64,000 nt of DNA, taken from the NCBI RefSeq assembly GCF_900167535.1, contig NZ_FUYE01000007.1, positions 186,001-250,000 on the forward strand. The letters are read 5' to 3'. The notes beneath the pieces were generated by a model that did no database searches, was not told the origin of the DNA, and was given only the letters and a program-made list of their open reading frames with translations. The stretch is from Prosthecobacter debontii. Lineage in GTDB: Bacteria; Verrucomicrobiota; Verrucomicrobiia; Verrucomicrobiales; Verrucomicrobiaceae. Below, one piece after another: positions 1-64,000 of the stretch. Position numbers and translations under genes: made by a program. Position 1 is the first letter of the stretch; the number at the start of each line of letters is the position of its first letter.

Positions 1-63
1 CACTTCTCCGCCGCTGTGCTGGCCGTGGTGCAAAGCCGCCAGTTTCTGAATAAGCGACTGTAG
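1..63 (+). CDS. C-terminal fragment of a DUF1592/DUF1585-type protein (partial)
   Basis: An open frame enters from the left edge and ends at the TAG at 61-63, giving 20 residues that finish in VVQSRQFLNKRL. A tail of this kind, hydrophobic with a VxxSRxF pattern, is typical of the C-terminal DUF1585 part of the large planctomycete/verrucomicrobial cytochrome-like proteins (DUF1592 family), as in the complete gene at 10452. The piece is too short to prove the family. The 207 bases that follow (64-270) show no gene. Confidence 0.4.
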   Translation, partial: HFSAAVLAVVQSRQFLNKRL

Positions 64-270
64 CGGGGCGATTTGGCCTGATCACTCGTGCGTTGCGCTG
101 TATCTGCTGACAAAAAGAATCAAGGCATGCTCGTGATTCTAGACATCGCATCCTGGCCAGCCTGATGGATTGCCCGACGGAAATCGCCGGGGAGGCTGAG
201 GTTGGAACCTATCAAATAATTCGATAAAACGGCTTTCTACTTCGTTACAGGGAACACTCATTCTCTGTCC

Positions 271-1761
271 ATGCGGCATTTTCTTTTCTCTCTCGCTTTT
301 ATGTTCACGGCGGCGCTTTGTGCCGCCGACCGCCCCAACATGATCTTCATCATCGCCGATGATGTGAGCTGGGATGATCTGGGCTGCTACGGCAATACGG
401 CCGCGCGCACGCCGAACCTCGACAAGCTCGCGGCTCATGGCCGCCGCTTTGACGAAGCCTATCTCACGGCCAGCAGTTGCAGCCCGAGCCGATCCAGCAT
501 CATCACGGGCCGTTACCCCCATAACAATGGTCGTGCTTCTGAACTGCACCAGCCCATTGCCGCGCATATCCCATGGTTCCCGCGTCTGCTCCGAGAGGCT
601 GGTTACTACACGGCCTTGGTGGGTAAACATCACATGACTTCCGATCAGTCGGCCGAAGGTGAAAAGCCCCAGCCTGAGCCCTTTGATCTCGTGGATCCGG
701 GCAATGAGCCCGGCAACAAAGGAGGACACGCCACCTGGGTCAAAACCCTCCACGAAAGACCGAAAGACAAACCTTTCTTCTTCTGGTTCGCGTCTCTGGA
801 TGCCCATCGGGATTGGGACGGTGACAAGGATTGGCAAGAAGGTCTGTATGGCCCCAAGCACGATCCAGCCACGGTCCGTGTGCCCCCTTTTCTCACGGAT
901 GATGCCGCCACACGCCAGGATCTAGCTTCCTACTACAACGAGATCACCCGCCTGGATTACTTCGTTGGCAAAGTCGTGGCCGAGTTGGAGAAACAAGGCG
1001 CGCTGGAGAACACACTCATCATCATGATGGCCGACAACGGACGCGCCTTCCCACGTGCCAAGACCCGCCTGCATGACTCTGGGATGAAGACGCCCTTCAT
1101 CACCCATTGGCCTGCAGGTATCCAACAGCCGGGCACCCCCAGCCAAAGCCTGATCAGCGCCATTGATGTCGCTCCCACGCTTCTGGAGCTAGCCGGGGTC
1201 CCCGTGGCGCCGACGATGCAGGGCGTGAGTTTTGCACCGGTCTTCACGCATCCAAACGCCGAGGTACGCAAACATGCCTTCTCCGAGCACAACTGGCATG
1301 ACTACTCCGCCCATGGGCGGTCCGTTCGTTCCGAAGGGTTTCTCTACATCCGCAACAACCGACCCAAAGAACCATGGCAAGGTCCTGCCGACTCCGTGCG
1401 CTCACCTTCCTACGAGCAACTGAAAGTCCTGCGGGATGAGGGCAAGCTTACCCCTGCTCAGGCTGATGTCTTCCTGGCTCCACGACCCCCTGAAGAACTG
1501 TATCGCTCCGATGCAGACGCCGATCAGCTCACCAACCTTGCCTCGGATCCGAACTACGCATCGGTCAAAGTCCGCCTCGCGAAGCTGCTCGACGATTGGA
1601 CCGAGCAAACGGGCGACAGTGCACCTGCCGACATTTCTCGCGACATGTTTGACCGCGAGACCGGCGAGTCTCTCTACAAGCGCAAAGACAACTCCTACCG
1701 TGGCACCCCACCGGGCTGGGACCGCGACGCCTCACATGTGAATGCGCCGGGGCCGAGGTAA
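271..1761 (+). CDS. Secreted type I sulfatase (S1 family)
   Basis: The 496-residue protein begins with a signal peptide (about residues 1-19). It then shows the alkaline-phosphatase/sulfatase fold: metal-binding Asp30-Asp31, and the sulfatase signature C70-SPSR followed by GRYP. In this signature Cys70 would be converted to formylglycine by a maturase. Lys119-His120, Asp255-Asn256 and Lys273 fit the other active-site positions. It should remove sulfate esters from a glycan or similar substrate outside the cytoplasm; the substrate cannot be read from the sequence. PVC bacteria carry many such enzymes for sulfated polysaccharides. It lies downstream of a DUF1592-type gene tail and converges with the FG-GAP gene at 1882-3900. 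Confidence 0.93.
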   Translation: MRHFLFSLAFMFTAALCAADRPNMIFIIADDVSWDDLGCYGNTAARTPNLDKLAAHGRRFDEAYLTASSCSPSRSSIITGRYPHNNGRASELHQPIAAHIPWFPRLLREAGYYTALVGKHHMTSDQSAEGEKPQPEPFDLVDPGNEPGNKGGHATWVKTLHERPKDKPFFFWFASLDAHRDWDGDKDWQEGLYGPKHDPATVRVPPFLTDDAATRQDLASYYNEITRLDYFVGKVVAELEKQGALENTLIIMMADNGRAFPRAKTRLHDSGMKTPFITHWPAGIQQPGTPSQSLISAIDVAPTLLELAGVPVAPTMQGVSFAPVFTHPNAEVRKHAFSEHNWHDYSAHGRSVRSEGFLYIRNNRPKEPWQGPADSVRSPSYEQLKVLRDEGKLTPAQADVFLAPRPPEELYRSDADADQLTNLASDPNYASVKVRLAKLLDDWTEQTGDSAPADISRDMFDRETGESLYKRKDNSYRGTPPGWDRDASHVNAPGPR

Positions 1762-1827
1762 ATGGGAATCCGCCCCTCTTACTCGCAGCTCAGACCGTCA
1801 CTCCGCGAACTATAGAGTCCGAGAACA

Positions 1828-1851
1828 GTCAGCGGCGTAAACGCCGCTGAC
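1828..1851. repeat. Perfect inverted repeat between convergent genes (terminator-like)
   Basis: The arms GTCAGCGGCG and CGCCGCTGAC (1828-1837 and 1842-1851) pair perfectly over 10 bases around a TAAA loop. The site lies between the convergent ends of the sulfatase gene and the FG-GAP gene. No T-tract follows on either strand, so a factor-independent terminator is uncertain. It could also be one copy of a dispersed intergenic palindrome; I found no second copy in this window. Confidence 0.5.
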
Positions 1852-1881
1852 AGCACACGGGACGCTGCACCACAGCATCCC

Positions 1882-3900
1882 TCACTTCGCTTTCGGATTC
1901 CGCAGGTAATAGAGGTGTCCATCTTCGGCACCGCCGACGAAGTCGGGGATACCGTCGTCATTAAAGTCCACGGTGGTGGGGCTCACGTCGTGGCCTTCGA
2001 TGTTGGCATCGGAGAGCAGGCCCATGTCGGTGAAGAACCACTTGCCATCGGCATTGGAACTCTGGCGGAGGAAGTTGGCATTCGCGGAGTTCAGTAGGAT
2101 ATCGAGCTGGCCATCGCCATCCCAGTCCATGATGCAGATCTTGCGGCGACCGCTTTTGCCTGCGATGCCTGCATTCAGACGCAGCGGTTCCCCTGGGGTC
2201 ATGGCCACAGGGTTACGCACTTTCAGATGCTCCATCGCCTTATCCAGCAGACCGGGTTCTGGGGCTTTTTGATCGGCACAAAAGATACGCTTGGGATGCT
2301 TCAACACCAGTTGATCTCCGACTTTCGCGCGCTCAAAGAAAGCCAGATAGCCTTCTTGATCGAGCATGACGAGATCCATCAGCCCGTCCTTGTTCCAATC
2401 CACCGCCACGGGGGTGGTGCGCCATTGGGTAAGCAAGCCTTTGTGATCCCCCTCAGGACGCAGCCAGCCGTAGGCCAGATGCGGCTGTGAGCCCTCCCAC
2501 TCCACCACCACAGGCTGACCCGCAGCCAACTTCGGCTTGGCACGTGTGCCGACGTTCTTATACCAGAGCACTTTGCCCAAGATGGAGTTCAGAATCAGAT
2601 CCGGTAAACCATCCCCATCCCAATCCGCCACGGTCTGGGTGGTGTAACCCCACTTCGCTTCGCAAGGTCCCTGAATGGAACCATTGGGGCCGGCCATTGG
2701 GCGGATCACTTTACCCTCAGCTTCCAGGCGCACAGGGGCAGCCCATTTCGGTTTCTCCACACCTTTGCCACTGAGGTTTTCAATGAAAGCCACATAGCCA
2801 GCGGTATTGCCGCAGATGAGGTCCATATCGCCATCCCCATCCCAATCAAACCCAACGGGGGTGACCAGTGCGCCAAACTTCACATTGTCGGCCTCCTGCT
2901 GGAAATAGACCGGCTCTTTGAAGACCGGGGCTTTCTCAGCAAATGCCCCTGTGTTTTCGATGAAAGCCACGCGGCCATCTTCGTCTCCGCAGATGATGTC
3001 GAAATCACCATCCTTGTCCCAGTCAATGACCGTGGGCGTGATCATCTCCAGGTCCATCGTCAGGTACTTACCACTCTCCGCCTTCAGCCTCCGACCCAGG
3101 GCATACTTGGGCTTTGTGCGAGTGCCGGTGTTTTCAAAGTAAGTGAAGCCGTCCAGGAACTCCCCACACAGTAGATCCAGATCACCATCGCCATCGTAGT
3201 CCGCGAAGTTAGGTGAAGGCCAGCCAAAAGTCTCCACGGGGCGATCGGTCGCCATCACCTTCTGCGGCTTGTCGTAATTCGGCTTCTCATTCGTGCCCTT
3301 GTTGCGCAGCACATACACATACCCACGCAGCGGACCATTCATCCAGCGCCCGTTTTCATCATAGGCATTGTCCCAGCCATATTCGGTCCAGTCACCCACG
3401 CCCACGATGAGGTCCTGCTGACCATCACCATCGTAGTCCACACTGCGCCACATGTTCGCCCGCACTTTGTTCATGTGCACGTTCACGGGCGGACCGAGTT
3501 TCTCACCTTTTTCGATCCCCGTTTTCAGGAAATCCGGATGCACATTCCCGGGGCTCATCACCACCGGCTTACCATCCACATAACTGACCTGAACATTCTG
3601 CGCGCCCTTGCTGAAACGCACGCCGGGTTTGAAAACCGGCATCTTATTCTTCGCCGTGTCACCGGTGGCGTTCTCAAAGAAGTAGATGCCATTGTAGGGT
3701 TTATCCGGGCAGTTCACCACGAGATCCAGATCACCGTCACCATCGAAGTCCATCGGCATCGGCCAAGCCCAGAGTCCCACGCCCAGATCCACGGTCAGGC
3801 CGGGATTATTATACTTCAGGGGGGTCAGCGTATCACTGGCGGAGGCAACTCCGCAGAAAAGCGCCGTGAGCGCAAGGAGGCATCTTGGGGAAGTCTTCAT
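1882..3900 (-). CDS. Secreted FG-GAP/VCBS repeat protein
   Basis: This 672-residue protein starts with a signal peptide (about residues 1-22). About nine calcium-binding FG-GAP loops follow, with the pattern D-[FYW]-[DN]-x-D-G-x-x-D-[LIF], for example DFDGDGDLDL, DYDGDGDLDL, DWDKDGDFDI and DFNDDGIPDF. Each sits about 60-80 residues from the next and is often followed by a YFENTGT-type strand. This predicts a seven- or eight-bladed beta-propeller acting outside the cell. No catalytic domain is visible. PVC genomes encode many such proteins, often near sulfatases and LamG proteins as here. Its binding target is unknown. Confidence 0.88.
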   Translation of the reverse strand: MKTSPRCLLALTALFCGVASASDTLTPLKYNNPGLTVDLGVGLWAWPMPMDFDGDGDLDLVVNCPDKPYNGIYFFENATGDTAKNKMPVFKPGVRFSKGAQNVQVSYVDGKPVVMSPGNVHPDFLKTGIEKGEKLGPPVNVHMNKVRANMWRSVDYDGDGQQDLIVGVGDWTEYGWDNAYDENGRWMNGPLRGYVYVLRNKGTNEKPNYDKPQKVMATDRPVETFGWPSPNFADYDGDGDLDLLCGEFLDGFTYFENTGTRTKPKYALGRRLKAESGKYLTMDLEMITPTVIDWDKDGDFDIICGDEDGRVAFIENTGAFAEKAPVFKEPVYFQQEADNVKFGALVTPVGFDWDGDGDMDLICGNTAGYVAFIENLSGKGVEKPKWAAPVRLEAEGKVIRPMAGPNGSIQGPCEAKWGYTTQTVADWDGDGLPDLILNSILGKVLWYKNVGTRAKPKLAAGQPVVVEWEGSQPHLAYGWLRPEGDHKGLLTQWRTTPVAVDWNKDGLMDLVMLDQEGYLAFFERAKVGDQLVLKHPKRIFCADQKAPEPGLLDKAMEHLKVRNPVAMTPGEPLRLNAGIAGKSGRRKICIMDWDGDGQLDILLNSANANFLRQSSNADGKWFFTDMGLLSDANIEGHDVSPTTVDFNDDGIPDFVGGAEDGHLYYLRNPKAK

Positions 3901-4024
3901 GGTCGGTCGGTTGGAGGGGACACAGAGTCCACAACAGCTTGGAATGGTTTGGGGAAAGGAACAAACTCAAGCCGCTGCGGATTCTTGCTGGCTGATTGAC
4001 GATGTTTGACTTGGGGGAGCTTCG

Positions 4025-4900
4025 TCACCGGAGATCCCTCACACCTCCTGGAAGCGCTCTCAACTCCTTGACCTCAGCCAGGGTCAAAGCCCGATTAAAA
4101 ACCGCCAGATCATCCATGTAACCGACATACGAAGCCCCGAGCACCAACCAGACCTGAGCCGGGTCCCAATCAAAGGTAAGATCCCAGCCTTCGATGCTGC
4201 CCGTGAGTTCACCATTCAGATAAAGACGTCCTACGGGCTTGGCGTGATCTTGGTTAGGCTTTGGGTTCGCGTTTTCCACGGTGAAAACGACGTGGGTCCA
4301 AGTCTCGCGGCCGAAGGGAGCGCGGGCTTTTTCTACCTGGACCATGGGGCGTTTCTCAAAGGGGATCTCCGCCCACTGAACATTCGTAGGATTCCAAATG
4401 TGAAAGAGCGGGCGAATGGCATAACGGAAAAAACGTGGCGTCTCGTCTTTGGACCACTCGAGAAAAATGAAACCCTTCTTGCTATCGTCCCCCACGATCT
4501 GCAGGGGATCACAATAGCCGGGTTCCAGATCTTGATCTGGGTCTAGCCGCAGCCAGACAGAGACCGAAGTGCTCCAGTTTTTGGCCTTGTAGCCCAGCAC
4601 ACCTCCGTCTTTAAATTGAGGGCGGGTCGTGCCTTTTTTGGGGAACCAGAGCGCATTGCCGTATTTGCCCTTTCCTTGACTTATCTGGACGTCTTCATTC
4701 ACAACCGCAGACACCAGTTCCTTGCCACTTTTGATATAGGATACGGGGTCACTCTTGGAAAAATCAGCGTTTAGATTCTCTTCAAAGGAGGCATGAAAAG
4801 TTAGGGCTGAAATAAGGGCTGCGTGATCGTTAGCCACGCCCAGCGTGGCAATCATCGATCCAGTGAGGGCCAAAACAAGACGACGGGCGAACGTATTCAT
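4025..4900 (-). CDS. Secreted LamG-domain (concanavalin A-like lectin/glucanase fold) protein
   Basis: The 291-residue reading from the ATG at 4900 has a typical signal peptide (MNTFARRLVLALTGS then ATLGVAN). An upstream ATG at 4918 adds six residues and fits less well. The rest resembles the LamG/laminin-G_3 fold: an opening LTFHASFEENLNADFS strand, the central STSVSVWLRLDPD, WTHVVFTVENAN and GRLYLNGELTG strands, and a closing YMDDLAVFNRALTLAEVKEL. That final segment is the classic LamG ending in PVC surface proteins. It probably binds carbohydrate or another surface ligand. It is co-oriented with the FG-GAP gene, 124 bases upstream of it. Confidence 0.82.
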   Translation of the reverse strand: MNTFARRLVLALTGSMIATLGVANDHAALISALTFHASFEENLNADFSKSDPVSYIKSGKELVSAVVNEDVQISQGKGKYGNALWFPKKGTTRPQFKDGGVLGYKAKNWSTSVSVWLRLDPDQDLEPGYCDPLQIVGDDSKKGFIFLEWSKDETPRFFRYAIRPLFHIWNPTNVQWAEIPFEKRPMVQVEKARAPFGRETWTHVVFTVENANPKPNQDHAKPVGRLYLNGELTGSIEGWDLTFDWDPAQVWLVLGASYVGYMDDLAVFNRALTLAEVKELRALPGGVRDLR

Positions 4901-5028
4901 AAAACCGGACATGATCATGATGATCCAAACTACACGCTCGAAGGTGACTTTCTTCGAAAGCAGTCTCCATCGGTCACATTTGGACGTCAGTTGGTGAGCT
5001 AGGAACGCCTAAAGTTGAGCAAACATCG

Positions 5029-6006
5029 TTAGGCCAACGGCATGCCAGAGTGACTGCGGCAGCGTTCATCGTGAAGAGAGCAGACGCTTTCAGCTTGGGG
5101 ATGGACGCCCGGGCTGCCGAGGCTTTCGAGATAGCGACAAGCGGCATAACCCCGGGCTTTTTCCTCGTAGAGAGCTGTCCAGCGGCGGCGTGCGGGGAGG
5201 TGCTCGGGTTTAACAGGCCAGTAACCGGGACGCGGAGGTTGGTGGGCTTGGATGCCGATGCGCCAGGGCTTTGGCGTGAGGCGGGCACGGAAACAGTTTT
5301 GGTTCCGACACATCTGAACATACACAGGGTCGGTGCCGAGGGCGTCGAAGAAGTGAGCGACCTCTTCACTGGCGGGATCGAAAGTCCGGTGCATGACCAA
5401 GACACGGAATCCCGCTGGAGTTTCATAGATACGCAGGTGCCACTGAGGGTGAACCTGAGCAAAGGCCCGGATGCGTTTCAGGGCGATATTGCGGATGCCG
5501 CCTCCCATCTTTAACCGAATCTGGTGGAGCCAAGTCGCAACGGCATAGCCGATGACCAAGGCCACAAGCATGGCCAGCACGGCCATGCCGATGGCCCCCT
5601 GGTAAACACCAAAGGCAACGGCTACGACCAGCAGCACGACGTAGATGGAGCAAGTGAGAGTGGCGGGGGTATCTGAGGATAAATCTACATCCGCGAAGAG
5701 CACGTCCGGGGTATTCAGACACTGAGCACCATAGAGATTACGGGTAATGACGGCGTCTCCATGGCGGCTGAGGATTTCTTCCCGGATCGGCACGCCATGG
5801 GCACCGTTGTAGGGCACCCGGGGCTCGCGCTTCTCAAGGTGCTCTCCGGCCCAGAGACGCCGGAGGGCATCTTGGGCGCGGGTTTCAGCCATGGTCTGAG
5901 CCTCGTCCTGACTGAGGTCAGACCATCCATAGCGCCGCACGGTGAGCTGGCGGTTGTTTTCCCGTTTCTGCACGCGGGCCTCGGCCCAAAATTCTGGAAC
6001 GATCAT
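5029..6006 (-). CDS. Conserved hypothetical membrane protein
   Basis: From the ATG at 6006 the product is 325 residues starting MIVPEFWAEARVQKR; a longer reading from 6087 adds 27 residues that look non-coding. A soluble N-terminal part of about 110 residues, rich in R/E/Q, is followed by two adjacent membrane helices (about residues 115-160). A C-terminal cytoplasmic-type domain of about 160 residues has no motif I recognise. I recall this architecture among uncharacterised bacterial proteins but can assign no function. The C-terminal stretch is Cys/His/Arg-rich. It is divergent from hemC, with about 175 bases between the starts. Confidence 0.7.
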   Translation of the reverse strand: MIVPEFWAEARVQKRENNRQLTVRRYGWSDLSQDEAQTMAETRAQDALRRLWAGEHLEKREPRVPYNGAHGVPIREEILSRHGDAVITRNLYGAQCLNTPDVLFADVDLSSDTPATLTCSIYVVLLVVAVAFGVYQGAIGMAVLAMLVALVIGYAVATWLHQIRLKMGGGIRNIALKRIRAFAQVHPQWHLRIYETPAGFRVLVMHRTFDPASEEVAHFFDALGTDPVYVQMCRNQNCFRARLTPKPWRIGIQAHQPPRPGYWPVKPEHLPARRRWTALYEEKARGYAACRYLESLGSPGVHPQAESVCSLHDERCRSHSGMPLA

Positions 6007-6181
6007 AAGCGAAAGGATGATGAGCGGCTGCTTTGCGCTGTCAAAAAGCATCATTCCTTTGCACGCAGCCCCGAGGCAGGCCAACATGCGCCTTCCGGCT
6101 TCCGGATGTCCGACCGCCGCTTCTCTTCACCTTAGCGTTGGCAGGTGGATGAGTCGCTCTTTTTCTTCTGCCTTTATTATC

Positions 6182-7126
6182 ATGTCTCAACCTTCCATCA
6201 CTCTCGGCACGCGCGGTAGCGAACTGGCCCTCACGCAGACCCGCATGGTCACGGAACTGCTCCAGGCGGCGCATCCAGGGCTGGAAGTGGTGCGACAGAT
6301 CATCCAGACCAGCGGCGATAAGCGCCAGGATCTGCGTTTTTCAGAGTTCAATGCCGCAGCCAACGTGGACAAGGGTATCTTCATCAAAGAGTTGGAAATC
6401 GCTCTGGAAAAAAGTGAGATCGACGCGGCCGTTCATAGCCTGAAGGATGTGCCTTCTGATCTCGCTGCGGGCTTCACCATCGCGGCAGTCTTGCCCCGCG
6501 CGCCGATTGAGGATGTGCTGATCACCCGCCAACCCTGCACCCTGGAAACCCTACCCCAAGGTGCACGTGTGGGCACCAGCAGCGTGCGCCGGGCCGCTCA
6601 GCTCAAGTGGCTGCGGCCTGATGTCGAGATCGTCGAGATTCGAGGAAACGTGCCCACTCGTGTGAAAAAGGTGCTGGGTGAGCAGCCGCTGGATGCGGTG
6701 CTGCTGGCAGCGGCAGGTCTGCTGCGCCTGGGTCTGATGAAAGATGGCCAGATCGAGATCGAAGGTCAGACACTGGCAGCATTGACACTGAACCCGACGA
6801 CGTTTTTACCCGCCGCCGGACAGGGGGCGATTGCGATCGAGTGCCGTGCAGGAGACATGGCCACCATTCAAGTGCTGCGGGCTCTGAACGATGCGGAAAC
6901 CGAAGCGCGAGTGACGGTGGAGCGTGAGTTCCTGAAACTGCTCGGAGCGGGCTGCCAGACTCCGGTGGGGGCCCATACCTGGGTCCAAGGCGATCAACTC
7001 ACCATGGCCGTGCGGGTCTTTAACGAAGCCGACCTTTCCGCTGCTCCGGTCGAGTTGGAAGCGACGGCTCCCCTCGCAGAACCCAAGGCGTTGGCTGCGG
7101 ATCTGGCGAAGCAGGTCCTGAGGTAA
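6182..7126 (+). CDS. hemC: Porphobilinogen deaminase (hydroxymethylbilane synthase)
   Basis: HemC condenses four porphobilinogen molecules into hydroxymethylbilane in haem/sirohaem synthesis, in the cytoplasm. The 314-residue product from the ATG at 6182 begins MSQPSITLGTRGSELALTQ, the normal family start. An in-frame ATG at 5942 would add 80 residues that do not look like protein. Family motifs include VHSLKD (residues 84-89), GTSSVRR with RGNVPTR, AAGQGAIAIE, and GAGCQTPVGAH, in which Cys258 holds the dipyrromethane cofactor. Length is normal for the family. No other haem gene is adjacent. Confidence 0.96.
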   Translation: MSQPSITLGTRGSELALTQTRMVTELLQAAHPGLEVVRQIIQTSGDKRQDLRFSEFNAAANVDKGIFIKELEIALEKSEIDAAVHSLKDVPSDLAAGFTIAAVLPRAPIEDVLITRQPCTLETLPQGARVGTSSVRRAAQLKWLRPDVEIVEIRGNVPTRVKKVLGEQPLDAVLLAAAGLLRLGLMKDGQIEIEGQTLAALTLNPTTFLPAAGQGAIAIECRAGDMATIQVLRALNDAETEARVTVEREFLKLLGAGCQTPVGAHTWVQGDQLTMAVRVFNEADLSAAPVELEATAPLAEPKALAADLAKQVLR

Positions 7127-7286
7127 AAGCGGAGAGAGTGGGGTGGTGGATGCGCTAGCGTCTTTCATCACGACTGCTGAACAAAGCGCATCGGTCTTTG
7201 CTGCGTCACTCGAATTCGGCAGCGGCACACCCTCGCTCCCATGCATCCAGCCATCCACGGATCCATCCCACCCATCCCCTTCCCTG

Positions 7287-8573
7287 TCAGTGCACGATTT
7301 GCACCTCATCCCCCACACGGACGATGTCGAAGAACTTTTTGGCCTTTTCGTAAGGCAGACGGATGCAGCCGTGTGAGGCGGGGCGGCCAGTCACATAACC
7401 GCTATGCAGGCCGATGGCGCTGCAGTTGAGGCGCATGAAAAAGGGCATCGCCACATGATACAGCGTGCTGGTCCAAGATCGGTGTTTATCCGTGACCACG
7501 TAACGGCCCGCAGGGGTGGAGTAGCCTTCCCGCCCGGTGGAGACGAGGCAGCTATCGATGATCAAACCCTCCTTCATGACCCAAGCCCGCTGCTGGGTCA
7601 GATCCACCGTGACAAGGATCTCCGGCTCCGACTCGGGCTGACGGCCCAGGATGATGCGCATGAGGAAAAGATACCCCTGCGTGGCGGCGAAATTGATGGG
7701 GTAGCGCTTGTAACGAGTGGTGCAGAGCCCAGGTTTAGCCCCTGCACGCAAGAGTTCTGCTGCACCTTCCACATCTCCGCGCGCTGCACAGGCAATCAAA
7801 GCGGTCACGCCTCGATCATTCTCCAGCGAGTGCTTCAGGTCACGGATCATGACCCGATCCAGCACCGTCTTGGAAACCGGGGAGGTAAAACGCGTGTTCG
7901 GGTCCGCCCCGGCGGTGATCAACGCACGTAAGGTATCTGGGCCTCGACGCAGTGAGGCGAGGATGATTGGCGGTTGTCTCTCAAACCCAGGCTGGAGGGC
8001 ATCGGCACCGCCGTGGAGCAAGGCGCGCGCGCTTTCTCCCGCCATGTGCCGGATCGCGATGCACAGAGCCGTGTCTCCCCCAGGAGTCGGTTCATTGGCA
8101 CTCGCCCCCCGGCCGATCAATTGATCGATCCACTCGGCATCATCCAGGAGAACGGCGTAGTGCAGCAGAGGCATCGCGCCAAGGTCAGGGATGTCTGTGC
8201 GGAAGCGTTCGCGCACGTCGTCCACCAGTGGTTGCCATTCCCAGGGTTTCGCTGGAGTAGCCGGGGGCAGAGCCACAGCCGCTTTCTTGGCAGCAAGAGG
8301 GGCGGGGTTTGCAGGCTGAGGGACGGCCACCATATCGGAAGCCGCTGGAGTCTTAGGCCTGGGTTTCGGAACGACGGTGGGGACGGGCTCTGGTTTCAGC
8401 AGTGTCGCGGTAGGCGGCACGACTTGGTTCGTTGTCAGAGATGCTAAGGTGACCCTCGTCTTACTGTCCGGTTGGCTTAGGATGGCGATCATGCCCCCGC
8501 CCACGGCGGTGCCCACCGTAGCGGGCAGCAGCCAAGCAAAAAGACCTTGAATCCAACTGGATTTTCTAACCAT
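7287..8573 (-). CDS. Ankyrin-repeat protein fused to an L,D-transpeptidase (YkuD) domain
   Basis: The likely start is the ATG at 8573 (428 residues, MVRKSSWIQGLFAW), which gives an N-terminal membrane anchor; an in-frame ATG at 8645 would add 24 unconvincing residues. A Pro/Ala-rich linker follows, then about four ankyrin-type repeats (for example GDTALCIAIRHMAGESARAL and RGVTALIACAARGDVEGAAEL). The C-terminal YkuD domain ends with His390 in HSGYVTG and catalytic Cys403 in ASHGCIRLP. YkuD enzymes form 3-3 peptidoglycan cross-links or attach proteins to peptidoglycan in the periplasm. Ankyrin repeats on such an enzyme are uncommon and may hold a partner. It converges with hemC. Confidence 0.9.
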   Translation of the reverse strand: MVRKSSWIQGLFAWLLPATVGTAVGGGMIAILSQPDSKTRVTLASLTTNQVVPPTATLLKPEPVPTVVPKPRPKTPAASDMVAVPQPANPAPLAAKKAAVALPPATPAKPWEWQPLVDDVRERFRTDIPDLGAMPLLHYAVLLDDAEWIDQLIGRGASANEPTPGGDTALCIAIRHMAGESARALLHGGADALQPGFERQPPIILASLRRGPDTLRALITAGADPNTRFTSPVSKTVLDRVMIRDLKHSLENDRGVTALIACAARGDVEGAAELLRAGAKPGLCTTRYKRYPINFAATQGYLFLMRIILGRQPESEPEILVTVDLTQQRAWVMKEGLIIDSCLVSTGREGYSTPAGRYVVTDKHRSWTSTLYHVAMPFFMRLNCSAIGLHSGYVTGRPASHGCIRLPYEKAKKFFDIVRVGDEVQIVH

Positions 8574-8703
8574 CGGGATGAAATGCTTAGCGGGCGGCAA
8601 CGTAGTGTCGAGCGGCCATTTCCAAGGAGTAGGAACTACTGCCATTCCTGCAACTCAGAATTGCCAAAATCGACCTAATCCAGCCCCTTTGATTTTACTC
8701 GCT

Positions 8704-10092
8704 ATGAAGAACACGGATATCCACGTCACCCAGGCCAAAATTTATTTCTTGCCCGTCACCATGCGGGTGCCGCTCAAGTTTGGGCCAGAGACGGTGAGCA
8801 GTGTGGTGTGCCTGCGCACTGAGGTGACTGTGAAGGATCGGAATGGACGCTCCGCAACCGGTTGGGGGGAGACTCCGCTGAGTGTATCTTGGGTCTGGCC
8901 GAGCACGTTATCGGTATCGGAGCGCGCCCGCCGTATGGAAGCCTTCTCCATTCAGTTGGCTGAAAAGTTGGTGGCCAGCGGCTTGGTCGGACATCCGATG
9001 GAGATCGGTCAGGATTTCATCCATGGCCCCCTGGCAGAGACTCTGACAGCTGCCAATGCCGCGGCGGGTGGCCCTGAGATGCCCTACCTAGGTTCCCTGG
9101 TGGCGTTCAGCGCCTTCGACATCGCCGTTCACGATGCCTATGGCAATCTCCTGGGCCGGGACATTTATGAGACTTACAACGCGGAATTCATGAACCGTGA
9201 CCTCTCCGCGTTCCTGGAGCCCGAAGATGGCAGCGGCATCAGCTTTGCCGGGCGTTATCCGGCGGATTACCTGGTGAAAGAAGCACCGAAAGTGCTGCCG
9301 GTGTGGCATCTTGTCGGGGGTGTGGATGCTCTGGAAACCTCCGACCTGACGGGCTCCGAACCCAAAGACGAACATCCGGTGCTGCTGGCCGACTGGATCC
9401 AGCGCGACGGCCTGAAGTGCCTGAAGATCAAGCTGCGGGGCACTGATGCTGCCTGGGATTACGAACGCATGCTGCGCGTAGGTCGCATTGGCCTGGAGAA
9501 TGGCGTGAAGTGGCTGAGCGCGGACTTCAACTGCACCGTCAAAGACCCTGCCTACGTCAATGAGATCACGGATCGTCTGTTGGCCGATGAGCCGGAGATC
9601 TATGCCCGCACTCTCTATGTGGAGCAGCCCTTCCCGTATGACCTGGAGGCCAATCAGATTGATGTGCGCAGTGTCTCGGCTCGCAAGCCGCTGTTCCTCG
9701 ATGAAAGCGCGCATGACTGGGAATTCGTCCGCCTGGGGCGTCGCCTGGGCTGGTCCGGCGTGGCTTTGAAGACCTGTAAAACTCAGACCGGTGCCCTACT
9801 CAGTCTCTGCTGGGCCAAGGCCCATGGCATGCCGCTGATGGTGCAAGATCTCACCAATCCGATGCTGGCCATCATTCCCCACGTGCGCCTCGCCGCTCAT
9901 GCGGGGACCATCCAGGGCGTCGAGTGCAATGCCATGCAGTTCTATCCCGACGCCTCCGTCATTGAGGAGAAAATCCACCCTGGCCTCTACCGCCGTCGCG
10001 GTGGGGTGGTGGATCTCAGCACGCTACATGGCACGGGCTTCGGTTATCGCATCGAGGACATCGGTCGCGAGTTGCCCGCAGCGGCCGTGTGA
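8704..10092 (+). CDS. Enolase-superfamily (mandelate racemase/muconate lactonizing-like) enzyme
   Basis: From the ATG at 8704 the protein has 462 residues, starting MKNTDIHVTQAKIYFLPV; a start at 8578 would add 42 implausible residues. The N-terminal capping domain is followed by a barrel with the enolase-superfamily landmarks: CLKIKLRG on the Lys strand, LSADFN and YVEQPFP supplying two metal ligands, FLDES the third, and VALKTCKTQ opposite. Such enzymes abstract a proton alpha to a carboxylate, as in sugar-acid dehydratases and racemases. It is longer than most because of inserts after the capping domain, so the substrate is unclear. It is divergent from the L,D-transpeptidase gene. Confidence 0.83.
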   Translation: MKNTDIHVTQAKIYFLPVTMRVPLKFGPETVSSVVCLRTEVTVKDRNGRSATGWGETPLSVSWVWPSTLSVSERARRMEAFSIQLAEKLVASGLVGHPMEIGQDFIHGPLAETLTAANAAAGGPEMPYLGSLVAFSAFDIAVHDAYGNLLGRDIYETYNAEFMNRDLSAFLEPEDGSGISFAGRYPADYLVKEAPKVLPVWHLVGGVDALETSDLTGSEPKDEHPVLLADWIQRDGLKCLKIKLRGTDAAWDYERMLRVGRIGLENGVKWLSADFNCTVKDPAYVNEITDRLLADEPEIYARTLYVEQPFPYDLEANQIDVRSVSARKPLFLDESAHDWEFVRLGRRLGWSGVALKTCKTQTGALLSLCWAKAHGMPLMVQDLTNPMLAIIPHVRLAAHAGTIQGVECNAMQFYPDASVIEEKIHPGLYRRRGGVVDLSTLHGTGFGYRIEDIGRELPAAAV

Positions 10093-10451
10093 GTGCGATT
10101 TTCAGCTCATTGCCTGCACCCATAGCCAAACGGCGAGCAGTAGCATGGGCAGGAGTTGAAAAGGAGCGGATTCAGAAGCGGATGGATCAGAGTTCATGAC
10201 GATGATGGAGGGATTGATCTCCATCATCGGGATGCCGGTGAGCCGGTGAACTTGCGTAGATTCGTGAATCTTTTCTTTCAAGGGCCGCCACTCGAACACA
10301 ACAGACGAAACACGACCCTCAGGAAATTGGGGAGAAGGTGAAGGAGATCATCCGATGAAACCGTAAATGAATTTCGCCGCTTAACTCACCCGTGAGCATT
10401 CGGGAGTTGTGTCTGAAAAGCGGTCCTGGTTAGATCGTGCTTTTCCCTCTC
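10093..10451. other. 359-base intergenic stretch with an 11-base inverted repeat
   Basis: Between the enolase-type gene and the DUF1592 gene there is no clear gene. A perfect inverted repeat lies at 10200-10229: arms CGATGATGGAG and CTCCATCATCG, 8-base loop. It may act as a terminator for the upstream gene, although no T-tract follows. A weak reverse-strand open frame covers 10102-10299 and is listed separately. No tRNA or riboswitch is recognisable. Confidence 0.5.
10102..10299 (-). CDS. Possible small single-helix membrane protein
   Basis: A GTG-started frame of 65 residues ends with a hydrophobic helix (FQLLPMLLLAVWLWVQAMS). Before that comes a protein-like segment including STQVHRLTGIPMMEINPSI. 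The frame stays open upstream to 10347, also with plausible composition, but I see no ATG and no good ribosome binding site. The inverted repeat at 10200-10229 lies inside it. It could be real, a remnant of a longer gene, or chance. Confidence 0.25.
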   Translation of the reverse strand: MFEWRPLKEKIHESTQVHRLTGIPMMEINPSIIVMNSDPSASESAPFQLLPMLLLAVWLWVQAMS

Positions 10452-12893
10452 ATGACCCGTTTCGGTTGCCTTCTCTCTGCCCTTCTTGTGGCCGACTTTA
10501 GTATCGTCAGTGCAGTCGGTGCCGTCGAGCCCATGGACGGCTTTTTGGAGAAACACTGCATCAGTTGCCACGGCCCTGAAAAAGAAAAGGGCGATCTGCG
10601 AATCGACAAGCTCTCGCGCGACTTCAAGTTAGGCGCGGACACCCATCATTGGGCGGAGATGATCGAGCAGGTGAACTCAGGTGAAATGCCTCCGAAGAAG
10701 GAGAAGAAACCGACGCAGGAAGAGATCGCCGCCTTCGTCACCCAGCTTGATTCCCTGATCAAAGAAGGGCGGGCCTCCCGGATGTCGGCGCGTCCCGCCG
10801 TCACCCATTACCGTCTGAGCCGAAAGGAATACCAAAACACCGTCTATGACCTACTGGGTGTGCGCTACGATCCGACTCAGCCAGGCGAGTTGAATGAAGA
10901 CACGCTCTGGCATGGTTTGGAGCGCCTCGGTTCAGAGCTTTCTCTTTCCCCATCGCATGTGGATCGCTACTACCGCGCTGCGGAAGTGGTACTCGAACGC
11001 GCTTTTCCTGCAGTGAATGGCGAGGCTCGCAAAGTCCGCAAGACCGCCGCAGAATTGCGCTACAACGGTGGCAAGACCCAGCAGGAAGCCCTGGACCGGT
11101 TCGGCATCAAGCGGCCCCTGCGCTTCCTTCTCTTCCCAGGCAATGTCCAGAACGCGCTTTCACCTCAGTGGTTCGGGAAAACGGGGCCAGAGCACAGCGG
11201 ACTGTATCGCATGCGGCTGCAGGCCAGCGGCATCCGTCCCCTCGGTGGCCAGCCCGCTCACCTGAGCATCGGCAAACGCACAGGCGAGGAGACCGTTGCG
11301 GGCATCATTGATTTTGACATCACCGCCCCCGAAGACCACCCGCAGGTGTATGAGTTCGACGTGATGCTCGAGATGCCAGCAACGTTGGATTTCTGCGTGG
11401 TGGCGACCGATGTGGTGGATCGGCGAAGTGGTGCCGCCTTTCGCAATGCCTTGGCCAGCCGTGGTGGTTACATTTTCACCCATAGCAGTGAGACTCTGCT
11501 CCTGAATGCGAACGCCCCCCAGATGTTCGATGACAAAGGCAATGGCCTCTTCTCGACGGTGCTGCTCGATTGGATCGAGTGGGAAGGGCCGCTGGAAACG
11601 CCTGCCGAAAAGGCCCGGCGTGAGGGCGTGGTGCCCGCCGATGATGCGGCCCCTCAGATGATCGCGAACCATCTGCACCGCTTTGCTGAGCGCGCTTGGC
11701 GGCGGCCCGTGAAAGCGGAGGAATTGGAGCCGTATCTGAAATCCTATCAGGCCGAGCTTGAGGCCGGCGAAAAACCCATGGAGGCGTATCGAGTGGCGTT
11801 GCAAGGCGTGCTCACCTCTCGCAACTTCCTTTACCTGGTTGAGGGAGAACCCGAGGCTCGCGAGCAGCTCAATGATTGGGAACTGGCTTCGCGACTCTCG
11901 TATTTTCTGTGGAGTTCGATGCCGGACGCCGCCCTCTTCACCGCCGCCCAAAAAGGCACCCTGCACGGCGAAGGCCTGAAGGAAGAAGTGGACCGCATGT
12001 TGGCTGACGGCCGGATCAATCGCTTCATTGACGACTTTTCTCGGCAGTGGCTGCAACTGCACCGCGTGGGCATGTTCCCGCCAGATAAGAAACTCTACCC
12101 GAACTATGATCGGTGGCTGGAGATGAGCATGCGAGAGGAGCCTGTGGAGTTCTTCCGCGAAGTGTTCCAGAAGAACCTGCCCATAACGGGCTTCCTGGAT
12201 TCCGATTGGACGATGGCCAATGCTCGTCTTTGCGACTTCTACGGCTTGCCAGAACCCAAGGGTGGCGGATTCCAGCGTGTCTCCCTCAAGCCTGAGGATC
12301 ATCGTGGCGGTCTGTTGACGATGGGGGCCGCGCTTGGGCTAACTTCGGACGGCACTCGGCATCGTCCGGTACATCGCGGCGTCTGGCTCAGTGAAGTCAT
12401 TTTTGCCAAGACTCCTCCTCCGCCTCCCGCGAACGTGCCCGCCATTGAGCCGAATCCGCCGAAAAGCCCCAAGGCCACCCTGCGTGACAAACTGGAAGCG
12501 CACCGCAACGATGCCAACTGCGCTTCCTGCCATGCGAAGATTGATCCGTTAGGCCTCGCTTGGGATAACTACGATGCGATCGGTCAATGGCGCACTCATG
12601 AAAAGATCGCAGCCGGAACTGGTGCCAACCCTTTGGTTAATCCTAGCGGCGAGATGTCTGATGGTCGCGCCTTCAAGGATGCCAATGATTTCAAGCGTCT
12701 GCTGATTGAAGACCGTGATAAGTTTGTTCGCGCTTTCATCGAGCACCTCTGCACCTACGGCCTCCGCCGGGTGCTCACCGTGGACGACGAAGACGACCTC
12801 AACGCCATCGCCACCGAAGCCAAGAAAAACCAATCCGGTGTCAAGGCCATCGTTCGAGCGGTGGCTTTGTCTGCTTTGATGAAGAAGAGGTAA
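10452..12893 (+). CDS. DUF1592-family cytochrome-like secreted protein (DUF1587/1592/1588/1585)
   Basis: From the ATG at 10452 the product is 813 residues with a signal peptide (about 1-23); a GTG at 10437 adds five residues. Near the N-terminus a haem-type motif C36-ISC-H40 opens a cytochrome-like domain ([14 protein letters not shown]). The usual chain then follows: DUF1587 ([17 protein letters not shown]), a carbohydrate-binding-like insert, DUF1592 ([29 protein letters not shown]), DUF1588 ([23 protein letters not shown], with C690-ASC-H in [13 protein letters not shown]) and DUF1585 at the end. The two CxxCH motifs suggest covalent haem. The family is very common in Planctomycetes and Verrucomicrobia, has no established biochemistry, and usually stands next to a DUF1552 gene. 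Confidence 0.92.
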
Positions 12894-12907
12894 TAAGCAT
12901 TGGGTCT

Positions 12908-12927
12908 CCAGCAGATTCAGGAAGGCC
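12908..12927. repeat. Left 20-base inverted repeat flanking the GxxExxY gene
   Basis: The 20 bases here begin CCAGCAGATTCAGG. They are the reverse complement of 13765-13784 with one mismatch (19 of 20). The two copies flank the GxxExxY gene, the left one 15 bases before its start codon. A third, shorter relative (CCTCCTTGAATCTG, about 12976-12989) lies inside the first codons of that gene. Confidence 0.75.
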
Positions 12928-12942
12928 CACAGATTATTTTGA

Positions 12943-13758
12943 ATGAACCAAGATCCTAAACCCAAATCGGCCGACCTCCTTGAATCTGAGGGAGATCTGG
13001 TCTCCCATGCTTTCATTGGTCATGCCATGAAAGTGCATGCGGCGGTTGGGCCTGGGCTTGGTGAGGAGATCTATCATCAAGAGCTTGTCGGGGCGCCCAC
13101 GAAGTCGGGTATCGAGCATCTATCAAAACCAAGGAGGGACTTGGTTTATCGCGGGATTGTAGCAGATACTTTTGAGCCTGATTTTGTCATCGAGAACCAT
13201 TTCATCCCCGAGTTGAAATGTCTCCGTGGATCCTTCGCAGCAGAACATCTCGTTCAGGTGTTCTGCTACTGCAAATTCTGGCGGCTGCGCACGAGTCTGC
13301 TGGTTGACTTCGGTAAGCAGAGTCTGATGTGGAAGCGATTGCTGTATCGTTCGCAATCTGCAGGATTCACAGAAACCACACTCCCCAGTTTTGTCTCCGA
13401 TCCCTCGCTGGCAACCGCCATCATTCAAGCGGTTGGTCAGTGCCTGGACGAAGTTGGCCTCGGTTATCGACAAACGACCTGGAAAGGCTTGGTCAGAGCT
13501 GCCATTCAATCCGGAGGTTTCGAAGTTCATCCAAATCCAACCGTCACCGTTCTCAATCATCCCGGCATCACAGTGTGCAGCCTTGTCGTCAACGGTGTGT
13601 GTGCCGTCTTTGTCACCGCTCTGACAGATGGCATCAACGCCACAGACCGCGCCACCCTTCAAACTCATCTCCGCTGGCTTAATCTAGGTTGGGGCATCGT
13701 CTTTCATTTCGGTAAATCCAAGGCCGACTACGCCTTTGCCCAACATTCCAAAAAGTAA
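12943..13758 (+). CDS. Tandem double GxxExxY-domain protein (PD-(D/E)XK-like)
   Basis: This 271-residue protein contains two copies of the GxxExxY domain, which is normally a separate protein of about 125 residues. Copy 1 (about residues 15-140) has the defining G38-LGE41-EIY44 and a nuclease-like core Asp80 with Glu90-x-Lys92 (EPDFVIEN and PELKCL). It ends LLVDFGKQSLMWKRLLY. Copy 2 (about 155-265) keeps the same order (VGLGYRQTTW, GGFEVHPN, VTALTDG, LGWGIVFHFGK) but has lost the Glu/Tyr signature and the ExK pair, so it looks catalytically dead. The family's function is not established. It separates DUF1592 and DUF1552 genes that are usually adjacent and is bracketed by inverted repeats, which suggests insertion. 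Confidence 0.8.
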   Translation: MNQDPKPKSADLLESEGDLVSHAFIGHAMKVHAAVGPGLGEEIYHQELVGAPTKSGIEHLSKPRRDLVYRGIVADTFEPDFVIENHFIPELKCLRGSFAAEHLVQVFCYCKFWRLRTSLLVDFGKQSLMWKRLLYRSQSAGFTETTLPSFVSDPSLATAIIQAVGQCLDEVGLGYRQTTWKGLVRAAIQSGGFEVHPNPTVTVLNHPGITVCSLVVNGVCAVFVTALTDGINATDRATLQTHLRWLNLGWGIVFHFGKSKADYAFAQHSKK

Positions 13759-13764
13759 TCCGCT

Positions 13765-13784
13765 GGCCTCCCTGAATCTGCTGG
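13765..13784. repeat. Right 20-base inverted repeat flanking the GxxExxY gene
   Basis: The sequence reads GGCCTCCCTGAATCTGCTGG and is the inverted partner of 12908-12927 (19 of 20 identical). It starts 7 bases after the stop of the GxxExxY gene. Downstream of both outer copies lies a similar short phrase (GAACCAAG at 12945 and 13796), which could be a trace of target duplication or of a longer repeat. Confidence 0.75.
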
Positions 13785-13809
13785 AAATCATCAACGAACC
13801 AAGAATACT

Positions 13810-15189
13810 ATGAACTACCTATCTCAATCTTGGCTGATTGATCGCCGTCATGCCCTTAAAGCGATGGGCTCTTTCATTTCGCTGCCACTCTTGGAGTGCA
13901 TGGTTCCGCTTCGTGCGGCAGCGGCTGAAAAAGTCACGGCGACACCACGACGCAGTGCTTTCATTTATCTGGCCAACGGAGTTCATTCACTGAATTACCA
14001 GATCACCACTTCGGGGAAGGACTACCAGTTCTCGCGCTCCCTCAAACCGTTAGAGAAGCATCGAGAGGCCATCACACCCATCAGCGGTCTGCATCATCCA
14101 GGCAGCCTCAGTCACCACCACAACTGCATCAATGTCTGGCTGACGGGGGGGAAGCTCGGCCCTTCGGATCGCAACACCATCTCGGTGGACCAGAAGATGG
14201 CCGAAGTCACCGCGCAACACACCCGCTATCCATCGCTGGAAGTGGCCATCACCCAAGACTCCCTGGCCTGGACCGCCGACGGTGTGCGGCTTCCCGCCCT
14301 GCGCCGCTGCAGTGAGATCTTCGCATCCATGTTTGCAGAACCCAAGGGTGGCGTGGCGGCTCAAAGAAGAGCGCTGCGCCGCAAGGGCAGCGTGCTAGAT
14401 GACAACTTGGCTGAGGTGCGTCGGCTGGAGAAAAAAATGGGCACTGAAGACAAGGGGCGCATGGATCAATACCTCACTTCGGTGCGCGAGGCGGAGATCC
14501 GCACTCGGCGGGCCGATGCTTGGCTGGACACCCCACTTCCGATCATCTCGGATGCTGACCGCACGCGCACCAACCGGGATATCCCCGACACCAAAGCAGG
14601 GGACTATTTCCGCACCGTTTATGACCTCATGGTGCTCGCTTTTCAAACAGATGTCACCCGTGTGGCTACCTTCAGTCTAGGAGGCGAGGGACAAGCCATT
14701 TCCATTCCCGAAATCGGCATCACCGAGTCACGCCATCAGCTTAGCCACCACGGAGGTGATCCTGACTACATGGAAAAGCTGACCAACTACGACACCTTTG
14801 CCATCGAGCAGTTCAGCTACTTCCTCACACGGCTGGACGAGACCAAAGATCTCAGTGGCAAATCCTTGTTAGGCTCCACCATGTCACTCTTCGGCAGCGG
14901 CATGTCTTACGGTCACAGCCACGGCAATGCCAACCTCCCGTTGGTGCTCGCCGGCGGCTCGGACCTCGGCCTGAAACACGGTCAGCATTTGGACTTCAAC
15001 AAGATGGCTCCTGAATTCCAAGGTTATGCCCTCGGTGCTGATGGAGCGTTAACCACCGCCCACTATCAACTCTGCAGTCGCCCCGCTAAATCGGATGCCC
15101 ACATGAGCAATCTGCTCCTGCTCATGGCCCAGCGCATGGGCGTGGAGATTGATCAGTTCGCCGATAGCAATCGAGTGGTCGCCCTATGA
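13810..15189 (+). CDS. DUF1552-family secreted protein
   Basis: The 459-residue protein begins with a Tat-like leader ([21 protein letters not shown]). The DUF1552 family pattern follows: [56 protein letters not shown]-type segments, and a His/Asp-rich second half including [36 protein letters not shown] and KHGQHLDF. The fold resembles alkaline-phosphatase-type metalloenzymes, but no activity is known. These proteins are exported and are typically encoded directly after a DUF1592 gene in PVC bacteria; here a GxxExxY gene lies between the two. The stop overlaps the next start by four bases (ATGA), which implies translational coupling. Confidence 0.9.
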
Positions 15190-16538
15190 AGCGGAAGTCG
15201 TTCTTAGTTTTTGGTTTTTCGTTCTTGGTTGCTCACTCTATGTCTTTGATTCGTTCTTTATTGTTAGTCCTTGTCGGGGTGTTGGTCGGCCAAGTCCATG
15301 CGGCCAATGAAGAACCCAAAGCCAAGAGCCAAGCGCCGGAAGTAGAGCCATTCCGTCCTGAAGCCGGGAAGTTTCCACCGCTCGAAAAAGCCTATTCGTA
15401 TCGGGGCGAGCTTGTGTTTGTGGACCATGCCAACCGCCGGGGGAGCCTGCGTGTGCAAGGGGCAGGGACGTATTTCCGGAATGCCCCGCATCCCTTCGCT
15501 ATGTTGCCTTACGGCATCGTTCGTTATCACGGAGCACCTGCGGACTTGAGAGACATCCCACTCGGCACGGTGCTGCACGTGAAGGCCTATCTTCCACCTG
15601 ATCCCAAGATCTCCGCCGTTCCGGTGCTACCCATCGATAACAAGGAGAAAACCGCAGGCTACAGTGGGGCGGGAATTGCCCCTGCCGAGAACCATGTTCT
15701 GCTCCTGGAAGATGAGCCCAGTCACTGCCTGCGCGAGAGCTTGATCTGGAAACTCATGGAATTGGACCTCAAAAACAACGAGGGGATGATCACCGCCATC
15801 CGCGAACCCAAGGAAGGCGCAAGAGGTGAAAAACCCACCGAGGAAAAACTTACCCTGGATGCCGCGACTCGCATCTGGCGCGGTCGCGAATGCCTCACTC
15901 CAGCCGACTTGGTCGCTGAGGGAACCTGGCCTGCCAGTGGGAAGAAGTCGCTCAATGCCCAAGCTGTTCAACTCGGCATCACCTGGAAACCCACACCCGA
16001 TGGGATCTTCACCCGCTTCCACATCTCCGACATCTGGCTGGACGATACAGCGATGGAACGTGCTTCCCTCGTTCAAACCGAGACCCACAAGGCTTTCATT
16101 CGTAGCCGTTGGATGCCCGCCTGGGTGGATAAAGTCGAGTATGGCAAGTTTGGCCGCGCCACCGTGACCGCGACCTTGTTTGGAGGCATGGACGCCTCCC
16201 TCTACGCCGATTTTCAGAAAGGTAGCCAGATGCTGGTGAATGGGGCTGAGAACACCTTGAAGCATGCTGGCGGGAATTACGGTCCTGCTCACATGGCGTC
16301 TAAGGGCCCTATCCAAAACGTTATCCAGGCCTCTGGCGAAGCACCCCTAGGCAGCAGCGGCATCCAAATCCAATTTGAGACGGACCTCATCATCGAAGGT
16401 ATCCGCCCGACGCGTGTCGTCCGCGTCCGCCCAGCCAGCTGGCCCCAGGTGCAAGTGCCTCGGGAGGAGTATCTGGGTGATGGCACCTTTAGCCACGAAG
16501 ACCGCTTCCCCACACCAGCGATTTTTCCCACCTACTGA
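15186..16538 (+). CDS. Secreted protein of unknown function, tandem paralogue A
   Basis: The frame opens at 15186 inside the DUF1552 stop (ATGA overlap) and gives 450 residues. A second ATG at 15240 begins a cleaner signal peptide ([21 protein letters not shown]), so either may be used. The mature part starts at [15 protein letters not shown] and is roughly three-quarters identical to the next gene ([62 protein letters not shown]). I recognise no domain. Compared with paralogue B it has extra residues ([14 protein letters not shown]) between leader and mature part, plus an extra leader segment; both come from repeated-word DNA. It probably belongs to the same surface system as the DUF1592/DUF1552 pair. 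Confidence 0.8.
15199..15333. repeat. Repeated-word sequence around the signal peptide of paralogue A
   Basis: At 15199-15230 a GT-rich phrase repeats the words GTTCTT and TTTTTGG. At 15310-15333 an AC-rich phrase (AAGAACCCAAAGCCAAGAGC and on) is its loose reverse-complement counterpart. They lie on either side of the signal-peptide codons of the gene starting at 15186/15240. The tandem paralogue has neither phrase. The pairing is imperfect, so this is a weaker call than the palindrome in fdhD. Confidence 0.4.
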
Positions 16539-16594
16539 CCGCGATGGAGTGGAGGAGTGCTCCACCGCTTCAGCCGACGTCAATCCACTCCCTC

Positions 16595-17848
16595 ATGAAG
16601 TCTGCAGTCATCCTCCTCACCGCCCTGGTCTGGGTGCTCGCCACGGCTGCCGATGAACCCTTCCGGCCTGAAGCGGGGAAGTTTCCGCCTTTGGAAAAAG
16701 CGCACTCCTATCGCGGCGAACTGGTGTTTGTGGATCATGCCAACCGCCGAGGCAGTCTCCGCGTGCAAGGGACGGGTGCCTTTCGTCGAAATGAACCGCA
16801 TCCCTTTGCCCTGCTGCCTTATGGCATGGTTCGATATCACGGGGCATTAGCTGACTTGAGGGATATCCCGCTTGGAACCGTGTTGCACGTGCGGGCTTTC
16901 CTTCCGCCAGATCCGAAGATCTCCGCCGTCCCGGTGCTTCCGGTCGATAATAAGGAGAAAACCTCGGGCTATGGTGACACCGGAATTGCCCCTGCCGAGA
17001 ACCACGTCCTTCTCCTCGAAGACGAACCCAGCCACTGCCTGCGCGAGGGGCTGGTCTGGAAACTCAAGGAAGTGGAACTCACCAACAGTGAGTGGAAGAT
17101 CATCGCGGGCCGTGGATCGAAGGACGATAAAGACGAGGAGGCTCGCGAAGAAATACTCACCTTTGACGCCGCTACCCACATCTGGCGTGGTCGTGAATGT
17201 TTAGAGACGGATGACCTCATCACCGAAGGTGTCTGGCCTGCCACCGGGAAGAAGTCACTGGATGGCCAAGCCGTCATGCTGGGCATCACCTGGAAACCCA
17301 CACCCGGGGGTGTTTTCACCCGCTTCCACATTTCCGACATCTGGCTGGACGATGCCGCCATGCAACGCTCCGCCGCTAACCAGACCGAGACCCATAAGGC
17401 CTTTATCCGCAGCCGTTGGATGCCAGCGTGGGTGGATGCTGTCGATTATGGCAAGTTTGGACGCGCGACCGTCACCGCGACTCTTTTCGGCGGCATGGAT
17501 AACTCCCTCTACGCTGATTTCCAAAAGGACAAGCCGGTGCTGGTGAACGGGGTGGAGAACACCCTGAAACATACGGAGGGTGGCACCGCAGGCCCTGCGC
17601 AAATGGCCGCACGAGGTTCCGTTCTCGACATCACCAAGTCGCCAGGGGAGCCCCCTTTAGGCAGCAGCGGCATCCAGATCCGTTTTGAGACCGATCTGAT
17701 CACGGAGGGCATGCGCCCAACCCGCGTCGTCCGCATCCGCCCTGCAAGTTGGCCGGATGTCCACCTGCCGCGTGAGGAATACCTCAACAGCGGGAACTTC
17801 AGCTACGAAGACCGCTTCCCAACGCCCGACATTTTCCCCCAATATTGA
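16595..17848 (+). CDS. Secreted protein of unknown function, tandem paralogue B
   Basis: From the ATG at 16595 the product is 417 residues with a clear signal peptide (MKSAVILLTALVWVLATAA); an in-frame start at 16544 would add 17 unlikely residues. The mature sequence follows paralogue A almost without gaps, with differences spread throughout, so this is a tandem duplication that has diverged. Conserved features include [39 protein letters not shown]-like and SDIWLDD segments, and a final EDRFPTPDIFPQY. The family and its role are unknown to me. It closes the co-oriented block that starts at 10452. Confidence 0.82.
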   Translation: MKSAVILLTALVWVLATAADEPFRPEAGKFPPLEKAHSYRGELVFVDHANRRGSLRVQGTGAFRRNEPHPFALLPYGMVRYHGALADLRDIPLGTVLHVRAFLPPDPKISAVPVLPVDNKEKTSGYGDTGIAPAENHVLLLEDEPSHCLREGLVWKLKEVELTNSEWKIIAGRGSKDDKDEEAREEILTFDAATHIWRGRECLETDDLITEGVWPATGKKSLDGQAVMLGITWKPTPGGVFTRFHISDIWLDDAAMQRSAANQTETHKAFIRSRWMPAWVDAVDYGKFGRATVTATLFGGMDNSLYADFQKDKPVLVNGVENTLKHTEGGTAGPAQMAARGSVLDITKSPGEPPLGSSGIQIRFETDLITEGMRPTRVVRIRPASWPDVHLPREEYLNSGNFSYEDRFPTPDIFPQY

Positions 17849-17879
17849 GGTCAGCTTGTTCGTCGGGCTTGAAGGGCCA

Positions 17880-19061
17880 TTACAGCCTCGTCAGAGGCTG
17901 CCCGCGATCCTTCAAAGGTAACGCCACCCGCTGCCCCTGGAGGCGGTGGGATTCGAAGACGCCCGTGATCATCTCCAAGGTGACGCGGCAGTCCTTGGCG
18001 CTGCATAGAGGCTCACGGTTTTCTTTCACTGCAGCGATGAGATCTCGCCCTGCTCCCACATGCCCCCCCACTCGTTTGCGAATGTCTGAGATCGGTTCGG
18101 GTTTACCCAGGCCTGCCGTCGTGATGGGGATCCAGGTGCGAGGTTTGTCATTCGGGCCGAAGGGGCTTCCTGGGAGCAGATGCACGAGGGGCTCGACATC
18201 AATGCGCATATCAATGATGCCTTCCGTGCCGATGATCTGGACGCCAAAACCCGCCGTTTTGGAGCCGGCATTTTGCACCGAATCGAAGAACGCGGGCAGG
18301 CCATCCGCCATCTCAAAGCGGGCATGCACTTCATTCCCTGCCAGAGGTCCGATGCCCTCTGAACCTTCTTTGACATCCTCCTTCGTCACGAGTCGCCCCT
18401 CTTGCAGGACGGTGGCCGAGCAAGACTTCGGTTCACCGGCGAAATAGTGAACCAGATTGAGGAGGTGAGAGCCGAGCACCCAGAGGTCTAGGCTGCCTCC
18501 CCGGGCGTCTTCCTTGCCACGTGCGCGGTATTCCAGCGAGCGGCCAATCAGGCCCTCAGTGATCATTTTTTTCACCAGCGGCAGCGCGGGGTGATACCGG
18601 TTACGGTGGGCGAGTGCCATTTTGGTGCCGTGTTTTTCACAGGCTGCAATGATCTCATCCGCTTGGGCCAAGGTGGGCACGAAGGGCTTCTCCATGTAAA
18701 TGCCCCTTGCTCCAGCTTCGATAGCCGCCATGGCCATCTCATGATGCTGGTCAATGTGACGAGGGCCGATGGCGACGATCTCAGGCTTGGTTTCTGCCAG
18801 CATCTGACGGTAGTCAGCATAGCCTTTCTCCAGCTTGAGTTTTTTCACGGCGGCTCCCAGGCCTTTGGCATCCGCATCGGCCACACCCACGATCTGGGTT
18901 TCTGGCATGTCCAGCCACATGGTATCCAAACCGTGACCGAAGTTCCCCCGACCTGTGTGACCAATCACCCCGACGCGGGTTTTCGGGTCATTGGCGGCAA
19001 AGATAGGCGAGATAGCCAAGGACGATGCGAGGGAGGTGGACAGGAAAGAGCGCCGGTTCAT
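17880..19061 (-). CDS. Gfo/Idh/MocA-family oxidoreductase, Tat-exported
   Basis: The ATG at 19061 gives 393 residues beginning with a twin-arginine-type leader (MNRRSFLSTSLASSLAIS). Two in-frame ATGs further upstream (the earliest at 19109) add residues without a leader. The N-terminal Rossmann part shows RVGVIGHTGRGNFGHGLD, VGVADAD and VAIGPRHIDQH. The family motif EKPF (IYMEKPFVPTLAQADEI) supplies the catalytic-region Lys. The C-terminal half is the GFO/IDH/MocA alpha-beta domain. These NAD(P)-dependent enzymes act on sugars or related polyols; the substrate cannot be inferred here. Exported members are abundant in PVC bacteria. It converges with paralogue B. Confidence 0.9.
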   Translation of the reverse strand: MNRRSFLSTSLASSLAISPIFAANDPKTRVGVIGHTGRGNFGHGLDTMWLDMPETQIVGVADADAKGLGAAVKKLKLEKGYADYRQMLAETKPEIVAIGPRHIDQHHEMAMAAIEAGARGIYMEKPFVPTLAQADEIIAACEKHGTKMALAHRNRYHPALPLVKKMITEGLIGRSLEYRARGKEDARGGSLDLWVLGSHLLNLVHYFAGEPKSCSATVLQEGRLVTKEDVKEGSEGIGPLAGNEVHARFEMADGLPAFFDSVQNAGSKTAGFGVQIIGTEGIIDMRIDVEPLVHLLPGSPFGPNDKPRTWIPITTAGLGKPEPISDIRKRVGGHVGAGRDLIAAVKENREPLCSAKDCRVTLEMITGVFESHRLQGQRVALPLKDRGQPLTRL

Positions 19062-19117
19062 GAGGAAAATTCTGCCCATTGAACGGCGCTCAGACGATAA
19101 AAACTTCACGGAGGAGG

Positions 19118-19732
19118 TTACTCGCCTGCCTTTTTCTCGATCTTAATCTTGGGCAGCTTCGTCCCCAGTTTATCCGCGAGGTCCTCAAAGAAATTGCCGC
19201 CGTTCGTCTCCTGGTGATGCCGCATGTAGAGACCCGCCAGGAAAGCCACGAGGAAGAGACCGATGACCAAAATCATGGTGCCACAACCGCCACCGCCAGA
19301 ATCGTAGCTGGCCGCTCGGCGCACCGCTGGATTCCGCTTAGGCGGAGGTTGGCGGTAGTTGGTCTTCAGAACGGGAGGGGGCACATCATGCGGAAGGACT
19401 TCCGGTGAAGGCACAAACTCCGGCACGGTGATGGGAGGAGGCCCCTCACCCACGTGATACACGGCCTGCACATCGCCAAAAGCGATCCGGTCCCCGTCTT
19501 TAAGCTCGGCCTCCTCAATCTCCACGCCGTTGACCCGGGTGCCGTTGCTGGACTTCAGGTCTGCGATGAAACAGCCCGCCTCTGTCAGCTCAATGGAAGC
19601 GTGATGTCCGGATACGGAGGGAAATTCCAGCACAACAACGCTGTCCGGATGTCGTCCGATGGACGTAGATCCTTCATCCAACGTATGGTTGAGAGTCGTT
19701 CCATCCTCAAGGTAGAATACAAGCGTGGCCAT
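19118..19732 (-). CDS. FHA-domain membrane protein
   Basis: From the ATG at 19732 the protein has 204 residues (MATLVFYLEDGTTLNHTL). The FHA domain fills residues 1-95 with the hallmark residues: SIGRHPDSVVVLEFPSVSGHHASIEL and LKSSNGTRVNGVEI. It should therefore bind phosphothreonine peptides. A Pro-rich linker (about 100-145) leads to a Gly-rich spot and one membrane helix (TMILVIGLFLVAFLAGLYM), then a basic tail. The FHA domain would lie in the cytoplasm, as part of a Ser/Thr-kinase signalling path. No kinase is encoded nearby. An in-frame upstream start at 19822 is unlikely. Confidence 0.88.
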   Translation of the reverse strand: MATLVFYLEDGTTLNHTLDEGSTSIGRHPDSVVVLEFPSVSGHHASIELTEAGCFIADLKSSNGTRVNGVEIEEAELKDGDRIAFGDVQAVYHVGEGPPPITVPEFVPSPEVLPHDVPPPVLKTNYRQPPPKRNPAVRRAASYDSGGGGCGTMILVIGLFLVAFLAGLYMRHHQETNGGNFFEDLADKLGTKLPKIKIEKKAGE

Positions 19733-19869
19733 GACGGGAGGTCCTGCGACAGTGCTTTTTGCAGACTGCCAGGGTGGCAATCTGATCTCCATACACAGAA
19801 TCTTGGCTTTTTCCTGATGCAATGCCTATTGTGCTCAAGGAGTATCTTTTGTTCTGAGTTTCTTTCACC

Positions 19870-20340
19870 ATGACCCTCACCCTTTCCCCCAGCGCAGCGA
19901 CCAGGTTTTTCTTCACGGTCCTGGCCACCCTCTTTGCCCTAGCGTCCTCGCCTCTCGCAGCGAGCCCCACGGATGATGCCCAGGAAGCCGCCCAGGCTCT
20001 CGCCCGCGACCAGGAAAAGGCGGGCTACATCTTCCGGGCGGAAGCCTGGACAGGAGATCTGAGCAAAGAGATCGGCAAAGCCGTGAAAATGCAGCTCTTC
20101 AAGGGCAACGAATACTGCATCGGCGTGGCCGTGCCGCGTAAGGCCGGTATCCATATCAGCGGCTCCGTGCTCGATTTCAAAGGTGAGCCCGTGGGTGAAA
20201 TCCAGCCTGTCCTGGATGGGTGGGGTTTCCTGCTCTTCTTCAAGCCCAAGAAAACCGGGGTCTATGTGGTGACCGTTCACCAGACCGAAAAGGGCAAGCT
20301 GAAAGACACCGCCTGCGCCATCATCACGGGTTACAAGTGA
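19870..20340 (+). CDS. Small secreted hypothetical protein
   Basis: The 156-residue product has a signal peptide (about residues 1-31, ending near SSPLAAS). A short helical region rich in Asp, Gln and Ala follows, then a compact beta-rich domain (YCIGVAVPRKAGIHISGSVLDF, GWGFLLFFKPKKTGVYVVTV). The pattern resembles small beta-sandwich domains that follow pre-peptidase sequences, but I cannot name a family. It is divergent from the FHA gene, with 137 bases between the starts. Confidence 0.65.
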   Translation: MTLTLSPSAATRFFFTVLATLFALASSPLAASPTDDAQEAAQALARDQEKAGYIFRAEAWTGDLSKEIGKAVKMQLFKGNEYCIGVAVPRKAGIHISGSVLDFKGEPVGEIQPVLDGWGFLLFFKPKKTGVYVVTVHQTEKGKLKDTACAIITGYK

Positions 20341-20405
20341 TCCCTCCCAGACTGGGGCGACTCAATTTTGAAGGAAATCTCCACGAGAGCGTCTAAGCTG
20401 CTGTC

Positions 20406-21050
20406 ATGAAAGCCAGCACATGCACGTCTTTCGCTCTCATCCTGCTCATGGCAGCGTCTCTCCAGGCGGCACCGCTGGAGGAGATCACCACACTGACCGG
20501 CAAAACCTATCGCCAATGTGAAATCGTGAAGGTTTACCCCGATGGAGTCTCCTTCACCCACGCCGATGGCGCAGCGAAAGTGCTCTTCACCGATCTTTCC
20601 CAGGAGTGGCGGGAGCGACTCGGCTATGACCCTGCCAAAGCTGCGGCCTATGAACTGGAGCAGGCGGAACGGCGCGAAAAACAGGCCGAGGCGCGTCGGG
20701 AACTCGACCGTCAGCAAACGGAAGCCATGTTGCTGGCTCAGCAAATCGAGCTGGCTCGGCTGCGCGGTATCGAGGCACAAGCTCGCTCGCAACAACTCGC
20801 TGTGGCTAAAGCTCCATTGCCTAATCCGCCACTCGTTCCCGTGCTCCCCGAGTTAGGCGCGACTTTCGATAGCAGCGATTATCGAGGCGTCGGCTACCGT
20901 GACTCTAACATCGAGAATGCCTACGGCTACGGCGGTTACCCCTATGGGGCCTATGGAGCCTATCCGATCTATCGCGGTTGCCCGCCGTATCACTTGGGAG
21001 GAAGCATTCGTGCTCGTCTCGGCCGCGTGACTTTCACCATCGGACGCTGA
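20406..21050 (+). CDS. Secreted hypothetical protein with coiled coil and Gly/Tyr-rich tail
   Basis: The 214-residue product has a signal peptide (about 1-21). A small domain follows (ITTLTGKTYRQCEIVKVYPDGVSFTHADGAAKVLFTDL) of a type often seen in Verrucomicrobia, in which a TLxGxxYxxxxVxxxxPDG pattern precedes a helical tail. Residues about 75-125 form a charged, Gln/Arg/Glu-rich coiled coil. The C-terminus is rich in Tyr, Gly and Pro. It is likely periplasmic or surface-exposed, with function unknown. It starts 65 bases after the preceding gene and is co-oriented with the ABC genes that follow. Confidence 0.65.
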   Translation: MKASTCTSFALILLMAASLQAAPLEEITTLTGKTYRQCEIVKVYPDGVSFTHADGAAKVLFTDLSQEWRERLGYDPAKAAAYELEQAERREKQAEARRELDRQQTEAMLLAQQIELARLRGIEAQARSQQLAVAKAPLPNPPLVPVLPELGATFDSSDYRGVGYRDSNIENAYGYGGYPYGAYGAYPIYRGCPPYHLGGSIRARLGRVTFTIGR

Positions 21051-21096
21051 AATTCCGCTTGGCCTCCCCCCTGAGGCACAGGCATGCTGCAAATGA

Positions 21097-21990
21097 ATGG
21101 CGCTGCTGGAAGTCAAAAACCTCGTCAAACGTTGGCCCAACGGTCGTTTGGCCTTGGACAACGTCAGCTTTGAAATGCGCCAGGGGGAAATTCTGGGGCT
21201 GCTCGGGCACAACGGAGCAGGTAAGAGCACGATCCTCGGCATCACGCTCGGCATGGTCCAGCCGGATGAAGGAGAGGTGCGTATCGCTGGTCATTCCGTG
21301 CAGGAACACCGCTCTCACGCGCTCGCCCATGTCGGAGCCATCTATGAGGCGGCGCATTTTTACGATTACCTGACGGGTTGGCAAAACCTGCGGGTGCTGT
21401 GTTCACTCTCCGGATGGTGGGATGAAGAAGAGGTCAAGCGTGTGCTCAAACTGGTGAACCTCGGCGAGCGAGCGCATCACAAGACCCGGACCTACAGCCA
21501 CGGCATGCGTCAGCGATTGGCTTTGGCCCAAGCTTTACTTCCCATGCCGAAATGCTTGTTGTTAGACGAGCCGACCGATGGCTTGGACCCAGAAGGGATT
21601 CGAGAGTTCCGCGAGTTCGTCATGAAGCTGCGTTCGGACTTCGGCATGACCATCCTGCTCAACTCTCACCTGCTCGCTGAAGTGGAGCAGATGTGTGATC
21701 GCTGTGTCATCCTGAAACAGGGCAAGAAGATGTATGAAGGCCCCGTGCCCTCGCAGGATCGCCAGCAGAGTGTGTATCTCCTGCAGACGCGCGACTTAGC
21801 CAAGGCTCGTGAGGTGTTTTCGAGGTCGGGAGTGACGTTTGATGCGGCCACTCGGCAGATCACTCTCCCGCCCCACCTCGCAGGGCATGAAGTCTTAAAA
21901 CAACTCGTCGAAGCCGAGGTGCGGGTGGAAAGCTGGCAGCCGCACAAAGCCACGTTGGAGGAATTTTATCTGGGACTCACAGGCGCATGA
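21097..21990 (+). CDS. ABC transporter ATP-binding protein
   Basis: This 297-residue ATPase shows Walker A (GHNGAGKST), the Q-loop region, the signature YSHGMRQRLALAQAL, Walker B (CLLLDEPTDGLDP) and the switch His in LLNSHLLAEVEQ. It belongs to the ABC-2 type exporter ATPases (CcmA/NatA-like). The C-terminal 70 residues are the extension usual for this group. The stop overlaps the start of the permease gene at 21987 (ATGA), so the two form one transporter. The exported substrate is unknown. Confidence 0.93.
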   Translation: MALLEVKNLVKRWPNGRLALDNVSFEMRQGEILGLLGHNGAGKSTILGITLGMVQPDEGEVRIAGHSVQEHRSHALAHVGAIYEAAHFYDYLTGWQNLRVLCSLSGWWDEEEVKRVLKLVNLGERAHHKTRTYSHGMRQRLALAQALLPMPKCLLLDEPTDGLDPEGIREFREFVMKLRSDFGMTILLNSHLLAEVEQMCDRCVILKQGKKMYEGPVPSQDRQQSVYLLQTRDLAKAREVFSRSGVTFDAATRQITLPPHLAGHEVLKQLVEAEVRVESWQPHKATLEEFYLGLTGA

Positions 21991-22835
21991 TCCTCTTTTT
22001 CCGCCAATGGCAGAGTGAACTGCTTAAACTCTTCGCCCGCCGACGAACCTACATCGGTTTTGGGGCGTTCTTGCTCCTGGAGATCGTCTTGCTCATTGTC
22101 TTTCGTCTGCAAGGCGTGGAACGCATCTTCGAGCGCATGATCTCTCGTCAGGGGCAGTCGTTTGAGCATTACTTTTCAGCCCTTACCCTCGCCCAAGTCA
22201 TTCTTGGGTTCTCGGTGGTCCTGCTCGGTTCCATCTACCTTGCACTCGTCTCCGGAGACATCGTGGCCAAAGAAAATGAAGATGGGCACTACCGGCTCCT
22301 CCTGGTGAGGCCAGTGAGTCGTGTGCGGCTTCTTGGCATCAAGTATCTCACCTGTGTGGGTTACACCATCGCTTTGGTGCAGTTCATCACTTGGACGGCT
22401 TTTTTGTTAGGCCTCAGTGTCAAAGGTTGGGGTGGCGGCTTTTTTGTCATGATCCCTGATGCAGGCCTCTTGGAGTTTTATGATTGGACGCCTGGATTGA
22501 AGCGCTTTGCGCTGGCCTCCTTTTTCCTGTCTCTAGGCATGACCAGCATCAGCAGCATCGCCTTTTTCCTTTCCTGTTTCCCCATCAAACCTGCTGCGGC
22601 GACGATTGCCGCGCTCTCCTATTTCCTGATTGATCGCATCCTGCGAGAAACCGGTTTTATGGAGAGCTATGATCATTTTCTACTCACCAAGCACATCGTC
22701 AGTTGGGCTCGGGTGTTGTCCGAAACCATCCCTTGGCCTGTGATCATTCGTGACTTTACGGTGCTTGGAGCTGTCAATCTCTCGCTCTTTATTCTTGGCG
22801 CAGCCGTATTCCAGTCTAGAGACTTAAAGTCATGA
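21987..22835 (+). CDS. ABC-2 type transporter permease
   Basis: The 282-residue protein has about six membrane helices, with the layout of ABC-2 permeases of the NosY type: a cytoplasmic N-terminus (WQSELLKLFARRRTYIGFG), SGDIVAKENEDGHYRLLLVRPVSRVRLLGIKY after helix 2, and a final hydrophobic hairpin. It pairs with the ATPase encoded just upstream. It also overlaps panC by four bases, so the exporter and pantothenate synthetase share one transcript. Confidence 0.88.
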   Translation: MILFFRQWQSELLKLFARRRTYIGFGAFLLLEIVLLIVFRLQGVERIFERMISRQGQSFEHYFSALTLAQVILGFSVVLLGSIYLALVSGDIVAKENEDGHYRLLLVRPVSRVRLLGIKYLTCVGYTIALVQFITWTAFLLGLSVKGWGGGFFVMIPDAGLLEFYDWTPGLKRFALASFFLSLGMTSISSIAFFLSCFPIKPAAATIAALSYFLIDRILRETGFMESYDHFLLTKHIVSWARVLSETIPWPVIIRDFTVLGAVNLSLFILGAAVFQSRDLKS

Positions 22836-23677
22836 CATTGATTGAGACTGTGAAGGAATTGCGTGCCTGGAGAAAGGCCGCAGGGCGGGTGATTTTTGTG
22901 CCGACCATGGGCGCCCTGCATGAAGGTCATGCCAGCTTGATCCGTGAAGCTCGCCAGATGGCAGGCCCAGAAGCGACTGTCGCCTCCAGTATTTTTGTGA
23001 ACCCCCTCCAGTTTGGGCCTAACGAAGACTTTGACCGGTATCCCCGCACGCTGGAGGCGGATCTAGCCCTCTGTCAGGAAGCGGGGGCGGATATGGTTTT
23101 TGCGCCTACTGTCCCAGAAGTCTATCACGCCGACCGCAGCATCCAGATTCTGGAAAGCAGCCTCTCCAAGGCGCTCTGTGGTGCCAGCCGCCCCGGACAC
23201 TTCGATGGCGTCTGCACCGTCGTGGCCAAGCTCTTTAACCTTGTCCAACCTGACGAGGCGGTCTTTGGTAAAAAGGACTACCAGCAGCTCGCCATCATTC
23301 GCCGCTTGGTGAGAGATCTGAATTTCCCCGTGGAGATTCACGGCATCGAAACCGTCCGCGAAGCCGATGGCCTCGCTATGAGCTCACGCAATCGCTACCT
23401 CAGCGCCGCCGAGCGCGCCCAGGCCCCCGCACTCTATGCAGCCTTGAGCCAAGCCCGCGCGGCCTGGAAAGACGGAGTCACGGGCAGCCGTCGTTTGCTG
23501 GAGATCCTTCACCAGACTCTCGCCGCGAGTGCCAGCCTAGGTCGCAAAGACTACATCAGCATCGTGGATCGCCACACCCTCCAGCCTCTCGACCTCGTCC
23601 AAAACAACGGCCTGATTGCTCTGGCCGTCTTTTTTGATAAGGCGCGATTGATTGATAATGTGGAACTCATTCGGTAA
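22832..23677 (+). CDS. panC: Pantothenate synthetase
   Basis: PanC joins pantoate and beta-alanine with ATP to give pantothenate, the precursor of coenzyme A. The 281-residue product has the family motifs: VPTMGALHEGHASLI (HIGH-like ATP site), SIFVNPLQFGPNEDFDRYPR, VVAKLFNLVQPDEAVFGKKDYQQL and the KMSKS-like MSSRNRYLS. Length is normal. Its ATG overlaps the stop of the ABC permease, and it is followed 12 bases later by a small membrane-protein gene. No panB or panD is present in the window. Confidence 0.96.
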   Translation: MTLIETVKELRAWRKAAGRVIFVPTMGALHEGHASLIREARQMAGPEATVASSIFVNPLQFGPNEDFDRYPRTLEADLALCQEAGADMVFAPTVPEVYHADRSIQILESSLSKALCGASRPGHFDGVCTVVAKLFNLVQPDEAVFGKKDYQQLAIIRRLVRDLNFPVEIHGIETVREADGLAMSSRNRYLSAAERAQAPALYAALSQARAAWKDGVTGSRRLLEILHQTLAASASLGRKDYISIVDRHTLQPLDLVQNNGLIALAVFFDKARLIDNVELIR

Positions 23678-23689
23678 CACTAGGCCGCC

Positions 23690-23968
23690 ATGAAAATCGC
23701 AGCCGTCGGTCTTTGGCTTTTCTCGGGAGTCTTGTTAATAGACGCCATCCTAGAAACTCGCTCGGGCCACGTCGAAGTGAATGCCATCTCCCGCAGCGGA
23801 AAGGTGTACACTGCGGATCAAGACAAGAAGCCGGAGGAATTTCAGCAACTCATGAATTTCCAATGGGTGAGAGTCATGCTGCCGGCCGCTTTAGGATGGC
23901 TTCTCTTCTTACTTCAACGCCGTTGGGACAGACTGGATCCATTCTCACCCAACTCTCAAAGCGAATAA
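23690..23968 (+). CDS. Small two-helix membrane protein
   Basis: The 92-residue product has one hydrophobic stretch at the N-terminus (VGLWLFSGVLLIDAIL) and a second near residue 70 (VMLPAALGWLLFLLQRRW). Between them is a short polar loop (SRSGKVYTADQDKKPEEFQQL). It starts 12 bases after panC and is probably cotranscribed with it. I recognise no family. Confidence 0.6.
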   Translation: MKIAAVGLWLFSGVLLIDAILETRSGHVEVNAISRSGKVYTADQDKKPEEFQQLMNFQWVRVMLPAALGWLLFLLQRRWDRLDPFSPNSQSE

Positions 23969-24002
23969 GTTGTGAGGAATCATTCCTCGACCATCTTCCA
24001 CG

Positions 24003-24389
24003 ATGTCAGCCCCCAAACCTCGCCAAGAAAAAACCATCACGCTCGAAATGCTTCAGAAGATGTTTCAAAACATCTTTGAGAAGACGGATTGGAACATGGC
24101 GGGGGATATGCTGTGGGGATATTTCTTCACGAACAATGAGCCCGCCGCTCTGGAAAAGGCGCGCGATCTCCTGGTTGCCCAGGGCTATCGATATGTGAAC
24201 ATCTATCAGCTCGACGAGGAAGATCCGAATGCCCCGCGCCCCTGGTGGTTGCATGTCGAGAAGGAGGAAACCCACACCCCCGCTAGCCTGGATGCCCGCA
24301 ATGACGAGCTGTATCTCTTTGCCTATGAGCAGAGCCTGGACAGCTACGATGGCATGGACATTGGGCCCATACCAGAACAGGACGAGTAA
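24003..24389 (+). CDS. RraB-like (ribonuclease E inhibitor fold) protein
   Basis: The 128-residue acidic protein contains the arrangement of the RraB family: YFFTNNEPAALEKARDLLVAQGYRYV, then WWLHVEKEETHTPASLDARNDELY, and the ending YDGMDIGPI. RraB binds and restrains RNase E in E. coli, but many family members in other phyla have unproven roles. No RNase E gene is present here. It follows the small membrane-protein gene after 34 bases. Confidence 0.6.
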   Translation: MSAPKPRQEKTITLEMLQKMFQNIFEKTDWNMAGDMLWGYFFTNNEPAALEKARDLLVAQGYRYVNIYQLDEEDPNAPRPWWLHVEKEETHTPASLDARNDELYLFAYEQSLDSYDGMDIGPIPEQDE

Positions 24390-24410
24390 AGGAAAGCCCA
24401 CAGAACTCAC

Positions 24411-24427
24411 TTGGCACTGCGTGCCAA
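24411..24427 (+). terminator. Possible hairpin terminator after the panC cluster
   Basis: TTGGCAC, loop TGC, GTGCCAA: a perfect 7-base stem 22 bases after the RraB-like gene. No T-tract follows, so it could also be a chance hairpin. Confidence 0.35.
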
Positions 24428-24551
24428 TCTCGCCATGTTGGAGCCGTCATTAGCCCCGACCTTGACGAGATATGTGTGATTTCAGCCAGGAGAGACATGC
24501 CGGTCTTCAATCCGGAAGCCTGGGGCTTGCCATCCATCAGCCTCCCTTCTC

Positions 24552-26156
24552 GTGACAGATTATGACTTCATCATCGTCGGCAGCGGTGCTGGCGGACTCA
24601 CGGCAGCGCTGCATGCGTCAGAGCATGGCCGAGTGGCCGTTATCACCAAGCGTGGGGCACTGGATTCCAATTCCAACTGGGCGCAGGGCGGCATCGCCTG
24701 CGTGACCAGTGAGGTGGACAGCATTGAGCAACATGTCAGCGATACGCTCATTGCTGGGGCAGGTCTGTGCAACGAAGCCGCCGTGCGAACCATTGTGGAA
24801 GAGGGGCCTGCACGCATTGCAGAACTGGTGAAGTGGGGCGTGAGTTTTGACCAGCGGGAGTCCGCCGATGGCCACCTGGAGTTTGATCTGACGAAGGAAG
24901 GCGGTCACTCGCGCCGTCGTGTTCTGCATGCGGCCGATGCCACTGGCCGGGAAATCACGGAGAAGCTGCTGGCCGAAGTGAAGTCTCGACAGAACATCAC
25001 TCTTTACGAAAACCACTTCGCCATTGACCTCATCACCACAGCGAAGTTGGGCTTCGTCACGGAGGACCGGGTGCTCGGCCTCTATGTGCTGAATGAGACG
25101 ACGGGCGAGGTCATCACCTTCCGCTCGGATCGCGTGGTGCTCTCCACAGGTGGTAGCGGGCGTGTGTATCTTTACACCACCAACCCCCGCGTGGCCACGG
25201 GCGACGGAGTGGCCATGGCTTGGCGAGCCGGGGCCAGCATCGCGAACATGGAGTTCATCCAGTTCCATCCCACTTGCCTCTATCATCCTCAGAAGCGCTC
25301 CTTCCTCATCACCGAAGCCATGCGCGGTGAAGGTGCTCGCCTGATTGATAACAAGGGCAATGAATTCATGCACAAGTATGATCCGCGCGGCTCCCTGGCT
25401 CCACGTGACATCGTCGCCCGTGCTATCGACCACGAGATCAAACGCACCGGTGGTCCCTGCGTCTATCTGGACATCTCCCACCGTCCAGCGGAGTTCATCC
25501 TGAGCCATTTCCCGAACATCTACAAAGCCTGTCTGGAGGTGGATATCGACATCACCAAGCAGGCCATCCCCGTGGTTCCTGCGGCACATTACCAGTGTGG
25601 CGGCGTGGTGACCGATGTGAACGGGGCCACGCGCATTCGTGGTCTCTGTGCCGTGGGGGAGGTCGGCTGCACCGGTCTGCATGGGGCCAACCGCCTCGCC
25701 AGCAATTCGCTGCTCGAGTGCCTCGTCATTTCCCATCGCGCTGTGGAGCACATGCTGCGCAAGATGCCCATCGGCAAAGAAGCCGAGCAAACCTACACCG
25801 TGCCCCCCTGGCAGAGCGGTGAAGCCGTGGACAATGACGAACTTGTCGTCATCTACCACAACTGGGACGAAATCCGCCGCCTCATGTGGGACTACGTCTC
25901 CATCGTCCGCACCACCAAGCGCCTGCAACGTGCTGCGGCCCGCCTACGCAACCTCAAGCGCGAGGTTCAGGAGTTTTACTGGAACTTCAGCATCACCAGC
26001 GAGCTTCTGGAGCTGCGCAACTTGGTCGAAACCGCCTCTCTCATCGTCGAGTGCGCCATTCGTCGGCATGAAAGCCGCGGTCTGCACTACACCCTGGATT
26101 ACCCCGAAAAGGATCTGGTGAGAGAGCCTGCGGACACCGTGGTGAGGAGGTATTGA
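24552..26156 (+). CDS. nadB: L-aspartate oxidase
   Basis: NadB oxidises L-aspartate to iminoaspartate with FAD, the first step of de novo NAD synthesis. The 534-residue product begins at a GTG (24552): MTDYDFIIVGSGAGGLTAAL, the FAD dinucleotide-binding motif. Further motifs are SNSNWAQGGIACV, EGGHSRRRVLHAADATG, the LSTGGSGRVYLYTTNP site, QFHPTCLY, ITEAMRGEGARL, DPRGSLAPRDIVARAID and HYQCGGVVTD near the second FAD site. The C-terminal helical domain is complete. nadA and nadC are not in the window. No in-frame ATG gives a better start. Confidence 0.94.
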   Translation: MTDYDFIIVGSGAGGLTAALHASEHGRVAVITKRGALDSNSNWAQGGIACVTSEVDSIEQHVSDTLIAGAGLCNEAAVRTIVEEGPARIAELVKWGVSFDQRESADGHLEFDLTKEGGHSRRRVLHAADATGREITEKLLAEVKSRQNITLYENHFAIDLITTAKLGFVTEDRVLGLYVLNETTGEVITFRSDRVVLSTGGSGRVYLYTTNPRVATGDGVAMAWRAGASIANMEFIQFHPTCLYHPQKRSFLITEAMRGEGARLIDNKGNEFMHKYDPRGSLAPRDIVARAIDHEIKRTGGPCVYLDISHRPAEFILSHFPNIYKACLEVDIDITKQAIPVVPAAHYQCGGVVTDVNGATRIRGLCAVGEVGCTGLHGANRLASNSLLECLVISHRAVEHMLRKMPIGKEAEQTYTVPPWQSGEAVDNDELVVIYHNWDEIRRLMWDYVSIVRTTKRLQRAAARLRNLKREVQEFYWNFSITSELLELRNLVETASLIVECAIRRHESRGLHYTLDYPEKDLVREPADTVVRRY

Positions 26157-26289
26157 GAGAACCTGTTTTCAGAAATCGTGGCTGAATGAAAGCTCCTCGA
26201 TCTGACAAAAGGGGAGTCATGGAGGTCGGGCTCATCGTGATGAGGTTAGCCTACCCTTGGTTTTGAAATGGAAGTGTCCGCACGTCCAG

Positions 26290-26682
26290 TCAAAACTCCT
26301 TCGTCCACCCGGGCAGGCCTAACTCCTTGCGCAGTTGTTCGAATTGAGCCCGGGTAAAGGGGCCTTTCACCACCTCATCTGCATTCTTATAGGGACCGTC
26401 TTCTGCTTTCGCAAAGTAGAAGAATTCATCGGTGAACCGATCACTCTCGGGATGACGAGCCGCAACGATCCAATCGGCATCTTCGCCAACTGCAAAGACC
26501 TGGGGCATGACTCGTCCAATCGATGAACCGCCTCCGAGATTGCGGCCAAGGGTCAGGTCCGTGCTGATATCAATCCAATAAACGGAGTAAGAACCACTGC
26601 GCCAAACCTCTCCCGAGTCACATCCTGTGAGACAGACCAAGATCAAACCAAGACCGACGAGGTAGAATCGACGTAGGTTCAT
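26290..26682 (-). CDS. Small lipoprotein, hypothetical
   Basis: From the ATG at 26682 (MNLRRFYLVGLGLILVCLTGC) the product is 130 residues with a lipobox L-T-G-C at Cys21, so it should be lipid-anchored. The mature part includes SYSVYWIDISTDLTLGRNLGGGS and ADWIVAARHPESDRFTDEFFYF, then KGPFTRAQFEQLRKELGLP. This looks like a small conserved family of unknown function. A longer frame open to 26934 overlaps the lpxK gene and is not credible. Confidence 0.7.
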   Translation of the reverse strand: MNLRRFYLVGLGLILVCLTGCDSGEVWRSGSYSVYWIDISTDLTLGRNLGGGSSIGRVMPQVFAVGEDADWIVAARHPESDRFTDEFFYFAKAEDGPYKNADEVVKGPFTRAQFEQLRKELGLPGWTKEF

Positions 26683-26821
26683 CGTCAAAATTTGGCTCAG
26701 CCTCCGCCTCTTGTCCAGAGATCTGGGGCATCGAAGAGGGCAAAGTCGCGGATAGGCCATAGGCAACACTCCCCCTTGAGCATCTCGCCTCCCCGCTTTA
26801 CCTGTTTGTTCTTGCCCACGG

Positions 26822-28045
26822 ATGAAGGACACCCTCGAAGATCTCGAACAATTCATCATTGATGTCATCATCCACAACCGCCGTGGATTGAGGGCGACGT
26901 TTCTGCGCACGGCTTTCTGGTTCCTGTCCGGCATTTACAAAGGCGCCGTGAGGTTGCGCTTGTTCCTGTATCGGGAGCGCTACATCCACGATCATCACCT
27001 GGGCGTGCCGGTTATCAGCATTGGCAACATCACGGTGGGGGGCACCGGCAAAACGCCCGTGGTCGAATTGTTTTCCAAGGCGCTCTTGGCGCATGGCAGG
27101 CGCGTGGCCATCCTGAGCCGCGGTTACAAAAGCAAACGTCAGCGCAAGATCCCTCTGAGCTGGAAGATTGCGGCCAAGCTCGGGTTTGCTCGCAAGCCAC
27201 GTGAGTTGCCACCGCGTGTGGTTTCGGATGGGAACAAGGTGTTGCTCGACTCCTATGTCGCCGGGGATGAACCCTTCATGCTGGCGCAGAACTGCACGGG
27301 GGTGCCCGTGGTGGTGGATCGGAACCGTGTGAAGGCTGGAGCGCATGCCATTCGCAAATTCGGAGCCGATGTGCTGATCCTGGATGATGGCCTGCAATAC
27401 CTGAAGCTGAAGCATCGGCATGACATCGTGCTGGTGGATAAAACGGCACCCTTCGGCACGGGCTACATGCTGCCGCGAGGCACGTTGCGTGAGCCGCCTT
27501 CCAGCCTGCGCAGGGCCAGCTACATCTTTCTCACCAAGTCGGACGGTGATAGTGCAGACATCATCGAAAAGATCCGCAAATACAATCCCGTGGCGGAGAT
27601 CATCGAGTGCCGTCACCGGCCAGTTCACTTTGAAAACATCCACACGGGAGAGCGTCTGCCGCTGGATGCGTTCCGGGGTAAATACATCGGAGCACTGTCT
27701 GGGATCGCCGTGCCGGAGAGTTTTGAAAACCTGCTGCGCAAGCTGGGCGCCAAGGTGCATTGGTTGGCTCGGTTCACAGATCACCATCGCTTCCAGGAAA
27801 AGGAGATCACGCAGTTCATCGACCGCTGTGAGAAGGCGGATGCCTACGCGATTCTGACCACGGAGAAAGATTTTGTGCGCTTTCCGAAACTGCCTCCTGG
27901 GGACATCCCCATTTACTTCCTGCGGGTGGAGATCGAGATCATCAAAGGTCGTGAGATCTTCGATAAACTGATTCGTCTGATTGCGGAACCGCGGCATGTC
28001 ACGCAGGGGTTGGTCAGTGCCGATCTGGTGGAGGCCACGACATGA
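26822..28045 (+). CDS. lpxK: Tetraacyldisaccharide 4'-kinase
   Basis: LpxK phosphorylates the 4' position of the lipid A disaccharide at the inner membrane, so the cell makes lipopolysaccharide. The 407-residue product has the N-terminal membrane-associated helices, the P-loop segment (VISIGNITVGGTGKTPVVE), SRGYKS, GDEPFMLAQ, the DDGLQYLKLKHRHDIVLVD region, and the C-terminal KDFVRFP. It is longer than the E. coli enzyme because of an extended N-terminus (MKDTLEDLEQFIIDVII). Its stop overlaps the fdhD start by four bases. Confidence 0.94.
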   Translation: MKDTLEDLEQFIIDVIIHNRRGLRATFLRTAFWFLSGIYKGAVRLRLFLYRERYIHDHHLGVPVISIGNITVGGTGKTPVVELFSKALLAHGRRVAILSRGYKSKRQRKIPLSWKIAAKLGFARKPRELPPRVVSDGNKVLLDSYVAGDEPFMLAQNCTGVPVVVDRNRVKAGAHAIRKFGADVLILDDGLQYLKLKHRHDIVLVDKTAPFGTGYMLPRGTLREPPSSLRRASYIFLTKSDGDSADIIEKIRKYNPVAEIIECRHRPVHFENIHTGERLPLDAFRGKYIGALSGIAVPESFENLLRKLGAKVHWLARFTDHHRFQEKEITQFIDRCEKADAYAILTTEKDFVRFPKLPPGDIPIYFLRVEIEIIKGREIFDKLIRLIAEPRHVTQGLVSADLVEATT

Positions 28046-28983
28046 GCGAGCCTGACCACGACCCCGCTCGCTCTCTTCGATTGACGCGCATCCAGTTAGG
28101 TCATGCATCATCGGAGAAGGGAGATGTGGTGGCCGTGGAAGAACCCTTGGAAATTCGTGTCGAAGGCCGCAGCGTGGCTGTTGTTATGCGCACGCCTGGG
28201 CATGATGAAGAGTTAGTCGCCGGCTTTCTCGTTACGGAAGGTGTCGTCCGCCGACGTCGCGACATCCTGGAGATCTCCCAATGTCCCAGCTTAGACAATA
28301 AACATGGGAATGTGGTGGACGTACTGCTCGGCGGAGCCGTGGTGAATTGGGATTCCCTCACTCGTCATGTGTTCAGTGCCTCCAGCTGTGGCCTCTGTGG
28401 CAAGACCAGCATCGAGTCCGTGTTCCAGAACTTCAAGCCGCTGGAGGAGGGTGGACCGTTTTCAGTGAACAGGGAGCCGTCGTCGGTGGCGAATGCTCCC
28501 TCCTCACTGAAAACTGAAAACTGCACACTGAATACTGCGGCTTGGTCTCCAGACCTTATCGCGAGTCTCCCAGCCAAGCTCCGTGCAGCCCAAGAGACTT
28601 TCACCACGACAGGCGGTCTGCATGCGAGTGCTTTGTTTGATGCTGAGGGAAATCTGATAGTCCTGCGTGAGGATGTGGGGCGTCACAATGCTCTGGATAA
28701 GGTGCTGGGATATGCGTTCCAGCGTGACATGTTGCCGTTGTCGAAGCATCTTTTGTTAGTCAGTGGTCGCGTCTCTTTTGAAATCATGCAAAAGGCGCTG
28801 GCAGGGGGCATCCCCATCGTGGCCGCGATTTCTGCACCTAGCAGTCTGGCGGTGGACTTTGCCCAGGAGTCGGGCCAGACTCTCATCGGCTTCCTCCGGG
28901 GAGACACCATGAACGTGTATACCCGCCCGGATCGCCTGCTTTCCCCAACCCACACCTCATCTGATCTATGTCTAACCCCGTGA
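28042..28983 (+). CDS. fdhD: FdhD sulfurtransferase with an in-frame repeat insertion
   Basis: FdhD passes sulfur to the molybdenum cofactor of formate dehydrogenases. The product is 313 residues, longer than usual. Family motifs are present: RTPGHDEELVAGFLVTEGVV, the SSCGLCGK motif with the two sulfur-carrying cysteines, TGGLHASALFDAEG, LREDVGRHNALDKVLG and GRVSFEIMQKALAGGIP. Between FKPLEEGG and AAWSPDLIASL lies a low-complexity insert (FSVNREPSSVANAPSSLKTE and on) encoded by a palindromic repeat; other family members have only a short loop here. The gene overlaps lpxK (4 bases) and the DUF3467 gene (16 bases). No formate dehydrogenase gene is visible. Confidence 0.92.
   Translation: MSEPDHDPARSLRLTRIQLGHASSEKGDVVAVEEPLEIRVEGRSVAVVMRTPGHDEELVAGFLVTEGVVRRRRDILEISQCPSLDNKHGNVVDVLLGGAVVNWDSLTRHVFSASSCGLCGKTSIESVFQNFKPLEEGGPFSVNREPSSVANAPSSLKTENCTLNTAAWSPDLIASLPAKLRAAQETFTTTGGLHASALFDAEGNLIVLREDVGRHNALDKVLGYAFQRDMLPLSKHLLLVSGRVSFEIMQKALAGGIPIVAAISAPSSLAVDFAQESGQTLIGFLRGDTMNVYTRPDRLLSPTHTSSDLCLTP
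28459..28540. repeat. Palindromic repeat element inside fdhD
   Basis: TTTTCAGTGA at 28459-28468 pairs perfectly with TCACTGAAAA at 28504-28513. The pairing extends inward to GGGAGC/GCTCCC, giving 17 of 19 paired positions around a 17-base loop. Tandem words follow (ACTGAAA, ACTGAAA, ACTGCAC, ACTGAAT) up to about 28536. Such repeated ACTGAAAACTG words are normally intergenic. Here the element keeps the frame open and adds about 27 residues to FdhD. Confidence 0.75.
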
Positions 28984-29297
28984 AAATCGTCGGTCCTGAA
29001 AGTCCCACCCCGGCCAAGATTGCCCCCCCCTCCCAGGCTGTGTATGCCAATGTCAGCCGCCTGTTTGCCACCCCCAATGAAGTGGTGATGGACTTTGCCC
29101 TGAATCTGAATGCCTTCGGCCCGATGGTGGAGGAAGAGGCCCAGATCGTCAGCCGCGTGGTCACCTCTTACGATGGTGCCAAACGTCTGTGGGTTCATCT
29201 CACCCAGACCCTGCAAGCTTATGAACAGAAGTATGGCGTCATTGAGCTGGATGTGGCCAAGCGCCTGAAAAAGCCGGATGCAGATCCTGCTTCCTGA
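28968..29297 (+). CDS. DUF3467-family protein
   Basis: The 109-residue product matches the DUF3467 pattern: YANVSRLFATPNEVVMDFALNL, a central Pro/acidic turn, SRVVTSYDGAKRLWVHLTQTLQAYEQKYGVIEL. Members are small soluble proteins of unknown function in many phyla. It overlaps the end of fdhD by 16 bases in another frame, so its translation is probably coupled to it. Confidence 0.85.
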   Translation: MSNPVKIVGPESPTPAKIAPPSQAVYANVSRLFATPNEVVMDFALNLNAFGPMVEEEAQIVSRVVTSYDGAKRLWVHLTQTLQAYEQKYGVIELDVAKRLKKPDADPAS

Positions 29298-29330
29298 CAC
29301 TTCTTTGCTCCGCACCTTTTTCCCTTCCCG

Positions 29331-30659
29331 ATGCTTTCCAACGCTCCCTTCTTTCTGGCCCTGCGTTACCTGCGCCCGAAGCGATCCTTCGTCTCAGTCA
29401 TCACGCTGATTTCGGTGATGGGCGTCATGCTGGGAGTGGGGGTCTTGGTGGTGGTCATGTCTGTCTTTCAAGGCTGGCAGGTGGAGTTTAAAAAACTCCT
29501 GCTGGGCTTTGAGCCACACGTCACCCTCATTCAAGATGCTCGATATACGGGGCAGCTTCCCGAGGGTGTTGCAGAACCGGTGCGTTCCAATTGGCGAGAG
29601 GTGTTGAAGCGAGTCAAAACCCTCCCGGGGGTCGAGTCCGCCACACCCATGGCGGAGGGTTATATCGGTGCCCGCAATGGTGCTTCCGATCCTGAGCCGG
29701 CCGAGCTGTTCGGGCTGCGAGATGACACCGATAACGGTCTGCTTCACAAACTGAGTCGTCACATCAAGGAGGGCGAGTTTAACCTGAAGGATGACAACAT
29801 CATCATCACGGACCGCCTGGCAAAAAAACTGAATGTCAAAGTGGGGGATGTGCTCTCCATCCTGGCGAGGGAAACCATCCGCCAGATGATCCATGATCTT
29901 CGTGCCGCCGAAGAGGCCACCGATCCCGCCGAAGCCAAAGCCGCCCGTGAAGAGATCGTTGTGCTGCCGCGGGATCTCACCGTCGTGGGCATCGTGCGCG
30001 CAGATACGGCGGGAGAGCGGTGTTATGCGCCGCTGAACATTGCTCAGGAACTTTTCAATCTGGAGGGGGATGTCACCGGCATTGAGATCGAGTTGGCGGA
30101 TCCCGAGCTGGCCGATGCCTTTGCGCAGCATTTGTTCGAGACCGATCTGCTGCCCATGGACTGGGCCATCCGAACCTGGAGCCACACCCATGGGTCCAAG
30201 CTCATGGATGTGGAGAACCAGCGCTCGCTCATGTACTTCCTGCTGCTCTTCATCATGTTGGTGGCGGCCATCTGTGTGATGAACACCACCATCACCGTGA
30301 CGGTGCAAAAGCGGCGCGAGATTGGCATCCTCACGGCCTTGGGCAGTCGGGTCTGGCAGATCATCTCCATCTTCCTCGCCCAGGCCGGGGTCGTCGCTGT
30401 CGTGGGCACCCTGCTGGGGATTCTCGGGGGCATGACGGTGCTGCATTTCCGCAATGATCTGCGGGAGAAGATTTCCGAAATCACCGGGCGCGATTTCTTT
30501 CCTCAGGATATCTACTTCCTCAGCGAGATTCCCTCCCAGGTCCAATTGACCGATATCGTCTCTATCTGTGGTTTGGCCATTGTGCTCTGCCTGCTGGCGG
30601 CGCTGATTCCTGCGTGGTTCGCTGCGCGTGTGGACCCCGCCGTGGCTTTGCGCGATTGA
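29331..30659 (+). CDS. LolC/LolE-family lipoprotein-releasing permease
   Basis: The 442-residue protein has the layout of Lol/MacB permeases. One helix lies at the N-terminus (SVITLISVMGVMLGVGVLVVVMSVF), followed by a large periplasmic domain (about residues 60-290) and three C-terminal helices with the FtsX signature around TITVTVQKRREIGILTALGS. LolCE proteins, with the ATPase LolD, release lipoproteins from the inner membrane towards LolA. The insert EAKAAREEIVVLPRD lies in the periplasmic part. No LolD gene adjoins, so the ATPase must be encoded elsewhere. A lipoprotein gene follows. Confidence 0.88.
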   Translation: MLSNAPFFLALRYLRPKRSFVSVITLISVMGVMLGVGVLVVVMSVFQGWQVEFKKLLLGFEPHVTLIQDARYTGQLPEGVAEPVRSNWREVLKRVKTLPGVESATPMAEGYIGARNGASDPEPAELFGLRDDTDNGLLHKLSRHIKEGEFNLKDDNIIITDRLAKKLNVKVGDVLSILARETIRQMIHDLRAAEEATDPAEAKAAREEIVVLPRDLTVVGIVRADTAGERCYAPLNIAQELFNLEGDVTGIEIELADPELADAFAQHLFETDLLPMDWAIRTWSHTHGSKLMDVENQRSLMYFLLLFIMLVAAICVMNTTITVTVQKRREIGILTALGSRVWQIISIFLAQAGVVAVVGTLLGILGGMTVLHFRNDLREKISEITGRDFFPQDIYFLSEIPSQVQLTDIVSICGLAIVLCLLAALIPAWFAARVDPAVALRD

Positions 30660-30772
30660 GATCGATTTCGACGCCAAAACTCGGCTCGGAAGCCCGCCTT
30701 CACTCGCTTGAGCTCTGCATTGGGGAGCAGTTCTTTGAAATCCTGCCTGCCCATCACCGTTCCTCCCTTCCC

Positions 30773-31711
30773 ATGCTTCGTTTTTCCTTCCCCGTCTCTG
30801 CTGCCTCTGCCTTGATCCTCACGCTTGCCGCTTGTGGGGATAAACCAGCCCAGCAGGAACCTACCGCCGCTACACCCGCCCCGACTGCGGAGGCGAAACC
30901 CACCACGCCTGAGCCGACGAAGACCGCAGAATCTCCAACTCCAACGCCAGCCCCCGCCAAGAAGGTGTATTGGACCGCCGAGTCCCTGCACACCGAGATC
31001 AAGTATCATAACCGCGAGTATGAGGGGAATGCCGAGTTCAGCATCGAGGAGGGGCAGCCCATCGCCATCAGCCTGCGCGGAGCCAAGGTGACCAACCTCG
31101 TCTTCCTGGAGCGTCTCAGTCCCCTCGCGCTCGATCTCAGCGGCACCCCCATTCAGGACATCCGCCCGCTCAAAGGCATGAAGCTGGTGGAGCTTTACCT
31201 GGAGGACAGTGCCGTGACCGATCTCTCCCCCCTGCGGGGCATGCCCTTGGAAAAGCTCTACCTCAGCCGCACTCCGGTGGCCGATCTCAGTGCCCTGGAA
31301 GGCATGCCCCTCACCGAGCTGAATGCCGTGGATACCCGTGTGGCCGATGTCGCCCCGCTGGCGAAGAGCCCCATTCAGATGCTCTGGCTCACCGGTGCTC
31401 CGGTGGAAAACATCGCGGGCTTGAAGGGTGTCCCCCTCGTCTCGCTCACCCTGCATCGCACGAAGGTGAAGGACCTCAGCCCTCTCAGTGGCAGCCGTTT
31501 GCAGCGTCTTCACATCGCCGAAACCTCCGTCACCGATCTCTCCCCCTTGGCAGGCATCCCTTTGACGCGCCTCGTCTTCACCCCAGCCAATATCACTGCC
31601 GGTCTGGATGTGGCCAAAGCCTTGCCTCTGAGTGAAATCGGCACCCGCTTTGATGAAACCGGCAGCGACCTCCAGCCCCCTGCTGCCTTCTGGGCTCAAC
31701 AAGGAAAGTGA
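30773..31711 (+). CDS. Leucine-rich-repeat lipoprotein
   Basis: From the ATG at 30773 the product is 312 residues with a signal peptide and lipobox (ALILTLAAC). A Pro/Thr/Ala-rich spacer (about residues 22-65) follows, then at least seven LRR units of about 22 residues with the consensus L-x-x-[MV]-P-L-x-x-L-x-L-x-x-T-x-V-x-D-L-S-P-L. Repeats of this internalin-like type are often fused to Ser/Thr kinases in PVC bacteria; here they stand alone on a lipid anchor. The protein probably mediates binding at the cell envelope. A long open frame on the opposite strand (30512-31933) is an artefact of the repeat composition. Confidence 0.88.
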   Translation: MLRFSFPVSAASALILTLAACGDKPAQQEPTAATPAPTAEAKPTTPEPTKTAESPTPTPAPAKKVYWTAESLHTEIKYHNREYEGNAEFSIEEGQPIAISLRGAKVTNLVFLERLSPLALDLSGTPIQDIRPLKGMKLVELYLEDSAVTDLSPLRGMPLEKLYLSRTPVADLSALEGMPLTELNAVDTRVADVAPLAKSPIQMLWLTGAPVENIAGLKGVPLVSLTLHRTKVKDLSPLSGSRLQRLHIAETSVTDLSPLAGIPLTRLVFTPANITAGLDVAKALPLSEIGTRFDETGSDLQPPAAFWAQQGK

Positions 31712-32033
31712 GGTCCTAGCAAGGCCCCCCAAGCTCGAATCGGGCGTCAGGCAGTTCGTTCCTTCCAAGGATTTGTCCCAGCTCGCCGGGAATGATGCCT
31801 TTTGTTCCGTTTTGTAGAGCTTTTTGTTTTTCGCTTCTTTTTCGTGGGGATCTCGAATCGTCTTCACCCACGCTGTCAAAGTGCGTCGATAACGTCGTAA
31901 AGAAGCAGAAGAAAGGTTCGCTTTCATCCTCAACCTCGGGGGATCAATGACGAAAATGCAAGGGGTCGTGTGTGAATGTGGCCGCCATCACAGACTTGCG
32001 AGAGCATCGGTTTTCGGCTATGATAACCTTCGT
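31712..32033. other. 322-base intergenic stretch before the toxin-antitoxin remnant
   Basis: No gene is supported here. Codon-like composition is lost immediately after the LRR gene, and the DNA becomes richer in A and T. The right end holds a plausible promoter for the antitoxin (31996-32024). Nothing else is recognisable. Confidence 0.5.
31996..32024 (+). promoter_or_regulatory. Candidate sigma70-type promoter for the antitoxin gene
   Basis: TTGCGA (31996-32001), a 17-base spacer and TATGAT (32019-32024) match -35/-10 spacing. The antitoxin ATG at 32034 begins only 9 bases after the -10 box, so a transcript from here would be nearly leaderless. Confidence 0.4.
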
Positions 32034-32255
32034 ATGAGCACCGTTTTAGAACTCGAGCAAGCTGTGGGTCGCTTGCCGGACGAGGACTTTCAAGCGTTCG
32101 CCGCTTGGTTTGATGATGTCCGTGCGCAGCGGGTCGATGCCGCTTTTGAAAAATCGATCCTTGCGGGTGAGTTTGATGCGATGGCTGCACGAGCCCTCGA
32201 GTCTGTGCAAGCAGGTCAGACCACGCCTCTCGATGCATTCCTCCGTCGCGCCTGA
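32034..32255 (+). CDS. Antitoxin-like protein of a RelE/ParE-type module
   Basis: The 73-residue product (MSTVLELEQAVGRLPDEDFQ) is acidic and helical. It has the N-terminal pattern of small antitoxins encoded before RelE/ParE toxins, in which an alternating hydrophobic helix is followed by AFAAWFDDVRAQRVDAAFEK, and it ends with a toxin-clasping-type tail (ALESVQAGQTTPLDAFLRR). The ATG at 32034 is preferred over an upstream in-frame ATG at 31947. Its 3' end overlaps the toxin gene by 23 bases, which is typical of such modules. The downstream toxin is broken, so the antitoxin may be an orphan. Confidence 0.68.
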   Translation: MSTVLELEQAVGRLPDEDFQAFAAWFDDVRAQRVDAAFEKSILAGEFDAMAARALESVQAGQTTPLDAFLRRA

Positions 32256-32485
32256 TTTTTGGGAGCGTTACAATCGTCTCCCTCCAGCCGTTCAGGCTCG
32301 TGCTCGCAAGCAGTATCAACTTTGGCTGGAAAACCATTGGCATCCTTCGCTTGACTTCAAACGGGTCGGTCCTTTTTGGCGCGGTGCGCGTGGATGAAAA
32401 TTACCGTGCTTTAGGTATCGAAAAAGACGGCACGATTGTATGGTTCTTCATCGGATGCCATTCGGATTACGAATCGAAGATTTAA
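32233..32485 (+). pseudogene. RelE/ParE-family toxin gene with a one-base frameshift
   Basis: The first frame (32233-32397) reads MHSSVAPDFWERYNRLPPAV through HPSLDFKRVGPFWR and then runs into a stop (GARG). The remaining half continues in the next frame from about 32384 to the TAA at 32485: VRVDENYRALGIEKDGTIVW, then FFIGCHSDYESKI. Removing one G at 32383/32384 joins the two into an 83-residue protein with the usual core of this toxin family (FKRVGPFWRVRVDENYRALG and a closing HSDYE). The toxin is therefore probably inactive, unless the shift is a sequencing error or is bypassed by frameshifting. Confidence 0.75.
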
Positions 32486-32530
32486 CAAGTGTCTTGCTGA
32501 GTGGATATCGGCGTCCTACCCTTGCTCATC

Positions 32531-32956
32531 ATGCTTCGAAACACCGCTGATTGCCAAGCTGATGTCGATCGGTTCATAACACGAGTAGTCTCATCTGAGA
32601 CGGTTTGGTATCTTCATTCTCAGGATGGCATAGGTTGTTGTGAATCGAATGATTTCACAAAAGAAGATGATGCGCCTGTGACGGTGCTTTTATTCTTCTC
32701 AGACGAAGCTTATTCGAAGAGATGTCAGCAAGCGCACTTTAGTGATCATACAATCGAGAATATGGCGCTTTTTGATTTCTTATTTCGGTGGCTTCCTGGT
32801 ATGAGTGGTGATGGAGTTATGGCCGGTCCGAATTGGAACCATGAACTCGTTGGCCTCGAGCTTGATCCATTCGAGTTGAGAGAACAGATTGATGCAGCTT
32901 TGAGTCCTGCACAGGTAGATGCGTATGCAGAAAGATACCGTGTGAGTGCAGGATGA
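32531..32956 (+). CDS. DUF2750-family protein
   Basis: The ATG at 32531 gives 141 residues (MLRNTADCQADVDRFITRV). The sequence follows the DUF2750 pattern: ETVWYLHSQDGIGCCESNDF, APVTVLLFFSDEAYSKRC, LFDFLFRWLPGMSGDGVMAGPNW, LVGLELDPFELREQI. Function is unknown; members are often immunity-like or accessory small proteins. Codon use is visibly richer in A/T than in neighbouring genes, consistent with recent arrival. A GTG at 32501 could add ten residues. Confidence 0.7.
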   Translation: MLRNTADCQADVDRFITRVVSSETVWYLHSQDGIGCCESNDFTKEDDAPVTVLLFFSDEAYSKRCQQAHFSDHTIENMALFDFLFRWLPGMSGDGVMAGPNWNHELVGLELDPFELREQIDAALSPAQVDAYAERYRVSAG

Positions 32957-33049
32957 GGGGTGTTTGTGGGTATATTTATAATATCTAGCTAAAAATAAGT
33001 CACCCTGACAAGACGACAGACCACGCGATAGCTTGATCAAACATTCCTC

Positions 33050-33502
33050 ATGATACCTCCGCCCCTCCCCAACAAAGACCGCGAGCATCTGCGTATCCTG
33101 GTGATCTGTCATTATGTGCTGGCGGGGTTAACGTTACCGGGGATCGGGTTTCTGGCGCTGCACTACAGCATCATGAATCACGTTATGGGAAACTCGAAGA
33201 TGTGGGAGAAGATGAAAGACCCGCCACCTTTCGATCCCGTAGAGTTCTTTGGTTATTTCAAATGGTTCTATCTCGCGATGGGCCTGATGCTCCTGACCAG
33301 TGGTGTGCTGACCCTGATGGCCGGGCGGAGTCTTCAGAAGCGGAAGCGGCGCGTGTTTACCATCGTCATCGCCGCGCTGAATTGCCTGCATTTTCCGTTA
33401 GGCACGCTGCTGGGCATTTTCACACTCATCGTGCTGAGCCGGGAATCGGTGGAACGGCTGTATCTGGAGGAGGAGTCTCGGCGTGAGGGTCAAGTAGCCT
33501 AA
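33050..33502 (+). CDS. Small integral membrane protein, hypothetical
   Basis: The 150-residue product has about three or four membrane helices: LRILVICHYVLAGLTLPGIG, FKWFYLAMGLMLLTSGVLTLM, and a closing pair around VFTIVIAALNCLHFPLGTLL and FTLIVLS. A soluble loop (NSKMWEKMKDPPPFDPVEFF) follows the first. The N-terminus MIPPPLPNKDREHLR is polar. I recall similar proteins in proteobacteria and Verrucomicrobia without a known function. Confidence 0.65.
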   Translation: MIPPPLPNKDREHLRILVICHYVLAGLTLPGIGFLALHYSIMNHVMGNSKMWEKMKDPPPFDPVEFFGYFKWFYLAMGLMLLTSGVLTLMAGRSLQKRKRRVFTIVIAALNCLHFPLGTLLGIFTLIVLSRESVERLYLEEESRREGQVA

Positions 33503-33564
33503 CGAAGGTTGACGGCGTTTGATGAAATGAATTCTGGATGAGCATCCGGACAGGATGGCCTGCA

Positions 33565-35478
33565 TCACTCGGCTTCATCTTTAAACATGCCGAGGGCTTC
33601 GAAGGGTAGTTTGAGACCTTCGCGCAGGACTTTGCTGCTGAGCTTGGCCCCAGTGGTCGCGGTTTGAGAGGTGCCTTTGAGCAGGCTTTTCACGCCGCCG
33701 ATGGGTCCCTCAGGGGTGACCTGGATATCATCGAGCGGACCGCTGACTTCCATATCGGTGAAGACATGACTGAGGGGTAAGGTGATACGGCCGACGATGC
33801 CACGCAAGTTCGCGCGGGCTTTCCCCTCCACGCGGCGTTTGACGAGATCCACGGTGCCCTTGGCAGTGACGGTGACGGAGTTGCTGCGGGCCTTGAAGGG
33901 ATCAATGGTGGCGATGCCTTTGGACATGTTGAAGCGGACCTGAAAACTGCCCACACCCGCACGCCCCCGATCCGGCAGCACTTTGGGGAAGAGGGTGTAA
34001 GCCTGCTCGATGAGGGGGATATGAACGACAGGAGCCTCGGTCAGGACGAGGCTGCCACTGCCTGTGGAGCGGATGGGCTGATTGCAGACGGAGCCGTTGT
34101 AAGTTAGGGAGAGATCGGACTCCGCCAAGTCATCACTGATTTTCCCCAGCCAGGGACTGAGGCGAGCGAGGCGGAGGGATTTGAGCGAGAGTTTGGCTTT
34201 TTTTAGAGTTTCACCATCGTAGCTGAGGGCGTCCAGGGTGAAGTGACCATCCAGCAACCGGCCTTGCAGGTCATCGAATCGCCAGAGGCTGTCTTGGCGT
34301 GAAACCGCACCCGTAAGCTGATCCACGGCCAAAGGATGATCCCTGACGGTGAGGATGAGTGAAGCAGGACTACGCAGTTGGAGCCGACCCAGAGTCCAAT
34401 CCGCACGGGAACTCCGGGGCAAGGGCCAGACGAGGTCGGTGAGGAGGAGATCGGGAAAGGTCTTCACCTGGACCGTGGTGGGGATGTGCTCGGCCAAGGG
34501 GGGATAGGTGCGGGCAAGCTCCAGAACATCGGCGGGGCCTTCCAAACGAGCCACGGTGAGGGTCCGTTCTTCACCCCCCAGGTAATGGGCCTGGAACTCA
34601 TCCGTGCGTCCGGTGCTATCCGTTAAAGTCCCTGCAATGAGGAGCGGCCCAGGCTGCCAACTTTCGCGGGTGAGTTTGACCCGGGAACTGCCCGTCAGGA
34701 GCTGGAGGTCACAGGTGAGGTCGAGTCCCGCATCGCTCGCTCGCCCTGTGACAAGCGCCTGACGCAGGGGCAGGCCGCGCCATTCAACGTCCTGGCCTTC
34801 GCCTTTCAGATCAGAGGTCCAGGTCATGGGGAGGGTGCGGCGATCCACCGTGAAGCGGCCTGTGACTCGGAAGGGCCCCGTGCCTGGGGTAAACTGGAGT
34901 GCCGTGAGGGTGGCCCGAAGCGGGCGGAGCCGAAGGTAGAACTCGCGCGGAGATTCCCCTGGAGAGGGTGGGGAGGTGAACAGCGTGCCCGTCAGTGCGA
35001 TGGTCAGCGGGCCCTCGGTAGCTTCCAGATGGGTGAATTCCGCTTGGCCAGCCGCCACCGTGAAATCCGTGCTGAAGCCGTGTAAAGTGACCGCACCCTC
35101 CTCGTCTCTCAGCACCAGGGTGGTATCCTCCGCCTGCCAGCGGGTGGCGATGCGCCGCGTGTCCCAAAAATCCCGCCAGAGGAGATCCACATGCAGTTCG
35201 CCGATTTCCAGCAACGGCGGTTCTCCTGCCGAGGTGTGTTCTAAGGCTGCCTTTTCCAGGGTGATGCCTCCCCAGAGCGACCAGGTTTGCCGCTCCGACC
35301 TGAGCACGAGCCCGCGCTTGGCCAGTTGGTCATTGATCCGCTCGCGCGCGCTGCTGATGAGGCCCTGATAGACGGCCCAGAGTAATAGGCCGAAAACGAG
35401 GAAAGCCAGCAGCCAACGAAGCCCCCGTCGCCTCGCGGTCGGAGGCACGAGAACGAATTGAGCGGATGACGTGGACAT
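33565..35478 (-). CDS. AsmA-like envelope protein (637 residues)
   Basis: One membrane helix near the N-terminus (LLAFLVFGLLLWAVYQGLI) anchors a long periplasmic part built from repeated beta strands, as in the AsmA/YhdP/TamB group. The C-terminal portion has the AsmA_2 type: FNMSKGIATIDPFKARSNSVTVTAKGTVDL, then VGRITLPLSHVFTDMEVSGPLDDIQV. Such proteins form groove-like bridges for lipids between the membranes. A second, unrelated-looking AsmA-type gene lies at 44503-46038. The gene is divergent from the hybrid kinase gene at 35730. Confidence 0.72.
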   Translation of the reverse strand: MSTSSAQFVLVPPTARRRGLRWLLAFLVFGLLLWAVYQGLISSARERINDQLAKRGLVLRSERQTWSLWGGITLEKAALEHTSAGEPPLLEIGELHVDLLWRDFWDTRRIATRWQAEDTTLVLRDEEGAVTLHGFSTDFTVAAGQAEFTHLEATEGPLTIALTGTLFTSPPSPGESPREFYLRLRPLRATLTALQFTPGTGPFRVTGRFTVDRRTLPMTWTSDLKGEGQDVEWRGLPLRQALVTGRASDAGLDLTCDLQLLTGSSRVKLTRESWQPGPLLIAGTLTDSTGRTDEFQAHYLGGEERTLTVARLEGPADVLELARTYPPLAEHIPTTVQVKTFPDLLLTDLVWPLPRSSRADWTLGRLQLRSPASLILTVRDHPLAVDQLTGAVSRQDSLWRFDDLQGRLLDGHFTLDALSYDGETLKKAKLSLKSLRLARLSPWLGKISDDLAESDLSLTYNGSVCNQPIRSTGSGSLVLTEAPVVHIPLIEQAYTLFPKVLPDRGRAGVGSFQVRFNMSKGIATIDPFKARSNSVTVTAKGTVDLVKRRVEGKARANLRGIVGRITLPLSHVFTDMEVSGPLDDIQVTPEGPIGGVKSLLKGTSQTATTGAKLSSKVLREGLKLPFEALGMFKDEAE

Positions 35479-35581
35479 GGCACACAGAGGCTAGGGACCG
35501 CAGCCTTGGGTGGCTTTCCCAGGCGCTCCCATGTACTCGTTTCCGTGGGGCCCACCGCGTGTACCTGAACCGGTGACGCTG

Positions 35582-35597
35582 TGAAGGTGCACCTTCA
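35582..35597. promoter_or_regulatory. 16-base perfect palindrome in a divergent promoter region
   Basis: TGAAGGTG followed by its exact reverse complement CACCTTCA, with no spacer. It lies 104 bases upstream of the AsmA-like start and 133 bases upstream of the hybrid kinase start. It could be an operator for either gene. No regulator is identified. Confidence 0.4.
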
Positions 35598-35625
35598 ATC
35601 CGCCTGACCTAAGCTAAGACATGAA

Positions 35626-35653
35626 CTGACAAAAATGAGAGAAACTGTATTAA
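35626..35653 (+). promoter_or_regulatory. Candidate promoter for the hybrid histidine kinase gene
   Basis: CTGACA (35626-35631), a 16-base spacer and TATTAA (35648-35653) in an AT-rich stretch. The palindrome at 35582 lies about 30 bases upstream, where an activator could bind. Confidence 0.4.
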
Positions 35654-35729
35654 CATTTAGCTCCATTCTTCAGCATTAAGGATTGCAAAAAGCCTTTCTG
35701 AAAGGAGGAGTTCCCGATTCCTTTTTCTG

Positions 35730-37337
35730 ATGCAGCGCTCCTTCCGCCTTCTCCTGATCGACGATTCGGCTGATGATGCCGAAAACGTGATCCGGACGCT
35801 GCGTCGCGGAGGACTGGAGCCTGAGGCGAGACAGGTGTGGGACTGGGAGAAGCTGGAGACGGCACTCCAGGGAGAAGCTTGGGATTTCATCCTGTGTGAT
35901 CACCGCCTGCCGACGTTCGACTCCAGCGATGTGTTGAATCTCGTTCATCGCCTGAAGCTCACGGATGTACCGTTCATTTTGATCTCGGGAGAGATCGATG
36001 TTCAAACGGCGGTGGCAAAGATGCGGGAGGGAGCCTGTGACTTCATTTTGAAGGATGACCTGTCTCGGCTGGTTCCGGCGATTCAGCGGGAGAGGGAGCA
36101 GGCGCAGATGCGGAGGGAGAAGCAGCGTGCGGAGCAGGAGCTGCGTGAGTCTAACCAAAAGCTGCGTCTCACGCTGAATTCATTGACGACGGTGCAGCAG
36201 CAACTGATCGCTTCAGAGCGGTTTCGTGCCTTGGGACAGATGGCCAGCGGCATCGCGCATGATTTCAATAACTCTTTGGCGAAGATCCTGGGCATCACGG
36301 AACTGCTGGAATGTGGCCCGAATCCAGATTTGGTCTTGCTGCAACAGCTCAAAACCATCGTGGGCGATGCCGCCGCAGTGGTGAGACGTCTGCTGGATTT
36401 TTATCGGGATCATCCGGTGAAAAAGATGCGAGCGGTGGAAACGGCGGAGATCCTCAAGGAAGTGAAGGACTTTACCCGGCCCCGCTGGCAGAATGGCCTG
36501 ACAGGAGGGGCGGAGATGGTGGAAGTGATCGTCAAGGCTCACGCGACGGGGCAGGGACTGGCCGATGCCTCGCAGCTCCGCGAGATTTTGACCAACTTGG
36601 TTTTCAATGCCTGCGATGCGCTGCCGAAAGGTGGGGTCATCGAGCTCATCTCCCGCGATGCTGAGGAGCAGGTGGAGATCGTGGTGAAAGACAATGGCTG
36701 CGGGATGAGTGAGGAGGTGCTAAAGCGCTGCCTGGAGCCTCTCTTCACCACCAAAGGAGATCTAGGAACGGGCATGGGGCTGGCCATTGCCGCAGGGTTG
36801 GTCGAGTCATTCGGAGGCAGCTTGCGGGTGGAAAGCCAGGAAGGCAACGGCACCTCCGTGATCGTGAGCCTGCGTCGTGCCAATGCTGAGATCCGGCGGG
36901 AGGTGCCTGCGGGGACAAAGAAGGCAGAAACGCCCCCGAGTGCACAACACGGTTTGAAGATCCTGGTGGTGGATGATGAGCGAGTCATCACCGATTTATT
37001 GGCTCAAGTCCTGGCTCTGAGCGGCCATGAGGTGAAGGCGTTTTATGATCCGCTGGAGGCACTGAAAGCGGTGGCAGAGGAAAGCTTCGACGTGGTGATT
37101 TCAGACCGTTCCATGCCAGGGCTGAAAGGAGACTCATTAGCCTCTGAGGTGAGGCGCCTGCATCCGCAATGCCGATTCATCATGATGACCGGATTTGGAG
37201 ACATCATGATGCTGAATGCGGAATTGCCGAGCGGAGTGGACTTGATCTTGACCAAGCCTGTCACACGCAAATCCTTGGAGGCAGCTTTACGAACTCTCGT
37301 GCCTGACCGGGGTGCTCCAGCGCCTCCAGCAGTCTAG
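35730..37337 (+). CDS. Hybrid histidine kinase with receiver domains at both ends
   Basis: The 535-residue protein reads REC, coiled coil, HisKA, HATPase, REC. REC1 (1-120) has Asp57 (ILCDHRLP) and Lys108. A charged helix (115-165) leads to the phosphoacceptor His177 (GIAHDFNNSL), the NtrB-type H-box. The ATP domain has Asn293 (NLVFNACDAL), DNGCGM (321-326) and GTGMGLA. REC2 (410-525) has the acidic pocket DDE, Asp459 (VISDRSMPG) and Lys509. There is no membrane segment, so the first receiver probably takes the input and controls the kinase. The nearest ribosome-binding-like GGAGG is 21 bases before the ATG. It is followed after 43 bases by another kinase and a response regulator. Confidence 0.92.
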   Translation: MQRSFRLLLIDDSADDAENVIRTLRRGGLEPEARQVWDWEKLETALQGEAWDFILCDHRLPTFDSSDVLNLVHRLKLTDVPFILISGEIDVQTAVAKMREGACDFILKDDLSRLVPAIQREREQAQMRREKQRAEQELRESNQKLRLTLNSLTTVQQQLIASERFRALGQMASGIAHDFNNSLAKILGITELLECGPNPDLVLLQQLKTIVGDAAAVVRRLLDFYRDHPVKKMRAVETAEILKEVKDFTRPRWQNGLTGGAEMVEVIVKAHATGQGLADASQLREILTNLVFNACDALPKGGVIELISRDAEEQVEIVVKDNGCGMSEEVLKRCLEPLFTTKGDLGTGMGLAIAAGLVESFGGSLRVESQEGNGTSVIVSLRRANAEIRREVPAGTKKAETPPSAQHGLKILVVDDERVITDLLAQVLALSGHEVKAFYDPLEALKAVAEESFDVVISDRSMPGLKGDSLASEVRRLHPQCRFIMMTGFGDIMMLNAELPSGVDLILTKPVTRKSLEAALRTLVPDRGAPAPPAV

Positions 37338-37380
37338 ATAGGGTCCCCGTTGAATAGGCCTCAGCGCGCCTTCCCTGATT

Positions 37381-38550
37381 ATGATCGATTTTTTCAGCAA
37401 GCTTTTCGATACCAGCGGCTTTCCAGCTCGCTGGCACTGCGGCATGTGGGACGAGGGGCACGGCTGGCTGCACATCATTTCGGATACGCTGATTTTCGGG
37501 GCTTACACCTTGATCCCGGTCAGTCTGCTGATCTTTGCCTGGAAGAAACATCGCGAGATCCTGTTTGCGAAACTGGTGTGGCTGTTTGCGGCTTTCATCT
37601 TGGCTTGCGGCATTGGGCATTTGATTGAGGCGACGATCTTTTGGCATCCCTGGTATCGCTTTTCCGGTTTGGTGAAAGCGATCACGGCATTGGTCTCGTG
37701 GGCCACGCTGATCATGATCATTCGTCTTTTGCCCACGGCCCTGCATGTGCCGGGCTTGCTCACCGTGAATAAGAAATTGGAGTCTTTGGTGGAGGAACAG
37801 GGGCGCACGACCAAAGAGCTGCAACGGAGCAATGAAGACCTGAATCAGTTTGCGTATGTGGCGTCCCATGACCTGAAGGCCCCCTTGCGTTCCATTCGTA
37901 GTCTCGCAAGCTGGATTGAGGAGGACTGTGAAGGCATCCTACCGGAAACGAGCCAACGGCATCTCAGCCAGCTCAAAAACCGTGTCGAACGCCTGGATGC
38001 TCTGCTGAACGATCTGTTAACGTACTCTCGCTCCGGCCGCGAACTCTCGGCTCCTGAAAAGGTGGATGTGCTTCAGCTTGCTAAGCAAGTGACAGATTAT
38101 CTCGTGCCGAGCGAGGGGGGCTTTAAGGTGGAGATCGACGCCAAAGGCATTGAGTTTGTGACGTGGCGGGTGCCCATGGAGCAGATTTTACGCAATCTGG
38201 TCTCGAACGCATTGAAGCATCATGGGGGAGCGTCTGGCGTGATCAAGATCGCGGCGGAAGTTAAACCGGACCGGGTGCTGCTCAGCGTGAGTGACGATGG
38301 GCAGGGCATTGCGCCGGAGTTTCATCAGAGGATCTTTGGCATGTTTCAGACGTTGAAGTCCAAAGATGAAGTCGAGGGCTCAGGGATGGGCCTAGCGATT
38401 GTTGCACGTCTCGCGGAACGGATTGGCGGACGCGTTACCTGTGAGTCCGATGTGGGAAAAGGCTCGCGTTTCACCCTGATTCTGCCTTTGGTGCCTCCTC
38501 CTGAATACGTAACTGACCTCCAGATTAAACTCCGCAAACATGGCCTCTGA
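37381..38550 (+). CDS. Membrane histidine kinase with an ethylene-receptor-like sensor domain
   Basis: The 389-residue protein begins with three membrane helices (about residues 32-118). They match the ethylene-binding domain of plant ETR1 and its cyanobacterial relatives: Asp35-x6-Tyr42 and Pro46 in ISDTLIFGAYTLIP, and Cys76-x3-His80 in ACGIGHLIE. These correspond to ETR1 Asp25, Tyr32, Pro36, and the copper ligands Cys65 and His69. A coiled coil leads to HisKA with His163 (VASHDLKAPLRSI), and HATPase motifs NLVSNALKHH, DDGQGI and GSGMGLAIV. There is no GAF domain, unlike the ETR1 family. It should autophosphorylate and pass phosphate to the receiver encoded by the overlapping next gene. Ethylene binding is an inference. 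Confidence 0.88.
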   Translation: MIDFFSKLFDTSGFPARWHCGMWDEGHGWLHIISDTLIFGAYTLIPVSLLIFAWKKHREILFAKLVWLFAAFILACGIGHLIEATIFWHPWYRFSGLVKAITALVSWATLIMIIRLLPTALHVPGLLTVNKKLESLVEEQGRTTKELQRSNEDLNQFAYVASHDLKAPLRSIRSLASWIEEDCEGILPETSQRHLSQLKNRVERLDALLNDLLTYSRSGRELSAPEKVDVLQLAKQVTDYLVPSEGGFKVEIDAKGIEFVTWRVPMEQILRNLVSNALKHHGGASGVIKIAAEVKPDRVLLSVSDDGQGIAPEFHQRIFGMFQTLKSKDEVEGSGMGLAIVARLAERIGGRVTCESDVGKGSRFTLILPLVPPPEYVTDLQIKLRKHGL

Positions 38551-38977
38551 ACCCATTTCCCTGCTTTTGATCGATGACGATGACGTGGAAGCGGAGATGG
38601 TGCATCGCTCGCTGAAGAAGGTCAAAATCGCTAATGAAGTGATCCGTGCTCGCGACGGTATCGAGGGCTTGGCACTGCTGCGGGGGCAGGGGGAAAGGAA
38701 GATCTCAGGACCCGTTTTGATCCTGCTGGATCTCAACATGCCCAGGATGAATGGCTTGGAATTCCTGGAGGCGATCCGCGCCGACGAACGCCTGCAGCAA
38801 TTGGTGGTCTTCGTTTTGACCACCTCGAATGACGAAAACGATAAAGCGGCCGCTTACACCCAGAATGTAGCGGGCTACATCGTGAAGTCACACGCAGGCC
38901 GGGACTTCATGAACCTGATGGATATGATCGAGATGTTTTGGAGACTGGTGGAGTTCCCTCAGGCACCCCAAGCGTGA
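38540..38977 (+). CDS. Rcp1-like single-domain response regulator
   Basis: The 145-residue protein is one receiver domain: acidic cluster IDDDD, phosphoacceptor Asp64 (ILLDLNMPRMNG), Thr94 (VFVLTTSNDEN) and Lys116 (AGYIVKSHAG). No output domain is fused. The variant with VLTTS, DxxxAYxxxVAGYIVK and a C-terminal helix FWRLVEFP matches the Rcp1/phytochrome-partner group. It overlaps the upstream kinase gene by 11 bases, so the two are coexpressed and should form a cognate pair. Output is probably by protein contact or further phosphotransfer. Confidence 0.9.
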   Translation: MASEPISLLLIDDDDVEAEMVHRSLKKVKIANEVIRARDGIEGLALLRGQGERKISGPVLILLDLNMPRMNGLEFLEAIRADERLQQLVVFVLTTSNDENDKAAAYTQNVAGYIVKSHAGRDFMNLMDMIEMFWRLVEFPQAPQA

Positions 38978-39027
38978 GATGGGCCGAGTGACTTGATGCA
39001 GGGCTTTTCTGCGGCAGGTTCGCCCGC

Positions 39028-39912
39028 ATGAGATGGACCCTTTTTCTACCGCTGGCCTGCCTGCTGACGCAGTGCACCTCACCTCGTCCAGGGAGTGAAG
39101 CGACAAGCCTCCCACCAACGACACCTCAGGGGCTGCCACAGATCATCAACGTCTCCGCCTATGACCCGAAGGAGAAACAACGGGAAGGGCGCGGCTACTC
39201 CGAGCATGATGTCTCCGCACTCCGGGCCAATTGTGCCGTGGGCTTGATCGCACGGGCAGGTAAGGGAGGCAATCTCGACACGAAGTGCGCCTCATTCCTG
39301 ACATCGGCAGATCGTGCGGGCATGTTGCCGGGCGTTTATTATCGCCTTCAGACTCATGTGGATGCCGTGGCTCAGGCCGATCAGTTTGTGAATCGGGCGC
39401 TGGCGCTGGCGCGCAGCCGGTCGTGGAATGCACCTGCCCTGCTGCTGTGTGGAGATTTCGATGCACAGTCGCGCCTGTCAGACATTCTACGGTTCATGGA
39501 GCGGGTGGAAGCACGCACTGGGGTGGTGCCGGTGGCTTATCTGGAAAATAGCCAGCATCTCAAGCTGCTGCTGGGCGGGGCCGATGCCGCCACGAAGGCG
39601 CGCCTGCGCCGCATGCCTTACTGGTTGGCCCTGTATGCCCATGATAGCGGAGCGGGCCCGGTTTTCCCCGCGCCAGGAAATCCGCGGGGGTTAGTGAACC
39701 AATACAAGGTCTGGTCTGACTGGACCCTCTGGCAATACGGCGGTGTGGACTGGGAGCGGGGACATTCGCGTCCCAAAGTGTACAACCACGGTTCCTGGCG
39801 ATTCAGCCCCTACTTTGGCAACATGGATCGCCCGCTGGAACGCAATGTTTTCAACGGCTCGCAAGCGGAACTGCTCAGCTTTTGGCAACGGCATGGCTTG
39901 AAACTCCACTGA
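39028..39912 (+). CDS. GH25-like lipoprotein with altered catalytic positions
   Basis: The 294-residue product has a lipobox (LACLLTQC, Cys16). The main domain follows glycoside hydrolase family 25 (lysozyme-like muramidase) order: NVSAYDP near the start, VGLIARAGKGGNLDTKCASFL, GVYYRLQTHVDAVAQADQFVNRAL, and LWQYGGVDWERG near the end. In active GH25 enzymes the first motif carries Asp (DVS) and the central one ends D-x-E. Here these read Asn41 and Asp143-Phe-Asp145. It may therefore bind but not cut peptidoglycan, or use a variant mechanism. The family call is by pattern only. Confidence 0.65.
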   Translation: MRWTLFLPLACLLTQCTSPRPGSEATSLPPTTPQGLPQIINVSAYDPKEKQREGRGYSEHDVSALRANCAVGLIARAGKGGNLDTKCASFLTSADRAGMLPGVYYRLQTHVDAVAQADQFVNRALALARSRSWNAPALLLCGDFDAQSRLSDILRFMERVEARTGVVPVAYLENSQHLKLLLGGADAATKARLRRMPYWLALYAHDSGAGPVFPAPGNPRGLVNQYKVWSDWTLWQYGGVDWERGHSRPKVYNHGSWRFSPYFGNMDRPLERNVFNGSQAELLSFWQRHGLKLH

Positions 39913-40004
39913 GTCGCCCTCCGATACCCAAGCCTAGCCTGAAGTTATTTGAAGGTTTAAAGATACCTTGGCCGGAGAATCGCGTAGAAGACTCTTGAAC
40001 GCGT

Positions 40005-40628
40005 ATGAACTCCCTTTCCCTCCCCATCGCTAACCTGAAGGCCCTGATGCAGGCGGGCTTTCTGCTGGGCTTGGGAATGCTGGGCAGTTGTGCCACCGCT
40101 CCTCGGGAGACGGCTCAGGTCTCTCTGGAACAACGTCAAGCTGTTGAAGATCAAACGGTTGAGCCCCAAGTCACGCAGCCAAAACTGTCCATGACAGAGT
40201 GGACACTGCTGGAGATGGGTTTCGATGAAGCCAAGGCCATCAGCGCTCAGTCTGCGGATGTGGGCTCCCAATTTCGAGTGGCGGCCGATCAGATCGAAGT
40301 CCTGAAGGCAGACGCCGAAGGCAAACCGCTGAAAGTGAAGGCCACGGGCCATGTGTTTGTGGAAATGAACATCGGAGATCGTGCAACGGCTCTCTGTGAA
40401 GAGGCGGAAATCACAGCCCAGCAGGCGGTCTTCAAAGGCCGACCTCTCCTCATGCAGAATAGCCAAGTGGCTAAGGCCACCCATCCAGCCACCACCTTTC
40501 GCGTGACGGATTTTCTCAAGGTGTCGGGTGACTTCGAATTCATCCGCCCTGCCGAGGTGATGCAGTCCATTTTGATGGCGGCAGATCCCCTCCTGCCTTC
40601 GGCGCCGAACGCGGTCGCTCTGCATTGA
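40005..40628 (+). CDS. Putative lipoprotein, possibly LptA/OstA-like
   Basis: The 207-residue product has a leader with a candidate lipobox (LGMLGSC, Cys29). The middle part is a run of short beta strands, VAADQIEVLKADAEGKPLKVKATGHVFVEM, then RATALCEEAEITAQQAVFKGRPLLMQ. This resembles the repeating fold of LptA-type proteins, in which each line changes from making or transforming to masking. That comparison is weak, and the function is unknown. It is followed by an extended hairpin. Confidence 0.5.
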   Translation: MNSLSLPIANLKALMQAGFLLGLGMLGSCATAPRETAQVSLEQRQAVEDQTVEPQVTQPKLSMTEWTLLEMGFDEAKAISAQSADVGSQFRVAADQIEVLKADAEGKPLKVKATGHVFVEMNIGDRATALCEEAEITAQQAVFKGRPLLMQNSQVAKATHPATTFRVTDFLKVSGDFEFIRPAEVMQSILMAADPLLPSAPNAVALH

Positions 40629-40634
40629 GAAAAT

Positions 40635-40668
40635 CGCCTATCGCCATCGATCGATGGCGACGGAGGCG
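40635..40668. repeat. Extended palindrome after the lipoprotein gene
   Basis: TCGCCATCGA (40641-40650) is followed at once by its exact reverse complement (40651-40660), a perfect 20-base palindrome. It sits inside CGCCT/AGGCG (40635-40639 and 40664-40668), so a longer hairpin can form. It begins 6 bases after the lipoprotein stop and could end its transcription, although there is no T-tract, or serve as an operator. Confidence 0.5.
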
Positions 40669-40922
40669 TGAAAGACTCACTTCACGTTCGATGAGAGTTG
40701 AGTTGATGGAACGGAATCTCTGTGTCTAGTGGCGAGGATGTGTGCCCTTGTGCACCAGCCTGCTGGATTGTCTGCCTGCGGTCTGTTTGCTGAGCTTTTT
40801 TCAATCCTCCTTTTCAAACCTGAACGATGTCCGCCCGACAGCACCGCCAAGGGGTCTAGGGCTTGATCGCTGAACATCAGGTTTTTCTCTCTACGGCCTC
40901 CGTTTGTTCTCGGAGTTCCTCC

Positions 40923-42806
40923 ATGTCTGAACATAAGACGTCAAACAACTGGTCGCTGGCCCTCGTCGCTCTCGGTGTCGTTTTCGGGGATATTGGAACC
41001 AGCCCGCTGTATGCTTTAAGAGAGTGTTTGGACCATGCGGGTTACGACCCCGCCGTGCATGGCGTGGAGATGGTTTATGGGCCGATCTCGCTGATGTTTT
41101 GGTCGCTCACCCTAATGGTGGCGGTGAAGTATCTGACGATCCTCAGTCATGCCACCGCTCAGGGAGAGGGCGGCATGTTTGCCCTGCTTTCGCTCCTGAG
41201 GTCGAAGAAGGATGCGCTTTCGAAAAAGAGCATGGGATTCGTCGTCCTGGTGGTGCTGTTCGGGGCCTCCCTTCTGTATGGCGATGGCATGATCACACCG
41301 GCCATCTCGGTGCTCTCTGCAGTGGAGGGGCTCAAGCAGCTCAATCCTAATCTTGTCACCTGGGTGGTGCCGATTGCGGTGACCATCCTCTTGGGGCTGT
41401 TCGTGGTGCAGAGGCATGGCACGGCGCGCATTGGCGTCGCTTTTGGGCCCATCATGGTGATCTGGTTTTTCGCCTTGGGCGGTCTAGGTTTGTTTCGCTT
41501 TCTAGAGCATCCAGAGGTGATCCAGTCTCTTTCTCCACATTGGGGGGTGATGTATCTCATCCACCACGGTTATCATGGTATCGTCATCATGGGGATGGTC
41601 CTGCTGGCTGTGACGGGTTGTGAGGCTCTGTATGCCGATATCGGCCACTTTGGTCGCAAGCCCCTTCAGCAGTCTTGGTTCCTGATGGTCTGGCCTGCAC
41701 TGACCTTGAACTACCTCGGCCAGGGAGCTCTGGTGGTGAATGACCCTGATGCCCTGGAGCATCCGTTCTTCCATCTGGTGCCGCCTGTGCTGCTGGTGCC
41801 GATGATCATCTTGGCCACAGCGGCCACCATCATCGCTTCCCAGGCGATGATCACCGGTGTCTTTTCCCTGACTCAGCAGGCGGTGCAATTGGGTTATCTA
41901 CCACGCCTGAGGATCATTCATACCAATCCAGACGTGCGAGGTCAGATCTACATGCCGCAGGTGAATTTCCTGCTCATGGTGGCCTGCATCGCTCTGGTGA
42001 TCGGATTCAAGACATCCAGCAATCTGGCCTCTGCTTACGGCCTTTCGGTCTCGATGGAGATGTTTCTCACCAGCGTGCTGTTTTATTTTGTGGCGCGGCG
42101 CATCTGGGACTGGGCTTTTTGGAAGGCTTTCCTCCCCGTGCTGGTCTTTGTGGTCATCGAGTTAGGTTATGTGGCGGGTAGTTTGGTAAAATTCATGCAG
42201 GGAGCTTGGTTCCCACTGGTGGTGGCAGCCGGTATCTGGGTGATTATGAAAACCTGGGTGGATGGTCGTGCCGTTCTCTTCCAGGCCATGCAGCGGGGTA
42301 AGCTGCCTGTGCAGCATCTGGTGGATGAGATTCAGAAAGATCGGATCATTCGGGTGCCCGGAACAGGGGTCTTCATGTCAGCCAGTGCGGACGCGCTGCC
42401 TCTGGCGCTGCTCCATCATTTGAAGCACAACAAAGCCCTCCATAAGCAAGTGGTGCTCCTGACCGTGCGCTTCGAAGACGTGCCGCACATTCGTGGAGAT
42501 GCCCGCTATCAAATCGAGGAGTACTGTGACGAGTTCTACCGTGTCGTGCTGTGTTATGGTTTCGCGGAGTCGCCCCAAGTCTTTGATGACCTCTGCCAAG
42601 CACTCAGCGGCAAGACCAAACTGAAGCGCAATGGCATCACCTTTTATCAGAGCCGTGAGATCTTGCTGACCAATGGACCTGGCAAGATGGCTCATTGGCG
42701 GAAGCGCTTGTTCGTCACTCTCAGCCGCTTGTCACGCCCGGCGACGGGTTACTTCGATCTGCCCCCTCGCCAAGTCTGTGAACTCGGCATCCAACTCGAG
42801 GTCTGA
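40923..42806 (+). CDS. kup: Kup-type potassium uptake protein
   Basis: From the ATG at 40923 the protein has 627 residues; a TTG at 40863 would add 20 residues of poor quality. It opens with the Kup signature ALVALGVVFGDIGTSPLYALRE, continues with GEGGMFALLSL, LYGDGMITPAISVLSAVEGL, SQAMITGVFSLTQQAVQLGYLPR and about twelve membrane helices, and ends with a soluble C-terminal domain of about 170 residues. Kup proteins import K+ coupled to protons, mainly under osmotic or acid stress. The 294 bases upstream hold the palindrome at 40635 but no riboswitch I can identify. Confidence 0.95.
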   Translation: MSEHKTSNNWSLALVALGVVFGDIGTSPLYALRECLDHAGYDPAVHGVEMVYGPISLMFWSLTLMVAVKYLTILSHATAQGEGGMFALLSLLRSKKDALSKKSMGFVVLVVLFGASLLYGDGMITPAISVLSAVEGLKQLNPNLVTWVVPIAVTILLGLFVVQRHGTARIGVAFGPIMVIWFFALGGLGLFRFLEHPEVIQSLSPHWGVMYLIHHGYHGIVIMGMVLLAVTGCEALYADIGHFGRKPLQQSWFLMVWPALTLNYLGQGALVVNDPDALEHPFFHLVPPVLLVPMIILATAATIIASQAMITGVFSLTQQAVQLGYLPRLRIIHTNPDVRGQIYMPQVNFLLMVACIALVIGFKTSSNLASAYGLSVSMEMFLTSVLFYFVARRIWDWAFWKAFLPVLVFVVIELGYVAGSLVKFMQGAWFPLVVAAGIWVIMKTWVDGRAVLFQAMQRGKLPVQHLVDEIQKDRIIRVPGTGVFMSASADALPLALLHHLKHNKALHKQVVLLTVRFEDVPHIRGDARYQIEEYCDEFYRVVLCYGFAESPQVFDDLCQALSGKTKLKRNGITFYQSREILLTNGPGKMAHWRKRLFVTLSRLSRPATGYFDLPPRQVCELGIQLEV

Positions 42807-42812
42807 GTTGCC

Positions 42813-43253
42813 ATGTCTGCTGAACCCGATCCTGAGCTGCTCGAGAAGCTAAGAAAAATCGAGCGGCTGCATGCTGGAGCGACCACGGCCGGAGAAAGGG
42901 CGGCGGCGGCGGATGCCCTGAAACGCATCACCCGGAAGCTTCACGAGATGCAGGCGAAAGAACCTGCCGTGGAGCATCGGTTCCGTCTGACGGACGACTG
43001 GTCAAAGAAGCTCTTCATTGCGCTCTTACGACGGTATTCGTTGAAGCCCTATCGCTATGCCCGGCAGCGTCGGCTGACAGTGATGGTGAGGGCACCGCGG
43101 AGCTTTGTGGATGAGACTTTGTGGCCAGAGTTTTTGGATCTCAGCGCGACTTTAAAAATTCACCTAGATGGTTTAACGGAACAAATCATCCGCCGGGGAA
43201 TTCATGAGGATGTTGCGGATGAAGAGGTCATTAGGGATGGGTGTCTTCTATGA
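42813..43253 (+). CDS. DUF2786-like conserved hypothetical protein
   Basis: The 146-residue soluble protein has an N-terminal helical pair (ELLEKLRKIERLHAGATTAG, ERAAAADALKRITRKLHEMQ) of the type found in DUF2786 proteins. The second domain (KKLFIALLRRYSLKPYRYAR and RLTVMVRAPRSFVDETLWPE) recurs in similar bacterial proteins but has no assigned role. It begins 6 bases after the kup stop, so it is probably in the same transcript. Confidence 0.65.
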   Translation: MSAEPDPELLEKLRKIERLHAGATTAGERAAAADALKRITRKLHEMQAKEPAVEHRFRLTDDWSKKLFIALLRRYSLKPYRYARQRRLTVMVRAPRSFVDETLWPEFLDLSATLKIHLDGLTEQIIRRGIHEDVADEEVIRDGCLL

Positions 43254-43351
43254 TGGATTTTCCGCCCTAAGGGCAGAAATTGATCATGAATGCGCTTTTG
43301 ACTTTCTGACAGGGAGTTTTAAAGCTTTCACTTGACCTCCCCCCGCAAGTC

Positions 43352-44488
43352 ATGCGTCAAAAAAACTCGGACCTCCGTCAGTTGCTGGCTTCCACCGTGC
43401 TTCAGGTGCGCAGTGGCAGGGCCACTTCGCGAACAACCTTAGCGCGTGCCTTGGGCATTTCGGCATCGACGATGGGGATCTATGTGGATCAATTGATCGC
43501 CACTGGGCATCTTCACGAGTCGGGTCTTGATCATGGTCTGATGGGGCGGCCGAAAAGGCGACTCAGCATTCGCAGTAATCCGGGGTGGTTTGCTGGCGTG
43601 GAGTTCAATGCGGATCGTCTTCAGCTCGTCGGCGTGGATTTTGCGGGGTTAGTTATTCACGCGGAAACGCTGCCTCTGCCAGAGAACATGGATGCCGCAG
43701 ATGCGAAGAATCATCTGATGGAGGTCTTGGCGCGCCTTTGCAGCCGACAATCCACTCCTTTGCTAGGCCTGGGTGTCGGTGCCCCTGGGCTGGTCAATAC
43801 CGAATCCGGCATCGCTCTCCGTTATAGCTTTATCAAGGGATGGGAAAACATCCCGTTGAAGAGCTTTCTCGAGGAAAAGTTGTCAGTTCCGGTCACGGTG
43901 GAAAGCAACCTGCGAGCCATCGCTTTGGCGGAAAAGTGGTTCGGCAGTCACCGTGAACTCAGTGACTATGTCGTGGTGGGGCCACGCAGCGGTTTTGGCA
44001 TTGCTTGTGTCCAGCGGGGCCGCTTGATTCAAGGCGCCCATTATGCGGCGGGTGAGATTGGGCTCTGGCCGTGGCCGCTCTCTGGAGACACACAGGCGAC
44101 AGAGATGCATCGGGTGCTCAGCGCTCCGATGACCTATCGCCGCCTCGCCGGTATTGCAGAGACTGCCCCTGTGCCGCAGGATCTCTACACGGCGATGCTG
44201 AGCATCAAGTCTGAGCGGCATCCGCAATGGGATGACGTCATTACGGACTTTGCCCGCGTCTTAGGCTGCGTGCAGCTTTTGCTGGACCCGAGGATTTGTT
44301 TCCTCCATGGACCACTGACGGCCTTGGGAGAGTCTTTCTGCAGTGCCATCATGGAAGCCTCGCGAGGCATCGCCCCCGCCTTGAAGGACATCCGGCTCAG
44401 CTTGGTCTGTTCTCAACTCGGTGACGATGCCGGTGCCCTGGGCGCGGCGAGTTTAGCCATGGAGCATTGGCTTCCGAAATATGTGTGA
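43352..44488 (+). CDS. ROK-family transcriptional regulator lacking the zinc motif
   Basis: The 378-residue protein begins with a helix-turn-helix region (residues 1-65, SRTTLARALGISASTMGIYVDQLIATG). The ROK kinase-like domain follows (GVGAPGLVNTESGI, VESNLRAIALAE, GPRSGFGIACVQRGRLIQGA). The ROK zinc signature, normally GEIGH followed by CxCGxxGC, is replaced by GEIGLWPWPLSGDTQ, with no Cys or His. It should bind DNA in response to a sugar or nucleotide ligand, but metal-dependent sugar phosphorylation is unlikely. Its targets are unknown; it may act on its own promoter. Confidence 0.87.
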   Translation: MRQKNSDLRQLLASTVLQVRSGRATSRTTLARALGISASTMGIYVDQLIATGHLHESGLDHGLMGRPKRRLSIRSNPGWFAGVEFNADRLQLVGVDFAGLVIHAETLPLPENMDAADAKNHLMEVLARLCSRQSTPLLGLGVGAPGLVNTESGIALRYSFIKGWENIPLKSFLEEKLSVPVTVESNLRAIALAEKWFGSHRELSDYVVVGPRSGFGIACVQRGRLIQGAHYAAGEIGLWPWPLSGDTQATEMHRVLSAPMTYRRLAGIAETAPVPQDLYTAMLSIKSERHPQWDDVITDFARVLGCVQLLLDPRICFLHGPLTALGESFCSAIMEASRGIAPALKDIRLSLVCSQLGDDAGALGAASLAMEHWLPKYV

Positions 44489-44502
44489 GGTACTCAGGAT
44501 GC

Positions 44503-46038
44503 TCAGCGGCCAAACAATCCACCGCTGATCCCTTCGAGCGCTTTCACACCTGTTTCCAGAGCCTTGCCTCCTGTCTCAGTGGCTCCTTTGATCACCTGAC
44601 CGGGAAGAGCACCGGCTTCTTGCCCCACCAGCGGAGACAGTAGAAGCTGACTGCCCTGCCCGACGATCTCTCCGGGCGCATTGAGAAGCGCCTGGCCCGC
44701 AGCGGCAGCTAAGCGTGCACTCAGGTCTTCACGTGGAGCCTGCATAGTGCCGGTGATCCGCAGAGGAGTCCATGACATGCCGACAGGACCCTTCGGATTG
44801 GTGGCGGTAAAGACATGCTGACTAGCCCCAGGCAGCCATTTCAGTGTCTCAGGCGTGACGCCTAACAAAAAGGTTCCATCGACTTGGTCGCCTTCGATAA
44901 CGAGGGTGCCTTCCAAGTGCATCAAGCCATTCGATTGTAAAACCACCCGCTCGAATTGACGTCTTGTTCCAGAGATTTTGACCTCTGCCGTAGCGATGTC
45001 TAAGATCAGTCTCTTGAACCGTTCTACCCTTGTATAAGCCGCTAATTGGTCCAGCACGGGCAACGCGGTTAGCACGGCTTCTTTGAGTTCTGCCTTCCCG
45101 GTGATCACGGGCAGAGCATTCGGTGAGCCGACGATCTTGAAGTCTCCGGCTAAGAAACCGCTGAGGCGGATTTTCCAGTCCTCGGTGAGGCATTCGCGCA
45201 GAGGGATGCCCACCACCTGCGTGGTGAGTTCCCAGCGCTTTTCATGCGGTTGGAAATGTCCTTGAGCGGTGACTTCACCTGCATCCAGCCACGTGAGTCG
45301 TGCCTCTTTCAGATGCAGATCTTCACGGCTGAGGCGCATGGAAGCCCGGTCCAGATTGAGTTTGATCGGCACGGTCTGAGCAGGCAAGCGCAGAGGTGTC
45401 TCCACGAGGCCACCCTCTGCGACCGCTTGCAGGGAGGTCTCCCCCTGCTGCCAGGGGGCGAGGCGCAGTTTCGCATCCCGGACATTCCAAGGCCCAGGAT
45501 GCAGCAGATTGAGCCGAGCCACTTTCACTCCGTCCACCTCCGCGCGGGTCGGCAGGTAGCTGCGCAGCCATTCAGGCATGGAACTGCCCTGGGCAATGGA
45601 TGGCGCTGCTACTGCTGAGGCAGCCGGAGTCGGAGTGGTCAAGACCGCTTCTCCAGGCAAACGCTCCAGCGTTAGATGATCCACGCTGGTGCCGACCGTG
45701 CGCCACTTACTCTGACGGAAGGCATTCCAATCCAAGGTCAAGTGCAGCCCGTCCAATTGCGCCTTCCAGCCATTTGTAGTTTGGACAGCCGCCTCCGCAG
45801 CCGTCACTTCATCGCCGGTCCATCTCAGAGGAGATAACTCCACCTCGCCTTGGAGTTGGGTGCCAAAAATCTGCTGCAATTGATTGCGGAACGCTTCCTC
45901 CTGGAGATATCCACGCACCCAGTTCATCACCAGCATGGGCATGAGGAGCAAAACCAGGAGGCCCACGACGACCACGCCGATGATGGCGAAAAGCCAGCGC
46001 GGACTGTGACTGGAACGACGTCGAGTGCGGGTGCTCAT
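44503..46038 (-). CDS. AsmA-like envelope protein (511 residues)
   Basis: From the ATG at 46038 the product is 511 residues (MSTRTRRRSSHSPRWLFAII); a start at 46152 would overlap the opposite gene and adds poor sequence. A basic N-terminus and one membrane helix (LFAIIGVVVVGLLVLLLMPM) are followed by beta-rich repeats: ELSPLRWTGDEVTAAEAAVQ, VDHLTLERLPGEAVL, VARLNLLHPGPWNVRDAKL. The C-terminus matches AsmA_2-type segments (FLLGVTPETLKWLPGA, PLRITGTMQAPREDL). It is probably an inner-membrane-anchored periplasmic protein handling lipids. It is divergent from the ABC transporter gene across 101 bases. Confidence 0.72.
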   Translation of the reverse strand: MSTRTRRRSSHSPRWLFAIIGVVVVGLLVLLLMPMLVMNWVRGYLQEEAFRNQLQQIFGTQLQGEVELSPLRWTGDEVTAAEAAVQTTNGWKAQLDGLHLTLDWNAFRQSKWRTVGTSVDHLTLERLPGEAVLTTPTPAASAVAAPSIAQGSSMPEWLRSYLPTRAEVDGVKVARLNLLHPGPWNVRDAKLRLAPWQQGETSLQAVAEGGLVETPLRLPAQTVPIKLNLDRASMRLSREDLHLKEARLTWLDAGEVTAQGHFQPHEKRWELTTQVVGIPLRECLTEDWKIRLSGFLAGDFKIVGSPNALPVITGKAELKEAVLTALPVLDQLAAYTRVERFKRLILDIATAEVKISGTRRQFERVVLQSNGLMHLEGTLVIEGDQVDGTFLLGVTPETLKWLPGASQHVFTATNPKGPVGMSWTPLRITGTMQAPREDLSARLAAAAGQALLNAPGEIVGQGSQLLLSPLVGQEAGALPGQVIKGATETGGKALETGVKALEGISGGLFGR

Positions 46039-46139
46039 GACGCCAGCATAACAGCAAAGACGAATGTAAACGCAAAAAAATGTGCAAGATGCCATGCTTT
46101 CACTTGCCATTTTCACCCGCTTTCCCGGTATAAGGAGAA

Positions 46140-47897
46140 ATGCTCGAAGCACTCAACATCGGTTTGGAAGTGGACGCCCCCCCGGCCTCAGAGCAGGAAA
46201 GCCTTCATCTACTCCGCGAAGTGAGCCTGAAAGTGCCGCAAGGCCATCTCATGGCCATCGTAGGTCCCTCAGGATGTGGCAAAAGCACGCTGCTCAAAGT
46301 TGTCGCGGGCATCTTGGAGCAGACAGCAGGCGATCTGAAGTGGGAGGACAAAGACCTCAAGGAAGAGGAAGATCTGCATCCGGGAGAGTTGGGTTACGTG
46401 CCACAGTTCAGCGTGGCGCATGATCTCCTCACCGTGGAGGAATGTGTGGCCAGCAGCATGGCACTACGCACACAATTGCCAGGCACTGACGACTTCGAGC
46501 CGCGGTTGGATCAAATCCTGGCCGTGACCGGTTTAACCGAGTTGGCAGACCGTCGTGTGAAGGTTCTTTCCGGCGGTCAAAAGCGGCGGCTTGGGCTGGC
46601 TTTGGAGTTGGTCACCAATCCTTGTCTGCTGCTTTGTGATGAAGTGACCAGTGGTCTCGATCCTAAATCGGAGCAGGAGATCACGGAACTCTTGCGTGTT
46701 TTGTCCCGAGAAAATCCTCGGCGCTTGGTGATCAACGTCACCCACAGTTTAGCGAGTCTTGAAGCCTTCGATAGTGTGCTGGTGATGTATCAAGGGCACC
46801 TCGTTTATCATGGTCCGCCACGGTTGCTGAATCACTACTTTACGGTGGAGCACCCAGAGGATGTTTATCGCCGACTCACCCAGCGAGAGGCCCAAGCCTG
46901 GCACGAGTCATGGCAGAAGAAGCGCAGCTACTACGAGGAGATGCTGCTGGAGAAGAAGGAGGATAGTCTGCCTGCAGACAAAGCGCCCGAATCGGAAGAG
47001 CCCGACAAAAAAGATGCCCCGCAGCTGGCTTCTGAGGAACTACCCGGGTTGTTCAGCCAAGTCTTCAGTCTCCTGCATCGTCGGTGGACGATCTTCCGCC
47101 GGGACCGAGGTCAGGTGTGGCTGCACCTCGCCATGCTTTTTGGTTTCCCCCTGCTGGTGGTGATCTTCGCTCTGGATGGTATCAAGCCCCTCCAACAGCT
47201 CAATCAGCGGCAGGATGCGGACATTATTTATGAGATGCAACGGCAGGCCCAGCACCAGCTCGATCAACTCAATGCAGGCAGCATCGTCAGTGGCTTGATC
47301 ATGCTGCAAGTCGTCCTCGTCACCCTCATGGCGAGTAACAATGCGGCCCGAGAGATTGCTGGAGAGCGATTGATCCTCGAGCGTGAAAAGCTCGGGGGAC
47401 TGAGCACGACCGCCTATGTGATGAGCAAGGTGCTTTTCCTCGGTGTATTCGTTCTGGCGCAGAGTCTTTGGATGGGGGTCTTCGTGGACATGGTCGTGGG
47501 GGGGCTGCCTGGGGATCTCATCATCAAGCTCGTCTTGCTCGTGCTCGCTTCCGCCGCCATGACCAGCATCTGCTTGGGCATCAGCGCACTCAGCCGCACC
47601 CCCGAAAAAGCCACCATCCTCAGCATCTACCTCGTCGGATTTCAGCTCCCGCTTTCAGGGGCTGTTCTCAGCCTGCCGAGTTGGCTGGAAGGCGCGGTGA
47701 ATCCTTTCATTGCCGCCTTTTGGTCCTGGTCGGGCAGCCTCCGCAGCATGAGCGACACTGCCTTTTATGAAGCCGTGAAGCAAGTGACCGACACTTCTTT
47801 GGTGTCTCCTGAGCTCGCGAGCTTTGTCCTGCTCGCCCACGTGATCATCGGGCTCTGCCTGACCTATGTGGGAAGCCGGAACAGTCAGTGGGAGTGA
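46140..47897 (+). CDS. ABCG-type transporter, ATPase and permease in one chain
   Basis: The 585-residue protein has an N-terminal ATPase (Walker A GPSGCGKST near residue 45, signature LSGGQKRRLGLALELV, Walker B CLLLCDEVTSGLD, switch NVTHS) and a C-terminal ABC-2 membrane domain of about six helices (residues 320-580). A charged linker, AQAWHESWQKKRSYYEEMLL and on to PDKKDAPQ, joins them. The order ATPase then permease is the eukaryotic ABCG/half-transporter arrangement. It would work as a dimer exporting a lipid or drug-like substrate. AAGGAG lies only two bases before the ATG, an unusually short spacing. The divergent AsmA-like gene may be functionally linked. Confidence 0.88.
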   Translation: MLEALNIGLEVDAPPASEQESLHLLREVSLKVPQGHLMAIVGPSGCGKSTLLKVVAGILEQTAGDLKWEDKDLKEEEDLHPGELGYVPQFSVAHDLLTVEECVASSMALRTQLPGTDDFEPRLDQILAVTGLTELADRRVKVLSGGQKRRLGLALELVTNPCLLLCDEVTSGLDPKSEQEITELLRVLSRENPRRLVINVTHSLASLEAFDSVLVMYQGHLVYHGPPRLLNHYFTVEHPEDVYRRLTQREAQAWHESWQKKRSYYEEMLLEKKEDSLPADKAPESEEPDKKDAPQLASEELPGLFSQVFSLLHRRWTIFRRDRGQVWLHLAMLFGFPLLVVIFALDGIKPLQQLNQRQDADIIYEMQRQAQHQLDQLNAGSIVSGLIMLQVVLVTLMASNNAAREIAGERLILEREKLGGLSTTAYVMSKVLFLGVFVLAQSLWMGVFVDMVVGGLPGDLIIKLVLLVLASAAMTSICLGISALSRTPEKATILSIYLVGFQLPLSGAVLSLPSWLEGAVNPFIAAFWSWSGSLRSMSDTAFYEAVKQVTDTSLVSPELASFVLLAHVIIGLCLTYVGSRNSQWE

Positions 47898-47911
47898 GGC
47901 TGTTTCATCCT

Positions 47912-47945
47912 GCCCTGGCTAACTCTTGAACGAAGAAGCCAGGGC
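47912..47945. terminator. Inverted repeat between convergent genes, likely bidirectional terminator
   Basis: GCCCTGGCT (47912-47920) and AGCCAGGGC (47937-47945) form a perfect 9-base stem with a 16-base loop, in the 66-base gap between the convergent transporter and cupredoxin-protein genes. There is no strong T-tract. Confidence 0.5.
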
Positions 47946-47963
47946 CGATGTATGTGGAGATCG

Positions 47964-50900
47964 TCATTCCACTTTCAGCACGCCATTCATCACCATCCAA
48001 TGGCCTGGGAAGGTGCACAGATAAGGGTAGTCACCTTTTTCTTGGGGGGCTTCGAAATGGATGGTGAAGCTTTGCTTCGGCTGGGTCATGTCGGTGTAAA
48101 CCAGGACATCATCCGACTCCGGAACGTAATGTTTGGCCAGGCCTTGAGGATCGGTGATCATGAGGTTCACCTTATCCCCAAGTTTTTGCAGTGAGCCAGG
48201 TTTGGCGAGCAACCAGTTGTGCGGCACCACATCTGGATTCTTGAAGGTCAGTGTGAGCTTCTCTCCGGCTTTGACGGTGAGTTGCTTCTGAACGAATTGC
48301 AGACCCAAAGCGGCTTCCACGATGATTTCGCGGCCGAGTTCACCTTTCGCCCAGCGGTTACCTGGTCCCTTTTGGGTCGAGCGTTGTTCATGAGTCAAAA
48401 TCATGCCTCCCGTGCGGATGAAAAGATCGTGGCTACGCTCTGTGGACACACCCACATGCAGGTGCAGGATGCTCGCTGGGACAATCTCTGGAATCTCCAC
48501 AAACAGGCTTCGGCCTTCATCCTGCAGCGTCACCTGACTGATGGCCAAGGGGTCGTGACCAGGAGTATCTGGATAACGCACGGAGTATTCGGGCGAGCCG
48601 TAGGCGGCACTGTATTTGTAGTTCCAGCATTGAGCGAAGTGGTGGGAGATCTTGCCCACATAATCCACATCCAGAGGCTGATCGAATCGCAAGAGAATGC
48701 CGTTTTTCCGAATCTCATGAGCGATGGGGACCGGCACTTTGCCTGTGGGGGTATAACGAACTCTTTGGAAACATCCATCGAGCGGTGTGTAGCAGCCCCA
48801 GCCCTGCATACCGGTTACGTAAAGTTGCCCGTCCTTCGGATGAAACCGTCCGGTTTGTGCACCCGAATCAAAGCTGCCGGCAATACGTAAAGCCGCGCCT
48901 CCAACTTGGGGATCCGTGGATCTTAGCACAAGGAAGGCGGAGCCTGCCCCAGGAGAGAAATGCACAAGATTGCCAGCGCCTTTCAGCTCGGCCCAAGGCC
49001 CTTGAGTGATGAAGCACTGACCGCCGGAAGAGTTATCTTCACCTCGTGGTAGGAAGACCAGCGGTTGCATCACCGGTTGTCCCTGATGGGGGCCATTGGC
49101 GCCAAAATGAGCTGGCGGACTAAGCGTGCGCATGGCTGGTGTGACCATGCAGATGGAGGAGGTTGGGGTCCAGTCTCCCTCCTGCACGCTGGTGGTGACA
49201 GTGCCATCGGGGGCCAAGCCAATTCCGTTAGGATTGCGGAAACCTGTCGCCAGAACTTGTGCCTGTCCCCCTTTTAGATGCAGGATGCCCTGATTGCCAG
49301 AGGCTGTATAAAAGCTCCCTTCACCATCGGCATCGAGGCCAGTGATGAAGTCATGGCCGCCAGGAGAGGTCTCTTGAGCATTGGTCACACATTCATAGAA
49401 GTCGGCTTCATCATCACCGTTCAGATCATGCAGGCAGGTGATCTGATCTCGTCCGAGCACATACAGCTTATCTTGAAGGATCTTCACGCCTAACGGCTGA
49501 TGCAGACCCGTCGCGAAACGCTTCCAGCGCACGTGCCGCAATGAATCATCCAATCCACGGACGAGCCATACTTCACCGGTCATGGTGCTGATGGCCGCAC
49601 TGCCATCGCTAAAAAAGTCGTGACCGCTGATGAAGAAGAGTGTGCCGTAGGGATTCTCAAATGGGATGGTGATGGTATCTGTCGCGAAGGGTTCGTCCTG
49701 GTCTCTCACGCCCTTTGTTTCTAACCATTGGGGCCATTGAGAGGGACCTCCCTGAGTCAGCGGAGCGAGATCTTCATCCTTCGAGTCCGGTGATGACACG
49801 AGGTGCTTTTTGCCATGCACGGAATAAGAGAAAATAACTTTTTGGCCATGCCGGTAAAAACCGTGATAACGGGCATCAGCGGGCTTTGTGCCTTCTTGCT
49901 TGGTTAACATTTGGCCCTCCATTTGACCGCCGCCCATGAATCCGTGACGAGCATCGCTGAGCTTCACAAACCCACCTGTCCAGACGAGCGGAAACGATAA
50001 GGTTTCAGGATCGAAAACCGCAGACTTATCATCGTAGCGGACACAAACACTTTTGTTGACCGTGAGGCCTGCGCCTTTGAAAACGGTGCTGAAGACAGAA
50101 CCGAGATCTGCGGCCGCGAAGCGACCGTCTTTCCAGGTGACTTGGTCATTCTGATTGCCCCAATGGCCTTGCTGCCCACCGTCCAGACCCGGGAACCCAG
50201 GCAGCAGCTCAGGTAGCGGCTTGCCCATGAATGCCAGGGCTTGTTTGCTGTAGTAGTCGAAGACACGATCCCGATTCACATAGTGCTGCCAATGAGCATG
50301 ATCAGCCTCACGCAGAGGTTTCCGCTCAGGATTAAAGGGGGCTGGATCAGGCACCGACACCGTGAGGGCGGAAAGGTCATCGAAATCCCAAAGAGCCAAG
50401 GTGTTATCCATGCGCTGACGAGGCAGCTCGCCTTTCCGAGGTTTCATGGGGCCGCGGGAGATGCGAAGATCATCGATGATGCCATCACAGCCGATTCCGC
50501 CTTCGACTAAACCACCGACGACAAGCTCTCCCGGCTGCGGCTCGCCTTTTAGAGGTACAGGAGCCTGTTCCAAGACGGATTTACCGTCCACATAGAGTTG
50601 AACCAACTCGGTATCGATGCTGACAACAAGGTTATGCCACTTGCCGTCGCAGATGTTAACCTTGCTTTTGAATTCGCCCCCACGGCCAGGGAGATAGACG
50701 CTGAAGACGCCACTGCCACGATAGCTGTAGAGCTCCCAATGATCCGAGGAAGATTTTGGATCACAGGCGACCAAAACGTTGAAGTCGGTGGAACTATCCA
50801 ACTTGACTCGGCACTCGATGCTGATGGGAAGTGTGCGATAAGCGTCTTTGTTTTCGAGCACCAATCGACCTTTCATCGCTTGGCCAAAGTCGGCGTTGAG

Positions 50901-51884
50901 CGAGGGCACGGATTGGGGCTGCTGGGGAACATCTGGATGTGAAGCCGATTGGGGAGTCTTTGCCGATACTTCTTTCCAAGTGCGGTATTGAGGCTTCGGA
51001 CCCGCCGCCTTTCCAGCCAGTTGGGGGAGTAACCAATTCAAGCCGTCCAGGTTATCGAGAAGGCGACCTTCGGCATCTTCAGGGGTATGATTCAGAATGC
51101 CAATCACGCCTTGGTAACCGCTGGAGGAGATCATCTTCAGCACCCGTAGATCTTCGGTCCCGACACCGAGCGGTAGGATCTTACGGCCCTTCTGATCTCC
51201 CTGAATATCCATGCCATTGAGATTCAGGCACAGGAGGTGTGGCAGCATCTTCGGCAGCAGTTTTTCCAGACGATCCAAGTGATCGTGTCCATGATGCAGG
51301 TTATACACCATGCCGATGTTGCGAATGCCTTCTGCTTTCAGTGCTTCAATGATTGCAATAGCGTTCTCGGGCTCTCCATACCAATTGCCATGGTTGTATA
51401 AAGCCACCTGACAGCCTGCTGGCGCTGCGGCTTCGCAGATAGGTTTGAGCCGCGCCACTTCTTTGACTAGACGAGCTTTTTGTTCGGCTTCATCTGAAAC
51501 AGAGATCGAGCCGCCGTTGCCATTGACCCATAGCTGCGGTTTGACTCCGTGCTTCTGAAACAGCGCTAAGGTTTGACGCGCTTCATCATTCAGTGTGGTC
51601 GGAAACCACCAGCCGAAGAGCTGAATGCCATGCTTTTTCAAGGCAGTCAGTTCATCATCCCACTGCGGCACATGCTCGGCGCGGTAATCATAGACAAATT
51701 TTCGCAGCCCCATTTTCTCCAACATGGCCGCGCGCTCCTCAGGGCCGCGCTTTTTTGCATCAAAAGGGACAATGCACCAGGCCGCGAGATTGCTGCGATC
51801 AAACAGATCATCTGCGGCGTGTGCCGTCAAAACAGATCCTGCGAGGTAGAGGAGCAGACACAAAGAAGAAATGAAGCGTGGCAT
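47964..51884 (-). CDS. Giant secreted protein: TIM-barrel-like, LamG, beta-propeller dehydrogenase-like and cupredoxin domains
   Basis: The product is 1306 residues from the ATG at 51884 (MPRFISSLCLLLYLAGSVLTA, a signal peptide); an ATG at 51905 adds seven residues. Domains in order: a sugar-isomerase-like TIM barrel (about 25-300: FGWWFPTTLNDEARQTL, VALYNHGNWYGEPENAIAII, CLNLNGMDIQG); a LamG domain (about 340-490); a large PVC-type dehydrogenase/propeller region (about 540-1130: GHDFFSDGSAAISTMTGEVW, FRNPNGIGLAPDGTVTTS, GGQCFITQGPW); and a plastocyanin/azurin-like domain (about 1200-1306) with His in VVPHNWLL and the type 1 copper set C-x4-H-x4-M in YLCTFPGHWMVMNG. The copper domain suggests electron transfer from an oxidised sugar-like substrate. 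Such modular proteins occur in PVC bacteria without known activity. Confidence 0.85.
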   Translation of the reverse strand: MPRFISSLCLLLYLAGSVLTAHAADDLFDRSNLAAWCIVPFDAKKRGPEERAAMLEKMGLRKFVYDYRAEHVPQWDDELTALKKHGIQLFGWWFPTTLNDEARQTLALFQKHGVKPQLWVNGNGGSISVSDEAEQKARLVKEVARLKPICEAAAPAGCQVALYNHGNWYGEPENAIAIIEALKAEGIRNIGMVYNLHHGHDHLDRLEKLLPKMLPHLLCLNLNGMDIQGDQKGRKILPLGVGTEDLRVLKMISSSGYQGVIGILNHTPEDAEGRLLDNLDGLNWLLPQLAGKAAGPKPQYRTWKEVSAKTPQSASHPDVPQQPQSVPSLNADFGQAMKGRLVLENKDAYRTLPISIECRVKLDSSTDFNVLVACDPKSSSDHWELYSYRGSGVFSVYLPGRGGEFKSKVNICDGKWHNLVVSIDTELVQLYVDGKSVLEQAPVPLKGEPQPGELVVGGLVEGGIGCDGIIDDLRISRGPMKPRKGELPRQRMDNTLALWDFDDLSALTVSVPDPAPFNPERKPLREADHAHWQHYVNRDRVFDYYSKQALAFMGKPLPELLPGFPGLDGGQQGHWGNQNDQVTWKDGRFAAADLGSVFSTVFKGAGLTVNKSVCVRYDDKSAVFDPETLSFPLVWTGGFVKLSDARHGFMGGGQMEGQMLTKQEGTKPADARYHGFYRHGQKVIFSYSVHGKKHLVSSPDSKDEDLAPLTQGGPSQWPQWLETKGVRDQDEPFATDTITIPFENPYGTLFFISGHDFFSDGSAAISTMTGEVWLVRGLDDSLRHVRWKRFATGLHQPLGVKILQDKLYVLGRDQITCLHDLNGDDEADFYECVTNAQETSPGGHDFITGLDADGEGSFYTASGNQGILHLKGGQAQVLATGFRNPNGIGLAPDGTVTTSVQEGDWTPTSSICMVTPAMRTLSPPAHFGANGPHQGQPVMQPLVFLPRGEDNSSGGQCFITQGPWAELKGAGNLVHFSPGAGSAFLVLRSTDPQVGGAALRIAGSFDSGAQTGRFHPKDGQLYVTGMQGWGCYTPLDGCFQRVRYTPTGKVPVPIAHEIRKNGILLRFDQPLDVDYVGKISHHFAQCWNYKYSAAYGSPEYSVRYPDTPGHDPLAISQVTLQDEGRSLFVEIPEIVPASILHLHVGVSTERSHDLFIRTGGMILTHEQRSTQKGPGNRWAKGELGREIIVEAALGLQFVQKQLTVKAGEKLTLTFKNPDVVPHNWLLAKPGSLQKLGDKVNLMITDPQGLAKHYVPESDDVLVYTDMTQPKQSFTIHFEAPQEKGDYPYLCTFPGHWMVMNGVLKVE

Positions 51885-51946
51885 GGGCTGGCTGGATGAT
51901 GGCATTCACCGTGGGGAGTTAGGAGAACAAAACGCAACACCACCCC

Positions 51947-51968
51947 GTACTTTTGTAATCAAAAGTAC
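51947..51968. promoter_or_regulatory. 22-base palindrome upstream of the giant secreted protein gene
   Basis: Arms GTACTTTTG (51947-51955) and CAAAAGTAC (51960-51968) are exact reverse complements around a TAAT spacer. The site lies 41 bases (or 62, depending on the start chosen) upstream of the gene's start codon and beyond the recA terminator. Its length, symmetry and position suggest an operator for a dimeric regulator. I do not recognise the motif. Confidence 0.55.
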
Positions 51969-52001
51969 AGGAGTTTTCTGCTATTCCCTTTAACCCAAAC
52001 A

Positions 52002-52034
52002 AAAAGGCTTCCTGATTGATTCAGGAAGCCTTTT
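52002..52034 (-). terminator. Factor-independent terminator of recA
   Basis: AAAAGGCTTCCTGA (52002-52015) pairs perfectly over 14 bases with TCAGGAAGCCTTTT (52021-52034), loop TTGAT. Read on the recA strand, the stem ends in a run of T (complement of 52001-52005). It begins 47 bases after the recA stop. Confidence 0.85.
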
Positions 52035-52080
52035 GTTGAGGGTATGCACCCAAGCTAAAGCCTCGAGCAAAGGCGTTTGT

Positions 52081-53178
<1,098 letters not shown>

Positions 53179-53194
53179 GAGAGGATCAAATAGA

Positions 53195-53208
53195 TGTTCT
53201 GGCGAACA
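53195..53208. promoter_or_regulatory. LexA (SOS) operator upstream of recA
   Basis: TGTTC (53195-53199), four bases, GAACA (53204-53208): a perfect inverted repeat 16 bases before the recA start codon. A possible -10 element (TAAAAT on the recA strand, 53217-53222) lies just upstream of it. I recall TGTTC-N4-GAACA as the LexA motif described for Verrucomicrobia; I give that from memory. Binding here would block transcription start of recA. Confidence 0.8.
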
Positions 53209-53360
53209 GTTGGAGCATTTTAAGCGTATCGTAAAGCAGTTTTACCAAAAACTCGGGATTTTAAGCAGCAAGCGTGTGAAGAAACAAGCAGTCAGAAAGG
53301 TCATCGGTAGGAACCGTTGGCGAAGTTGCAAATTAGGCGTAGTCTCCGCCGCGATCCCCT

Positions 53361-54743
53361 ATGTCAGAACCTCTGCCATCTTCCGCCGTCGGTGCTACGA
53401 CATGGCGGCTGACAGGCTCTCCCGAGCTTTTAGCGGGTGAGCAAGTGGCAACGCCTACCTTGAGGAGGTCGTTGTTGCTCGCGAATATGGCGGGTTATCT
53501 CGGGGGGTATTTCGTTTTGCACAATCAATGGCTCCAGCTTGCTTGGGGGTTAATCTTGGCGGTTTTGTGGCTCCTGGCTGGTGGTCATGAAGATGTCAGT
53601 GAGGCTCTGCGCAAAGATCGCTGGATGCAGGGGGTGGTCGTGGTGGGTTTAGCACTTCTCTTGCGTAGCACTTTTCTTGATTCCCCAGGCAAATCCCCTT
53701 CTGCTATTTGGGTGGGCTGGGGAAACAGTTTTTTGCTCCTGGGCTTTCTACTGACGTTGTGGCAAGTGGCCCGTTTACCTGGGGTGATTCTCAGTCTGGG
53801 ACGTCCCCTGGTCGCCATGGCGGCGGTGGCGGCTTGCGGCAGTTTGGTGGGATTTTATACCATTCATCCTGAGGGAGTCTTTGGAGCTAGCCTGCGGAAC
53901 TGCCTCGTTTATGGAGGATGGAATTCGGTATGCTCAGGGCTGACCTTTGGCTTCGCCCTCTGCTGGGCCATTGGGGCATGGGACACCCAACGGGAGCATT
54001 CTAATCCTAAACGCTGGATTTTAGCCGTGCTGCCTTTGTACGTTGCGACGCTGCTGACACTCAGTCGTGGCGCGCTGATGGCTTTGGTGTGGGGTCATCT
54101 GGCCCTGTTGATCGCCGTGGGTTGGCGCCAAGCGAAACGCCCACTGATTCTACTGGTCTCTGTGTTGTGTCTCTTTCAGGCATTTGCTCCGGTGCTTTCC
54201 TTCTTGGCGGCCAAGGATGCCTCCAATCGCCTGGGTATTGTCGATGCTCAGACAGCCGTCGCTCAATATGGAGATGGGGTCGTCAAGGCCAACCCTATCA
54301 AGGCAGCCATGGAGCGCTCTGATAACGGACGTTTTTTGATTTATGGCGCAGTCCTCCACAGCCTCAGCTCTTGGCAAGATTGGCTGGTTGGGAAGGGGAT
54401 GTGGGCCGATAACGATTGCTGGTCTTGCTCTTTACACTGGTATCCAGAACATACTCACGGGGTGTTTTGGGACACCTTGGTGCATGGTGGTCTTTTGGCG
54501 CTGCTGGCGCTGATGAGCTTGGTCGTGTGGGCACTCCATCGCGCTTATCATCTGGCCCGGAGAGGGGAGTCCCTGTGGGTCTTGCTGGCGGGTTTTGGTC
54601 TCGGAGGACTACTGTTCGATGGTGACAGCGTGTGGAAGCTGATGAGTGTGGCTCGTTACGAGCCCTTGCTATTTTGGACTCCGCTCGTGATCGCTTCGGC
54701 GCGGTTCACACAGTTGGTTGAGCGGCGGCCTCTCCGCGTCTGA
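53361..54743 (+). CDS. O-antigen ligase/polymerase-like membrane protein
   Basis: The 460-residue protein has about eleven membrane helices with the layout of Wzy/WaaL (O-antigen ligase family): a first half of closely spaced helices, the LLTLSRGALMALVWG segment typical of the family core, then a large periplasmic loop (about residues 285-365) containing NGRFLIYGAVLHSLSSWQDW, VGKG and HTHGVFWDTLVHGG. In this family Arg and His residues of that loop act in glycan transfer. The likely role is attaching or polymerising a surface polysaccharide, which fits lpxK in the same window. Its 3' end overlaps the convergent VanZ gene by 38 bases. Confidence 0.8.
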   Translation: MSEPLPSSAVGATTWRLTGSPELLAGEQVATPTLRRSLLLANMAGYLGGYFVLHNQWLQLAWGLILAVLWLLAGGHEDVSEALRKDRWMQGVVVVGLALLLRSTFLDSPGKSPSAIWVGWGNSFLLLGFLLTLWQVARLPGVILSLGRPLVAMAAVAACGSLVGFYTIHPEGVFGASLRNCLVYGGWNSVCSGLTFGFALCWAIGAWDTQREHSNPKRWILAVLPLYVATLLTLSRGALMALVWGHLALLIAVGWRQAKRPLILLVSVLCLFQAFAPVLSFLAAKDASNRLGIVDAQTAVAQYGDGVVKANPIKAAMERSDNGRFLIYGAVLHSLSSWQDWLVGKGMWADNDCWSCSLHWYPEHTHGVFWDTLVHGGLLALLALMSLVVWALHRAYHLARRGESLWVLLAGFGLGGLLFDGDSVWKLMSVARYEPLLFWTPLVIASARFTQLVERRPLRV

Positions 54744-55146
54744 GCCAGGAAAAGAGCACCCAAGCCAAAAGAGCTCCGGCACCTGCACCGGTCAGGTCGG
54801 CCAGCCAATCCCCCACATCATTGCCACTACGACCTGGGGTATAAGTCTGATGGTATTCGTCCAGAGCCCCGATCACGATGCCAAATGCTGTGCCGAGCAT
54901 CCACCAACGCCAACGGCGTGGAAGCGGAGTGAGCACCCCTAGGCGGGCGGCTGAAAAACAAAAGCCTCCTCCACTGAAATAAAGGAAGTGCATGACTTTG
55001 TCCTGATACGGGATCTCAGGCCCCGGGGGTAAAGTGCTACGGGCTGAAAGCAAGAACAGTATCAGAGCCCATGCAATTAACCCGAACCACCAGATCCCCG
55101 TGTAAGACGCCAATCTGGCGATGAAACCCTTGAATCCTGAGGTCAT
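54706..55146 (-). CDS. VanZ-family membrane protein
   Basis: The 146-residue protein has four membrane helices and the VanZ-like pattern: a Ser/Arg turn after helix 1 (FLLSARSTLPPGPEIPYQD), KVMHFLYFSGGGF, then DEYHQTYTPGRSGNDVGDWLADLTGAGAG, where the E/Q/R residues are the family hallmark. VanZ proteins are small and mostly uncharacterised; some affect teicoplanin resistance or surface glycans. It converges with the O-antigen ligase-like gene, with overlapping 3' ends. Confidence 0.85.
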   Translation of the reverse strand: MTSGFKGFIARLASYTGIWWFGLIAWALILFLLSARSTLPPGPEIPYQDKVMHFLYFSGGGFCFSAARLGVLTPLPRRWRWWMLGTAFGIVIGALDEYHQTYTPGRSGNDVGDWLADLTGAGAGALLAWVLFSWLRRGEAAAQPTV

Positions 55147-55150
55147 GGCA

Positions 55151-55474
55151 TCATTCGCGCATTTCCTGCTCCATCCGCTCGCTAAGCCACTGCTTGATCA
55201 TGCTCTGGTAGTTCAGATAGCGCCTGCGGGCGATACGCTTGATACGGCTGAGCATGCGGGGATCAAACCGCAGCGTGATGGTCGTGGATTCCCGCACATC
55301 GCTGCGGTGAATGGACATCTGCATCAGACGAGGATCCACCTGATGGCGTTCCCAAAAGAGGCCTTCTGCTTCTTCATTTTCAAAAGACGGCACCTCATTC
55401 CAGGTGTGAATGGCGGGAAGCTCATCACTGAACCGGGGGATCTGGGTGGTCTCAGACTTGTTTCGTGGTTCCAT
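55151..55474 (-). CDS. BrnA-like antitoxin
   Basis: The 107-residue product has an acidic N-terminal region (ENEEAEGLFWERHQVDP) and a C-terminal ribbon-helix-helix-type segment (TTITLRFDPRMLSRIKRIARRRYLNYQSMIKQWLSERM). This is the order seen in BrnA/CopG-like antitoxins: the N-terminal part clasps the toxin and the C-terminal part binds the promoter. It starts two bases after the stop of the toxin-like gene, in the order toxin then antitoxin as in BrnT/BrnA systems. Repression of its own operon is expected from the family. Confidence 0.75.
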   Translation of the reverse strand: MEPRNKSETTQIPRFSDELPAIHTWNEVPSFENEEAEGLFWERHQVDPRLMQMSIHRSDVRESTTITLRFDPRMLSRIKRIARRRYLNYQSMIKQWLSERMEQEMRE

Positions 55475-55476
55475 GG

Positions 55477-55755
55477 TTACATATCCTCCGCTTTTTTACG
55501 CTCAAAGAAATCGGCTTCCGTGTGGGTCATGTCCCGGGCGTAGATCACTCGGTAACGTTTCCCGTCGGTCCAAAAAACACTGAAGACCGCCCGGCCACTG
55601 AGGGCCTTGCCCAGATTATAATAGCGGGCATTGGTGCCGTCGCCGTTGTCTTCCGGCAGGAGCTTGAGAGAAAAGGGATCTTCGAAGGACTCCTCAATAT
55701 CCTTGGGAGGCAGTTTCGTCAGGTCGAAGGCAACGCCAAGCCAGTCAAAGTCCAT
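55477..55755 (-). CDS. BrnT-like toxin
   Basis: The 92-residue product has the BrnT fold pattern: FDWLGVAFDLTKLPPKDIEESFEDPFSL at the start, a central strand (RYYNLGKALSGRAVFSVFWTDGKRYRVIYARDMTHTEADFFE) and a short C-terminal helix. BrnT toxins are RelE-like ribonucleases that stop translation under stress; the antitoxin is encoded immediately downstream. The gene is intact. It is followed by the antitoxin and preceded by a glyoxalase-type gene on the same strand. Confidence 0.75.
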   Translation of the reverse strand: MDFDWLGVAFDLTKLPPKDIEESFEDPFSLKLLPEDNGDGTNARYYNLGKALSGRAVFSVFWTDGKRYRVIYARDMTHTEADFFERKKAEDM

Positions 55756-55805
55756 AATCTGTAGAGTTAAATGTTCAACGTCACTGAGCCGCAGCTTTCG
55801 CGTGC

Positions 55806-56183
55806 TTATTTACGATACTGGATCAGTTCGATCTCGTAACCCTCGGGCGCATCAATGAAAGCAAAAGTGCCGCTGGAACTTTCCGTAGGACCATCCGAGA
55901 GCGGATAGCCTTTCTCAGCAGCGTGTTTGGCAAAGGCTTCCAGGTCTTCGACCTCAAAAGCTAAATGCGTGAGATCACTGCAAAAAGATACCGGGCCGCT
56001 GGCCGGATAGGAGCAGATTTCGATCAACTCGTCGCTATTGGGGGTTTTCAGAAAGACCAATTCAGAGCCTCGCGGCGACTTGTGCCGCTTGATCTCCTCC
56101 AGGCCAAGCACGTCTGTGTAAAACGTGATCGTCTTTTCCAAGTCGTTTACGCGATAACGGGTGTGGAGAAGTTTGGTGACCAT
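55806..56183 (-). CDS. Glyoxalase/VOC-family metalloenzyme
   Basis: The 125-residue protein has the vicinal-oxygen-chelate fold with metal ligands in the glyoxalase I pattern: His7 (LLHTRYRV), Glu55 (ELIEICSY), His73 (LTHLAFEV) and Glu119 (YEIELIQ). VOC enzymes of this size include lactoylglutathione lyase, which detoxifies methylglyoxal, but several other activities share the motif. It lies upstream of the toxin-antitoxin pair and may not be functionally tied to it. Confidence 0.85.
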   Translation of the reverse strand: MVTKLLHTRYRVNDLEKTITFYTDVLGLEEIKRHKSPRGSELVFLKTPNSDELIEICSYPASGPVSFCSDLTHLAFEVEDLEAFAKHAAEKGYPLSDGPTESSSGTFAFIDAPEGYEIELIQYRK

Positions 56184-56294
56184 AATTCTCGCACATCATG
56201 GGGCACGCCCTCCCCCAAGGCAACAGGGGTTTAATCCGCCAGATGGTTTTAGATGTATCTAAACTTCAGGCTTAGAGGGATAGAGGGCGCCAAC

Positions 56295-56780
56295 TCAATC
56301 TACAACGATGGGGATGAACATTGGCGTGGAGGACGGGGAGGGATCTCGTGTGACTTGTTTGGTCGCCTGACTCGTTGCAACCGTTTTCCCATTCTCAGTC
56401 ACCAGAAATGCTATGTCTTTCATACCAACAGCCAAGTCGATTTGATAAGAGGCGTCTCTACGGACGACAAAATCTAGATGACCGCTGGCCCCGACCCCAC
56501 GCCCACTTCGTGCCTGAACAAATAAATGCACTGGTCCTGGATGCAGACGGTAGCTAAAGATGGACTTAAGCAGCGAAGACTGAACAGGAGGAGTCTTACC
56601 ATTGATTTCAATGACCTGAAGGGATGGAACCGCTGAGAGGTAGTTTTTGGTTCCATTGTAGGTCAGCACCGCATGGGGCTGCTGAGTTGAAGGCTGAGCG
56701 TAAAAGCCCACAGGTGTTGAACAACCTAGAATCGACAGAACACAGGTCAAAGTTGTCAGGCGAAAAATCAGATGCGTCAT
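56295..56780 (-). CDS. Small lipoprotein, hypothetical
   Basis: From the ATG at 56780 (MTHLIFRLTTLTCVLSILGC) the product is 161 residues with lipobox L-G-C at about residue 20. The mature part is beta-rich, for example AVLTYNGTKNYLSAVPSLQV and ASYQIDLAVGMKDIAFLV, and ends in a Ser/Pro/Thr-rich tail. No known domain is visible. It is followed on the same strand, after a short gap, by the glyoxalase gene and preceded by another lipoprotein gene; all are AT-richer than their neighbours. Confidence 0.62.
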   Translation of the reverse strand: MTHLIFRLTTLTCVLSILGCSTPVGFYAQPSTQQPHAVLTYNGTKNYLSAVPSLQVIEINGKTPPVQSSLLKSIFSYRLHPGPVHLFVQARSGRGVGASGHLDFVVRRDASYQIDLAVGMKDIAFLVTENGKTVATSQATKQVTRDPSPSSTPMFIPIVVD

Positions 56781-56825
56781 GGGATCGATCAATTTGATGG
56801 GCGATTTGAAGTGCTCAGGGAAGGA

Positions 56826-57293
56826 TCATTGGAGGCTCTGTTGGAGGGATTTGAGAGCTCTCATACGTTTAATCTCACCTTGTGCAGAATTAGGAATGGG
56901 TTGCGGTGCGGGAGGTGGATCGCCGTAGACAGAAAGTCCTTTTTGCCCTGCAAACCGATACATTTTATTTTGGTGCAAGTAAAACATCTCCAAGATGGGG
57001 AACCTCAGAAACTGGTTGGTTTCTCGAATGAAATCAGGAGTCCCTTCCGCATCTATCACAGACCTGACTTGGTGGGATGCTTTTTGATAAATGCAAAGTC
57101 GCTCATAGCCTAGTGATTGGGGCATACTCGCAACCACTTGCAATTGCCCACTAACCTCCAGTAAAGTATCGTCAATCATTGAAGTTTCGACCCATTGTTG
57201 TTTCACCGAACCGGGAAACTTTTGTACTTCCGTAACACAGCTTGAAAAGAAAAGCAGGCCGATTGGGATTAGGAAATAAAGGGGGCTGAACAT
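56826..57293 (-). CDS. Small lipoprotein, hypothetical
   Basis: From the ATG at 57293 (MFSPLYFLIPIGLLFFSSC) the product is 155 residues with a lipobox S-S-C at residue 19; an upstream ATG at 57329 adds residues before the leader. The mature part includes GSVKQQWVETSMIDDTLLEV and DFIRETNQFLRFPILEMFYL, then a Pro-rich stretch (DPPPAPQPIPN). No family is recognised. Upstream lies 219 bases of non-coding DNA before the divergent C39-like gene. Confidence 0.6.
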   Translation of the reverse strand: MFSPLYFLIPIGLLFFSSCVTEVQKFPGSVKQQWVETSMIDDTLLEVSGQLQVVASMPQSLGYERLCIYQKASHQVRSVIDAEGTPDFIRETNQFLRFPILEMFYLHQNKMYRFAGQKGLSVYGDPPPAPQPIPNSAQGEIKRMRALKSLQQSLQ

Positions 57294-57512
57294 CTGCGAT
57301 GGATAAGCATAGTTTAATAGACTGGGCAATTTCGATTAACACCGCGAAGGCGCAACCCTGATCATCGTGCGACTTGGACTCGTTTAGGCGAGAAATGCCA
57401 GAGACGGCTTTTCGATATCAGGTCTCTTTAAATCCGGAGGCCTCGATTAAACCGAGAAAAGTTGTGCGAGGTGCACGGAATCGTGGATTGCTTGCTCCTC
57501 GCTAAAACCGCG

Positions 57513-58352
57513 ATGATTACCTTCATCTACCCGATTCTGTTACGCACATTTTTCATCGTGATTCTGGCTCTGATCGCAGGAAAACTCGGTTCGTGGTTAG
57601 GGGCCAAAAAGGATCGTCGCCTCGGCATCGGAGCCTGCCTCGCTTCCTTGGGGGCGCTTTTGATCGTGGGGGTGGGGTTGAATGTGCGGAGGCTCTATTT
57701 TGAGTTTCCTTGGTCCGTCGTTTTGATGGGGCAACGCAAGTGGATCGTGCTGGCCATCATCCTGCCCTTTTTGATTCGCCTCCTCACAGGTTTTGTGGAA
57801 TCTGCCAAGCTGCGTCAGTTACTCACCGTTTTATTCTGGATTTGTCTATTTCGCACAGCGGTCATGCCCTTTGCGGCCCCCCTGGTCAGTCTCCATGAGT
57901 TGCATCAAATCGGCACGGTGGTGGATGATGACGGCGTCTGCCTCCAGCGCACCCCCTACAATTGCGGTCCCGCTGCATCGGTGACGGCACTGCGAGTGCT
58001 TGGGCTCCAGGCCGAAGAGGGGCCGCTGGCGATTTCGTTAGGATCATCCGCCCTGACGGGGACGCCCGATGATGTCCTGGCAGCCGGGCTGCTCCGTTCT
58101 TATCGGGGCCAAGGGTTGGTCGTGGAGCATCGCTATCTGGAGTCGCTCCCCAACATGAGTGATTGGCCGGTCTGGATCGCGGTGATTCGGCATCAACCTT
58201 TTGTGGATCACTTCGTGACTGTCCTGAAGGTGGGAGCCGATCACATCACGCTCGGAGATCCAGCTTATGGGTTGCGCACGGTGACCCGGGCGGAGTTTGA
58301 AAAGACCTGGCGTCATGCAGCGATTTTGCTACGCCGGACACCGACTCCCTAG
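57513..58352 (+). CDS. Membrane-anchored C39-like cysteine peptidase
   Basis: The 279-residue protein from the ATG at 57513 begins with three or four membrane helices (residues 1-125). The C-terminal domain has the C39 peptidase triad pattern: Cys151 in LQRTPYNCGPAA, His233 in FVDHFVTVLKV and Asp249 in LGDPAYG. C39 domains usually trim Gly-Gly leaders of exported peptides inside ABC transporters; stand-alone membrane-bound versions may degrade or mature surface proteins. No ABC domain is fused and no transporter gene adjoins. The start at 57462 adds 17 unlikely residues. Confidence 0.78.
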   Translation: MITFIYPILLRTFFIVILALIAGKLGSWLGAKKDRRLGIGACLASLGALLIVGVGLNVRRLYFEFPWSVVLMGQRKWIVLAIILPFLIRLLTGFVESAKLRQLLTVLFWICLFRTAVMPFAAPLVSLHELHQIGTVVDDDGVCLQRTPYNCGPAASVTALRVLGLQAEEGPLAISLGSSALTGTPDDVLAAGLLRSYRGQGLVVEHRYLESLPNMSDWPVWIAVIRHQPFVDHFVTVLKVGADHITLGDPAYGLRTVTRAEFEKTWRHAAILLRRTPTP

Positions 58353-58419
58353 TTTTTGCCATTGCTGCCCGGCGCTGTGCCTGCCAAAGATGCGCCAGTT
58401 TCCATCCCACCCAACCATC

Positions 58420-59919
58420 ATGTATTTTCTCGGTATCGACAGCGGCACGCAGAGCACCAAGGCCATCGTCTTGGATCTGGAGACGGGCAAGATCCTAGCC
58501 TCCGGTCACAGTAGCTATGAACTGATTGAGGGGCTGCCGCCGGGGCATCTGGAACAAAATCCGCAGGACTGGCTGGATGCCGTGGATCACTGTGTAAAGC
58601 AGTGCCTGGAAAAACTTGGCACGGATAAAGCCAAGGTCGCAGGCATCGGCGTCAGCGGCCAGCAGCATGGTTTGGTGGCTCTCGGTGCGGATGATCGACC
58701 TGTGCGTCCCGCCAAACTGTGGTGCGATACCTCCACCCAGCCTCAATGTGCAGAGATGGCGCATGAGTTTGGCGGGCAACCGGGCATCATCGCCTTGGCT
58801 GGCAATGCCATGCTGCCAGGTTACACCATCCCCAAGCTGCTCTGGATGAAACAGAACGAGCCGGAGAACTTTGCCAAAACCATCTCCATTCTACTGCCGC
58901 ACGACTACATTAACTTTTGGCTCAGTGGGGTGAAGCGCATGGAGTATGGCGATGCCTCAGGAATGGGTATCCTGAACGTGAACACGCGTGAGTGGTGCTA
59001 TGAGTTGTGCGATTACATTGACCCACGTGTGCGCAGCATGCTTCCTGAGTTAGGCTCAAGCCGCCGTGTTCACGGTCGTCTTCGTGCCGAACTGGCTCAG
59101 GCCTGGGGCCTGGGAGACAACGTCATCATCAGTGCCGGTGGTGGTGATAACATGATGGGAGCGATCGGCACCGGCAACATCAAACCGGGCGTGGTGACGG
59201 CCAGCTTCGGCACCAGCGGCACGCTCTATGGTGTCGCCGCTGAACCTGTGGTGGATGGCCAGGGTGAAGTGGCCGCTTTCTGCGACAGCACGGATCAATG
59301 GCTCCCGCTTGTGTGCACGATGAATGTTACCGTCGTGACGGAGCAAGTGCGTGAGATGTATGGCTGGGATCTAAAGCAACTCGAAGAAGCGGTAGCTTCG
59401 GCGCCTGCTGGGGCAGAGGGGCTGACTTTCCTGCCTTACCTGAATGGCGAACGCACTCCGAACCTTCCTAATGGCAGTGGGGTGATTCATGGCCTGCGCC
59501 CGACCAACATGACCCCCGCCAACATCGCCCGCGCTGCGGTGGAAGGCGCGACTCTCGGACTCGCCTATGGTCTGAAACGCTTCCGGGATCTGGGCATGAA
59601 TCCCACGGAAATTCGTCTGACGGGTGGCGGCAGTAAAAGCTCGACCTGGCGGCAAATTGCGGCGGACTGTTTCAATGCGGAAGTGGTGACGCTCAATACC
59701 AGTGAAGGGGCCGCGCTCGGTGCGGCCATTCAGGCTGCTTATGCGCAGGCCAATGAGCACGGGGACACCGTGACCTACGATGAACTCTGTGCCCAATTGG
59801 TGACACTGGACGAGTCCACCCGCTGCAAACCCAATGCGGGAAATGCAGCGCTGTATGCCCAACAACTGGAGAGGCAGATGGAATTGACCGGGCGTCTCAA
59901 TCAGACGGGCTGGTTGTGA
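58420..59919 (+). CDS. xylB: Xylulokinase
   Basis: XylB phosphorylates D-xylulose with ATP before the pentose phosphate pathway. From the ATG at 58420 the protein has 499 residues, starting MYFLGIDSGTQSTKAIVLDL, the normal FGGY start; the longer frame from 58297 overlaps the C39-like gene. Further motifs: GIGVSGQQHGLVAL, KLWCDTST, GDASGMGILN, SFGTSGTLYGVA, LPYLNGERTPN and LTGGGSKSSTWRQIAADCFN. No xylA or pentose transporter is nearby. Confidence 0.9.
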   Translation: MYFLGIDSGTQSTKAIVLDLETGKILASGHSSYELIEGLPPGHLEQNPQDWLDAVDHCVKQCLEKLGTDKAKVAGIGVSGQQHGLVALGADDRPVRPAKLWCDTSTQPQCAEMAHEFGGQPGIIALAGNAMLPGYTIPKLLWMKQNEPENFAKTISILLPHDYINFWLSGVKRMEYGDASGMGILNVNTREWCYELCDYIDPRVRSMLPELGSSRRVHGRLRAELAQAWGLGDNVIISAGGGDNMMGAIGTGNIKPGVVTASFGTSGTLYGVAAEPVVDGQGEVAAFCDSTDQWLPLVCTMNVTVVTEQVREMYGWDLKQLEEAVASAPAGAEGLTFLPYLNGERTPNLPNGSGVIHGLRPTNMTPANIARAAVEGATLGLAYGLKRFRDLGMNPTEIRLTGGGSKSSTWRQIAADCFNAEVVTLNTSEGAALGAAIQAAYAQANEHGDTVTYDELCAQLVTLDESTRCKPNAGNAALYAQQLERQMELTGRLNQTGWL

Positions 59920-59966
59920 TGTGAGCCTGATTTGAAACATCCAGCCATGCCGCTTGTTTATGCTGC

Positions 59967-61037
59967 ATGGCCGTTTTGTTCTCTCGCACTCGATTCGGAA
60001 TCCAGTCTTGGATCGCTTGTGTGACTCTTGGTTATGCCTTGTCCTCCTGCCTAGCGCAAGAGTCTGACTCGGAGGAGGAAGGACAGACTCGATCAGCGAT
60101 GGAGGGCATCGCGATTCTACCGAGTCGCACCGATCCCGAAATCAAGACATTCGATTTTCCGCATCACCTTCATGTGGATCGGGACATTGTGATTCGGAAG
60201 GCCCCGGAGAAAGCCGCCGAGCGGCATGAGCTCTTGCTCTGGTTGACAGGGACAGGCGGGCGCAGTCGAGGCGCTGAAGAGTTTTGCAAACTGGCTGCGA
60301 GCCAAGGTTATCACGTGATCAAGCTGATGTATCCCGATGATATCCCGGCGACAGTTTGTAAGCGCGATGAAGATCCCAAGAGCTTTGAAGAGTTTCGCCT
60401 GAGCATCATCCAAGGCGGCAAAGGGCCGCACATCTCCATCCCTCGCGCCGAGAGCATCGAGAATCGTCTGATCAAACTCCTGAAGCTTTTAAGTCAAATC
60501 CGTGCTCGCGAAAATTGGGGGCAGTTCCTCGATGAGTCAGGAGACTTGGTTTGGGAAAAACTGGTGCCTGCCGGGCAATCTCAAGGCGGAGGACATGCCT
60601 TTCTCATCGGCATGAAACATCCGGTCGCAAGAGTTATTGGCACTGGGGCACCCAAGGACTGGAGTCTGAAGTCCGCCCGGTCGGCCGCTTGGTTAGTGGG
60701 AGAGTCGGCCACTCCCAAAGAGCGCTTTTTCACCTTCAATCACCAGCAGGATTACCAGGGCTGCACTCCTGAGCAGCAATGGGCGACCTTAGACGCTTTT
60801 GGATTAACCAAATTTGCTCCGTTGGTATCAGTGGATGAAAAGAGAGCCCCTTTCGATCACAGCCGTTGCCTCACCACCGATTATCCAGGAGGAAAGCTAG
60901 AGTCTGGTCCTGCCCACACTTCTGTCATTGCCAATAAGAATGCGGATCTGTTTAGGCCGGTGTGGTTGTACATGCTGACGGCCCCTCTTTCAGTGGCAGA
61001 GGGAGCTCACTATCAACCAGCCAAGGCAGAATATTAA
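59967..61037 (+). CDS. Secreted alpha/beta hydrolase
   Basis: The 356-residue protein has a signal peptide (about 1-30). The hydrolase core starts at HELLLWLTGTGGRSRGAEEFC and has a nucleophile elbow G-x-S-x-G (PAGQSQGGGHAFLIG). Late His residues (GPAHTSVI) may complete the triad. Between strands lie long inserts. It probably acts on esters outside the cytoplasm; the substrate is unknown. The start codon sits in a stem (GCCATGC/GCATGGC, 59944-59950 and 59965-59971) with no clear ribosome binding site. Confidence 0.75.
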   Translation: MAVLFSRTRFGIQSWIACVTLGYALSSCLAQESDSEEEGQTRSAMEGIAILPSRTDPEIKTFDFPHHLHVDRDIVIRKAPEKAAERHELLLWLTGTGGRSRGAEEFCKLAASQGYHVIKLMYPDDIPATVCKRDEDPKSFEEFRLSIIQGGKGPHISIPRAESIENRLIKLLKLLSQIRARENWGQFLDESGDLVWEKLVPAGQSQGGGHAFLIGMKHPVARVIGTGAPKDWSLKSARSAAWLVGESATPKERFFTFNHQQDYQGCTPEQQWATLDAFGLTKFAPLVSVDEKRAPFDHSRCLTTDYPGGKLESGPAHTSVIANKNADLFRPVWLYMLTAPLSVAEGAHYQPAKAEY

Positions 61038-61043
61038 AACCCG

Positions 61044-62021
61044 CTACAGCAGCTTCTTCCGCTTAAACCACCAGATCGGGATAAGAGCCGAGACGACCAG
61101 AAGGCAGATAACCACCGGATAAGCCCAGGGAAATTTCAGCTCCGGCATGTGCTCGAAATTCATGCCGTAGATGCTGGCAATCAGGGTCGGAGGCATGAAC
61201 AGCACGCTGGCGATGGTGAAGATCTTGATGATCTGGTTCTGCTGGATGTTGATCAGCCCTAACGTGGACTCCAGAAGGAAGGTCATCTCCTGCTGCTGCT
61301 GATTGGTGTAATCGTCCAGAGACTTCACGTCGCGCATGACGCTGCGGAACTGCGCGGCGAGATCACTGCGCATCCACGTGGCTGCATTGTTGAGGAAATA
61401 CTGGAGCATGCGGTTCACGCTCACGAGACTTTCGCGCAGATTCGCCACCAGAGCACTGCGGCGGCCCAGGGTGCGCACGACATCGCCCAAATCTTTTTCC
61501 ACGGTGGCGTTGGCCTTGTGGGGATTCAGACTGAATACATCCCGCCCGATCTTCTTGAGGTCGGACTCGACCAACTGCAGGGCATCGGCAATCCGGGCCA
61601 CGATCAACTCACAGAGGGTGAGGAAAACCGCATCGCTGCTCATGGGGCAGGCACATTGGCGGCGAACTTGGTCCACAATCAGACGGAACGCCATCGGGTC
61701 CGCATAGCGCACGGTGGTGAGGCAATCAGGGGCCAACACGAAGGTGATGGCGGTGGTGTCAGGGTCGGGTGAATCCAGCCCAACGGGAATCCACGCGGTC
61801 ATGTAGAGGGCTCCCTGTTCGCTGTAGAGTCGGCTGGATTCCTCAATCTCCTGCATCTCTTCCCGCGTCGGGAGCTGATGCTCGAGCCAACTCTCCGCCT
61901 CAAGTTCCTCGGCACGTGAGGGGTTGAGGAGATCAAGAAAGACGAGGTTGTCCGGAAAGGGGCGCACCTTTTCGTCCTGCCAATCGAAGAGCTGTCCTTG
62001 CTGGGTGATGAGTCGGACCAT
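61044..62021 (-). CDS. corA: CorA-family magnesium/cobalt transporter
   Basis: The 325-residue protein has a large cytoplasmic N-terminal domain and two C-terminal membrane helices with the signature YGMN (SIYGMNFEHMPELKFPWAYP) between them, which forms the ion-selecting loop of the pentamer. Length and layout are normal for CorA. It converges with the hydrolase gene at 59967-61037 with 6 bases between the stops. No magnesium riboswitch is visible in the upstream 131 bases. Confidence 0.94.
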   Translation of the reverse strand: MVRLITQQGQLFDWQDEKVRPFPDNLVFLDLLNPSRAEELEAESWLEHQLPTREEMQEIEESSRLYSEQGALYMTAWIPVGLDSPDPDTTAITFVLAPDCLTTVRYADPMAFRLIVDQVRRQCACPMSSDAVFLTLCELIVARIADALQLVESDLKKIGRDVFSLNPHKANATVEKDLGDVVRTLGRRSALVANLRESLVSVNRMLQYFLNNAATWMRSDLAAQFRSVMRDVKSLDDYTNQQQQEMTFLLESTLGLINIQQNQIIKIFTIASVLFMPPTLIASIYGMNFEHMPELKFPWAYPVVICLLVVSALIPIWWFKRKKLL

Positions 62022-62152
62022 ATTGGGGGGACGCGGACACTAGCTGGAATTACGAACTGTCGCCAAGAAAAAGCAGTTTAGATGCAATTGTTACCTCCGT
62101 CACCTGAGCTCTTGCAACTTATTCAGCCCATCAGTATCACCAGACACTACGC

Positions 62153-63268
62153 ATGAGCCCCCACGCCTGGTTCCACGTCGAAAACGAAACCGACATCGCC
62201 TCCCCTGCCCTGCTCCTGTATCGGGAGCGGATTGAGCACAATCTACAATTGATGCTTCAAATCGCCGGCGGGCCGGAAAGGCTCCGCCCGCATGTCAAAA
62301 CCCACAAAATGCTGACCCTGATCCAGCGGCAGGTGGAGTTAGGCATCAATCGGTTTAAGGCCTCCACCATCGCCGAAGCCGAAATGTGTGCTGCCGGTGG
62401 CGCGAAAGATATACTGCTGGCCATGCCCTGTGTGGGGCCTAATGGGCATCGTTTAGCCCGCTTGGCCGAAGCCTTTCCAGGAACCCAGTTTTCCGCCATT
62501 GCCGATGATGAGGCAACCATCCGCACGTTAGCCGCCGCAGCTCAACAAAACCAGGTCACGCTCGGCGTTTTTCTGGAATTGGACTGTGGCATGGGCCGCA
62601 CAGGGATACTCCCCAGCAATGAAGCCGCCGTTTTTCTGGCGCATGTGATCAAAGACACTCCGAAGCTGCTGTTCAGGGGCCTGCATGCCTACGATGGCCA
62701 TATCCATGATCCTGAGTTGGAAACACGCCGGAGCCGCTGCGAGGAAGCCTATGTGCCGGTTTTAGCCCTGCGAGAGCGATTGATCGGAGAAGGCGTGCTG
62801 GTTTCAGAGCTGGTCGCTGGTGGTTCACCGACCTTCGGTGTGCATGCCGCGTTTCCTGATCGCACGCTGTCTCCTGGCACCACGGTGCTCTGGGACTTTG
62901 GTTACGGCGATAAACACCCCGATTTACCCTTCCTTCCTGCCGCAATCTTGTTGGCCCGAGTCATTAGCAAACCAGGGGCAGATCGCTTAACCCTAGACCT
63001 TGGCCATAAATCGGTGGCCCCTGAGAATCCACATCCTCGGGTCCGCTTCGAAGAACTACCCGATGCTGAAGTGGTGATGCAGAGTGAAGAGCATCTGGTT
63101 CTAAAAACCGATCGCGCTCACGAATTCCAAATCGGCCAGGCTCTCCATGGCATTCCGAGACATATTTGCCCCACCGTCTCCATGTATGGTGAGGCAGTCG
63201 TCATCGAGGACGGTCGATCATCTCAGCGGTGGACCGTGACGGCTCGTAACCGTCGCATTACCTACTGA
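62153..63268 (+). CDS. D-threonine aldolase-like PLP enzyme (alanine racemase fold)
   Basis: The 371-residue product has the fold-type III PLP layout: ASPALLLYRERIEHNLQLML, PLP lysine in RPHVKTHK (Lys49), FLELDCGMGRTGI, GGSPTFGVHAAF and the C-terminal metal site H-x-C in IPRHICPTVS. In D-threonine aldolases, a divalent metal bound by that His and Cys assists cleavage of D-threonine to glycine and acetaldehyde. Related D-serine dehydratases share the motifs, so the substrate is not certain. It is divergent from corA across 131 bases. Confidence 0.87.
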   Translation: MSPHAWFHVENETDIASPALLLYRERIEHNLQLMLQIAGGPERLRPHVKTHKMLTLIQRQVELGINRFKASTIAEAEMCAAGGAKDILLAMPCVGPNGHRLARLAEAFPGTQFSAIADDEATIRTLAAAAQQNQVTLGVFLELDCGMGRTGILPSNEAAVFLAHVIKDTPKLLFRGLHAYDGHIHDPELETRRSRCEEAYVPVLALRERLIGEGVLVSELVAGGSPTFGVHAAFPDRTLSPGTTVLWDFGYGDKHPDLPFLPAAILLARVISKPGADRLTLDLGHKSVAPENPHPRVRFEELPDAEVVMQSEEHLVLKTDRAHEFQIGQALHGIPRHICPTVSMYGEAVVIEDGRSSQRWTVTARNRRITY

Positions 63269-63295
63269 CTCGCTTCTGCCTTGGCGGCTAGGTCG

Positions 63296-64000
63296 TCATT
63301 CTTTGGCTGCGGGTTCGTTCACGACGGAATCGCGGTCTGCCTTAGCGACTTCTTTCAGGCGTGCCTTCAGGGCGGACACTTGGTCGGGCTGCTGAGTGGC
63401 GAGGTCCTGTTTTTCCTCGGGATCACGGGCTAGGTTAAAGAGTTCCGCCACGCCATCAGGCTGCCCTTTCCGTCGGGTCACGACCAGTTTCCAATCTCCC
63501 TGACGAATGGCGCTGGCGCGAAAGCCGGGGCCAGCCCAGTAGAGCAGGCGTTCGTTAGCGGCTTTTTGTCCACTCAGGGCAGGCCAAAAGTCGGTGCCAT
63601 CCCATTTCAAATCCGCTTCGCTTTGATATCCAGCGAGGGCGCAGAAGGTGGGCATCCAATCGGTGATCTGCATCGGCGTGTCAAAACGCCCTGCTTTGAG
63701 GGTGCCTGGCCAACTTACAATGGTCGGCACCCGGATGCCGCCCTCGTAGAGATCGCCCTTTTGACCTCGCAGCGGAGTGTTATTGCCGGGGATGCTGCCC
63801 GAGACATAGTCATCGGCAGGATATTTACGGTCATTGTTTTCCGCCGTACTACCGCCGTTGTCACTGGTGAAGATCACCAGCGTGTTTTGTCGGTGCCCCG
63901 ACTTTTCCAGGGCCTCGATGATCCGCCCAACGGCCCAGTCCTGATGCAGGATGCAGGCCGCATAGTGTCTGGCAACTGCGTCGGTAATACCCGCAGGCAC
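63296..64000 (-). CDS. Type I sulfatase, C-terminal part (partial)
   Basis: The frame runs off the right edge, so only the last 234 residues are present. They include the metal-binding FTSDNGGS and the active-site Lys/His region GQKGDLYEGGIRVPTIVSWPG, then DWMPTFCALAGY, WKLVVTRRKGQPDGVAELFN and LARDPEEKQDLA, all typical of S1 sulfatases. The CxPxR cysteine motif lies outside the window. It is a different subfamily from the sulfatase at 271. Confidence 0.9.
   Translation of the reverse strand: MPAGITDAVARHYAACILHQDWAVGRIIEALEKSGHRQNTLVIFTSDNGGSTAENNDRKYPADDYVSGSIPGNNTPLRGQKGDLYEGGIRVPTIVSWPGTLKAGRFDTPMQITDWMPTFCALAGYQSEADLKWDGTDFWPALSGQKAANERLLYWAGPGFRASAIRQGDWKLVVTRRKGQPDGVAELFNLARDPEEKQDLATQQPDQVSALKARLKEVAKADRDSVVNEPAAKE

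Follow-up and report, generated by a model that had tools for sequence, protein, structure and literature searches.

A limited number of bacterial ethylene receptors have been studied experimentally, in the sources covered from Cyanobacteria and Azospirillum. In the case of Azospirillum, the ethylene-binding kinase AzoEtr1 is encoded together with an overlapping single-domain regulator, AzoRR, and proteins of this family from both Azospirillum and Synechocystis bind ethylene (PMC11819568). The Synechocystis receptor SynEtr1 (Slr1212) has a GAF domain by which it responds to light in addition, and its regulator Slr1213 switches on transcription of csiR1, a small RNA (PMC11819568, PMC7700396). 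Seven residues of plant ETR1 are needed for ethylene binding (PMC11819568); among these, C65, H69, I35, P36 and I62 have been named in the binding site, Cys65 being a copper ligand and His69 a putative one, and the published domain model has copper as the direct ligand (PMC6586836). Ethylene reduces the kinase activity of ETR1 and, indirectly, that of SynEtr1 (PMC11819568).

In this study, we have analysed a 64,000-nucleotide stretch of DNA from Prosthecobacter debontii, hereafter the window, and describe three consecutive genes (Table 1) that encode a hybrid kinase, a compact kinase with an ethylene-receptor-type sensor and an Rcp1-type response regulator. It is probable, in our judgement, that the three products form one circuit, in which the compact kinase would be Cu(I)-dependent and ethylene-responsive. 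An earlier note on this DNA had proposed a possibly undescribed ethylene- or redox-sensing module. Its reading of the sensor type, the Rcp1-type partner, the missing GAF domain, the verrucomicrobial setting and the hybrid has stood; the novelty of the module has not, as its basic plan is that of AzoEtr1/AzoRR (PMC11819568) and compact forms lacking GAF and PAS occur in several phyla, including other Verrucomicrobiota and a Novosphingobium plasmid, and we found no specific evidence for redox sensing.

Table 1. Features of the three-gene locus (window positions)
Feature	Position	Strand	Basis
Stretch of 3.55 kb holding the whole cassette, between the AsmA-like and GH25 genes	35479..39027		congener comparison
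REC-HisKA-HATPase-REC hybrid kinase, 535 aa, first cassette gene	35730..37337	+	Pfam; N-terminal receiver Asp57
Compact ethylene-receptor-type histidine kinase, 389 aa	37381..38550	+	ETR1_N + HisKA + HATPase_c (Pfam)
N-terminal region with three-helix ethylene-binding-type domain	37381..37746	+	Pfam 27-122; predicted helices
Cys20, near-invariant in bacterial domains, no aligned ETR1 Cys	37438..37440	+	alignment
His31, near-invariant in bacterial domains, Gln in ETR1	37471..37473	+	alignment
Asp35, equivalent to ETR1 Asp25	37483..37485	+	alignment
Cys76, equivalent to ETR1 Cys65, copper ligand in ETR1	37606..37608	+	alignment; PMC6586836
His80, equivalent to ETR1 His69, putative copper ligand in ETR1	37618..37620	+	alignment; PMC6586836
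HisKA dimerisation/phosphoacceptor domain	37840..38037	+	Pfam; phospho-His163 at 37867-37869
HATPase_c catalytic domain with N and G boxes	38173..38490	+	Pfam and sequence
Rcp1-type single-domain response regulator, 145 aa	38540..38977	+	Pfam; solved relatives; phosphoacceptor Asp64 at 38729-38731
Overlap of kinase and regulator genes, 11 bases	38540..38550	+	ORF coordinates

AzoEtr1/AzoRR resembles the window pair in its N-terminus with the seven residues, its histidine kinase and its overlapping downstream regulator devoid of an output domain. However, AzoEtr1 is longer (525 aa), contains a PAS domain and falls in another clade (PHGxC, see below), its regulator is weakly similar to that of the window (phmmer E 7.7e-5), and no hybrid kinase has been reported alongside it. 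Another pair is encoded on a plasmid of Novosphingobium sp. ES2-1, where a 384-aa kinase free of PAS and GAF domains overlaps the gene of a single-domain regulator, although this pair belongs to the PHG clade and has no adjacent hybrid kinase; its regulator gave no phmmer match to the window regulator at E <= 1e-3. The plant ETR1 family shares with the window sensor the three-helix domain and the same seven residues, and differs in its GAF domain, its mainly kinase-independent signalling and its N-terminal Cys4/Cys6 disulfides.

The kinase ORF, from its ATG to its stop codon, has the coordinates and frame given in the earlier note, and its start codon lines up with those of its homologues. The Pfam domains are ETR1_N (residues 27-122), HisKA (154-219) and HATPase_c (265-370), and the phosphoacceptor His163 and the N and G boxes are intact. 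The profile search against the ethylene-receptor N-terminal family gave 109 bits (E 1.5e-31) for ETR1_N (PF25487), whose curated cut-off is 27 bits; as this is the only such domain in the 6.29-Mb genome and is conserved in relatives (50-73% identity over the domain), the match stands far above chance. No GAF or PAS domain was found by Pfam in the gap of ~30 residues between sensor and HisKA, and the protein thus differs from the plant-type receptors (ETR1/ERS1), in which a GAF domain follows the sensor, and from SynEtr1 as well.

Site equivalents were numbered by alignment with ETR1. The complete list of the seven ETR1 residues is reportedly that of Wang et al. 2006. In the alignment, all seven are kept in the window kinase (window/ETR1: D35/D25, Y42/Y32, I45/I35, P46/P36, I73/I62, C76/C65 and H80/H69), with the spacing of ETR1 except that the TM1 and TM2 groups lie one residue farther apart, so that the five pairs and the near-identical spacing already noticed in the earlier reading are borne out. 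The sensor might nevertheless be vestigial, with a dead copper site and a kinase that is constitutive or gated by a partner. Such decay is known in the family, where 9 of 99 rows lack the D, C or H of the copper site, and yet the seven residues, Cys20/His31 and the kinase boxes are all intact here, which makes this reading very improbable. Degenerate sites were seen in six loci (L195, L196, L199, L200, L088 and L197), for instance SFMPLSA and DFMAICF compared with DYIPICH; these members are possibly repurposed sensors.

A structure prediction of the N-terminal domain, which had been suggested as a check, places three helices at residues 25-55, 62-86 and 92-121 (AlphaFold2, mean pLDDT 75, 15 sequences), as in the three-transmembrane-helix ETR1_N family. 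The basic K55-K56-H57-R58 stretch that joins TM1 to TM2 is consistent with an N-out topology. In an indicative model of the full-length kinase (mean pLDDT 71, shallow alignment), a helix spanning residues 126-182 runs into the DHp carrying His163. Neither sequence nor Foldseek searches found a related solved structure in the PDB, and Foldseek of the predicted sensor returned nothing meaningful.

Apart from the seven residues, the sensor carries Cys20 and His31, which are near-invariant across about 100 bacterial domains (91/103 and 89/103, respectively), in both of the clades described below. Plant ETR1 has no Cys in the first column and a Gln in the second, and this near-invariance in bacterial sensors, set against the absence from plant ETR1, is new here. 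Cys20 is present in 88 of the 90 rows with an intact D/C/H site and in one of the nine with a broken site (Fisher p ~2e-9, a value overstated by the relatedness of the rows through descent), and it nevertheless seems that Cys20 and the copper-site residues disappeared jointly in at least two lineages. Cys20 might be the counterpart of the Cys4/Cys6 pair that forms the ETR1 dimer disulfide, or a helper of the metal site.

The maximum-likelihood tree of the domain, built with an Azospirillum entry (L092) and leaving out SynEtr1, separates two sides with 100/99 support. The window kinase lies on the RWxCGxW side with other Verrucomicrobiota and Planctomycetota, whereas the Azospirillum protein, Acaryochloris, Novosphingobium and plant ETR1 (on a long branch, its exact position being unsure) lie on the PHGxC side. 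That the window sensor lies in a different clade from AzoEtr1 and plant ETR1 is a new observation from the domain sequences. That no tested receptor was placed in the RWxCGxW clade counts against the ethylene reading, and it lowers confidence only, clade being no defining feature of function. It also lends some weight to another reading, that the domain binds Cu(I) but detects the copper level, the redox state, oxygen, CO or another small unsaturated gas: copper is itself the direct ligand in the published domain model (PMC6586836), and the extra Cys20 and His31 might make up a second site, of metal or thiol type, or protect one. However, I45, P46 and I73, whose equivalents are needed for ethylene in ETR1, are kept as well, and the bacterial members reported as tested in the sources covered, from Cyanobacteria and Azospirillum only, bound ethylene, so we regard a non-ethylene ligand as unlikely. 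The response to ethylene that we prefer is supported by the seven binding residues, the ETR1_N match and the ethylene-binding members of the family.

The regulator has Response_reg as its sole Pfam domain and keeps the acidic pocket, Asp64, Thr and Lys of Rcp1-type single-domain regulators; among solved structures it is closest to the Deinococcus phytochrome regulator (6xvu) and Rcp1 (1i3c). Its ORF likewise runs from an ATG to a stop codon in the expected frame, and the 11-base overlap of the kinase gene with that of a single-domain Rcp1-like receiver, as first proposed, is confirmed. In the nearest relative (genome G474), the pair is found on a 62,060-base contig (locus L038) with unrelated flanks, at 67% identity for the kinase and 71% for the regulator. 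From the gene overlap and this co-conservation, we infer that kinase and regulator are two-component partners. Separately, in five genomes of one genus of a sister family (L078, L080, L081, L085 and L086), compact ethylene-type kinases occur as orphans, no response regulator being detected near them.

The hybrid gene lies directly upstream, and the earlier suggestion that its product may feed into the pair is strengthened by comparative genomics. The cassette is flanked by an AsmA-like gene (33565-35478, minus strand) and a GH25 gene (from 39028). The latter is kept at 71-84% in most of 47 congeners, none of which has an orthologue of the hybrid (best full-length match ~31%), and in three of them (G046, G016 and G013) the AsmA-like and GH25 genes adjoin with a gap of ~0.2-0.35 kb and all three cassette genes are absent. 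Full-length homologues of the hybrid (55, 45, 44 and 40%) were found only in another family of the order (f81). In two of these genomes, G528 and G507 (loci L131 and L133), the hybrid, an ethylene-type kinase (56-57%) and an Rcp1-type regulator (62-65%) directly succeed one another in the same order, between unrelated genes. Because the order of the trio is conserved in these two genomes of another family and the three genes are jointly absent from the three congeners, the hybrid appears, on this comparison of sequences, to be part of the cassette, which is new here. Moreover, a REC-headed kinase comes after the kinase/regulator pair in L039, L053, L058, L077, L082 and L091 (the last at the locus edge), and by our own count such a kinase adjoins the pair at 9 of 13 pair-bearing loci; as a rough inference, chance would produce this adjacency at a few percent per locus, despite ~110 kinase-like candidates per genome.

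A plain two-gene system, in which the kinase and its regulator work by themselves and the hybrid lies beside them by chance, would account for the loci where the pair has no adjacent hybrid (L038 of G474, L040 and L075). We had favoured an unrelated neighbour on the L038 pair alone and dropped it on the trio of G528 and G507, whose unrelated flanks, together with the joint absence and the missing orthologue in the congeners, make accidental adjacency an improbable explanation. The separate contigs of hybrid and pair in G474 still count against a single unit. Both contig edges carry a repeat and an insertion sequence, and the repeat and insertion-sequence end after the hybrid recurs directly upstream of the kinase (96% over 304 bases), which fits an operon split by the insertion sequence. 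The repeat with inverted ends and its insertion sequence were located at L130 1-345, after the hybrid, and at L038 3910-4975, before the kinase.

For a single three-gene circuit, we propose the following model, in which copper, ethylene binding, phosphate flow and the direction of the response are all provisional. The membrane domain of the compact kinase, a dimer of three-helix units, would most likely bind Cu(I) through Cys76 and His80, together with Asp35, and the kinase would respond to ethylene. Movement of TM3 could be passed along the helical linker of ~30 residues to the DHp with His163, with no GAF or PAS domain between, a route supported, with moderate confidence, by the predicted helix unbroken from just past TM3 into the DHp. 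By analogy with ETR1 and SynEtr1, ethylene would probably lower autophosphorylation. Phosphate might then pass to Asp64 of the regulator and/or to the N-terminal receiver of the hybrid, which may relay the signal as a REC-controlled kinase of the LvrB kind. In the LvrA/LvrB system of Leptospira, a sensor kinase phosphorylates a REC-headed kinase, as proposed here, and the receiver of LvrB is able to switch the kinase on (PMC13269768). This is an analogy alone, as the sensor of LvrA differs from that of the window and the hybrid, with LvrB as its best NCBIfam model, scores 158.6 bits against a cut-off of 500. Within the cassette there is no DNA-binding or c-di-GMP output, which also counts against the model.

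Genomes with an ETR1_N domain numbered 14 of 68 in the same family, 43 of 387 in the order, 51 of 384 in the class and 24 of 388 in a draw across the phylum; ~6-13% of the Verrucomicrobiota genomes sampled have one. Their architectures range from compact EBD-HK forms (~375-420 aa) through forms with PAS domains or fused receivers to very long multi-kinase proteins. The cassette itself is patchy, and gain and loss, both compatible with this pattern, cannot be told apart: a strong claim of gain by transfer was withheld, as loss elsewhere is possible and the GC content is unremarkable (54.7-57.8% compared with 56.8% for the window). No insertion borders could be placed against the congeners, whose intergenic sequences have diverged beyond alignment with the window, and promoter and terminator scans gave no signal above shuffles. 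The locus is probably a transferable signalling cassette. As far as the open literature searched extends, the new elements are the cassette of three genes, its scattered occurrence and a receptor-type kinase of compact build in a clade where we found no tested member; that search returned no paper on ethylene receptors of Verrucomicrobiota or Planctomycetota, and a prior listing in a survey is possible.

A bolder synthesis, which we offer tentatively and think somewhat doubtful as a whole, is a horizontally moving three-gene ethylene-sensing phosphorelay in a second major EBD clade (Verrucomicrobiota and Planctomycetota), with Cys20/His31 on the outer face of the membrane and direct drive of the kinase in the absence of GAF and PAS domains. 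If true, ethylene signalling would also operate in phyla from which no receptor has been studied experimentally, and the window receptor would indicate how far such signalling reaches among bacteria. A minimal sensor-to-kinase receptor in the second clade offers a test of the domain parts needed for ethylene binding, the defined three-gene unit provides a testable path from sensor to output, and Cys20/His31 are a simple mutational target. The trio is probably a portable gas-sensing switch of a known kind that recurs in other bacteria.

Several minor observations were made at related loci. Directly upstream of the G528 cassette lies a REC-REC protein (L131 4452-5348) that is like the hybrid minus its kinase part. 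In another congener (G017, locus L120), a sulfatase-like gene occupies the cassette's spot between the GH25 and AsmA-like genes, so the site may be one where genes come and go. The Azospirillum entry of the tree (L092 4001-5577, from A. brasilense MTCC4038 p1) is split into ORFs of 207 and 318 aa that overlap; it looks like the AzoEtr1 orthologue, and, as the two lengths add up to the published 525 aa, the gene is likely frameshifted in that assembly. In Verrucomicrobium sp. BvORR034 (L045/L067), an EBD-PAS-kinase-receiver gene is likewise present as two overlapping ORFs, through a frameshift, a sequencing error or a real split, whereas BvORR106 (L044) has one ORF of 687 aa. Finally, on the Novosphingobium ES2-1 plasmid (L093), typed as conjugative, the compact ethylene-type pair lies beside a type II Cas9 gene.
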